Assembly (NCBI GenBank): GCA_029862125.1
Contig: JAOTXY010000028.1
Coordinates: 1 to 38,419 of the forward strand
Reading direction: 5' to 3'
DNA: 38,419 bases
Origin: Gammaproteobacteria bacterium
GTDB lineage: Bacteria; Pseudomonadota; Gammaproteobacteria; GCA-001735895
Every line of letters begins with the position of its first letter. Position 1 is the first letter of the stretch. A model generated the notes under the pieces. That model worked only from the letters and a program-made list of their open reading frames with translations. It was not told the DNA's origin and searched no databases. The position numbers were made by a program, and so were the translations under genes. Below are positions 1 through 38,419 of this stretch, piece after piece.

Positions 1-1
1 G

Positions 2-244
2 CTGGGGTTTGACCCGATCTGGTACGGTGTCCTTTACACGATCACCTGCCAGATTGCATACATGACGCCTCCATTTGGATACAATCTGTTCCTGATGCGC
101 GCGATGGCACCACCGGAAATTACATTAATGGATATTTATCGATCGATTATACCTTTTGTCATGGTTATGACCTTCGCACTGGTCCTAGTCATGGCTTTTC
201 CACAGATCGCCCTCTGGTTGCCCGAATACGTGTATTCGAAGTGA
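2..244 (+). CDS. dctM: TRAP transporter large permease (DctM), C-terminal end, partial
   Basis: This is the last 80 residues of a membrane permease whose start lies left of the window; the reading frame is open from base 2. The residues around MTPPFGYNLF and the preceding GFDPIWYGV are typical of the last part of DctM, the 12-helix subunit of tripartite ATP-independent periplasmic (TRAP) transporters, which drives solute uptake with a sodium or proton gradient. One long hydrophobic segment (IIPFVMVMTFALVLVMAF) is the final transmembrane helix, followed by a short tail and TGA. The binding-protein gene starts 71 bases downstream on the same strand, so the two are probably co-transcribed. The substrate cannot be read from this fragment. 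Confidence 0.88.
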   Translation: MGFDPIWYGVLYTITCQIAYMTPPFGYNLFLMRAMAPPEITLMDIYRSIIPFVMVMTFALVLVMAFPQIALWLPEYVYSK

Positions 245-315
245 CATGAAAAGAGTTTTACAGAGGGGATTCCGTGAAAAAATAACCGAAGCCTAAACCT
301 TAGGAGCCTTAAAAA

Positions 316-1413
316 ATGAAACAAGATAAAAAAGCATCCAAACCGGAAGCAACCGAACTACAAGACAACAGCAGACGAAGTTTCGTCAAGAAAGTAGGTG
401 CCGGAACAGCAGGTATCCTGGCAGCGGGCACCGCACCCTATGCCTATTCCGCGACGAACCCGATCAAGTGGCGCCTGCAAACCTACTCCGGCGCACCGCT
501 CGGCGCACACGTTATCAAGCCGCAAATCGAGGAATTCAACAAAGCGGCACATGGGCGGATGGAAATCGAACTCTATTACGCAGACCAACTGGTGCCGACC
601 GACGAACTGTTTCGCGCCATGCAGAACGGCACCATCGATGCGGTTCAAAGCGACGATGCGACCATGGCCTCACCGGTGGATATCAGCGTGTTTGGCGGTT
701 ACTTCCCGTTTTCGACCCGTTACAGCCTCGACCTGCCGGTACTGTTCAAGTATTACGGCCTCGACGAAATCTGGGCGGAAGCCTACGGTGAAGTCAAGAA
801 CGTCGAATGGATTAGCGCCGGCGCCTGGGATCCGCTGCATATATTCACCAAGGATCCGATCCGCTCGATTGCTGACATGAAAGGCAAGCGTGTTTTCGGC
901 GTACCGACTGCCGGTAAGTTCCTGTCGCGTTACGGCCTGGTGCCAGTCACCCTGCCCTGGGACGACATCGAAGTTGCGATCCAGACCGGCGAACTCGACG
1001 GGGTGGCCTGGTGCGGCTTCACCGAAGCCTACGAAGTGGGCTGGGCCGATGTCTGTAACTATGCGCTACTGAACAACGTTACCGGCGCCTGGTGTGGCTC
1101 CTACTTCGCCAACTCGAAGAGCTGGGGCAAGCTGACACCGGATTTGCAGGCACTGTTCCGCATGTCCTGTAACGATTCGCACTACTATCGCCAGGTCTGG
1201 TACTGGGGTGGAGAAGCTGATCTGCGCGTCAACGGCGACAAGATGGAACTGACCACGATCCCGGCCGATGAATGGGATACCGTGGTGGCCGATTCGGCTG
1301 AATTCTGGGAAGAGCTGGCATCGATCAGCCCGCGCACCAAGAAAGTCGTCGACGCTTTCAAAAAGTATTCGGCGGTCATGGAGAAAACCGGCGTACCCTA
1401 TCGTTATAGCTAG
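316..1413 (+). CDS. dctP: TRAP transporter solute-binding protein, DctP family, Tat-exported
   Basis: A 365-residue periplasmic binding protein of the DctP family (usual length 330-370). The N-terminus has a twin-arginine signal: RRSFVKK at residues 20-26, then a hydrophobic stretch ending near AYSA. This implies folded export through Tat, and tatABC is encoded in this window. The mature part shows family hallmarks: a GVPTAGKFLSRYG segment followed by IQTGELDGV, the hinge region that in this family carries the substrate-carboxylate arginine. Substrate is likely an organic acid, but which one is not visible; sequences of this kind are close to the keto-acid/mannitol-type group, which I give only as a lean. 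The start is supported by AGGAG at 302-306. It follows dctM and ends before a strong terminator. Confidence 0.9.
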   Translation: MKQDKKASKPEATELQDNSRRSFVKKVGAGTAGILAAGTAPYAYSATNPIKWRLQTYSGAPLGAHVIKPQIEEFNKAAHGRMEIELYYADQLVPTDELFRAMQNGTIDAVQSDDATMASPVDISVFGGYFPFSTRYSLDLPVLFKYYGLDEIWAEAYGEVKNVEWISAGAWDPLHIFTKDPIRSIADMKGKRVFGVPTAGKFLSRYGLVPVTLPWDDIEVAIQTGELDGVAWCGFTEAYEVGWADVCNYALLNNVTGAWCGSYFANSKSWGKLTPDLQALFRMSCNDSHYYRQVWYWGGEADLRVNGDKMELTTIPADEWDTVVADSAEFWEELASISPRTKKVVDAFKKYSAVMEKTGVPYRYS

Positions 1414-1437
1414 ACGGGGGATAACTCGATCCAGTTT

Positions 1438-1468
1438 AACGGTGGTGCTTCGGCATCACCGTTTTTTT
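1438..1468 (+). terminator. Rho-independent terminator after dctP
   Basis: A 26-base near-perfect hairpin (arms AACGGTGGTGC and GCATCACCGTT, one G-U pair) closes on a TTCG tetraloop and runs directly into seven to eight T residues. It lies 25 bases after the dctP stop. On the opposite strand it has no T-run, so it is mainly a plus-strand terminator that separates the TRAP genes from the convergent MDR gene. Confidence 0.9.
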
Positions 1469-1512
1469 ATGCTCGTATTTGTGAATCGAGTCAGAATTCG
1501 AGCCCGGGTCGC

Positions 1513-2607
1513 TCAGGCTGGCGGGATCAACACCAGTTTGCCAGTGAACTTCTTATCGAGAAAAACCTGCTGTGCTTCCGCTATTTCGGCAAGCGGAAAG
1601 GTTTTTGCTACCAGTGGCCGGATCTCGCCGCGCTCGATATAACCGACCAGGTTTTCGAACACTATATCTTCCTGAAAGGTACATCCAATCAATGTCAGGT
1701 CCTTGAGATAGAGCGTGCGCACATCCAGCTCGACCAGGGGTCCGGCTATCGCGCCTGCAGTTACGTAACGCCCGCCGCGTTTGAGCACATCGAGCAATAA
1801 GGGCCAGCCATCGCCGGCAACCAGGTCGACGACCACGTCGACGCTGTCACTACCGAGCGCCTCAACCAGGTCAGTGTTGCGATCGATAACCTCGTCCGCG
1901 CCCAGTTTGCGCAGATCTTCCATCTTCTCGGCACTGGCGATCCCAATTACCTGGGCACCACGGCGTTTAGCCAGCTGAACTGCGGCGGAACCGACACCTC
2001 CCGAAGCCCCGGTAACAAGCACCCGCTCGATACCGACACCGGCTCGATGCAGCATATTTTCGGCGGTCGAGTAGGCACAGGGGATCGAAGCGAGTTCCTC
2101 GTCTGACCAGTCGCAATCAACACGGTAGGTTTCAGCTGCCGGTGCTCGTGTGTATTGTGCAAAGGCACCGTCGCATTCAGAACCCAGGGTCCAGCACTCG
2201 TATGGCCGGTAATCGACGTAACTGCGCAGCATGTTGCGCACCAGCACGCGTTGTCCGATTCTGCTTTCATCGACACCTTCACCGACCGCGACAATGATCC
2301 CGCAACAATCCGCACCCTGAATGCGCGGGAATTCCATCGCTACGCCTGACCAGGTTGCATCAGCGTCATCCACTTCCTCGAAACCGTCTGCGCCACCGGT
2401 ATTGGTGGCATCAACGACCTTCTTCGAATACCAGCCGATGCGGGTATTGATGTCGGTATTGTTGACACCCGCTGCCGACACCTTGATCAATACCTCTCCC
2501 CCTCCCGCAACCGGGACCGGGATATCGCCGCGATACTCCAGGGTCTCGATACCGCCGTGGCCGGTCAGGTAAACTGCCGTCATTTGTTCGGGCAATTCTT
2601 TTTTCAT
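1513..2607 (-). CDS. MDR-family oxidoreductase (zinc-binding dehydrogenase / quinone reductase-like)
   Basis: A 364-residue medium-chain dehydrogenase/reductase. It has the GroES-like N-terminal fold (VSAAGVNNTDINTRIGWY around residues 45-62) and a Rossmann nucleotide site, VTGASGGVGSAAVQLAKRRGA, near residues 198-218. The four-cysteine structural zinc loop of classical alcohol dehydrogenases is not seen, so it is closer to the quinone oxidoreductase branch or zinc-free reductases; NAD(P)H use is expected from the family. A second methionine at residue 9 fits the common family start, but only the first ATG has purine-rich sequence upstream (GAGATAGAGAC). It lies 57 bases after hyuB and is probably the last gene of the hyuAB unit, where it may process the ring-opened product (inference). 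Confidence 0.85.
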   Translation of the reverse strand: MKKELPEQMTAVYLTGHGGIETLEYRGDIPVPVAGGGEVLIKVSAAGVNNTDINTRIGWYSKKVVDATNTGGADGFEEVDDADATWSGVAMEFPRIQGADCCGIIVAVGEGVDESRIGQRVLVRNMLRSYVDYRPYECWTLGSECDGAFAQYTRAPAAETYRVDCDWSDEELASIPCAYSTAENMLHRAGVGIERVLVTGASGGVGSAAVQLAKRRGAQVIGIASAEKMEDLRKLGADEVIDRNTDLVEALGSDSVDVVVDLVAGDGWPLLLDVLKRGGRYVTAGAIAGPLVELDVRTLYLKDLTLIGCTFQEDIVFENLVGYIERGEIRPLVAKTFPLAEIAEAQQVFLDKKFTGKLVLIPPA

Positions 2608-2664
2608 ATTTGTCTCTATCTCGATGTTTCAGCGCAGAGCCGATTTAAACCCCGGCTTGTCTAT

Positions 2665-4374
2665 CTAAATAGATTCCCCGCGGCTTGCCGCGTCGACAAC
2701 GCTCGCGATATCTGCATCGCTCATGCCGTACTCGGTCTTGGCGACTTCCTGCGAAATGTAGCCGCGCGCCAGGTCCCTGCGCACCAAGGCGGCATCCCTA
2801 GCAGCCGGGTCGCCGTAGCCAGCGCCGCCCGGCATCGCCAGCATCACGCGTCGACCAGCAGCAACAAACTGCTTGCCCTTGCCCTTCATCGCGCTACCGT
2901 CGTCCCTCGAGATCGACATCGGGGCGCCGTTCTTGCCACCCTGCCGACCCCTTGCCGGATGATCGACACGATCGAACATCGCGGAAAAATCAAACTCGTG
3001 GTCTGCGCTCGCACCGACTTCCATGTATTGCCCGAGACCGCCTCGAAACTTGCCGGCGCCACCACTGTCGGGTCGCAACTCCTTGCGCCAGATAATTACC
3101 GGGCCGGTGTGCTCGGTGGCTTCGACCGGCATGGTCATGACACCGGACGGAAAAGCGGTCGCATTCAAACCATCCGAAGTCGGGCGTGCACCCGAGCCGC
3201 CCGAATTGAAAGTCAGAACTTCTGCCCTGGTCGCATCTGCCGGCGCCGTAATATCGGTTCTCGGCCGCAATGAAAGCTGGAAGTTACACAAAGTGCCAGC
3301 ACCTTCCGCCGGGACGGTATCGGGCAAAATCTGGTCCAGCGCGGCGTAGACCGCGTCAGGAATCATGTGGCCGATCACGTGCCTGAGTGCAACCGGTGCT
3401 GGGTGCACGGCGTTGACTATCGTATTTTCCGGTGCTGTTATTTCAAAAGGCGCCAGTGAAGCCGCGTTGTTGGGGATTTCCGGTGCGATAGCACATTTAA
3501 GGGCAAAACAGGCATAGGCCTTGGTATAGACCAACGGCACGTTGATTCCCTTCCGGTCCAGTCCCGAGGTGCCGGTAAAATCGCACAGAATTCGGTCTTG
3601 CTGGATATCGAGCGAAACCTTTAGCTCCACCGGATGACTGTAACCATCGATCGTCATCGACCCCGACGCCTGCGCCCGCGGCAACGCGGCGATACATTCA
3701 AGCGTTGCACGTCGTGAGTTTTCCAGGATAAAGGCCGCAATCTCGTCGAGATCTGATAATTCGAACTCATTCATCATGTCGGTCAGACGCCGGTGACCGA
3801 TCTCGTTACAGGTTGCCAATGCATAAAAATCGCCGACCGCCTGGTCCGGTTCACGCACGTTGCCACGCACAATCCTGATCAGGGTCTTGTCGACTTCGCC
3901 CCTTTCGGCAAATTTCATAATCGGGATATAAAGTCCCTCTTCGTAAATCGAGTTGGCATCAGCACCGAATCCACGACCACCGATATCGACAATATGCGCC
4001 GTACAGCCGAGGAAACCAACATGCCGGCCCTTATGAAAAGATGGTGTGACAACCGTTATATCGTGAAGATGGCCGGTGCCTTCCCAGGGATCATTGGTGA
4101 TATAAACATCACCTTCAAACATGTTGTCATAACCGATTCTACGAATGAAATGGGCGACCGCATCGGCCATCGCGTTGACATGACCGGGGGTTCCGGTGAC
4201 AGCCTGGGCCAGCATCTGTCCCCGGGTATCATAAACCCCGGCCGACAGGTCCCCGGCTTCGCGCACCGAGGCCGAAAACGCGGTCCGAATAAGCGCCTGG
4301 GCCTGCTCCTCGACCACGGAAATCAATCGGTTCCACATTACCTGGTTGGACACGCTCGAAGTTTTCTGGGTCAT
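2665..4374 (-). CDS. hyuB: Hydantoinase B / oxoprolinase family protein
   Basis: A 569-residue member of the hydantoinase B family (PF02538), which pairs with HyuA to hydrolyse cyclic amides such as hydantoins or 5-oxoproline with ATP; related subunits occur in acetone carboxylase. Visible family features are the N-terminal LISVVEEQAQALIRTAFS, the GHVNAMADAVAHF and ITNDPWEGTGHLHDITVV region (residues about 80-120), and the C-terminal GGKNGAP / GGAGYGDP segments. Length is normal for a stand-alone B subunit. Its ATG overlaps the hyuA stop by four bases (ATGA), so translation is probably coupled and a complex of both subunits is expected. The real substrate cannot be told from sequence. Confidence 0.93.
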   Translation of the reverse strand: MTQKTSSVSNQVMWNRLISVVEEQAQALIRTAFSASVREAGDLSAGVYDTRGQMLAQAVTGTPGHVNAMADAVAHFIRRIGYDNMFEGDVYITNDPWEGTGHLHDITVVTPSFHKGRHVGFLGCTAHIVDIGGRGFGADANSIYEEGLYIPIMKFAERGEVDKTLIRIVRGNVREPDQAVGDFYALATCNEIGHRRLTDMMNEFELSDLDEIAAFILENSRRATLECIAALPRAQASGSMTIDGYSHPVELKVSLDIQQDRILCDFTGTSGLDRKGINVPLVYTKAYACFALKCAIAPEIPNNAASLAPFEITAPENTIVNAVHPAPVALRHVIGHMIPDAVYAALDQILPDTVPAEGAGTLCNFQLSLRPRTDITAPADATRAEVLTFNSGGSGARPTSDGLNATAFPSGVMTMPVEATEHTGPVIIWRKELRPDSGGAGKFRGGLGQYMEVGASADHEFDFSAMFDRVDHPARGRQGGKNGAPMSISRDDGSAMKGKGKQFVAAGRRVMLAMPGGAGYGDPAARDAALVRRDLARGYISQEVAKTEYGMSDADIASVVDAASRGESI

Positions 4375-6461
4375 GACAGTTTCTGTGCCTGTTGCACGAC
4401 GTCGATACAGCCATCTGACTGGCGCACCGCCTGGCGGCTTCTCGGCAGGATAATGGTAGTTTCATCTTCGGTGATCGCCGCCGGTCCTGGTACAAGGTCA
4501 CCCGGTTGCAAACCGGTGCGTATTACAACCGAAGACTCAAGCGATTGACCTTGTGCCGGGTCGAAAATGCTTCGCTGTCCGTTTGCCGGCACCTTTGCAC
4601 CTGCCGGCAGGGACTGCACTGGTTCGATTTTTTCAGCAAGCGTGGTTGCATTAACGGACCAGACCGTGATCTCGATATCCATGCCTTCAACGGCTCGACC
4701 AAACAGTGTGATGTAATCCTGTTCAAATCTTTGCTGGAAGGTTGTCGCATCCGGGTTCGTCGCCTGCTCGGCTGTTAGTACGACGGGAATTTCCTCACCT
4801 TGCCCGGTGTAGCGCATATAGGCTTTAAACTCAGCCTCGATATCGGCGTTGGCATCACAGGAACGCACAAATCCGGTCGCTTCAGTTTCAAGGTCTGCCA
4901 GCAGGCTTCGTATCGTGTCCGGTCGGAAATCGGTCAAGCGCATATACACGCTGCGGTTTGCCTCAAAGCTAAACGGGGCACGCAGGAACCCAATGGCAGA
5001 ACCGACGCCCGCACCTGGCGGCACCAGCAGACGATCCACACCCAGCTTTTCACACAGGCGTCCGGCGTGCAGCGGTGCCGCGCCACCAAAGGCAATCATG
5101 GTGTACTCGGACAGGTCCTCGCCGTTTTCGACAGCATGCACCCTTGCGGCATTTGCCATATTTTCATCGACCACCTCACTCAGACCGTAGGCCGAGGTCA
5201 GGGCATCCATGTCGAGCGATTTACCCAGAGTATCGAGTAATGCATCGGCGGCGCGTTGACTGTCGAGCGTTATCGAGCCCCCAGCAAAATTATCCGGATC
5301 CAGCTTGCCCAGCACGAGATCGGCATCGGTTACCGCGGGACTGGTGCCGCCGAGACCGTAACAGGCCGGACCCGGTTCTGAGCCCGCAGACTCGGGACCG
5401 ACTCGAATTTGACGCATTGCATCAACACGGGCCAGCGAACCACCACCAGCCCCGATCTCGACCATATCGATAACCGGGATAGAGATCGGCATGCCTGATC
5501 CTTTTTTAAAGCGATAAGTCCGGGCAACTTCGAACACGCGGCTGGTCTTTGGCGCCTGGTTGCTAATCAGGCATATCTTGGCAGTGGTACCTCCCATGTC
5601 GAACGAGAGGACCTTATCGAGGCCATATCGGGCGGCGATATGAGCCGCGAACACGGCGCCACCCGCAGGGCCCGATTCGACCAGTCTGACCGGGAATTCC
5701 GCGGCACTTTCGATGGAAATAATTCCACCCCCGGAATGCATCAGGAAAATTTTACAGGTAACGCCTTCCCGTTGCAGCTGCCCACCCAGCCTGTCGAGGT
5801 AACTTTTCATCATCGGCTTGATGTAGGCGTTGGCTACGACCGTGTTGAAACGCTCATACTCTCGCATCTGGGGTGATACCTCGGATGACAGTGAAACCGA
5901 AACGCCGGGCATTTTTTCGGCCAATACCTCGCGCACCATTGTTTCATGGCTATCGTTCAGGTAGGAATGCATTAATCCTACCGCGACGCTTTCGTAGCCT
6001 GCCGGTTCGATCTGCTCGACCAACGCCTCGACTTCAGAACGTTGCAAAGGGATCAGGACATCGCCACTCGCGCCGATGCGTTCCTTGACGGTGTAACGTT
6101 GCTGACGCGGTAACAGTGGCTCGGGTAGCGTCAGGTTGAGGTCGTACTGCTCAAACCGCGATTCGCTACGCATTTCGATCACGTCGCGAAATCCATGAGT
6201 CGTAATGAACGCCGTTCTGGCACCGCGCCGCTCGATTAGGGCGTTAGTAGCCAGGGTGGTGCCGTGGATGATCTGCTGAATGCTGGCGGGTTTGATATCG
6301 GCCTGATCACAGACCTGCTGCAACCCGGTGATGATCGCATCCTCCGGTGCAAGGTAAGTGGTCAGTACCTTGGTCGTATATTGCTGTGCGCCGACTTCAA
6401 GCACGACGTCGGTAAAAGTCCCACCGATATCGACACCCATCCGTATCGACGTTTGATCCAT
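4371..6461 (-). CDS. hyuA: Hydantoinase A / oxoprolinase family protein
   Basis: A 696-residue ATP-dependent hydantoinase A subunit. The N-terminal domain opens with MGVDIGGTFTDVVLE (residues 8-22), a phosphate-binding loop of the actin/hexokinase-like fold, and a second loop, SFDMGGTTAKICLI, begins the central hydantoinase_A domain near residue 287. The glycine-rich EIGAGGGSLARVD and AFGGAAPLHAGRLCEKLG segments are also family signatures. The first ATG is kept because AAAGGG lies upstream of it; Met8 has no ribosome site. It is the first gene of hyuA-hyuB-MDR. Members act on hydantoins, 5-oxoproline or, in the acetone carboxylase group, ketones; the neighbouring TRAP transporter would fit an acidic substrate, which is an inference. 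Confidence 0.93.
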   Translation of the reverse strand: MDQTSIRMGVDIGGTFTDVVLEVGAQQYTTKVLTTYLAPEDAIITGLQQVCDQADIKPASIQQIIHGTTLATNALIERRGARTAFITTHGFRDVIEMRSESRFEQYDLNLTLPEPLLPRQQRYTVKERIGASGDVLIPLQRSEVEALVEQIEPAGYESVAVGLMHSYLNDSHETMVREVLAEKMPGVSVSLSSEVSPQMREYERFNTVVANAYIKPMMKSYLDRLGGQLQREGVTCKIFLMHSGGGIISIESAAEFPVRLVESGPAGGAVFAAHIAARYGLDKVLSFDMGGTTAKICLISNQAPKTSRVFEVARTYRFKKGSGMPISIPVIDMVEIGAGGGSLARVDAMRQIRVGPESAGSEPGPACYGLGGTSPAVTDADLVLGKLDPDNFAGGSITLDSQRAADALLDTLGKSLDMDALTSAYGLSEVVDENMANAARVHAVENGEDLSEYTMIAFGGAAPLHAGRLCEKLGVDRLLVPPGAGVGSAIGFLRAPFSFEANRSVYMRLTDFRPDTIRSLLADLETEATGFVRSCDANADIEAEFKAYMRYTGQGEEIPVVLTAEQATNPDATTFQQRFEQDYITLFGRAVEGMDIEITVWSVNATTLAEKIEPVQSLPAGAKVPANGQRSIFDPAQGQSLESSVVIRTGLQPGDLVPGPAAITEDETTIILPRSRQAVRQSDGCIDVVQQAQKLS

Positions 6462-6599
6462 TCTTCACACACCCTTTGGTTGCATAAACATTCCAAGCGC
6501 TAAGTGTAAAACGGGATAATGCGCAAGTGCTAATTATTTAATCGAATCATTTCCACTGCAGCACACAGCATTGCCTTACTATCCCGTTCGCGACGGGCG

Positions 6600-7037
6600 T
6601 TAGGCGAGGTAGCTCTCTACAACAGGCTGGTAACCATCCAGTCCCGCACTATTGAATTTTGATCTGATTTCACCCAGCACCTGATCGTTATAAGGTCGTG
6701 CCGGAAATCTTCCCCAGACCGGGGTTGGCCATGCAGGGTCCGTGGTATAGCGGACAATATGGTGCAGATGTAACTGCGGAACCTGGTTACCCAGCGCCGC
6801 CACATTAAGTTTCTCACCCTCGAACGCGCTCATGATGAATTCGGATAGTTGGCAGGATTCATCCAGCAATTGTTTACGATCGGTCGTATCGAGATGGTAT
6901 ATCTCACGAATATCCTCGCGATCGGGCACCAGGATAAACCAGGGATAGCTGGAGTCGTTCATCAGCAGCAAATGACATAACGAAAATCGTCCCAGGACGA
7001 TGCAATCCGCGCTTAACTGGGAATGTATTGCTGCCAT
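6600..7037 (-). CDS. HIT-family protein with QxHxH variant triad
   Basis: A 145-residue histidine-triad protein, a superfamily of nucleotide hydrolases and transferases. The core reads NDSSYPWFILVPDRE (residues 27-41), LNVAALGNQVPQ (77-88) and QLHLHHIVR (88-96). At the place of the usual H-x-H-x-H motif the first position is Gln88, with His90 and His92 retained; His92 would be the nucleophile by analogy. A C-terminal part beginning DPAWPTPVWG is typical of a bacterial HIT subgroup. The gene starts 12 bases after the radical SAM gene ends, so they form one transcription unit. The substrate is unknown; Ap4A-type or nucleotide-amidate hydrolysis is only a family-level guess. A short CCCGT/ACGGG stem lies just after the stop but has no T-run. 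Confidence 0.9.
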   Translation of the reverse strand: MAAIHSQLSADCIVLGRFSLCHLLLMNDSSYPWFILVPDREDIREIYHLDTTDRKQLLDESCQLSEFIMSAFEGEKLNVAALGNQVPQLHLHHIVRYTTDPAWPTPVWGRFPARPYNDQVLGEIRSKFNSAGLDGYQPVVESYLA

Positions 7038-7049
7038 AAAAGCTCCTTT

Positions 7050-8564
7050 TTAAGCTTCGATTTGACCATGCTGGCGCTGGCGTTTATTAGCGACACCGGA
7101 ACGGGGTACAATTTCGAGCCTCGGACTATCCAGGTCGATGACCCCTTTTTGGCCTGACCGTTTGTAATCAGCCAGCAGCGATCTTCGAACCAGCTCCGGT
7201 CGAAGCATCAACTGTTCAGTCAGTGCGATAAACAGTAAAGAAAACAACCGACGCAGCGAAATTTTCCAGCTGCTGCCGGCAAGCTCGTACAGGCAGTCGC
7301 TTAACTCGAGAAAGTTTTCAAACGGACGCTGCGCCAATATCAGCGGCAGCGTATTTCTGAAACGCCCTGAATTTCCAATCATGTCCCAGAATCTGGCAAA
7401 CCGGTTGACCCGCTGCATGGTTGTAAAATCGATATCCCGGGTACTCAGAATGTTGTAAGGCGCGGCAGGATTGTAACGCAGCTGGTATGCATCTCTATGT
7501 CGATTAATCGGGGCACCGCGCAGGCGCTTTAGAATCCCAAGCTGGATTTCCTGCGGGTTCAATGACACCAGCTGGTTAAAACTGCCGGCAAAGTTATCCA
7601 GTGAATCCCCGGGTAAGCCGAAGATGAGATCAGCGTGAATATGTGCACCGGTATTTTGCCGCAACCAGCGCAAGTTATCGCGGGTGTTGTCATTGTTTTG
7701 CCTGCGACTGATTGTCTGCTGAATTTCGGGATCGAAGGTTTGCACACCGATTTCGAACTGCAGTGCACCGGTTGGAAAACGCGCCAGCACCTGCTTGAGT
7801 TTTTCTGGCAGGTAATCAGGAACGACTTCAAAATGCAGGTACAGGTCGTCGTCCATGCGCCGCAGGAAAAACTCCAGTATCGCAATGCTGGTGCTGATCT
7901 TTAAGTTGAAAGTACGGTCAATAAACTTGAAATTACGCGCACCGCGCTGATACAAATCATCCATCGCATCGAGAAAGCGATCCAGCTCAAACGGTTTAGC
8001 GGTTTTGTCCAGCGAAGACAGGCAGAACTCACACTTGAACGGACAACCGCGTGAAGCCTCGACATAAATCAAACGGTTACGAATATCATCGGCGTTGTAG
8101 TGGGCATAGGGCAGTTCGAGCTCGTCGAGACTGGCCGCTTTGCCGGCAATGATGTTTGACGTAACGGGTTTATTTGCGAGCAGATCTTCGCAAAGTTGAC
8201 GAAAACTGACCTCCCCCGGACCCGTAATAATGTAATCTACCTGGGTAGCGAGATCGGGTAAATCGTCTGCAAAACTGACTTCCGGACCACCCACAACAAT
8301 AATTGTCTTTGGTGAAACTTGTTTTAACAGCGCGATGACCGCGGCAGTTTCAGTCACGTTCCAGATATAAATGCTGAAAGCTATTATCCTTGGCCCCGGT
8401 GCCAGCAATTGCTCGGCAATATCAATGGGTCGTTGTTGAATCGTGAACTCCCTGATCTGGGCATCCGACTTCAATTCCCCCAGGTTCGCCAACAAATAAC
8501 GCAAGCCGAATGCACAATGCATATAGCGCGCATTAAGCGTGGTTAGAGTAATCCGGTTATTCAT
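7050..8564 (-). CDS. B12-binding-domain radical SAM protein (DUF4080 type)
   Basis: A 504-residue radical SAM enzyme. The N-terminal 140 residues resemble a cobalamin-binding Rossmann domain (IIAFSIYIWNV, VVGGPEVSF), without an obvious DxHxxG base-off histidine motif. The radical SAM cluster motif is C174-PFK-C178-EF-C181, the classic CxxxCxxC, after the strand IYVEASRG. The barrel continues with FEIGVQTFDPE and HADLIFGLPGD, both typical of this class. The C-terminal 150 residues match the shape of the DUF4080 group (LNARYMH... start and a helical tail ending in LLADYKRSGQKG). Reactions of this group are not established to my knowledge. It is the first gene of a two-gene unit with the HIT protein. 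The downstream tRNA-Lys repeat lies 120 bases upstream of its start. Confidence 0.85.
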   Translation of the reverse strand: MNNRITLTTLNARYMHCAFGLRYLLANLGELKSDAQIREFTIQQRPIDIAEQLLAPGPRIIAFSIYIWNVTETAAVIALLKQVSPKTIIVVGGPEVSFADDLPDLATQVDYIITGPGEVSFRQLCEDLLANKPVTSNIIAGKAASLDELELPYAHYNADDIRNRLIYVEASRGCPFKCEFCLSSLDKTAKPFELDRFLDAMDDLYQRGARNFKFIDRTFNLKISTSIAILEFFLRRMDDDLYLHFEVVPDYLPEKLKQVLARFPTGALQFEIGVQTFDPEIQQTISRRQNNDNTRDNLRWLRQNTGAHIHADLIFGLPGDSLDNFAGSFNQLVSLNPQEIQLGILKRLRGAPINRHRDAYQLRYNPAAPYNILSTRDIDFTTMQRVNRFARFWDMIGNSGRFRNTLPLILAQRPFENFLELSDCLYELAGSSWKISLRRLFSLLFIALTEQLMLRPELVRRSLLADYKRSGQKGVIDLDSPRLEIVPRSGVANKRQRQHGQIEA

Positions 8565-9102
8565 CCAGTTGATTCAGCGGTGGTCGAATTCGGTAATGAT
8601 ACCTTGAATCGCGTCAATAAAGTCAGTATATCGACAAACGCAGCAGCGTTAGAAAATTATCGTGCGTAAGGATTTGTTTCGGGAAAAGTGGTGGGGCGTG
8701 GGCGGCTCGAACGCCCGACCACCTGATTAAAAGTCTGTTATACAATCGTTATAAATCAATAACTTACGAGCTTTATTTTCATAAAATACCCTTAAAACAC
8801 CCCTGTTTTACTAGTGTTTTGGTGAGTTTTATTCATAAAGTGGATTTGAGAATAAAATCCCCATATCAAGCGAGATCGAAGGCTGCCAAATTGATGTCAG
8901 CCGATTGATCTTCGCCTTTCCCTTATATTTATCTAATTCCTACGCCCTTACTTGAAGCTTGTTGCCTTACCCCGTTCCCGTCAGCGGCACCAGCACCCGG
9001 TGCCGACTGTTCGATGCGAACACGCCATGAAACCGTGTCAGATTTACCCCCGGTATGAGAGTCAGGGCCACGAGGCGTGCAATGAAGTCCAGCGGTTGTC
9101 CC
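8565..9102. other. Gene-free stretch: left end of the tRNA-Lys islet
   Basis: No convincing gene is seen in these 538 bases. The first 120 bases probably belong to the chromosome and would hold the promoter of the radical SAM gene. From 8684 to 8735 lies the tRNA-Lys 3' fragment. After it the sequence is AT-rich (8736 to about 8860, with a small AAAACA-CCCC-TGTTTT hairpin) and then turns to average composition up to the protease stop. A GGCTG/CAGCC hairpin near 8880-8900 could slow transcription leaving the protease, but has no T-run. Short open frames here lack ribosome sites and coding character. Confidence 0.6.
8684..8735 (-). repeat. 52-bp direct repeat of tRNA-Lys 3' half (putative attachment site, distal copy)
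   Basis: These 52 bases are identical, without a gap, to 11613-11664 in the same orientation. On the minus strand they run from GACTTTTAATCAGG (the anticodon stem-loop of tRNA-Lys) through the T arm and acceptor end to CCA and four following T residues. The 5' half of the tRNA is missing (TAACA precedes instead of the D arm), so this is not a functional tRNA. A crossover in the anticodon loop with duplication of the 3' half is the standard product of tyrosine-recombinase integration into tRNA genes; that reading is an inference. Confidence 0.9.
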
Positions 9103-11214
9103 TTAATTGCAACCCAGGTCAGCACCATCAATTGCGCCGTCACCATCGTTATCAATACCGTCGTTACATTTCTTGGCACCTTTTTCGTTACCGCCCGAGG
9201 AGTCTCCCGGGTCTCCGCCACCGTCGCCGCCCTTGGGCAATACCGAGACCGCGACACTGGCGGTATTGGTAGCATCGCCGGAGTCCGTTACGGTCAAGCT
9301 GACGTTATAGTCGCCAACCGCCAATTGCACCGACAACGTGGCGCCGTTTGCGCTCCCGCTATCCGGGCCGGTCCAGTGCCACAGATAATCGGCCAGCAGA
9401 TTTCCATCCTCGGCGTCGGAAGAAGAACTGCCGTCCAGCGTGACCCGTTCGCTTCCCGGTTTGCCCTTATCAACCACGGTCAACGCACCCTCTATGACAG
9501 CTGTGGGAGTAGTGTTTCCGGTAGGCGCTGGACAATCATCGGGAATCACCATGGCCAGGCGTCCATGACCTGTTTCCGCATCGTAACCACTTAGGCCGAT
9601 CTCTGCCGCGTTGCCGTGCAAAATCTGGCGCGCCTGTGACAGGCTGAGGTCGGGACATTGCGAACGCAGCAGACCGATGTAACCGGCCACGAGCGGCGCA
9701 GAAAACGAAGTTCCGTCAGCCGCGCTGTAGGTATCGATCCCGGGCGGCCAGTCTTCCGGTGGGAAACCGAAAAAATAGGTGTAAAGAAATGAATCGTAGG
9801 CGGCAAACACCCAGCTGCTCCAGATACCTTCCCCGGGCGCGACGACGTCGACCGTATCGTCGACCCAGCCATTGCCATCGTCGTCCAGGCCATTGTCCGG
9901 CACTTCATTGATATAGCCGTAGCTGGAAAAAGCCGATCTAACATCTGTTTGACCCGAAGAACCCACCGCTATCACGCGGCGGTCTGCGGCCGGATAGTAT
10001 ACGCCGGGAACCCCGGCATTGCCCGAGGCTGCGACCATGATCGTGCCCTGACTGTAAGCGAAGGCGATGGCCTCCGAAATTACGGCCACCTCGGGGCTGT
10101 CGGGGGTCCTACCGTTGATGCTAAAGCCCCAGCTGGCATTAATGATATCGGCGCCCATGACAGCGGCATAGTTAATGCCGGACGCGGCATCGGAAAGGAA
10201 GGCATCGCCTTCGGCGTGGATAATGCGGACGGGCATGATCCGGCAATGCCAGCAAGCCCCAGCCATGCCTTCATACGCGGTACTCGAACCGGGCACGAGG
10301 TTATTAGCCATCGCCGCCGCGACTCCAGCAACAGCAGTGCCATGAAACACCCCGAGATCGGGATAGCCGTCGCCATTGTTGTCGATATTATCCCCGACTG
10401 CCGCATCGCCGGCAAAGCTCAAACCGAGCACATTTGTAGGGTCGGAGTACCAGCTGCCGCCCATCGGAATATCCGGGACCGCATCCTCGGCGGCAGGGTC
10501 GTCACCGAATCCGCCCACGTTATCGCCGCTGAAATCAACACCGTTGACGTCATCGATAATTCCATTGCCATCGTCATCGATGCCATTGCCGGCGATTTCG
10601 CCCGAATTTATCCAGATATTGCCATACAGGTCGTCGTGGTCCAGATCGACACCGCTGTCGATTACTGCGATCACGACCCCGGATGAGCCGGTTTGCTTCT
10701 GCCAGGCGCCCTCGGCGTCAACCTTGAACAAGCCCCACTGGTCAAGGCAGAGCTCAAAGAGTGGATCGCAATACGAGATGCCATCCTTATAAAACGGGTC
10801 CTGGGGCGGCACGGTATCGGCCAGCGTGTGAACCAGCAAATCAACGCTGGCACGCGCCGCTCCGCGAAGCGCACCCGCGACCCGCGCCGCGGCGCGCGGT
10901 TTGGTTCCCGCCGGAATGTACAAGGTATACCAGTTACTGTTGTAGACGCGTCCTCGTAACTTGAAGCCCGCCGCGCTTGCGCCATTCAGGAAAACCCGGT
11001 GATTAACACCCTGGGCAACCTCGACCAGCACGTGTCCGGGCGCAAATCGCGTATCAGCCTGATTCACCGGTCCCGCAGTCGGGTTGTGCAGCGGCATGAC
11101 TTCCGCCGCCTGGGTCATCGAGATTACTGTGGACAGAGATATCAGCGCCCCGAGTTTCAATAACCTGGTGATTGTTACTCGCTGATAAGAATTGTGATCT
11201 GACTGACGGTACAT
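9103..11214 (-). CDS. Secreted subtilisin-like serine protease (S8) with PKD domain and calcium loops
   Basis: A 703-residue secreted protease. The ATG at 11214 is chosen because GGAGG ends 6 bases upstream; a longer TTG start at 11235 would be possible but has no ribosome site. Residues 1-37 form a signal peptide (hydrophobic LLKLGALISLSTVIS, then TQAAE). Residues about 57-135 look like a propeptide of the fervidolysin type (FAPGHVLVEV). The catalytic triad is visible: D186 in VIDSGVD, H291 in HGTAVAG, S503 in GTSFSAP, with N399 (ASGN) as oxyanion residue. Three NG-DDDGNG-type calcium loops lie at about 210-222, 275-286 and 441-453. A PKD-like domain spans 570-660. After a glycine-rich linker, residues 683-702 hold a Cys-bounded loop, CNDGIDNDGDGAIDGADLGC. 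It is the sole cargo of the islet. Confidence 0.93.
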   Translation of the reverse strand: MYRQSDHNSYQRVTITRLLKLGALISLSTVISMTQAAEVMPLHNPTAGPVNQADTRFAPGHVLVEVAQGVNHRVFLNGASAAGFKLRGRVYNSNWYTLYIPAGTKPRAAARVAGALRGAARASVDLLVHTLADTVPPQDPFYKDGISYCDPLFELCLDQWGLFKVDAEGAWQKQTGSSGVVIAVIDSGVDLDHDDLYGNIWINSGEIAGNGIDDDGNGIIDDVNGVDFSGDNVGGFGDDPAAEDAVPDIPMGGSWYSDPTNVLGLSFAGDAAVGDNIDNNGDGYPDLGVFHGTAVAGVAAAMANNLVPGSSTAYEGMAGACWHCRIMPVRIIHAEGDAFLSDAASGINYAAVMGADIINASWGFSINGRTPDSPEVAVISEAIAFAYSQGTIMVAASGNAGVPGVYYPAADRRVIAVGSSGQTDVRSAFSSYGYINEVPDNGLDDDGNGWVDDTVDVVAPGEGIWSSWVFAAYDSFLYTYFFGFPPEDWPPGIDTYSAADGTSFSAPLVAGYIGLLRSQCPDLSLSQARQILHGNAAEIGLSGYDAETGHGRLAMVIPDDCPAPTGNTTPTAVIEGALTVVDKGKPGSERVTLDGSSSSDAEDGNLLADYLWHWTGPDSGSANGATLSVQLAVGDYNVSLTVTDSGDATNTASVAVSVLPKGGDGGGDPGDSSGGNEKGAKKCNDGIDNDGDGAIDGADLGCN

Positions 11215-11612
11215 GGGGCGCCTCCGGATGTCCAAATTAAGCTACGCGAGAGGTTGCCGGGCCACATGCAATTTCAACCAGTATTGGCGAGCATTGCGCG
11301 GCTGCTAATTCTTATATACAACACAGCAGGCATCAATAGCTTATACAATGAATATAGTTGCGATTATGATCAATTACTGCCAAATATTTCACATTACGGG
11401 TTTTATCGTCGCGCGTGTGAATTTATGGGGGAATCGGTGATCGTACCGAATAATTCAATAGAATTGACTGCCAGAATTATGGTGACAGTTTACTTAATTC
11501 GTCCGATATTGCGGAAATATGATAAGGGCAACGTTGCTGCTAATCGCGAAATTGCAGCGTTGTCTGCTGCGTGGGCTTTGCGTGAATTGGTAAGTTTTTG
11601 AATACAAGAGAA
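11215..11612. other. AT-rich gene-free margin at the right end of the islet
   Basis: About 400 bases between the protease start and the tRNA-Lys repeat. The part from 11280 to 11610 is clearly richer in A and T than the neighbouring genes. It should hold the protease promoter, but I do not see one good enough to mark. A 115-codon open frame on the plus strand (11254-11601) fills much of it; it lacks a ribosome site and a recognisable product and is not called. The T-run after the tRNA (AAAAAA at 11611-11616 on the plus strand) probably ends tRNA transcription. Confidence 0.5.
11221..11225 (-). promoter_or_regulatory. Strong ribosome binding site deciding the protease start
   Basis: GGAGG on the minus strand, 6 bases before the ATG at 11212-11214. 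It lies inside the longer open frame that begins with TTG at 11235, so it decides in favour of the shorter protein, whose first 37 residues then make a normal signal peptide. Confidence 0.8.
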
Positions 11613-11664
11613 AAAAGTGGTGGGGCGTGGGCGGCTCGAACGCCCGACCACCTGATTAAAAGTC
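11613..11664 (-). repeat. 52-bp direct repeat within intact tRNA-Lys (putative attachment site, proximal copy)
   Basis: Identical to 8684-8735. Here the repeat is the 3' half of the complete tRNA-Lys gene, from the anticodon stem to CCA plus four T residues. Confidence 0.9.
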
Positions 11665-11693
11665 AGATGCTCTACCAACTGAGCTAACGCCCC
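11618..11693 (-). tRNA. tRNA-Lys (anticodon UUU)
   Basis: A 76-base tRNA with encoded CCA. The acceptor stem is GGGGCGT/ACGCCCC with discriminator A; the D arm reads GCTCAGTTGGTAGAGC; the anticodon stem TCTGA/TCAGG carries the loop CTTTTAA, anticodon TTT; the variable region is TGGTC; the T arm is GGGCG-TTCGAGC-CGCCC. All stems pair. It lies 66 bases after cpoB, a position where tRNA-Lys genes are also found in Escherichia coli and other gammaproteobacteria. A run of six T residues follows the CCA. Confidence 0.97.
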
Positions 11694-11759
11694 CCGGAAA
11701 GGTCTGGAATAATACCGATCCCCAGACTGAATTCAAGTGAATTCTAACAAGCGACAGGC

Positions 11760-12713
11760 TTAGTGTCCTTCCTTGCGAATTCGATCCAGGCGCTTGGTAG
11801 CCAGGCGCGATGCAGTGGTCTTGGGAAATCGTTCGCGCAGATCTTGCAGTATCGCCTTGGCCTGATCAAATTGCTTGCGTTCGTAAAAGGTATAGCCAAG
11901 CTTCAACATCGCATCCGGCACCTTGTTGCTAGTCGGGTAAGTTTTAAGCACTTTCTCGAATTCGACAACGCCCTGGTCGAAATTGCGCGTCACGTAATGC
12001 GCCTCGCCGAGCCAGTACTGGGCGTTACCGGAAAAGCTGCTATTGGGATACTTGTCCAGGAAAGTCTTGAGTTCGGTCTTGGCCTGCTTGTATCGCCCTT
12101 CCTTGAGTGTATCGAAAGCTGCCTGGTAGGCCTCTTTTTCAGCACTCTGGGTAACCGATGGGGTCTGCGAGACAGATGCGGTCGTCGATGTCGCGGGCTC
12201 AGGAGTCGATGGTTCTACCGAGGGCGTTTGCTCACCGGTAGTTGCGCTCCCGGCCGATGCCGTAGTACCAACCTGGGGAACACTTATCTGGGTCGCTGGA
12301 GCCTGCGTCGTGGCGCCGCTTTCAAGATCGCGCAAGCGTCGATCGATATCGAGGTACAATTCGCGCTGTCGCTTTTTGATATCATTGATATCGTTACCCT
12401 GCACTTCGATCTCACCGCGTAGCAAACCGATATCTTCCGATACCTCATCAACCTGCTGAATCATGTCAAGCACCGCCCGGTTATCGATGAGTCGGCCCTG
12501 GCGAGACATTTCTTCAGACAGTTTCTTTAACTGCCCCTGTACCGCGGATAACTTCGCGTCGGAACGCTGAGATAATTCGGTCAGGCGCTCCACCCGCAGC
12601 GATAACTGTTCCGGGGTTAGCGTACCTTGTGCAAATACGCTGGTACTGACCGATGCTGCAAGGACAGTCCCTGCCAGGATAATTTTGCGAATCGAATTAA
12701 TCGACGCCTTCAT
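11760..12713 (-). CDS. cpoB: Cell division coordinator CpoB (YbgF)
   Basis: A 317-residue periplasmic protein that in Escherichia coli links Tol-Pal constriction to peptidoglycan synthesis by PBP1B. A signal peptide ends at SVFA-QG (residue about 28). Residues 30-135 are a charged coiled coil with heptad pattern, the trimerisation region. A low-complexity Thr/Ser/Pro/Ala linker (about 135-190) follows, then three TPR-like helix pairs from AYQAAFDTLKEGRYKQA to the C-terminus, with NAQYWLGEAHY and DAMLKLGYTFYE as clear TPR elements. The gene starts one base after the pal stop and is the last protein gene of the tol-pal cluster. A pair of inverted repeats (GTCTGG/CCAGAC, 11702-11727) lies between it and the tRNA but without a T-run. 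Confidence 0.93.
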   Translation of the reverse strand: MKASINSIRKIILAGTVLAASVSTSVFAQGTLTPEQLSLRVERLTELSQRSDAKLSAVQGQLKKLSEEMSRQGRLIDNRAVLDMIQQVDEVSEDIGLLRGEIEVQGNDINDIKKRQRELYLDIDRRLRDLESGATTQAPATQISVPQVGTTASAGSATTGEQTPSVEPSTPEPATSTTASVSQTPSVTQSAEKEAYQAAFDTLKEGRYKQAKTELKTFLDKYPNSSFSGNAQYWLGEAHYVTRNFDQGVVEFEKVLKTYPTSNKVPDAMLKLGYTFYERKQFDQAKAILQDLRERFPKTTASRLATKRLDRIRKEGH

Positions 12714-12714
12714 A

Positions 12715-13308
12715 TCAATTCACCGTATAAATCAATTCAACGCGACGGTTCTTGGCCCAGGCTTCCTCGGTATGACCTTGCATTGCCGGTTCTTCTTCTC
12801 CATAACTTACGGTTTCAACCTGGTCAGCCGATGCACCCTGGAACAGCAACACCCGCCTTACAGACTGGGCACGTCGGTCACCGAGTGCGATGTTGTATTC
12901 ACGACTGCCGCGTTCGTCGGCATGTCCTTCGAGGCGCACACTGACTTCACCGTTTCCAGCGACAAAACTGCCGTGGGTTTCCAGGATCTGGATTGACTCA
13001 CTGGTGAGTTTGGCGCTGTCGAACTCGAAGTAAATGGTGCGGTTGGCCAGTGCACCCTCGGTTTGTTGGAGCCTGCTGATTGCGTCCATATCACTAATAG
13101 CCATTCCATCGCCTCCATCGGCACCATCAAGCCCGGTAGCATCCGCGCCACCACTGCTACCATCATCGACGATGCCGGTCTGTGCCTGATCGTCGATTGG
13201 CGCGCCATCACCGTCAATTATTTCTTCCTGCGTGGTAGCGCAGGCGGTAACGACGACGGCTACTAATCCGGCGATCATCCATGTTTTCATTGCGTTATAT
13301 AGTTTCAT
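12715..13308 (-). CDS. pal: Peptidoglycan-associated lipoprotein Pal
   Basis: A 197-residue outer-membrane lipoprotein. The signal ends in a lipobox VTAC with the acylated Cys23. A flexible Asp/Gly-rich linker spans about residues 30-80. The OmpA-like domain follows: TIYFEFDSAKLT, then the peptidoglycan-binding LEGHADERGSREYNIALG and the final NRRVELIY. It binds diaminopimelate in the wall and partners TolB and TolA. AGGA lies 6 bases before the chosen ATG; Met7 would also leave a workable signal but lacks a site. The linker is longer and more acidic than in enteric Pal. Confidence 0.96.
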   Translation of the reverse strand: MKLYNAMKTWMIAGLVAVVVTACATTQEEIIDGDGAPIDDQAQTGIVDDGSSGGADATGLDGADGGDGMAISDMDAISRLQQTEGALANRTIYFEFDSAKLTSESIQILETHGSFVAGNGEVSVRLEGHADERGSREYNIALGDRRAQSVRRVLLFQGASADQVETVSYGEEEPAMQGHTEEAWAKNRRVELIYTVN

Positions 13309-13337
13309 TTCATTCCTGCTCCACTCGTACGTTGTGA

Positions 13338-14636
13338 TTATTTACTTTCAAAGGGACCCCAGACCGGTTCGCGTATGTCACCGGCCTGATCTGATAATTT
13401 ATGTTTGGCACGCCCGTCGATCGAGACCGCGTAAAGGAAACCGTTGTTTCCGCGTGTCGAAGCATAGAGCACCATCTTGCCATTCGGGGAAAACGATGGT
13501 GATTCATCGAGCGAGCTATCGGTGAGTACGGTCAAGTTTCCTGTCTCACGTTCATACTGCGCTATTTTATATTGTCCCCGCTCGCCGTGCACCATGGCAA
13601 TGAACTTGCCGTCAGGGGACAAACTGGCCGCGGTATTGTAGCGGCCCTCAAAGGTAACGCGTTTGGGTTTCCCCCCGCCGACGTCGATTCGGTAAAGTTG
13701 CGGTGAGCCGGCACGATCGGAGGTAAAAATTATTGTCCTGCCATCGCTGGCCCAAACCGGTTCAGTATCTATGCTGCGATGGGTAGTCAGCCGCTTGAGG
13801 CGCTTGGTGGCGGTGTTTAAGGTATAGATGTCGGGGCTACCATCCTTGGACAGGACCAGCGCCAGGAATTTACCATCGGGCGACCAGCTTGGTGCGCTAT
13901 TCAACCCTCTGAAGCCCGCGACCTTGGAACGCCTTGCGGTTGCGAGGTGCTGAATGAAAATTTCCGGGCGTTCGTTTTCAAATGAAACATAGGCCAGGGA
14001 TTTACCATCAGGCGACCAGCTTGGAGACATGATCGGCTCATCGGATTCGAGCACATTCTGGGCGTTGAATCCGTCCGTGTCGGCGACCTGCAGTACATAC
14101 TTGCGCGCGGCATCCTTCTGCGCACGTACGAAAGCGATACGGGTATTGAATGCACCACGTGTGCCGGTGATTTGTTCGTAAATGAAGTCACTGATTTGAT
14201 GAGCCCGCGAACGCAGGTTACGTTTTTTAGCAGGCATGCTACGACCCAACAGCTGCTTTTGCTTAAGCACGTCGAGCAACTGGAATTCGATGTTGTAAAG
14301 TCCCGGGGATTTCTCCAACACCCTGCCAACTACAAGGTAATCCTGTCCGGCAGTGCGCCAGCGCGCATATTGCACCTGGTTGCTGTAATGCGGATTGGCG
14401 GGCAGCCTGGTCCTTTCCATGGATTTCAGTACGCCACTGCGATTCAGGTCACTGGCGACAATCCCGGCTATATCAACCGGCAGCTTGCTGCTCAGGCGCG
14501 AGGTATCGAACGGTACCACTGCAATTGGCAATGCGCCCTCAACCCCTCCGGTAATTTCTATGGTCAGCGCAGCATTAGCTAGCACTGGCATAACCCAAAG
14601 GAGGCCAGCTAACAGGTATGTTATTAGTTGTTTCAT
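13338..14636 (-). CDS. tolB: Tol-Pal system protein TolB
   Basis: A 432-residue periplasmic protein. The signal peptide is MKQLITYLLAGLLWVMPVLANA. The N-terminal domain (LPIAVVPFDTSRL, GIVASDLNRSGVL) is the TolB_N fold that meets TolA. From about residue 200 there is a six-bladed propeller with repeating SWSPDGK-type strands (SPSWSPDGKSLAYVS, APSWSPDGKFLALV, VWASDGRTIIFTS, SLSPDGKFIAMV, SFSPNGKMVLYAS), the part that binds Pal. Length is as usual. It lies between tolA (14 bases) and pal (29 bases). Confidence 0.96.
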   Translation of the reverse strand: MKQLITYLLAGLLWVMPVLANAALTIEITGGVEGALPIAVVPFDTSRLSSKLPVDIAGIVASDLNRSGVLKSMERTRLPANPHYSNQVQYARWRTAGQDYLVVGRVLEKSPGLYNIEFQLLDVLKQKQLLGRSMPAKKRNLRSRAHQISDFIYEQITGTRGAFNTRIAFVRAQKDAARKYVLQVADTDGFNAQNVLESDEPIMSPSWSPDGKSLAYVSFENERPEIFIQHLATARRSKVAGFRGLNSAPSWSPDGKFLALVLSKDGSPDIYTLNTATKRLKRLTTHRSIDTEPVWASDGRTIIFTSDRAGSPQLYRIDVGGGKPKRVTFEGRYNTAASLSPDGKFIAMVHGERGQYKIAQYERETGNLTVLTDSSLDESPSFSPNGKMVLYASTRGNNGFLYAVSIDGRAKHKLSDQAGDIREPVWGPFESK

Positions 14637-14650
14637 TTAATTTTGAATTC

Positions 14651-15607
14651 TTACTCGGGCCTGAAATTAAAGTTTAACTCTCGCTCGAACAAGGACGGAT
14701 CCCCTGGTTTCGGCAGGGGTTCTGCCTTGTAAACTGCATTTTCGATCGAAGCGCGATATGTTGTAGTGCTGCCATTACAGGTGCCGAAGGTGACATCAAG
14801 AATAATCCCACCCGGCCCTTGCAGTACTCGAACCCAACACTCCGGTATTTTCTCACTTCCGGCCGGTCTAATCCAATTCCGCTTAACCTTTTGAAAAATG
14901 GCCAGTTTATAAGCCTCCTGCAATGAATTGAGCCGACGCTGGTTTTCCTCGGCGAGCAGTTTCGCCTTAAGCTCCGCCTCCTTGCGTTTTTGCTCCTCTT
15001 CGGCAAGGCGACGTTCCTCGGCCTGTTTACGCTTACGCTCTTCCTCCTGTTTCCTTGCCTCTTCGGCCTTGCGCTTTTCCTCGGCGATTCTTGCTTCCTC
15101 GGCCTTGCGCTTTTCCTCGGCCTTGCGCTTTTCCTCGGCAAGGCGCGCTTCCTCGGCTTTACGTTTTTCCTCGGCGGCTTTAGCAACGTCCGCTTTGCGT
15201 TGCTCTTCGGCCTTGCGTTTTTCTTTCGCCTTGCGTTCCGCTTCTTGTTTACGTTTCTGTTCGGCTTCTTTTTTACGCTTTAGTTCAGCTTTTTTCTTGT
15301 CTTCATCCTTGCGTTTCTTTTCGGCCTCCTTTTTCTTTTTATCTGCCAGTTTTTTGGCCTCAAGATCCTTCTTCTTTTTCTCAGCTTCCCGTTTACGTTT
15401 CTCCTCGAGTTGCTTTTGCTTTTCCTTCGCATCGAGCTGTTGCTGATCGACCACTTCCGCCTGGACGGTCTTGGCAACAGGTCCGACCTTGATGTCTTGC
15501 AGTTTATCGACAGAGCTGAGATTGACTACCATCAGACCTATGATCAACGCGTGCAAAGCAAGCGAAATCAGCAACGCCGCTGGATGTTTGCGAAACACCG
15601 AAAGCAC
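14651..15607 (-). CDS. tolA: TolA, inner-membrane energy-transducing protein
   Basis: A 318-residue protein that connects the TolQR motor to TolB/Pal. One transmembrane helix (AALLISLALHALIIGLMVV, residues 10-28) anchors domain I. Domain II, about residues 55-220, is a long lysine/glutamate/alanine helix with many EEKRKAEEAR-type units, so the DNA is internally repetitive here. Domain III (about 225-318) has the conserved WIRP, two cysteines (CWVRV and GTCNG) and a final ELNFNFRPE. The start is GTG at 15607, sharing its G with the tolR stop TAG. It is somewhat shorter than the Escherichia coli protein (421 residues) because of a shorter helix. Confidence 0.95.
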   Translation of the reverse strand: MLSVFRKHPAALLISLALHALIIGLMVVNLSSVDKLQDIKVGPVAKTVQAEVVDQQQLDAKEKQKQLEEKRKREAEKKKKDLEAKKLADKKKKEAEKKRKDEDKKKAELKRKKEAEQKRKQEAERKAKEKRKAEEQRKADVAKAAEEKRKAEEARLAEEKRKAEEKRKAEEARIAEEKRKAEEARKQEEERKRKQAEERRLAEEEQKRKEAELKAKLLAEENQRRLNSLQEAYKLAIFQKVKRNWIRPAGSEKIPECWVRVLQGPGGIILDVTFGTCNGSTTTYRASIENAVYKAEPLPKPGDPSLFERELNFNFRPE

Positions 15608-16023
15608 TAGGGTTTTTCCTCGGGCTCGGTCACCAGTCCAACCGACCCCACGTTCGCCTGCTGCAGCAACACCAGCGTTGCCACGACATTTTGATAGGGC
15701 CCGTTCGCATCTCCCCGCACCATCACCGGTCGTTTCGGTTCCCTGGACAATGCCGCTTTGACCTGCTTCACCACTGCCTCGGAGCTGATCTCGGCATCGG
15801 GATTGAGTGCGATGTTGAGATACATCGTTCCGCGTTTATCAACCGTGATTACGATGGGTTCGGGGCTTTCTGCGTCCAGCGGATTTGCCGGAGCGGTAGG
15901 CAGATCAACCTCAACACCCTGCTTTAACAGTGGAGCCGTTACCATAAAGATAATCAACAGCACCAACATCACATCGATGTAAGGTACTACATTGATTTCG
16001 GAAACCGAGCGTCGCTTCTTCAC
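15607..16023 (-). CDS. tolR: TolR, proton-channel subunit of the Tol motor
   Basis: A 138-residue ExbD/TolR protein. One transmembrane helix, VVPYIDVMLVLLIIFMV, carries D17, the proton-path aspartate of the family. The periplasmic part follows, with DLPTAPANPL and VMVRGDANGPYQNVV. It lies 11 bases after tolQ and overlaps tolA by one base. Confidence 0.96.
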   Translation of the reverse strand: MKKRRSVSEINVVPYIDVMLVLLIIFMVTAPLLKQGVEVDLPTAPANPLDAESPEPIVITVDKRGTMYLNIALNPDAEISSEAVVKQVKAALSREPKRPVMVRGDANGPYQNVVATLVLLQQANVGSVGLVTEPEEKP

Positions 16024-16034
16024 TATTGCAATCT

Positions 16035-16709
16035 CTAGTTCGGTGACTGGGCCTGGCGCTGCAGGATACCGGTGAATTCCTCGAGAAAATTTTCGTAACG
16101 CACGATCATCGCATCGATTTCACTGGTGAACTTGTTGTAGGCAACGACCGCCGGAATCGCCGCCAGTAAGCCCATCGCCGTTGCGATCAGAGCTTCCGAA
16201 ATTCCGGGTGCAACCATCGCCAGCGTCGCCTGCTGCACCCCGGCAAGCGCACGAAACGACTCCATAATGCCCCATACCGTGCCGAACAGGCCGACATATG
16301 GGCTAACCGAACCGACGGTCGCAAGAAACGGCAGGTTATTCTCGAGTAACTCGATTTCGCGTGACATCGAAACTTTCATCGCACGATGCGCCGAACGCAC
16401 GACTTCGCTATTGTTCAGGTCAGCCTTGCGGGCACGTGCAAACTCGCGAAAACCGTTTTCGAATATGGCCTCCAGGCCAAAACGTCGTTCCTGGCGCACG
16501 CTCAGCTGCGCAAACAAATCACTCAAATTTATTCCGGACCAGAAACGGCCCTCAAAAGTTTTGGCCTCGACCTGCGATTGGCGGATATAACCTCGCTTGA
16601 CATACATGAGTGCCCAGGAGAAAACCGAGGCTACGAGCAGTATTAGCATTACCAGCTGTACCGGTATACTGGCATTCATGACAAGCGTTAACAGTGAATC
16701 ATTATTCAT
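16035..16709 (-). CDS. tolQ: TolQ, inner-membrane motor subunit
   Basis: A 224-residue MotA/TolQ/ExbB proton-channel protein with three membrane helices: residues about 15-37 (PVQLVMLILLVASVFSWALM), about 133-155 (LATVGSVSPYVGLFGTVWGI) and about 170-190 (EALIATAMGLLAAIPAVVAY). The conserved GTVWGIM and the closing YNKF segment are typical. It is the first gene of the tol set. The acyl-CoA thioesterase gene ybgC, which often precedes tolQ, is absent: only 44 bases separate it from ruvB. Confidence 0.96.
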   Translation of the reverse strand: MNNDSLLTLVMNASIPVQLVMLILLVASVFSWALMYVKRGYIRQSQVEAKTFEGRFWSGINLSDLFAQLSVRQERRFGLEAIFENGFREFARARKADLNNSEVVRSAHRAMKVSMSREIELLENNLPFLATVGSVSPYVGLFGTVWGIMESFRALAGVQQATLAMVAPGISEALIATAMGLLAAIPAVVAYNKFTSEIDAMIVRYENFLEEFTGILQRQAQSPN

Positions 16710-16753
16710 GGTGTTTATTCGTCTGGTTTATACAAGTAAGTTGCAGGGCCTGG

Positions 16754-17773
16754 CTATAATTCGATTTCACCCTGTTTTGAATGTTCAAATCCGAAATGCG
16801 AGTACGCGCGGGATGTTACCACACGCCCACGCGGGGTTCGCATCATGTAACCCTGCTGTATCAGGTAAGGTTCAATGACGTCCTCGATGGTGCCACGCTC
16901 TTCGCCGATCGCGGCCGCCAGGCTTTCCACACCAACCGGCCCGCCATCAAATTTATCAATCAGTGTCAAAACCAGGCGTCGATCCATATGGTCGAGTCCG
17001 GACTTATCAACCTTGAGCATGTCCAGCGCCGCGCAGGCGACCTCGGCACTGATAATACCGTCGACCTTGACCTCGGCGTAATCGCGCGCGCGTCGTAATA
17101 GTCGGTTGGCGATGCGTGGGGTACCGCGCGATCGGCTGGCAATTTCACGTGCACCTTCCGCTTCAAGCTCGATCCCGAGTAAACCCGCCGAGCGCATAAT
17201 AATTCGACCCAGTTCCTCGGCGCTGTAAAATTCGAGACGATGCACAATCCCGAAACGATCGCGTAAAGGCGAGGTTAGCAGTCCCGCGCGCGTGGTCGCA
17301 CCCACCAGTGTAAATGGGGGCAGATCAAGCTTGATGGAACGTGCCGCAGGTCCCTCACCGATCATGATATCGAGTTGAAAGTCTTCCAGGGCCGGGTACA
17401 GAATTTCCTCTACCACGGGACTCAGCCGATGAATTTCATCGATAAACAGCACATCATGTGGTTCAAGGTTAGTCAGTATTGCCGCAAGATCGCCCGCTTT
17501 CTCCAGTACCGGTCCCGATGTCTGGCGCAGGTTAACCTGCATTTCGTTGGCGATGATATGCGACAGGGTTGTTTTGCCAAGGCCCGGTGGACCGAATATC
17601 AATACGTGATCAAGCGCTTCCTGACGTTTTATCGCGGCCTGGACGAATATTTCCATTTGTTCGCGAACTTCATCCTGGCCGACGTAATCACTGAGTAGCT
17701 TGGGACGCAGCGCACGGTCCAGCGACAACTCTTCTGCAATCGCATCCGGATCGATCAGTCGATCTTCGCTCAT
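16754..17773 (-). CDS. ruvB: Holliday junction branch-migration ATPase RuvB
   Basis: A 339-residue AAA+ motor of branch migration. Motifs: [18 protein letters not shown] (Walker A), [15 protein letters not shown] (Walker B), [18 protein letters not shown] (sensor I/arginine finger region) and the C-terminal winged helix ending [15 protein letters not shown]-terminal [12 protein letters not shown] is standard. It overlaps ruvA by four bases (ATGA), so translation is probably coupled. Function is with RuvA and RuvC in recombination and replication-fork repair. Confidence 0.98.
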
Positions 17774-18372
17774 ACCTTAACTGACGCCTGCAACGCCTGT
17801 TTAATTAACTCCGAGGCGCTGCTTTGAGCCTCACCCTGCTGTTGCGCTCGATTGATCATTTTTTCGGCATCTATCGGCCTGTAGCCCAGGGCCTGCAGGG
17901 CTTCAATGGCTTCACTTACCATCGAATGTCCAGTCGGTAAAACCTCGCGGGTGGGCGTGTCGCTTACCAGGCTTTCAATCTTGTCACGCATCTCGATAAC
18001 CAGGCGTTCGGCAGTTTTCTTGCCGACACCCGGCAACCTGGTCAGCATCGCCACATCGTTATTAACAATGCAAAGTGCAAATTGCTGATCGTCGATGCCA
18101 GATAAAATTGTCAATGCCATTTTTGGACCAACACCATTAATTCGAATCAGTTGGCGGAACAGCTTGCGTTCCTGCTCGTCATTGAACCCGACCAGGCTGT
18201 GTGAATCGTCTTTAACCAGCAAATGGGTCCAGATGGAGATGCGCTCGCCTACTTCGGGTAGCTGGTAAAACGTCGTCATCGACACATCTGCTTCGTAACC
18301 CACTCCATTGCAATCGATCAGTATTTGCGGGGCGCGCTTGGCGGCCAGTATACCTGTCAGTCGGCTGATCAT
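17770..18372 (-). CDS. ruvA: Holliday junction DNA-binding protein RuvA
   Basis: A 200-residue protein with the three RuvA domains: N-terminal OB fold ([20 protein letters not shown]...), two helix-hairpin-helix motifs ([18 protein letters not shown] and [19 protein letters not shown]) and the C-terminal helical domain that binds RuvB ([20 protein letters not shown]). It overlaps ruvC upstream and ruvB downstream by four bases each. Confidence 0.98.
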
Positions 18373-18893
18373 CTGCGGCTGCTTCTCCTGCGCTTTAGCA
18401 AACCGGGGTCGATACCCGTTTTCTGCCGCGTAGCATAAAATTGTGCGTGGCAGATAGCAATCGCGAGGCCATCCGCCTCGTCGGCTTGCAGATCCTGCCT
18501 GATTCCAAGCAAGCGTTTTACCATATGCTGAACCTGTTCCTTGTTGGCTGCACCCGTACCGACAATGGCCTGCTTGATTTCGCGCGGCGCATACTCGGCT
18601 ATTTCAAGCCCGGCCCGGTAGGCTGCGCAGATAGCCGCGCCACGAGCCTGTCCCAGCTTCAATGCCGAATCAGGGTTGCGCGCCATGAACACGTTTTCGA
18701 TGCTCATCTGTTCAGGCCGGTGCTTTTGAATCACGCTTTCGATTTCATTAAAAATACAACCCAGGCGCTGTGGCAGGCTATCCCCGCTGACCCTGATCTT
18801 GCCACTGGTGACATACTCGATGCGGCTAGCGTGATTATCGATGAGGCCAAAGCCGGTGATGCGCGATCCAGGGTCAATCCCCAGGATAATCAT
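18369..18893 (-). CDS. ruvC: Holliday junction resolvase RuvC
   Basis: A 174-residue endonuclease that cuts Holliday junctions. It starts MIILGIDPGSRITGFG with the first catalytic aspartate at residue 7; the acidic SIENVFMARNPDSALKLGQARG and DEADGLAIAICHAQ segments supply the other metal ligands. It overlaps yebC by one base and ruvA by four, giving the tight yebC-ruvC-ruvA-ruvB order common in gammaproteobacteria. Confidence 0.98.
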   Translation of the reverse strand: MIILGIDPGSRITGFGLIDNHASRIEYVTSGKIRVSGDSLPQRLGCIFNEIESVIQKHRPEQMSIENVFMARNPDSALKLGQARGAAICAAYRAGLEIAEYAPREIKQAIVGTGAANKEQVQHMVKRLLGIRQDLQADEADGLAIAICHAQFYATRQKTGIDPGLLKRRRSSRR

Positions 18894-19639
18894 TAAGCCT
18901 GGGCCTCGTACGCTTCCTGTGGAATTTCAGCGTTGTAATACACATCCTGCACATCATCAGAGCTTTCCAGCAGGTCGACCAGGCGCAGGACTTTCTGGGC
19001 GTCATCGAGATCGAGCTCGGCATTGGTAGACGCACGCATGGTTAACTCCGAGTCTTCCGGTTCGAGCCCTGCGTCGGTCATCGACTGTTTCACCGCAACA
19101 TAATCTTCGGCTGTCGTCAGAACCTCGATACTGCCGTCGTCGGCGACGATAATATCCTCGGCACCTGCGTCAACTGCGGCTTCCATAACACTGTCTTCAT
19201 CATGCTCAGGCGAATAGAGCAGCACGCCAATATTGTTGAACATGTATGCCACCGAACCACTTTGCCCGAGGTTGCCGCCGGCCTTGGTGAAAGCGTGGCG
19301 AACTTCGGCGACAGTACGATTACGATTATCCGACAGGCACTCGACTATTACCGCGACTCCCGCGGGTCCATATCCCTCGTAGCGAATTTCCTCGTAATCA
19401 GAACCATCAAGTTCGCCAGCACCACGCTTCACCGCGCGTTCGATCGCATCCTTGGGTACTGATTGTGACTTGGCCTTGTCGACTGCGGTACGCAACGAGG
19501 CATTGGCATCGAGATCCGACCCACCTGCCTTGGCGGCAACGACAATTTCTTTTATCAGACGGGTGAACAACTTTCCGCGCTTGGCATCCTGCGCCTTCTT
19601 ACGGTGTTGTATGTTTGCCCATTTGCTGTGACCCGCCAC
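18893..19639 (-). CDS. yebC: YebC/PmpR-family protein (TACO1-like)
   Basis: A 248-residue member of the YebC family, starting MAGHSKWANIQHRKKAQDAKRG as nearly all members do. It contains the DAIERAVKRGAGE and YEGYGPAGVAVIVECLSDNRNRT signatures. Members act as translation factors that ease ribosome stalling or as DNA-binding regulators; recent work favours the ribosome role. It precedes ruvC with a one-base overlap and follows the Crp/Fnr-type regulator gene by 52 bases. Confidence 0.97.
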   Translation of the reverse strand: MAGHSKWANIQHRKKAQDAKRGKLFTRLIKEIVVAAKAGGSDLDANASLRTAVDKAKSQSVPKDAIERAVKRGAGELDGSDYEEIRYEGYGPAGVAVIVECLSDNRNRTVAEVRHAFTKAGGNLGQSGSVAYMFNNIGVLLYSPEHDEDSVMEAAVDAGAEDIIVADDGSIEVLTTAEDYVAVKQSMTDAGLEPEDSELTMRASTNAELDLDDAQKVLRLVDLLESSDDVQDVYYNAEIPQEAYEAQA

Positions 19640-19691
19640 TGTTCCAACCTCGGTGAAATTGGCGCTATGTTATCACTTTTTTGGCGAAGCT

Positions 19692-20351
19692 TTACCAGCC
19701 GGGAGGGAGTTTCTTCTCGATTGTGATATGTTTACCTTCTATCGAGATATAACCACCCGTTTTCAGTTCTTTCAGAATACGATGTACCATTTCGCGGGTA
19801 GCACCAACCCGACTGGCGATGTCCTGCTGGGTTAGTTTCTCGGTAACCAGCTTCTCGCCAACGGCATCGGCGTGCTTGTAGAGAACCCGCACCACCCGGT
19901 TGTAAACATCCTCGAGCGCGAGGCTGCTGACTTCCTCGGTCAAATCTTGAATCCGATGGATCAGCAAATCGATAATTTGCATGCTTACCGTAGGTTTTTT
20001 CAACAAGGTATCCATGAATACCTGGCGCGAAATGACACCAAAGGTGGAATCCTCGGTGGTGATGATACTGGCCTGGCGCGGGATTCCGCCCAGCGGCGCA
20101 AGTTCGCCGAAGGCTTCACGTTCAGCGAGCGTATTGATGATGATTTCCTTACCCTTGTCATTGTGCAGGAAAACATCAACCTTGCCTTGCAGGATGACAT
20201 AGAACGAATCGGTTTCATCACCCTGGCTGACAATTACGGTATTTTTTGGAAACTGGCGAATAACGGTCTGCGACGCGACACTCTCGATGTCGTCCTCGCT
20301 CATACCTCGAAACAGCGTAATTTCTTCGAGTGTTTCGTTTAGGGTTGCCAT
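19692..20351 (-). CDS. Crp/Fnr-family transcriptional regulator
   Basis: A 219-residue regulator with an N-terminal cyclic-nucleotide-binding fold (residues about 10-125; GDETDSFYVILQGKVDVFL, FGELAPLGGIPRQASIITTED) and a C-terminal winged helix (LTQQDIASRVGATREMVHRILKELKTGGYI). I find no cysteine in it, so the FNR iron-sulfur cluster is excluded. The cAMP-site arginine/serine pair of true CRP (GEL...RSA) is only partly kept as GELAPLGGIPRQAS, so ligand binding is uncertain. The recognition helix (GATREMVHRI) resembles CRP's TRETVGRI. It sits between gpmI and yebC. Confidence 0.9.
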   Translation of the reverse strand: MATLNETLEEITLFRGMSEDDIESVASQTVIRQFPKNTVIVSQGDETDSFYVILQGKVDVFLHNDKGKEIIINTLAEREAFGELAPLGGIPRQASIITTEDSTFGVISRQVFMDTLLKKPTVSMQIIDLLIHRIQDLTEEVSSLALEDVYNRVVRVLYKHADAVGEKLVTEKLTQQDIASRVGATREMVHRILKELKTGGYISIEGKHITIEKKLPPGW

Positions 20352-20416
20352 GTTTGTTATTTAATCGCGCACTACTTAATCTGTAATCATCACTAAATTT
20401 GCACAGGTAATCAAGG

Positions 20417-21964
20417 TTATTTCGTCAGGCTATCACTAATGACCGATCGTCCGGTCATCGCCACGGGTTGCGGAATACCCATTAACTGCAGTACGGTCGG
20501 CGCTATTGCCGACAGGTTTTCACCCGCTTCGAGGGTTTTTACTTCGCTATCGATAACCAGGCACGGCACCGGATGATTGGAGTGCTGGGTATGCGGCTTA
20601 CCCGTCTGCGGATCCACCATCTCATCGCAATTACCATGGTCGGCGGTCAAAACGACCGCGTAGTTACTCGCAATAGCGGCTTCAATTACCCGCCCGACTT
20701 CACGGTCCAGCGCTTCCACGGCCTTGATAATCGCCTCGCGAACCGCGGTATGCCCAACCATATCGCCGTTGGCAAAATTGACTACGATAAAGTCATAGCT
20801 GTCAGATTGCATGGCCTCGATAACCCGATCCGCCACTTCGGGCGCGCTCATTTCAGGTTGCAGGTCATAGGTGGCAACCCGCGGTGACTGGATCAAGCTG
20901 CGCTCTTCACCCGGATACGGCTCCTCGCGGCCGCCGTTAAAGAAAAACGTGACATGCGCGTATTTCTCGGTTTCGGCGCAATGCAGCTGTGTCAGGCCGG
21001 CGTCACTTATAACACTACCCAGGGTCGTTTCTGGTTGAGTCGGCGCAAACGCGACCGGAGACTTGAGCCGGGAATCGTAATGTGTCATGCAGGTAACCGT
21101 GATCGGGCGATAACCCGGACCACGCTCAAATTCGTCAAACTCGTCTAAGGTAAGGGCGGCACAGATCTGGCGCACACGGTCATTGCGAAAATTAAAGAAA
21201 ATCATTTCGTCTCCGGGTTGCAGGGTCTGCAAGCCCGGTAAATGAGTCGGCAGGATAAATTCATCATTTTTGCCGTCATCATAACTTTGCTGGATAGCCG
21301 CCTGTGCCGATTCGGCGCCAATACCCTTGCCATGTACGATATTGTTCCAGGCAAGCTCAACGCGATCCCAGCGTTGATCACGATCCATCGCGTAATAACG
21401 TCCCGATACCGTTCCGATATGGCCGCCGCATTGATTCAGTAATGTCTCGAGATCGGGCAGGTAGGATAACGCCGCCTGGGGTGCGGTATCACGTCCATCG
21501 GTGATCACGTGTACCTGTGGCACGACCGCATTTTGATGACATAGTCGTATCAGTGCGCACAGGTGATCGATATGGCTGTGTACGCCACCGTCTGAAACCA
21601 GGCCAACGAGATGCAACGGTCGATTAGCAGCTTTCGCGGTTTGCACCGCGCCGAGTAAGGCGGGATTCTCAAAGAAACCGCCGTCCTTGATGGCATCGTC
21701 TATGCGCACCAGGTCCTGCTTGACGATAGTACCGCTACCGATGGTCATGTGGCCGACTTCAGAATTACCCATCTGACCGACAGGCAGGCCCACGCCACGT
21801 CCGGATGCTTCCAGGGTAGTCATCGGGTAGGCGGAAAAATAATGATCGAAATTGGGCGTGCTGGCCTGAATGATCGCATTATGCGTAGGGTCGGCATTAA
21901 TCCCGAATCCATCCAGGATGCACAGCAGAGTCGGACGGCGCAGCGTCCCGGGTTTGGTCGTCAT
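20417..21964 (-). CDS. gpmI: 2,3-bisphosphoglycerate-independent phosphoglycerate mutase
   Basis: A 515-residue cofactor-independent phosphoglycerate mutase (glycolysis: 3-phosphoglycerate to 2-phosphoglycerate), manganese-dependent. The start is followed by LLCILDGFGIN with a metal-binding aspartate. The phosphoserine nucleophile is S68 in MGNSEVGHMTIG. Other metal-ligand segments are visible: HSHIDHL, ITDGRDTAPQAA, NFANGDMVGHT and LTADHGNCDEM. Length is as expected (510-515). A separate unknown gene lies about 100 bases upstream. Confidence 0.98.
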   Translation of the reverse strand: MTTKPGTLRRPTLLCILDGFGINADPTHNAIIQASTPNFDHYFSAYPMTTLEASGRGVGLPVGQMGNSEVGHMTIGSGTIVKQDLVRIDDAIKDGGFFENPALLGAVQTAKAANRPLHLVGLVSDGGVHSHIDHLCALIRLCHQNAVVPQVHVITDGRDTAPQAALSYLPDLETLLNQCGGHIGTVSGRYYAMDRDQRWDRVELAWNNIVHGKGIGAESAQAAIQQSYDDGKNDEFILPTHLPGLQTLQPGDEMIFFNFRNDRVRQICAALTLDEFDEFERGPGYRPITVTCMTHYDSRLKSPVAFAPTQPETTLGSVISDAGLTQLHCAETEKYAHVTFFFNGGREEPYPGEERSLIQSPRVATYDLQPEMSAPEVADRVIEAMQSDSYDFIVVNFANGDMVGHTAVREAIIKAVEALDREVGRVIEAAIASNYAVVLTADHGNCDEMVDPQTGKPHTQHSNHPVPCLVIDSEVKTLEAGENLSAIAPTVLQLMGIPQPVAMTGRSVISDSLTK

Positions 21965-22062
21965 TGAGATAATCGAAACTACGGTCTGGACAGGGTTGAA
22001 TCATACCGTAAAACCCGATTCGGGTTAACAATCCTGTTACTTGTATTTTGACCCTCAGTTGT

Positions 22063-22329
22063 TTAAACCTTGATATCGATGATTGTTCCGAGCGCCTGGT
22101 TGGAGGCTTCCAGCGACCTGGCGTTGGCGCGCACGGCCTGCACGATTTCTTGCTGCTCAACCAGCGCACGGTCACGTGAACCCGATGCAAAGGCGTCAGT
22201 GTTTTCATCCTGGGCTACTTCGGCTACGTTTTGGTCCAGGCGCTCAAGCTGCTCGCGAATTCCTTCGACCGCGCTGCGGGCTGCATCGGAATTAGTATAT
22301 TGAGGCCTTGCTGAATCAGTTACATTCAT
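22063..22329 (-). CDS. Small conserved-looking helical protein of unknown function
   Basis: An 88-residue acidic protein I do not recognise. It starts MNVTDSARPQYTN, is mostly predicted helix in the middle (SAVEGIREQLERLDQNVAEVAQ) and ends with QAVRANARSLEASNQALGTIIDIKV. That ending resembles, loosely, the C-terminal helix of flagellar rod and hook proteins (EMVQ..ANARSFEAN), so a short flagellar-like relative is conceivable, but no other flagellar gene is in the window. No signal peptide or cysteine. GGTGAAG precedes the ATG. It is separated by about 100 bases from both neighbours, so it may be transcribed alone. Confidence 0.65.
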   Translation of the reverse strand: MNVTDSARPQYTNSDAARSAVEGIREQLERLDQNVAEVAQDENTDAFASGSRDRALVEQQEIVQAVRANARSLEASNQALGTIIDIKV

Positions 22330-22438
22330 AACTTCACCATCGTCAGGTAAACAGGTTAAGTCTAGCCAAATTAACTGTTTTCGCCCGGATATCGAAAGCA
22401 GCAGAGACTAACGGTTCAAAAACCGCGACAAACGGTAC

Positions 22439-22978
22439 CTAGTAAAAGGAAACTTCCCCAGCGATGGCTTCAGCCTGGACCTTATAGGCGGATCGTTCGG
22501 CAAGCAAATCGGCCATATTAACGGGATTAATGTAGCTCAGTCGGGACTTATGATTTCGCCAGTCACTGCTAAGCTCAATGTCGATTCCATCACGTTGCCA
22601 ACGGTACTTGCGGTCGGATATAAAGCTTCCCGCGAGAATTTCGGCGGCACCATACTTAGCGGTCAAATTGCTCAATAATTGCCTTGAAATCAAATTCCCG
22701 AATTCGTATTCGGCAAAGGCGAAACGCAGATCCTGTTTGACAAAACCGAGATAGAGTCGAGACGATCCGGCGAGCGCCCTCGAACTGTCATAGACATCAA
22801 ACCAGTTCTCCTTACCGCCTTCACGAATCAACACCACGCCGGCTGCCTTGACAGCGCTGCGCAGTTCAGATCGGTTGGTGGACTGGAGGCTGACACCGAA
22901 CAACTCCAATGCCGATGCGGGCTGAATTGATCCCACAATAAGGCACAGCAAAGCCGCTATGTTAGAACATCTGCTCAT
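22439..22978 (-). CDS. Secreted protein of unknown function
   Basis: A 179-residue protein with a likely signal peptide (CSNIAALLCLIVGSIQPASA, then LELFG). The mature part begins LFGVSLQSTNRSELRSAVKAAGVV, followed by a Trp/Tyr-rich middle (KENWFDVYDSSRAL, FAEYEFG) and a YRWQRDGIDIELSSDW strand. No known domain is recognised. It lies 35 bases after tatC on the same strand and may be the last gene of the his-tat unit, which would fit a periplasmic location. Confidence 0.7.
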   Translation of the reverse strand: MSRCSNIAALLCLIVGSIQPASALELFGVSLQSTNRSELRSAVKAAGVVLIREGGKENWFDVYDSSRALAGSSRLYLGFVKQDLRFAFAEYEFGNLISRQLLSNLTAKYGAAEILAGSFISDRKYRWQRDGIDIELSSDWRNHKSRLSYINPVNMADLLAERSAYKVQAEAIAGEVSFY

Positions 22979-23013
22979 ACCGGGGTTATCGGACAGTCAG
23001 GCGATTTATTAAG

Positions 23014-23895
23014 TTATGACTTGTCGATCCGGGATTCGTCGGCCTCCGCCTGGTCGAGTTCAGCTTCCATTTCCTCGTCAGTCAGGGGCTGATGATCGGG
23101 CACAGCAGAGTTTTCATCTTCCAGGTCCCCATCGTCATCGTCTTCCTCGTCGAAATTACGATCCTTGAAAATAATCCTCGATGCAATCAAACCCGCCTCG
23201 AACAACACCCAAACTGGCAAGGCCAGTAACACTTGCGATATCACGTCGGGTGGCGTTAACAACATGCCGAGGATAAAAGCGCCGACTATTACAAATGGAC
23301 GCTTTTCGCTGAGCTTTTTTGGCGTTGTAAAGCCAATCGCGACCAGGATTATGGTCGCAATCGGAACCTCAAAGGCAAGCCCGAAGCCAAAAAACAGCGC
23401 CAGCACGAAATCGAGGTAACGCCCGATGTCGGTCGAAATATTGACCATCTCGGGGCCGATACTGGTAAAAAACGCGAATACCAGCGGGAACACAATGAAG
23501 TAGGCGAAAGACACCCCGGCATAAAACAACAGGATGCTGGATACCAGCAGTGGTCCGGCAATGCGTTTTTCGTTGGCATAAAGTCCCGGCGCCACGAACG
23601 ACCAGCACTGATAGAGAATCACCGGCATCGCCAGGAAAACCGATAGCATCAACACCAGCTTGAAAGGGGTCAGGAAAGGCGAAGCGACATCGATCGCGAT
23701 CATGTTAGCGCCTTCGGGCAAATGCCGCGTCAACGGTTCCGCCATGTAAATGTAAATGTCGTTGGCCCAGTAAAACAGACCCAGGAAAATCACCAGGATC
23801 GCTACCACCATCCGCACCACGCGATCGCGCAGCTCGACCAGGTGTGACATCAGGCTGCCGCTGGCACTTTGCTCCGGATTATCTTCTTCAGTCAT
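23014..23895 (-). CDS. tatC: Sec-independent protein translocase TatC
   Basis: A 293-residue polytopic protein, the signal-peptide receptor of the Tat pathway. It has the N-terminal [16 protein letters not shown] signature, six hydrophobic helices and the conserved [17 protein letters not shown] and FGLAFEVPI segments. After the last helix there is a highly acidic tail of about 50 residues ([13 protein letters not shown]..., [15 protein letters not shown]), longer than in Escherichia coli TatC (258 residues). It overlaps tatB by four bases. The Tat-signal DctP in this window is one candidate substrate. Confidence 0.97.
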
Positions 23896-24317
23896 GATTT
23901 GACATCATCAGCCTGGTCTTTCGCAACTGACTTCGGCTTTTTCCTGGGGGTTGATTCAGGTTCGACTGTGTCTGCTGCGCTGCTTTGCTCGGAGGTTGAA
24001 GGGGTTTCGTCGAGACTTTCCGCAAGCGACTCTCCGGCAGCGCTGACGTCATTGACTTCTTTTTCGAATGCCTTACCCGCAACATTCATGGAGTCTTTTA
24101 TGGTATCCAGCTCGCGTTGCTGATCTGCAAGAATCTGGCGTAATTCATCGGCGCGCAATTCCTGTTCGACATCCGCCTTTACACTGGTCATGAATCGTTT
24201 CAGGCGGCCAAAATACTTACCCGCAGTGCGCGCTACTCCGGGCAGACGTTCGGGGCCAATGACAATTAGCGCGACGATGCCAATCAGCATCATCTCGGTG
24301 AAGCCCATGTCAAACAT
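23892..24317 (-). CDS. tatB: Sec-independent protein translocase TatB
   Basis: A 141-residue TatB: a single N-terminal membrane helix in [26 protein letters not shown], the Gly-Pro hinge, an amphipathic helix ([22 protein letters not shown]) and a variable charged C-terminus. The start MFDMGF and the GPERLP hinge separate it from TatA. It lies 47 bases after tatA and overlaps tatC by four bases. Confidence 0.96.
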
Positions 24318-24364
24318 ATTATTTTTGTCAGTTCGAAGTAAGAAGAAACCAGCTCAAAAGTGAC

Positions 24365-24583
24365 TTAAACCTTGTCTTCTTCTTTCACCTTGCCTTCGAT
24401 AATCTGGCTCTCGGATTCCGTCTCGTCTTTCCCGACTTCTTCGTCTTTAACCGATTTTTTGAAACTCCTGATTGCGCCACCCAGATCTCCGCCGACATTG
24501 CGCAGTTTCTTGGTGCCAAACAACAGGATCACGATCGCCAGGATCAATAACAGCGACCAGATACTAATTCCACCAAAACCCAT
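24365..24583 (-). CDS. tatA: Sec-independent protein translocase TatA
   Basis: A 72-residue Tat[24 protein letters not shown] membrane helix, the FGTKKLRN hinge, an amphipathic helix with [13 protein letters not shown], then a short acidic tail. It forms the translocation pore with TatBC. It starts 8 bases after the hisE stop, placing tatABC at the end of the histidine operon. Confidence 0.96.
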
Positions 24584-24591
24584 GTTTCACC

Positions 24592-24918
24592 TCATTTACT
24601 CTGTTCACGTGCGGCTTTTTCTTCGATACCTGAAACGCCGAATCGACGTTCTAGTTCTTCAAGTACCAGCCTAGCATCTAAATTCTGTTGTGCCAGCATC
24701 ACCATGCAATGGAACCAAAGGTCCGCAGTCTCATAAACAATTTGCTGTTTATCGCCTGATTTTGCGGCAATGATTGTTTCAGCCGACTCTTCACCGATTT
24801 TTTTCAATATGGAATCGAGTCCCTGATCATACAAACCCGCTACGTACGAAGATTCGGGGTCCGCGTCTTTTCTCGATGCCAGTACTGTCATCAGGCGCAG
24901 GAGTATATCATCACTCAT
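24592..24918 (-). CDS. hisE: Phosphoribosyl-ATP pyrophosphatase HisE
   Basis: A 108-residue enzyme of histidine synthesis step 2 (PR-ATP to PR-AMP). The acidic metal-binding residues are visible in [12 protein letters not shown] and [14 protein letters not shown]. Separate from HisI here (the two are fused in enteric bacteria). Its ATG overlaps the hisI stop by four bases. Confidence 0.96.
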
Positions 24919-25298
24919 CGATAAATCTCGTCGGGATTTTTGATAATTTCTTCATCGATTTGCCACTCTCCATCCTTTAAAACACGAAAGAAACAGCGCC
25001 GCCGACCCGTATGGCAGGCAATTCCACCAATCTGCTCTACCTGCATCAACACCACATCGGCATCGCAATCGACACGAATTTCGTGTAATCGCTGGTCGTG
25101 CCCGGACTCTTCGCCCTTAAACCAGAGCTTTTGGCGCGATCTCGACCAGTATACCGCGCGACCCTGCTCACTGCTCAGTTGCAACGCTTCGCGATTCATC
25201 CAGGCCAGCATCAATACTTCGCCAGTTTGATAATCCTGGGCAATTGCAGGGACCAGGCCATCGCTATTCCAGTCGAGCTTCTCAATCCAGTCAGTCAT
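24915..25298 (-). CDS. hisI: Phosphoribosyl-AMP cyclohydrolase HisI
   Basis: A 127-residue zinc enzyme of histidine synthesis step 3. The start at 25298 ([22 protein letters not shown]) is chosen because it matches the family and overlaps hisF by only 8 bases; the open frame continues upstream to 25454 but that part is inside hisF in another frame and has no family similarity. Zinc and magnesium ligands are in VDCDADV and [14 protein letters not shown], with [10 protein letters not shown] and [10 protein letters not shown] also typical. Confidence 0.96.
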
Positions 25299-26067
25299 CC
25301 CGTACCTCGATTCCCCGGGCTCGCATAAACGCCTTGGCTTCGCTGATACGATATTCGCCAAAATGAAAAATACTTGCAGCGAGGACCGCATCGGCTTTTC
25401 CTTGCAGAATACCGTCGGCCAGGTGCTGCAAATTACCGGCGCCCCCCGATGCAATCACAGGAACTCTCACAACTTCTGACACCTGCCGGGTTAACTCGTT
25501 ATCGAAACCTATTTTAGTACCATCACGATCCATACTGGTCAAAAGAATTTCACCGGCACCGTAAGCATCCATTTTTTGCACCCATTCAAGCGTATCGATG
25601 CCGGTCGGTTTACGACCACCGTGGGTAAAAATCTCCCAGCGTCCTGGTTCATCCTGGGTGCTGACACGTTTTGCATCGACCGCGACCACGATACATTGGG
25701 AGCCAAACTTGTCTGCCGCGGCGGCAACAAACTCAGGATTGAACACTGCCGCGGTATTGATGCTGACCTTGTCGGCGCCGGCGTTCAGCATGCGCCGGAT
25801 ATCCGCTAACTCGCGGATGCCACCACCCACCGTCAGCGGGATGAAAACTTCACGCGCCACATCCTCAACCACGTGCACCATGGTATCGCGGTCGTCCGAG
25901 CTCGCGGTGATATCGAGAAAAGTCAGTTCGTCAGCCCCTTCAAGATTGTAGCGGCGTGCATTTTCAACCGGATCGCCGGCATCACGGATTTCGACAAACT
26001 TGACGCCCTTGACCACACGGCCGTTGTCAACATCGAGACAGGGGATAATACGTTTTGCTAGCGACAT
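25291..26067 (-). CDS. hisF: Imidazole glycerol phosphate synthase cyclase subunit HisF
   Basis: A 258-residue TIM barrel that with HisH makes imidazole glycerol phosphate and AICAR. It starts [20 protein letters not shown] with catalytic D12; the second catalytic aspartate lies in IVVAVDAKR. Phosphate-binding loops are GGGIREL and IASGGAGN. In front of it lies palindromic element A, which leaves 279 bases between hisA and hisF; no good ribosome site is seen close to the ATG. Confidence 0.98.
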
Positions 26068-26081
26068 TCGAGCAGGATCAG

Positions 26082-26349
26082 TAGTGCTCCTTCAACCATA
26101 TAATTGCGCGTTCAGTTAGCTTGTCAACGTTCTCGGCAAGACGCGCCTCGCAGACAAGGGCCAACCCCTTGTCAAGAGGCGCAACGCCGTCCGTGGGCGT
26201 TGACAAGCTAACCCGCAGGGCATCCCTGTGGTGTTTCGCAGCTGCGTTGCAGCGCTTGGCAAGGGGGTGGCCCTTGCCCGCACACTGCGTCTTGCTGTGA
26301 AACACCACAGGGACGCTGAAACCGTAATTATATGGTTGAAGGAACACTA
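26082..26349. repeat. Palindromic two-hairpin element A, between hisA and hisF
   Basis: A 268-bp structured element. Terminal inverted repeats: 26089-26105 and 26326-26342 are perfect 17-bp complements, and extend to TAGTG...CACTA at the outer ends with one mismatch. Inside are two long hairpins side by side: GTTAGCTTGTCAACG (26115-26129) with its 15-bp complement at 26198-26212, and CCCTGTGGTGTTTC (26224-26237) with its 14-bp complement at 26299-26312. The whole would fold as a three-way junction in RNA or as a cruciform. Its reverse complement aligns along its length with element B (27727-28067). The right end overlaps the hisA stop codon TAG. Outer TA dinucleotides on both sides suggest a TA target duplication, as in some MITEs (inference). 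No protein is encoded. Confidence 0.88.
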
Positions 26350-27078
26350 GTTCTGATCAATATAGGCCTGCGCCTCGGTAAGGCTGATGGTGCGCTCATA
26401 CAGGGCACGACCAATGATGACACCCTGTATGCCCGAATCCTTGACACCGTTAAGTTCGACAATGCATTCCATATCAGTGACACCTCCCGAGGCGATGACC
26501 GGAACGCCGACCGATTCGGCCAGTTGGCGCGTGGCTTCGACATTAACACCCTGCATCATGCCATCGCGGTTGATATCGGTGTAAACAATGGCGGCGACGC
26601 CCTGGTCCTCGAAGCGCAGCGCCAATTCCTGCGCACTGTGATCCGAGTTTTCGGCCCAGCCATGGACGGCCACCATGCCATCCTTGGCATCGATGCCAAC
26701 GATCACGTTACCTGGAAACTCGGCGCATAGCTGGGTAATGAATTCGGGGCGTTTTACCGCCATGGTGCCGATAATGACAAATTTGACCCCGGCTTCGAGA
26801 TATGACTCAACGGTTGCAATATTGCGAATGCCCCCGCCAATTTGAACCGGCAGGTCGGGAAAGGATTCACAGATTTCCTCAATGACATCCGCGTTAACCG
26901 GCTCACCTTCGAAGGCGCCATCAAGATCGACCAGGTGAAGTCGACTGCAACCCTGATCCACCCACTTGCCCGCCATCGCTACCGGATCCTCGGAAAAAAC
27001 GGTGCTGTCGTCCATGTTTCCCTGGCGTAACCGCACGCAATGACCCTGCTTTAAATCAATCGCCGGAATCAAAATCAT
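26347..27078 (-). CDS. hisA: Phosphoribosylformimino-AICAR ribotide isomerase HisA
   Basis: A 243-residue TIM barrel of histidine synthesis step 4. It starts [17 protein letters not shown] with catalytic D8; the second acid is in [17 protein letters not shown]. Phosphate loops IGGGIRN and IASGGVTD are present. It overlaps hisH by four bases. Its stop codon TAG coincides with the end of element A, so the present C-terminus (EAQAYIDQN) may have been set by that insertion. Confidence 0.98.
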
Positions 27079-27722
27079 GGCCGACCATCCCAGTTGACAA
27101 AGTTACGCAACAACTGCAGACCCGCATCCGCGCTTTTTTCCGGGTGACATTGCAGGGCGAACAGGTTATCCCGTGCGATAGCACTGCTAAAACTGAAGCC
27201 ATAATCGGTAATACCTGCCACCAGGTCCGGCGCTTCGACCTCGAGATAATAACTGTGCACGAAGTAAAATCTGCTGCCATCAGCTATCGAATGCCATAGA
27301 GGATGCGATTGGATTTGTGTCACGCGATTCCAGCCCATGTGTGGAACCTTTAGTTTAACGCCGCTTTGGTCCTTATGGCCATCACCAAAATACTTTACCT
27401 GGCCTTTGAAAATCCCCAGGCATGCAGTGCCCTGGTTTTCTTCGCTATGTTCTATCAGCACCTGCAAACCCATGCAGATTCCGAGAAAGGGGCGTTGCTG
27501 CGCGGCAACCGTGATTGATTCACGCAGACCATATTCATCGATGGCACGCATACAGTCCCCCGCCGCACCCTGCCCCGGGAACACGATGCGGTCTGCTTCC
27601 AGTACCTGCGCCGGGTCAGAGGTTAAAATTACCTGGTCACGATCATCCGCAACGACTTGCAGCGCGTTAACGACCGACCGGAGATTGCCCATGCCGTAAT
27701 CGACCACGGCAATTGTCTGCAT
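27075..27722 (-). CDS. hisH: Imidazole glycerol phosphate synthase glutaminase subunit HisH
   Basis: A 215-residue class I glutamine amidotransferase that feeds ammonia to HisF. The nucleophile is C83 in [11 protein letters not shown]; the His/Glu pair is in ALQCHPEKS near residue 197. The start [17 protein letters not shown] is typical. The end of element B supplies AAAGAG about 9 bases before the ATG, so the repeat may now provide the ribosome site. Confidence 0.98.
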
Positions 27723-27726
27723 GATT

Positions 27727-28067
27727 TAGTGCTCTTTCAACATGATAATTAAGGATTCAGCGTCTCTGTGGTGTTTCGCAGCAAGACGCAATGCGAAGCG
27801 CAAGGGCCAAAGCTGGCCCCATGAGCGCAGCGAATGCTTTGGGTCTTCCCTTGTCGAGCATTGCAACGCCGCTGCGGGACACCACAGGGACGCCCTACGG
27901 GTTAGCTTGTCTGGGCCCACGGACTGCGTTGTGCCTCTTGACAAGGGTGTGGCCAGGGCCGGCCCCATGAGCGCAGCGAATGCATTGGGCCTTGCCTGCG
28001 AGGCACGTCTTGCCGTGAACCCAGACAAGCTAACTGAACTCGCAATTATCATGTTGAAAGAGCACTA
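27727..28067. repeat. Palindromic two-hairpin element B, between hisB and hisH
   Basis: A 341-bp relative of element A in opposite orientation. The terminal inverted repeats are perfect over 24 bases (27727-27750 with 28044-28067) and continue two bases further. Hairpin arms are CTGTGGTGT (27766-27774) with ACACCACAG (27879-27887), and GTTAGCTTGTCTGGG (27901-27915) with its 15-bp complement (28020-28034). It is longer than A mainly because a 23-bp segment, starting GGCCCCATGAGCGCAGCG, occurs once in each hairpin (27815-27837 and 27961-27983). Where its arms differ in sequence from those of A, both sides changed so pairing is kept. The right end overlaps the hisB stop TAG. No protein is encoded. 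Confidence 0.88.
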
Positions 28068-28658
28068 AAGCGATCCCTTGGTCGAAGGAATCACACCCTG
28101 CATGCGTTCGTCTCTGGAAACAGCATAGCGCAACGCGCGACCAAAAGCCTTAAACATGGTCTCTGCGATGTGGTGTGCATTTTGGCCGGCGAGGTTATCG
28201 ATGTGCAGTGTCGCCGGCGCATGATTGACAAAGCCCTGGAAGAACTCGTGAATAAGGTCGACATCGAACTGGCCGATACGGGGTCGAGAGAATTTTACCC
28301 GGTACTCAATCCCGGGACGGCCTGAAAAATCGATTACGACCCTCGACAAAGCTTCATCTAATGGCACGTAGGCATGGCCGTAACGCATGATTCCCTTTTT
28401 ATCCGCGAGCGCCTTGTTAAATGCCTGGCCCAGGGTTATGCCGATATCCTCGACGGTATGGTGGTCATCGATATCCAGATCTCCAGTGGCAGAAATTGTC
28501 AGGTCAAACGAGCCATGACGAGCTATTTGCTCAAGCATATGCTCGAGGAACGGAATTCCGGTATCGAAACTCGAGTTTCCCTGTCCGTCGAGATTGAGCA
28601 CTACACTGATCTGGGTTTCCAGTGTTTTGCGGCTGACTTTTGCACTACGATCTGACAT
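28065..28658 (-). CDS. hisB: Imidazoleglycerol-phosphate dehydratase HisB
   Basis: A 197-residue stand-alone dehydratase (no phosphatase domain, unlike enteric HisB). Metal-binding histidine motifs are [14 protein letters not shown] and [30 protein letters not shown] is also diagnostic. It is the first his gene in the window; hisG, hisD and hisC must be elsewhere. The 128 bases before it (28659-28786) should hold the operon promoter; only a weak CCCGG/CCGGG stem (about 28745-28770) is seen, and no histidine-rich leader peptide. Confidence 0.98.
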
Positions 28659-28786
28659 CTTTTACCCATTCAGGCAGGTGTTGAGAGGCTGCTGATGATA
28701 ATCGACATCGTAGGTAAATTCGAGCCTTAATCAGTAGCCATTAACCCGGAGATATATATTGTCGCCGGGGTAATAGCCGTACTGTC

Positions 28787-29221
28787 TCAATCGAGGATAA
28801 AAGTTACCGGGCCATCATTGACCAGATGAACCCTCATATCGGCACCAAACTGTCCGCAGGCAACCTGCCCATAATCCGCTCGCGCATAGTCGATCATGAT
28901 ATCGAAGATTCGTTTACCATGTTGCGGGCTTGCGGCGGAGGTAAAACTTGGGCGCCGCCCCTTCTTTGTATTGGCTGCCAGGGTAAACTGGGGCACCAGC
29001 AACAACCCGCCTTCGATATCGATCAACGACAGGTTCATCTTGCCGTCAGAGTCTGCAAAGACACGGTAATTTAGCATTCGATCGATGAAATAGCGGGCGC
29101 GCGACTCGTCGTCATCAGCCTGTATTCCGACCAGCACCAGGATACCCCGACCAACCCGGGCTATTGTTGCCTCGGCAACATCAACCCGCGCTTCGCTGAC
29201 ACGCTGCAGCAGGGTAATCAA
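28787..29221 (-). CDS. dtd: D-aminoacyl-tRNA deacylase Dtd
   Basis: A 144-residue proofreading enzyme that removes D-amino acids (and glycine) from tRNAs. It has the PQFTLAANTKKGRRPSF motif, usually SQFTL, with the catalytic threonine, and the Gly-cisPro motif region NDGPVTFILD at the C-terminus. The start is TTG at 29219-29221, overlapping the iminopeptidase stop in TTGA. It gives MITLLQRV, which matches the family start, and no better start exists downstream. Confidence 0.95.
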   Translation of the reverse strand: MITLLQRVSEARVDVAEATIARVGRGILVLVGIQADDDESRARYFIDRMLNYRVFADSDGKMNLSLIDIEGGLLLVPQFTLAANTKKGRRPSFTSAASPQHGKRIFDIMIDYARADYGQVACGQFGADMRVHLVNDGPVTFILD

Positions 29222-30162
29222 TCCAGAATTTCCAGCATCGAATTACAGCTTTCAACCAGTGCATTCGCTATCCCTTTCTCGGTTACCGCGTGACCGGCAT
29301 CATCGATAACCTTGAGTCTGGCTTCTTCCCAGTGTTGCTTCAGTAGAAAAGCCTGATCGATCGGGCATACCATGTCGTAACGCCCATGCACGATGTATCC
29401 GGGAACATGACTGATACTCGCCATGTCTGCAATCAACTGGTTAGGCCCCAGAAAACAGTTGTTACAAAAATAATGGCATTCAATCCGGGCAATACTAAGT
29501 GCAATATGCGGGTCGCTAAAATGGTCAACAACGTTTTTATCCGGTAGTAAAGTCACCGAAGACCCTTCCCAGATTGACCAGGCCTTGGCAGCACCCATGC
29601 GAACAATTTCATTGTTGCTGGTAAGTCGCTGGTAGTAGGCCGCGATAATATCTCCCCGTTCCTGCGCCGGAATCGGCTCGATAAAATGTTCCCAGGCCTC
29701 CGGGAAAATACGCGCGGCCGCGCCATTAAAGAACCAGCTCACATCTTCTTCCCGAGCTAAAAATATACCGCGTAAAATTAATCCCAACACCTGTTTCGGG
29801 TGGGATTGAGCATACGCCAGGGCCAGGGTCGAACCCCACGAACCTCCAAACACAACCCACCTGTCGATTTCCAGGAATTCACGAATTTTCTCCAGGTCGG
29901 CGACGAGGTCCCAGGTGGTATTGTCCTCGAGGCTGGCGTGGGGTCTCGATTTTCCACTGCCGCGTTGATCAAAAAGTACGATTCGGTAAGCCTCGGGATT
30001 AAAAAAACGTCGATGCCCGGGTTCGCATGAACCACCGGGCCCCCCGTGCAGGAAAACTATCGGCACGCCGTCAGGGTTACCACATTCTTCTATATATAAG
30101 GTGTGCAGATCAGAAACTGGAAAACGGCAGGTTTTATAGGGCTGTATGGCAGGGTATAACAT
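29218..30162 (-). CDS. pip: Proline iminopeptidase
   Basis: A 314-residue alpha/beta hydrolase of peptidase family S33 that removes N-terminal proline. HGGPGG (residues 39-44) is the oxyanion motif, LFDQRGSGKS is typical of the family, the nucleophile is S108 in GGSWGST, and the histidine is in DAGHAVTEKG near the end. The start at 30162 (MLYPAIQPYKTCRF) is preferred because the family starts here; the open frame runs 25 codons further up, across the palindrome at 30190-30207, without family similarity. CGGAG lies 13 bases before the ATG, a rather long spacing. Coupled to dtd by overlap. Confidence 0.94.
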   Translation of the reverse strand: MLYPAIQPYKTCRFPVSDLHTLYIEECGNPDGVPIVFLHGGPGGSCEPGHRRFFNPEAYRIVLFDQRGSGKSRPHASLEDNTTWDLVADLEKIREFLEIDRWVVFGGSWGSTLALAYAQSHPKQVLGLILRGIFLAREEDVSWFFNGAAARIFPEAWEHFIEPIPAQERGDIIAAYYQRLTSNNEIVRMGAAKAWSIWEGSSVTLLPDKNVVDHFSDPHIALSIARIECHYFCNNCFLGPNQLIADMASISHVPGYIVHGRYDMVCPIDQAFLLKQHWEEARLKVIDDAGHAVTEKGIANALVESCNSMLEILD

Positions 30163-30189
30163 CCGCGTTGCGAATCTCCGGTTGATTGA

Positions 30190-30207
30190 TGTAGGACTAG
30201 TCCTACA
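30190..30207. promoter_or_regulatory. 18-bp perfect palindrome before pip, possible operator
   Basis: TGTAGGACTAGTCCTACA reads the same on both strands over all 18 bases. It lies 28-45 bases before the chosen pip start, where a repressor site or part of a promoter would be. The regulator is unknown. Confidence 0.45.
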
Positions 30208-30265
30208 CGAATGAGAGCTCAATGCTGACAACTGCACAGCCTGACCAGGGTTTCAGTCCAGCGCC

Positions 30266-30291
30266 TGTCGTGACAATATACTATCACGACA
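30266..30291. promoter_or_regulatory. Interrupted inverted repeat TGTCGTGA-N10-TCACGACA
   Basis: Two perfect 8-base arms separated by ten AT-rich bases (CAATATACTA). The spacing puts the arms about 1.7 helical turns apart, centre to centre, which suits a dimeric regulator. It lies about 100 bases before pip. No T-run follows, so a terminator is unlikely. Confidence 0.4.
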
Positions 30292-30472
30292 ATGGGAGTG
30301 GTCGACAGACAGGGAAGACATCCACGGCGCGACAATGCTCTAACAGGGAACACCGAATTAATTGAGCCGGTTTTTCTCTCCTCGAGGTACCCTAGGCCTG
30401 GTCAGAAATTAGCCGGGTCTCTTTTTTTCTGCACTCCAGGTAGCATTCGATAAGGGCTTCCGTCGGCCGGGA

Positions 30473-31294
30473 TCAATCGTCGGACTGCTTCAAGTTTTGA
30501 AAATCAAAAAGGTCGCCATCGAGTAAATGCGAAGCTGTTACCTTGCACATCGAAGTGACGATATTATCAACACGCCCTGGATAAGCATCATCCCATTGCA
30601 GCAGCATGGATTTAATCGTCTGGCGCTGTAAACCGGTTTGAGAGCCGCACAGGTTGCAGGGAATTATGGGGAATTCACGCAGCGCGGCATACTGTTTAAT
30701 CATCTTCTCACGCACATAAACCAGCGGGCGTATCACGATGTTTCGTTGATCGTCGCTCTTAAGCTTTGCCGGCATCGCCTTTAAACGGCTGTTAAAAAAC
30801 ATGTTTAGAAACAGGGTTTCCACTATGTCGTCTGCATGGTGACCGAGTGCTATCTTGCTGGCACCCAGTTCAGCCGCCACGTTATAAAGTACACCGCGGC
30901 GCAATCTCGAGCACAGCGAGCAAGTGGTCTTGCCCTCGGGAACCAGGCGCTTGACGACACTATAGGTATCCTCTTCTACGATCCTGAACTCGACGCCCAA
31001 AGCGTTCAGGTAATCCGGTAACACCGATTCGGGAAAACCGGGTTGTTTCTGATCCAGGTTTACCGCTATCAGTTCGAACTGAATCGGCGCGGATTTTTGC
31101 AAGGTCAGTAAAATATCGAGCAAACTGTAACTATCGGCACCGCCCGAGAGGCATACCATGATGCGGTCACCGTCTTCGATCATGTTGAAATCGCTTATCG
31201 CACGACCGACGTTGCCACGGATCTTGCGTTCAATTTTTTCCAGGCCGGGCTGCTCCAGGGCACTTATATCGACGTTGTGACTATTCTGCTTCAT
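30473..31294 (-). CDS. ttcA: tRNA 2-thiocytidine biosynthesis protein TtcA
   Basis: A 273-residue enzyme that thiolates cytidine 32 of tRNAs. The PP-loop ATP site is [18 protein letters not shown]; the iron-sulfur cysteines are in [12 protein letters not shown] and [13 protein letters not shown]. The start at 31294 ([10 protein letters not shown]) leaves 4 bases after the trkH stop; the open frame extends 44 codons further into trkH, but that part is cysteine- and arginine-rich shadow sequence. Probably co-transcribed with trkAH. Confidence 0.96.
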
Positions 31295-31298
31295 CGTC

Positions 31299-32750
31299 TT
31301 ACTTTTTCCAGAACGTGGGTGTAAACAAAACCAGCAGTGTGAATATTTCAAGCCGCCCGAGTAGCATCGCCATACAAAGAATCCATTTCGCGGGATCGTT
31401 AATCGACGAAAAATTCCTGCCAACATCGCCGAGACCGGGACCCAGGTTATTAAGACAGGCAGCGACCGCGGAAAACGCGGTTTCCTGGTTCAAACCGGTC
31501 GCCATCAGCAACAGGATCATTAGCGCAGATATCGCGAAATAGGCTGCAAAAAATCCCCATACCGCTTCGATGACCTTCTCTGGCATCGGTTTTTTGCCAA
31601 TCTTGACCGGGAATTCCGCGTTCGGGTGTACCAGGCGCCTTAACTCTCGCACACCCTGCTTAACCAGCAGCAGGATACGAATAACCTTGATGCCGCCCCC
31701 GGTCGATCCTGAGCACCCGCCGATAAAGCTGACATAGAGCAGCAAAACGGGCAGGAAACCAGGCCAACTATAGTATTCAGCCGTGGTAAAACCGGTCGTT
31801 GTGCCGATCGATACGACCTGGAACAAGCCCTCGATAATCGACTCGGTGGTCGAATCGAAAGTGTGCATGAACTGCAGGTAACCAACGGTAATGATGCTGA
31901 CGATAAACAGCACCAGGATGTAGGTGCGAAATTCGGCGTCCCGTTGGTAGGGTTTCAATGAACGATGCCGGAATGCAATAAAATGTATGGCAAAATTAAT
32001 GCCTGAAAGCAGCATGAAAACAATAGCGATGAATTGAATGGCGGTGCTGTCGAAATAGCCGATGCTGGCATCATGGGTGGAAAATCCACCGATCGCGACC
32101 GTCGAGAAGGAATGCGACATCGCGTCAAAAAATGACATGCCCGCAAGCCAGTATGCCAGGCAACAGGCCACGGTGAGGCCGAGATAGATATACCACAACG
32201 CTTTTGCAGTTTCGGTGATACGCGGTGTGAGCTTGGTATCCTTTACCGGGCCCGGGGTTTCAGCACGAAACAACTGCATACCACCGACCCCGAGCATCGG
32301 TAACACTGCGACCGCCAGCACGATAATTCCCATACCACCGAGCCACTGCAGTTCCTGGCGGTACAGTAATAGCGAGTGCGGCAGATTATCGATGCCGACA
32401 ATGACAGTTGCTCCTGTCGTGGTAATCCCTGAAATCGATTCGAACACTGCATCGGTTATCGAAATATCGTATACCCCGGACAGGTAAATCGGCAGTCCCC
32501 CGGCAATACCCAGCACGGTCCAGAACAGCACTACCACGAGGAAGCCATCGCGCAGACGCAATTCTTTCCTGTGTTTCCGCACCGGGAGGTAAAGTAGGAA
32601 GCCGAAGCCCAGGGTTAACACAAAGGCTTCCACAAACGGCTCAACCGCGCCATCACCGTAAATCAGACCGGTAGCAATCGGCGGCATCAAGGCGATACTG
32701 AATACCATCACCAGTAAGCCGAAAATGCGTTGTATTACCAGAAGCTGCAT
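31299..32750 (-). CDS. trkH: Trk potassium uptake system membrane protein TrkH
   Basis: A 483-residue potassium-translocating subunit with repeated membrane-pore-membrane units. Selectivity-filter segments are visible: [23 protein letters not shown]-like [21 protein letters not shown] and [27 protein letters not shown] is a TrkH hallmark. It lies 19 bases after trkA, the regulatory subunit. Confidence 0.97.
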
Positions 32751-32769
32751 TTAAATGACCAGGCAGTAT

Positions 32770-34146
32770 TCAGAAATAGGTGATACCGACCTGGAACAGC
32801 TTTTCCACGGCCGCGATCTTCTTTTTATCAGTCAGGAACAGGATTACATGGTCCTCGGATTCAATGACCGTGTCGTGGTGGGCAATAATGACATCCTCAC
32901 CGCGTACGATGGCACTAATGCGGGTACCTTCGGGCAAGTTGATTTCCTCAATCGGCCGACCTACAACCCGCGACGTTGTCTTGTCACCATGAGCGATAGC
33001 CTCGATGGCCTCGGCCGAACCACGGCGCAATGCGTGCACTGCTACCACGTCGCCACGACGTATGTGCGCAAGCAGGGCTCCAATGGTGACCTGGTGTGGT
33101 GAGATGGCGATATCGATCAATCCGCTTTCGACCAGGTCAACATAAGCTGCCCGATTGATCAATGACATAACCTTTTTGGCACCCATGCGCTTGGCAAGCA
33201 TTGACGACAGGATATTGGCTTCGTCGTCATTGGTGAGTGCACAGAATACATCCATGCTTTCGATGTTTTCCTCGATCAGCAGATCCGGGTTGGCGGCATC
33301 TCCCAGCAACACGATAGTTGAATTCAGTGTCGCTGACAGTTGGCGCGTGCGTGCCGGGTTGGTCTCGATCACCTTGACCTGGTAATCCTTTTCCATCATT
33401 GCTGCCAGCTGACCACCAATATTGCCACCACCGGCCAGCATGATGCGCTTGTTGGGTTTTTCAAGCTTGCGCATTTCAGAGATAACTGTCGGTATATGTT
33501 CACGTGCGGCCAGGAAGAACACCTCGTCTTCTGCCTCGATCACGCATTCGGCGGACGGCTGAATCGACTCACCACCGCGAAATATTGCCGCGACACGCAT
33601 ATCGATACCAGGTACCACATCATTCATGGTTTTCAATTCACGCCCCACCATCAGACCGCCATGAAAGGCTTTGACCGCGACCAGTTGCGCCCTGCCCCCG
33701 GCAAAATCCAGCACCTGCAAGGCGCTGGGATGTTCGATCAGGTGGTAGATATATTCCGTGACCAGCGATTCAGGACTGATCATGAAGTCGACCGGGATCG
33801 AGTCCTCGGCAAACAGGCCGGGACGGCCCAGGTATTCCGGCGAACGAATACGTGCAATCTTGGTAGGCGTATGGAAAAGCGAGGATGCCACCTGGCAGGC
33901 AATCATGTTGATTTCATCGCTATTGGTCAGTGCTATCAGCATGTCAGCATCGTCGGCACCCGCATCTTCGAGTAACCCCGGATAAGAACCGTTGCCACAA
34001 ATGGTGCGCAGATCGAGTCGGTCCTGTAATTCAGAGAGAATTTGCTGATTGGTATCGACGACCGTGATTTCGTTGCTCTCTTCCTTGGCAAGTTCAGTCG
34101 CTACCGTCGAACCTACCTGTCCGGCACCTAAGATGATTATATTCAT
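32770..34146 (-). CDS. trkA: Trk potassium uptake regulatory protein TrkA
   Basis: A 458-residue cytosolic subunit with two tandem RCK units. Each has a Rossmann nucleotide site: GAGQVG at residues 7-12 with D31 at the end of the next strand, and GGGNIG at 239-244. TrkA-C domains follow each ([20 protein letters not shown] and [21 protein letters not shown]). NAD(H) and ATP control gating of TrkH in this family. It lies 6 bases after the NtrX-like regulator gene. Confidence 0.97.
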
Positions 34147-34152
34147 GGTTTG

Positions 34153-35412
34153 TTATTGTTTTTTGGTTTGTAGACCCAATGATTTCAACTTGCGATACAG
34201 GTGCGTTCTCTCCTGCCCGACCCGGCGTGCCAGCTCTGACATATTATTGTCACTGAGCGCCAGGTGCCGGGACAGGTATTCGCGTTCAAACGCTTCTCTC
34301 GCTTCCCTTAGATCAAGATTCATATCGATTGTTATCTGCATTTTGTTATCCGGATCCTGGTCAGCGTTCGTTGTAACCTGGTGCAGCGTATCTTCGATTT
34401 CCGGCAGATCAATATTCTCTGTATCGTCATTTTCCAGAATTGCCTTAACAAACTGTTTAAGCTGATTGATATCCCCGGACCAATGATGATTGCGCAACAG
34501 GTTTTGTGCCGCAACATCAAAATGCCGATAGGGCAATTGTTCATGATCACTATACCAATTGACATAGTATTCCAACAGTTCGGGGATATCCTCGATATGT
34601 TCATCAAGAGACGGTATTACAATTTCATTCATCCACAATGTCGCCATACGCGGATCAACCTGGGCATTGTTTTTTAGTGCCTGGTAATCAGATCGACTTG
34701 AGATAATGAATCGGAATTTCGATTCTCGATTGGTTAACTCGATGGCATCATGAAGTTCGGCCTGCTGTTCGAGACTGAGATCACAGATATCCTCAACGTA
34801 GAGGTTGGCTTTTAAGGGCAGATAATTGCGCAGTTCCCGGTCGGTATCGAACATATCCATGCCGCCCGCAGAGGCACTGAGATAATTAGCCCAGATTCGC
34901 CTGCCACTGCCGTAAGGGCCGGACAAGAAGACCGCCTGGTTTGAACTGCCTAAATCCAGCATGTTCTGTTTCAGATTCTGCACCACCCGGCTGCTACCGA
35001 CGGGTTCTTCGCGCCGTTGTTTATTTTCCTGTCGCAGTCCATGCGAACTGTTCGCCAGGGCCGACTTTACCGTGCTTATCAACTTGGCCATGGAAAGAGG
35101 TTTTTCCACGAAATCAATCGCACCGTAGCGGGTAGCCTCGACCGCGGTTTCAACAGTGCCGTGGCCTGACATCATCACCACCGGGCAGTGGTCCCGACCA
35201 GAAGACTTCCATTGTTTTAACAGCGTTACACCGTCGACTTCGGGCATCCAGATATCCAGCAGTACAAGGTCAGGATCCGAAACACGCCTGATTTCATTGG
35301 CAGCTTTCGCATGCTCCGCCACGTCAACCAGGTAACCTTCATCCTCAAGAATATCCTTTAGCAGGAAACGAATATCGGGTTCATCATCAACCACCAGGAT
35401 TCGGGCGTTCAT
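34153..35412 (-). CDS. ntrX: NtrX-like response regulator with degenerate AAA+ domain
   Basis: A 419-residue regulator. The receiver domain (1-120) is intact: D9/D10, phospho-acceptor D53 (LLDIWMP), S82 and K104. The middle domain occupies the place of the sigma-54 AAA+ module but is eroded: GPYGSGRR (165-172) stands for Walker A with the lysine replaced by arginine; NLYVEDICDL (203-212) stands for Walker B; only about 38 residues separate them instead of roughly 65-70, and the GAFTGA loop that contacts sigma-54 is missing; HWSGDINQLKQF (310-321) is the remnant of the WPGNVREL region. The C-terminus is a Fis-type helix-turn-helix (LSDNNMSELARRVGQERTHLYRKL). It overlaps the sensor kinase gene by four bases. 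It probably binds DNA and acts without sigma-54 (inference). Confidence 0.88.
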   Translation of the reverse strand: MNARILVVDDEPDIRFLLKDILEDEGYLVDVAEHAKAANEIRRVSDPDLVLLDIWMPEVDGVTLLKQWKSSGRDHCPVVMMSGHGTVETAVEATRYGAIDFVEKPLSMAKLISTVKSALANSSHGLRQENKQRREEPVGSSRVVQNLKQNMLDLGSSNQAVFLSGPYGSGRRIWANYLSASAGGMDMFDTDRELRNYLPLKANLYVEDICDLSLEQQAELHDAIELTNRESKFRFIISSRSDYQALKNNAQVDPRMATLWMNEIVIPSLDEHIEDIPELLEYYVNWYSDHEQLPYRHFDVAAQNLLRNHHWSGDINQLKQFVKAILENDDTENIDLPEIEDTLHQVTTNADQDPDNKMQITIDMNLDLREAREAFEREYLSRHLALSDNNMSELARRVGQERTHLYRKLKSLGLQTKKQ

Positions 35413-37613
35413 GGCATTACCTTCTTTTTCATTGGCTCAACCGCAGGACTGGCCTCTGCCTCGTTTGCTGCGACGGATACGGGCAGACGGATGGTAAATC
35501 TTGCACCACCCCGGCTTGACTTGTCGACGCGCACGGAACCACCGTGTTCATCGACGATCTTTTGCACGATGGCAAGACCAAGCCCGCTGCCCGAGGACTT
35601 GGTCGTCACGTAAGGATCGAACAAATTATCAGCAACCTCGGTGGCAATACCCTGGCCACTGTCTTCAACAGCGAATTCGATCCAGCTGTGATCCGGTTTC
35701 TCGACATATTCTGTCTTCAATTCTATCCAGCCCTCGCCTTCCAGGGTTTCAAGGCTGTTTTTGACCAGGTTGTGAATCAGTTGGCGCAGGCGCACGTCAT
35801 CTGCCTCAACCACCGGTAGCGATTTATCGAGTTTCAATTCGATCTCGACAGCCGTGTTATCCGCGTGATAAAGCACTGCAATTTCTTCGAGCATCGCATT
35901 TACATCTACCCACTGCGGTTTCTGGGTCGGCGCCCGTGCATATTCGGTAAAGGCGTTAACCATGGATTTCATCGCCTCGACCTGCTGTACGATGGTATGC
36001 GTGTAGCGATCCAGCAACGACTGTTTTTCAGCGCTGACCTCACCGCTTAACTTGCGATGCAGACGCTCGGCCGAAAGCTGTATCGGCGTTAACGGGTTTT
36101 TAATCTCGTGTGCCAGTCGGCGCGCCATTTCGCTCCATGCTGATTCCTTTTGTGCCTGGATCAATTCGGTCAAATCATCAACTACGATGACCTGCTCCTT
36201 GCGATCATCATTTTGCGATAACAGCGTAGTGCCACGAACTCGCAGCATTTTCCTGCCTCCCTGGATAAATATAACAATTTCCTCCTGCCATTCCTGATGA
36301 TTGTTCATTTGTGACTGAACGGCATCAAAAAATGGTTCCATCATCGGATACTGGCGCACAACATCGGCAATATAGAGCTCGGTGAAAAAGTGATTTTCAA
36401 TATCAAAAATCAGGCAGGCAGCCGGATTAACACTTTTTATGAACCCGGTTTCATCGATCGTCAGTACACCGGAGGTAATATGCTCCATTACCGATTCCAG
36501 GTAATTTCTCTGCAGGGCCTCCATGCGCTGACTCTGCTCGGCAACTGCGCGACTGCGCGAGATCTTGCGAGTCATGGTGTTGAAAGAGCGCAGCAGAAAT
36601 CCGAGTTCATCACTGCCTGACAGGTTCAACTGCTTTTCGTAATCACCCGCCGCAACCGCCTTGGTGCCTTCAACCAGGTCATTGATGGGTGATACCAGTT
36701 TGCGCGCAGCGACAAAAGCCAGCCAGATCGCCGAGAACACGCTTAACAGCCAGATGACTGACAGCGCCATTGTGAAACTGGTTTTCAACGGGTCACGCAA
36801 TAGCGCAAGTTCCTTGTAGCGGTCGTAGGCTTTCTGTACGCCCACGGTAAGTTCATTGAGCCGATCGGTAAAAGGGTATTGTGCTTGCAGCGTTTTTGCC
36901 GGCTCGGTCGCATCCAGACTTTGCACCAGGATGACAATTTGTATCGCCAGACCATAGACCGGGTCTTCAACCAGTTTCAGGTAGGGCCTGTCGATATCGA
37001 GATCACCTATGTCGGCTAACGGCAAGGCTTCGGGTAACTCGGTGGAATCGATACTGCTGGAAGCGATGATGGAGTTCACGTGATCGTACAGCGTTACTTC
37101 GTTGGCACCGTACTGCTCACGAACTTCGTCGAGATAAACTACCAGTATTTCGTTATCCAGTTCCGCGATTTCGCCGGCGATGTCGCGCGTCTTGTTAAGG
37201 GCATCACGCTTACGCAGGTCGACTGCACTTCGACCGAGTTGTAAAGAATCTTCAAGGGCGACCTCGATGCCTACATCAAACCAGCTATCGATGCCACGAT
37301 GCAAAAAACTAAGTGAAAAATAGTAAACCACACTTACCGGGATAATGGTCAATAATACGAACACCCCGATCATGCGCGCGGTCAGATGCGAACCAATCGT
37401 TTTCAAACGATACTGTACGATCAGCTTGTAAACGTTGTAAACAATCAGACCCAACAGGGCCACCAGGCCGATCGCATTAAAAAATATGAGCCAGTTGTAA
37501 TACTTACCAAAGGTAGCCGCCTGCGAGGTAGCATCGCTAATCGCATAAAGCGACCCCATCAGCAACAGAACCAGGGCCAGAATCGAGGCTGTATTACGGA
37601 ATGTACTATTCAT
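35409..37613 (-). CDS. ntrY: NtrY-like sensor histidine kinase
   Basis: A 734-residue membrane kinase. Hydrophobic helices lie at about 9-27, 41-62, 83-103 and 281-303, with a periplasmic domain between the third and fourth. A HAMP linker follows (AARKLVSPINDLVEGTKAVAAGDY, 302-325), then a PAS domain (about 368-485, GVLTIDETGFIKSVNPAA), then the kinase core: H502 in RRLAHEIKNPLTPIQLSAERL, N619 in HNLVKNSLETLE, VEDSGQGI and GSGLGLAIVQKI. The four-segment layout and HAMP-PAS order match NtrY. It phosphorylates the downstream regulator. It overlaps both neighbours by four bases. Confidence 0.95.
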   Translation of the reverse strand: MNSTFRNTASILALVLLLMGSLYAISDATSQAATFGKYYNWLIFFNAIGLVALLGLIVYNVYKLIVQYRLKTIGSHLTARMIGVFVLLTIIPVSVVYYFSLSFLHRGIDSWFDVGIEVALEDSLQLGRSAVDLRKRDALNKTRDIAGEIAELDNEILVVYLDEVREQYGANEVTLYDHVNSIIASSSIDSTELPEALPLADIGDLDIDRPYLKLVEDPVYGLAIQIVILVQSLDATEPAKTLQAQYPFTDRLNELTVGVQKAYDRYKELALLRDPLKTSFTMALSVIWLLSVFSAIWLAFVAARKLVSPINDLVEGTKAVAAGDYEKQLNLSGSDELGFLLRSFNTMTRKISRSRAVAEQSQRMEALQRNYLESVMEHITSGVLTIDETGFIKSVNPAACLIFDIENHFFTELYIADVVRQYPMMEPFFDAVQSQMNNHQEWQEEIVIFIQGGRKMLRVRGTTLLSQNDDRKEQVIVVDDLTELIQAQKESAWSEMARRLAHEIKNPLTPIQLSAERLHRKLSGEVSAEKQSLLDRYTHTIVQQVEAMKSMVNAFTEYARAPTQKPQWVDVNAMLEEIAVLYHADNTAVEIELKLDKSLPVVEADDVRLRQLIHNLVKNSLETLEGEGWIELKTEYVEKPDHSWIEFAVEDSGQGIATEVADNLFDPYVTTKSSGSGLGLAIVQKIVDEHGGSVRVDKSSRGGARFTIRLPVSVAANEAEASPAVEPMKKKVMP

Positions 37614-38203
37614 GATTCGGGACGCCTAACCTCCCATTCATACCATTCACTTTGCAAGTCCCAGTCATTATCCCACAACGAGCTCGACTTCAAAGGCAAC
37701 GGCAATTCATCGGTATCAATGCCAAATCGCACACGGGCATAATACTCCTTATCAGCCGCCAGGTTGTTGATATTGAGCATAGGGTAATTGTAAACCACTT
37801 CCAGGTATCGCACCGCTGCTTTACGATTATCAAAATAGTGCCGCTCGGAGTTGTTGACATCGAGTACCACGAAAGAATCCAGCATCGGCAGGTGATGCAG
37901 CAGGTATTGTTGTTTCAATGAAACGACCCTGTCGTCGAACCAGTAACGCTTTGCGGAACGAATTTCGACCTCGAACATGATCGGTACTGCAAAACCCTGC
38001 TCGAGCGCGATCGAAATATAATCGGGGATTTCACTTTCCACCACCATGTCAAGCATCAGCAATTCCTTATCTAGTGAAAAATCCGCGTTTTCCACGATGA
38101 ACGGATCTTTATCCTGTGCCATTGCACTGGAAGCCAATACTGTCAGCACTACCAGGCACGGCATAACCAAAGCACGAAATCCAGTTGCTGCGCAAAGTTT
38201 CAT
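37610..38203 (-). CDS. DUF4390 domain protein, secreted
   Basis: A 197-residue protein with a signal peptide (LVMPCLVVLTVLASSAMAQ, then DKDPF). The mature part fits the DUF4390 family: SLDKELLMLDMVVESEIPDYISIALEQGFAVPIMFEVEI, RYWFDDRVVSLKQQYLLHHLPMLDSFVV and a C-terminal RVRFGIDTDELPLPLK. Function is unknown. In several gammaproteobacteria this gene sits, as here, between rsmB and an ntrYX pair; four-base overlaps on both sides suggest coupled translation and perhaps a role with the NtrY sensor at the envelope (inference). Confidence 0.88.
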   Translation of the reverse strand: MKLCAATGFRALVMPCLVVLTVLASSAMAQDKDPFIVENADFSLDKELLMLDMVVESEIPDYISIALEQGFAVPIMFEVEIRSAKRYWFDDRVVSLKQQYLLHHLPMLDSFVVLDVNNSERHYFDNRKAAVRYLEVVYNYPMLNINNLAADKEYYARVRFGIDTDELPLPLKSSSLWDNDWDLQSEWYEWEVRRPES

Positions 38204-38419
38204 TCGCCACCCGACCTGGTCAGTAGCCCATAGTAGAAGCCATCCATGTTATCGCTACCCGTCAGTATCTGGCGTCCATGGGGTCGAGGTTCACCCCACT
38301 CGGCATTTTTTATCGTAACCTCTGCACAGTCCGGATGACGCTGCAGAAATTTTGCAATCTGAACTTCATTCTCATCCCTGAAAACAGAACAGGTGCTGTA
38401 CAGCATTTTCCCTCCGGGC
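38200..38419 (-). CDS. rsmB: 16S rRNA m5C967 methyltransferase RsmB, C-terminal end, partial
   Basis: The last 72 residues of RsmB; the gene continues past the right edge. PGGKMLYSTCSVFRDENE contains the catalytic-region cysteine of the RNA m5C methyltransferases (TCS), and the closing DNMDGFYYGLLTR matches the family end (D-GFFYA-L). Its stop overlaps the DUF4390 start by four bases. Confidence 0.93.
   Translation of the reverse strand, partial: PGGKMLYSTCSVFRDENEVQIAKFLQRHPDCAEVTIKNAEWGEPRPHGRQILTGSDNMDGFYYGLLTRSGGE

Follow-up and report, generated by a model that had tools for sequence, protein, structure and literature searches.

Two palindromic elements in a gammaproteobacterial his operon are members of a widespread, two-armed, MITE-like element family

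Two palindromic elements lying between genes of a his operon, here called A and B, are members of a large and widespread element family. We consider it probable (roughly 0.7) that they are separate insertions of a non-autonomous, two-armed MITE-like element and that the matched changes in their paired arms arose largely at the level of DNA. Positions refer to the window, the whole stretch of 38,419 nucleotides that was analysed; hisF, hisA, hisH and hisB carry names presumed from their protein sequences and the operon order. The features are as follows.

26082..26349, plus strand: element A, 268 nt, between hisF and hisA; matches covariance model R1 at 283.7 bits (A is in the training set)
26082..26114, plus strand: left half of the A outer stem, the terminal inverted repeat; its first two bases are the target TA
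26115..26212, plus strand: hairpin arm 1 of A, carrying the sense core CAAGACGC...GCAACGC
26213..26219, plus strand: 7-nt spacer between the arms of A, placed by the family layout, with a difference of a few bases in the single-sequence fold
26220..26316, minus strand: hairpin arm 2 of A, the inverted relative of arm 1
26317..26349, plus strand: right half of the A outer stem; 26347-26349 (TAG on the minus strand) is the hisA stop codon
27727..28067, minus strand: element B, 341 nt, between hisH and hisB; matches R1 at 250.6 bits
28035..28067, minus strand: 5' half of the B outer stem; 28065-28067 (TAG on the minus strand) is the hisB stop codon
27901..28034, minus strand: hairpin arm 1 of B; an insert of about 36 nt lies in its loop near 27948-27983
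27760..27893, minus strand: hairpin arm 2 of B; an insert of about 36 nt lies in its loop near 27810-27845
27727..27759, minus strand: 3' half of the B outer stem, ending GAAAGAGCACTA, 4 bases ahead of the hisH ATG
25291..26067, minus strand: hisF (context, name presumed)
26347..27078, minus strand: hisA (context, name presumed)
27075..27722, minus strand: hisH (context, name presumed)
28065..28658, minus strand: hisB (context, name presumed)

In the orientation used here, element A lies antisense to the his operon and element B in the same sense. The original prediction that the two are homologous when one is inverted holds, with exact coordinates: A on the plus strand aligns end to end with B on the minus strand at 67% identity. 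A mechanical repeat search likewise recovered the terminal repeats and the two hairpins proposed for each element, and the paired differences between them are present as described, with AACG/CGTT in the hairpin arm of A against TGGG/CCCA in B, and CCTTCAACCATATAATT in the terminal repeat of A against CTTTCAACATGATAATT in B, each with its complement. Both elements start TAGTG, finish CACTA and have a 33-bp outer stem; within each element the two arms are related in inverted orientation, which makes the element as a whole a loose palindrome. B is longer than A (341 versus 268 nt) because each of its arms carries the loop insert. The fold of A scores -169.8 against a dinucleotide-shuffle mean of -93.6 (z -14.4; 0 of 200 shuffles) and that of B -190 against -121 (z -13.2; 0 of 100). 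B is crossed on either strand by short 108-aa frames, which were not taken as genes. Loop inserts of the same length (about 36 nt, CCCATGAGCGCAGCGAATGC type) tip one or both arms in B, L004, L006, L061, L163, L164 and L180, and a 25-base piece of the insert recurs elsewhere in the genome (C178:7200-7224).

The original prediction was to be given up if this genome contained no further copies or if many copies had arm changes unmatched by the partner arm; copies were found, and most changes are matched. By DNA search, the genome contains 7 distinct places aligned over at least 220 nt, A and B included, and 17 of 57 relatives have matches when this genome is counted among them. R1, a covariance model built from 26 copies, finds at least 14 distinct full-length places in the genome among the matches listed and has matches in 22 of 31 genus genomes (E <= 1e-3), at least 74 of 274 genomes sampled from the class and at least 46 of 299 sampled from the phylum (both E <= 1e-10). 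This genome is included in each count, and the class and phylum counts are lower bounds because those searches were filtered more strictly and capped the number of candidates. Labels place 24 of the 46 genomes from the phylum sample in the same phylum and outside the class. The exact core pattern matches at least 116 stretches of GTDB contigs. Most titles among 80 such loci read Gammaproteobacteria or name genera that we take to belong there (Stutzerimonas, Microbulbifer, Thioalkalivibrio, Thiodiazotropha, Alcanivorax, Gilvimarinus), and one locus, titled Bifidobacterium breve, gives a weak R1 match of 13.5 bits.

In the family layout a 33-bp outer stem encloses a pair of inverted arms, each some 98 nt long and set apart by a 7-nt spacer, for a total length near 268 nt. 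In alignment A6, 31 of the 33 elements measure 262-271 nt, a narrowness that is partly selected, as these elements come from 31 of the 80 loci picked for a near-full-length match. Subfamilies vary in their ends (TAGTGCTC, TAGTACTC, TAGTGGTC, TAGTGGGCC, TATTAACCCGGC, TAGGG..., TACTAAGAC...) and also differ in the entire stem sequence, to the point that their stems may have none in common. Kept across subfamilies is the arm core, CAAGGCGC....CGCAGG.AATGGC...CCTT..CAAG....GCAACGC, together with its mirror copy; the core is asymmetric (CAAGGCGC...GCAACGC) and is conserved even where the stems are unlike. In genome G029, full copies with TATTAACCCGGC-type ends number at least 12. At 12 of the 15 loci looked at, this genome also has stem-only palindromes of about 37 bp, which either arose by deletion or are themselves a mobile form; those of the form TATTAACCCGGCGAC-AATATAT-GTCGCCGGGTTAATA occur at L186, L189, L190, L192, L199-L204, L207 and L211 (near 1501). 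A 19-bp stem-only relic (TAGTGTTGAAAGAGCACTA, one strand) adjoins a full element in two genomes (L115 1423-1441, L157 784-802). In two genomes (g12C53, g22C209) one and the same gene junction, seen at L164 and L028, is occupied by members of different subfamilies, which suggests repeated use or replacement. Contigs end inside elements at L030, L044, L059, L063, L064 and L112 (with L114); for example, contig C54 of G000 ends within an element that C160 carries whole. Assemblies thus seem to be interrupted by the palindromes, so that the copy numbers are probably too low.

The elements behave as non-autonomous transposons and are apparently mobile, judging from sequence comparison of occupied and empty sites. 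Judged in the same way, the insertions of A and B are lineage-specific. In G030 (HisA 98% identical) and G008 (97%) the hisB|hisH junction measures 6 nt and the hisA|hisF junction 18 nt, both without an element. TAAATC in three other relatives (L087, L090, L106) is the exact B site once the element and a single TA are taken away. Both ends of A and of B carry TA, as is true of 36 of 73 one-per-site elements as delimited; at the A site the duplication is imperfect, the hisF-side flank being 2 nt short of the empty sites in relatives. The family shows the marks of a MITE: it is short and non-coding, has terminal inverted repeats and multiple dispersed copies, and shows TA duplication against empty orthologous sites, exactly for B and 2 nt short for A. 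In G025, what is left of terminal repeats, 36 nt, lies at the hisB|hisH TA, a sign that this TA has been used more than once. The hisA|hisF spacers of other species reach 267 nt (L094, G029) and 125 nt (L096, G018) without a recognised element; this junction may take other insertions too. A reading of the elements as a regulatory RNA particular to the his operon was rejected, as copies lie beside many other genes and the his junctions are empty in the closest relatives; the sequences compared suggest no tie between the elements and his gene regulation.

A TA-targeting DDE transposase would act in trans on the terminal repeats, in this genus probably one of the IS630 family, whose TA target duplication is found here. 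In G029, an open 347-aa IS630-family (DDE_3) frame lies between ends TATTAACCCGGCAAT in an element of 1104 bp (L340), and these ends have 12 bases in common with the ends TATTAACCCGGCGAC of its own elements (subfamily V). G003 has a frame-broken IS630-type element at L354 with ends TAGTACTCCGACAAT and TAGTACTCCATCAAC (TAGTACTCC..TCAA-like), resembling those of subfamilies I and II (compare TAGTACTCCTTCAAT of subfamily II and TAGTGCTCCTTCAAC of A). This broken element starts beside a TAGTGGTC-type element end (TTGTTCGACCACTA; L354 1-88), apparently a nested insertion. The terminal-repeat scan covered 14 IS630-type loci, four of them scanned previously, and gave one family-like end pair (L354); elsewhere it gave chance-like TA-repeat pairs with 2-3 mismatches, and the pair TAGTGGTGATTTTTGA at L343 fails to enclose the transposase match. 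Because the scan also yields such chance pairs at other transposase loci, the IS630 link rests on end likeness. The DDE_3 transposase has no match in the elements' own genome and occurs in only 3 of the 31 genus genomes, as against 22 of 31 with elements, which weighs against present mobility in this lineage. An open transposase with TAGTGCTC ends was not found among the 31 genus genomes. Outside the genus, an end of the TAGGGTCTGTTGACG type (single end), like that of Stutzerimonas, lies 58-75 bases from IS5-family transposase genes of Azotobacter and Paracoccus plasmids. An IS5-family mobiliser within the genus appears less likely, the Azotobacter transposase query matching 0 of 31 genus genomes in a search run without a positive control.

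The target of TAG-type ends is A-Y-TA-R-T, with YTAR in 24 of the 29 TAG-type elements that have TA at both ends. Both his copies occupy the TA of a stop codon, and the element end restores the TAG stop. Of the 73 one-per-site elements, scoring excluded 1 whose flanks were short and 6 that had TA at neither end; the 66 scored comprise 30 at a stop-codon TA, 16 elsewhere intergenic and 20 called in frame, giving 30 of 46 clearly intergenic sites, or 30 of 66 counting in-frame calls, by a longest-ORF caller that wrongly puts A in frame (relatives show its site to be intergenic). As background, the window has 161 non-coding TAs, 19 of them in stop codons; among 193 non-coding YTARs from the window and the his loci of 24 relatives, 44 belong to stop codons. 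Against the latter, binomial p is 1e-9 for 30/46 and 5e-5 for 30/66, with copies that are non-independent. Within tight junctions the stop TA is often the sole TA (30 observed versus 24.5 expected, simulated p 0.004). Given this small excess within junction windows, the striking feature is the choice of tight junctions. In 26 of the 73 elements the end gives an upstream frame of at least 100 codons its stop and a same-strand start with an open frame follows within 25 nt, four of these being an exact TA-ATG by script count. GAAGGAG or GAAAGAG before CACTA resembles what we take to be a ribosome-binding site motif and may act as one. None of 12 copies in G029 sits on a stop TA; their ends read TAT TAA, one extra codon and then a stop, so the stop-codon preference is absent from some subfamilies. 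With an end that restores the stop, an element could persist within operons at little cost.

The covariation is real and large. Alignment A4, made by MAFFT independently of structure fit, holds 26 of the 34 full-length elements known then (8 were omitted, 7 for loop inserts and 1, L056, for small indels). In A4, 61 of 88 pairs show double changes and 96.6% of cells are paired; 0 of 500 column shuffles reach any of five covariation measures, and with slid partners pairing falls to 34-44%. Alignments A5 and A6 include both strands of most elements, so their pair counts are doubled and lean to the model; an arm-only alignment with stems one base out of register was unused for the model. In a 30-copy alignment, position 18/251 takes all four Watson-Crick pairs with zero mismatch, and positions 45-47 change as the blocks AAC, TGG and GTC with their complements. 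Pairing across the family is therefore kept, as originally predicted for a fold of RNA or DNA. A further step, from matched changes to proof that the fold is selected, does not carry, as these look like mobile DNA at TA and the copying of one arm onto the other yields matched changes too.

The make-up of the changes bears on their cause. Among Watson-Crick-consensus pairs of the outer stem, 77 double changes divide into 47 transversions and 30 transitions, and the non-double cells into 12 G-U, 12 A-C and 6 other mismatches. Equal G-U and A-C indicates no strand preference, since A-C on one strand is G-U on the other. Transversion pairs have no route via G-U, and few intermediates were observed. 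Arm 1 has 31 G-U versus 5 A-C cells on the plus strand, a bias that strand-specific selection would give, and arm 2 has no such bias (14 versus 18); all these counts use the RNAalifold structure, which favours G-U, and count sequences rather than events. Comparing flanks yielded eight groups of shared sites, and comparisons at such sites presuppose one ancestral insertion. At two of them, g0C3/g30C2 and g8C62/g19C11, the same flanks enclose an element interior in opposite orientation, as expected if the spacer had been inverted or a second element had inserted; g12C279/g21C4b is a third case, known from a fragment. The apparently shared same-orientation site g8C60/g15C107, near a tRNA gene, shows 10 double, 2 G-U and 5 mismatch changes. 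For g8C62/g19C11 the model-fitted alignment, which leans to the model, gives 2 double, 3 G-U and 6 mismatch changes, and minimum-energy folds give a stronger 4, 3 and 1; the latter were replaced because the fold of g8C60 is one long hairpin spanning both arms. Three of five alignment comparisons (two same-site pairs, one not) show no double change.

Template switching offers a source for such changes. According to the accessible part of one study, switching between arms homogenises inverted repeats and inverts the spacer between them (PMC8604942), and the available portion of another describes multibase compensatory changes in hairpins (PMC8794818). In the elements, one arm would be copied onto the other by template switching at the DNA level, giving most matched changes; the same process may also invert the interior between the outer repeats, and selection would remove copies that lose the layout. 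The outer-stem counts and inverted interiors fit such arm copying at least as well as they fit RNA selection, and arm copying with selection on layout is, we infer, more likely to be the cause than RNA selection alone. Arm copying alone gives no account of an arm core that is kept while stems are swapped.

It is unlikely that the covariation reflects selection on a structured RNA, in which the transcript, alone or within an mRNA, functions as a two-armed junction and, within operons, could shield the mRNA or insulate gene junctions. Such an RNA would fit the 61 of 88 double-changed pairs at 96.6% pairing, the like length and geometry across classes, internal-loop bases that are conserved while stems change, the excess of G-U in arm 1 (31 versus 5) and the placing of both his copies within the operon. 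It sits poorly with arms that are inverted, so that each strand carries one sense and one antisense arm, and with a model that matches both strands (G021:C13, for example, at 305.6 and 229.9 bits). A and B are moreover oppositely oriented to transcription, Rfam gives no match, and the outer stem has mostly transversions among its double changes, with G-U and A-C cells in equal number. That last symmetry, and pairing and length kept over very different sequences, could equally suit hairpin DNA as the transposition substrate, whose arms extrude as a cruciform or single strand and are kept paired by selection on the DNA fold; the arm core is also mirror-placed by each end, as in transposon ends. 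We regard this as quite improbable: IS630-type transposases generally act on double-stranded ends, forms with only the terminal stem (about 37 bp) abound in G029 (12 of 15 loci looked at), and copies without most of their arms stand at shared sites (g30C29, g30C2, g6C2), although arm-less copies may be deletion products as well as a sign that arms are unnecessary. The presence of both elements in one operon could also have come about by coincidence or local duplication, with two palindromes arising there and their changes matched by chance. This can practically be dismissed, being refuted by the many dispersed copies elsewhere, the shuffle and slide controls, and the junctions that are both empty in relatives.

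Several known repeats share traits with the family. REP, BIME and REPIN repeats are inverted hairpins dispersed between genes, and the elements resemble them in this. The portion consulted of PMC3733652 gives REP, BIME and REPIN with RAYT as 20-40 bp units with GTAG or CGTC tags and HUH transposases; the elements have instead TA-flanked 33-bp terminal repeats and DDE IS630-type elements, and so differ in ends and geometry. From the part available of PMC2229807, RUP of pneumococcus, mobilised by IS630-Spn1, is alike in being short and non-coding with terminal inverted repeats and TA ends, and here too an IS630-type transposase with similar ends occurs in the genus. RUP is 107 bp with a 9-bp TIR in that text, unlike the present elements of about 268 nt with a 33-bp outer stem, two core-bearing arms, ends of several unrelated types and, in the TAG-ended subfamilies, a preference for stop codons. 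The same partial source describes ERIC/IRU and Correia/NEMIS as TA-flanked palindromic repeats near genes with base-paired transcripts, about 100-200 bp long, forming a stem-loop by 5'-3' end pairing without arms or linker (PMC2229807); going by these descriptions, two arms and an outer stem over about 268 nt set the present family apart from a single stem-loop. CIR of Caulobacter and Brucella also has two long inverted-repeat arms joined by a linker, and in the passages at hand lacks terminal inverted repeats and end pairing and bears a GANTC motif in the loop (PMC2229807), whereas the ends here pair over 33 bp. The template-switch cases in the accessible portions of PMC8794818 and PMC8604942 concern inverted repeats and RNA hairpins of RNA genes and yeast coding genes; they share one-step multibase compensatory changes, arm homogenisation and spacer inversion, and differ in that the action here would be on a mobile element family with an interior of about 200 nt. 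The original prediction knew no named family with this layout, and none was recognised in the mostly open-access literature searched, as far as the accessible portions extend; no Rfam family reaches the gathering threshold for A or B, and in the whole window only a tRNA does (11621-11693).

Paired changes are commonly taken as strong evidence for a selected RNA fold, and this family is a large natural set in which the covariation signal sits in mobile DNA. Its double changes are rich in transversions and some interiors are inverted, as template switching predicts, so that the two causes could be told apart. It represents a two-armed, MITE-like kind of element that the searches made do not name within the accessible, mostly open-access literature. 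The element enters tight operon junctions by landing on a stop codon and then giving the stop back, and its conserved arm core recurs across classes. We suggest, tentatively and with more doubt than belief, that the family is a phylum-wide mobile module of mirror-placed hairpins with an invariant core and fixed geometry, in which stems are wholly replaced, terminal repeats are unrelated and transposases possibly different, with a single conserved factor binding the folded core as DNA or as RNA. If so, the module rather than the transposon end would be the conserved selfish or useful unit; IS630-type transposases here and IS5-type ends elsewhere could serve different repeats, and at gene junctions TAG-ended forms would also restore the stop codon and might rebuild a ribosome-binding site.
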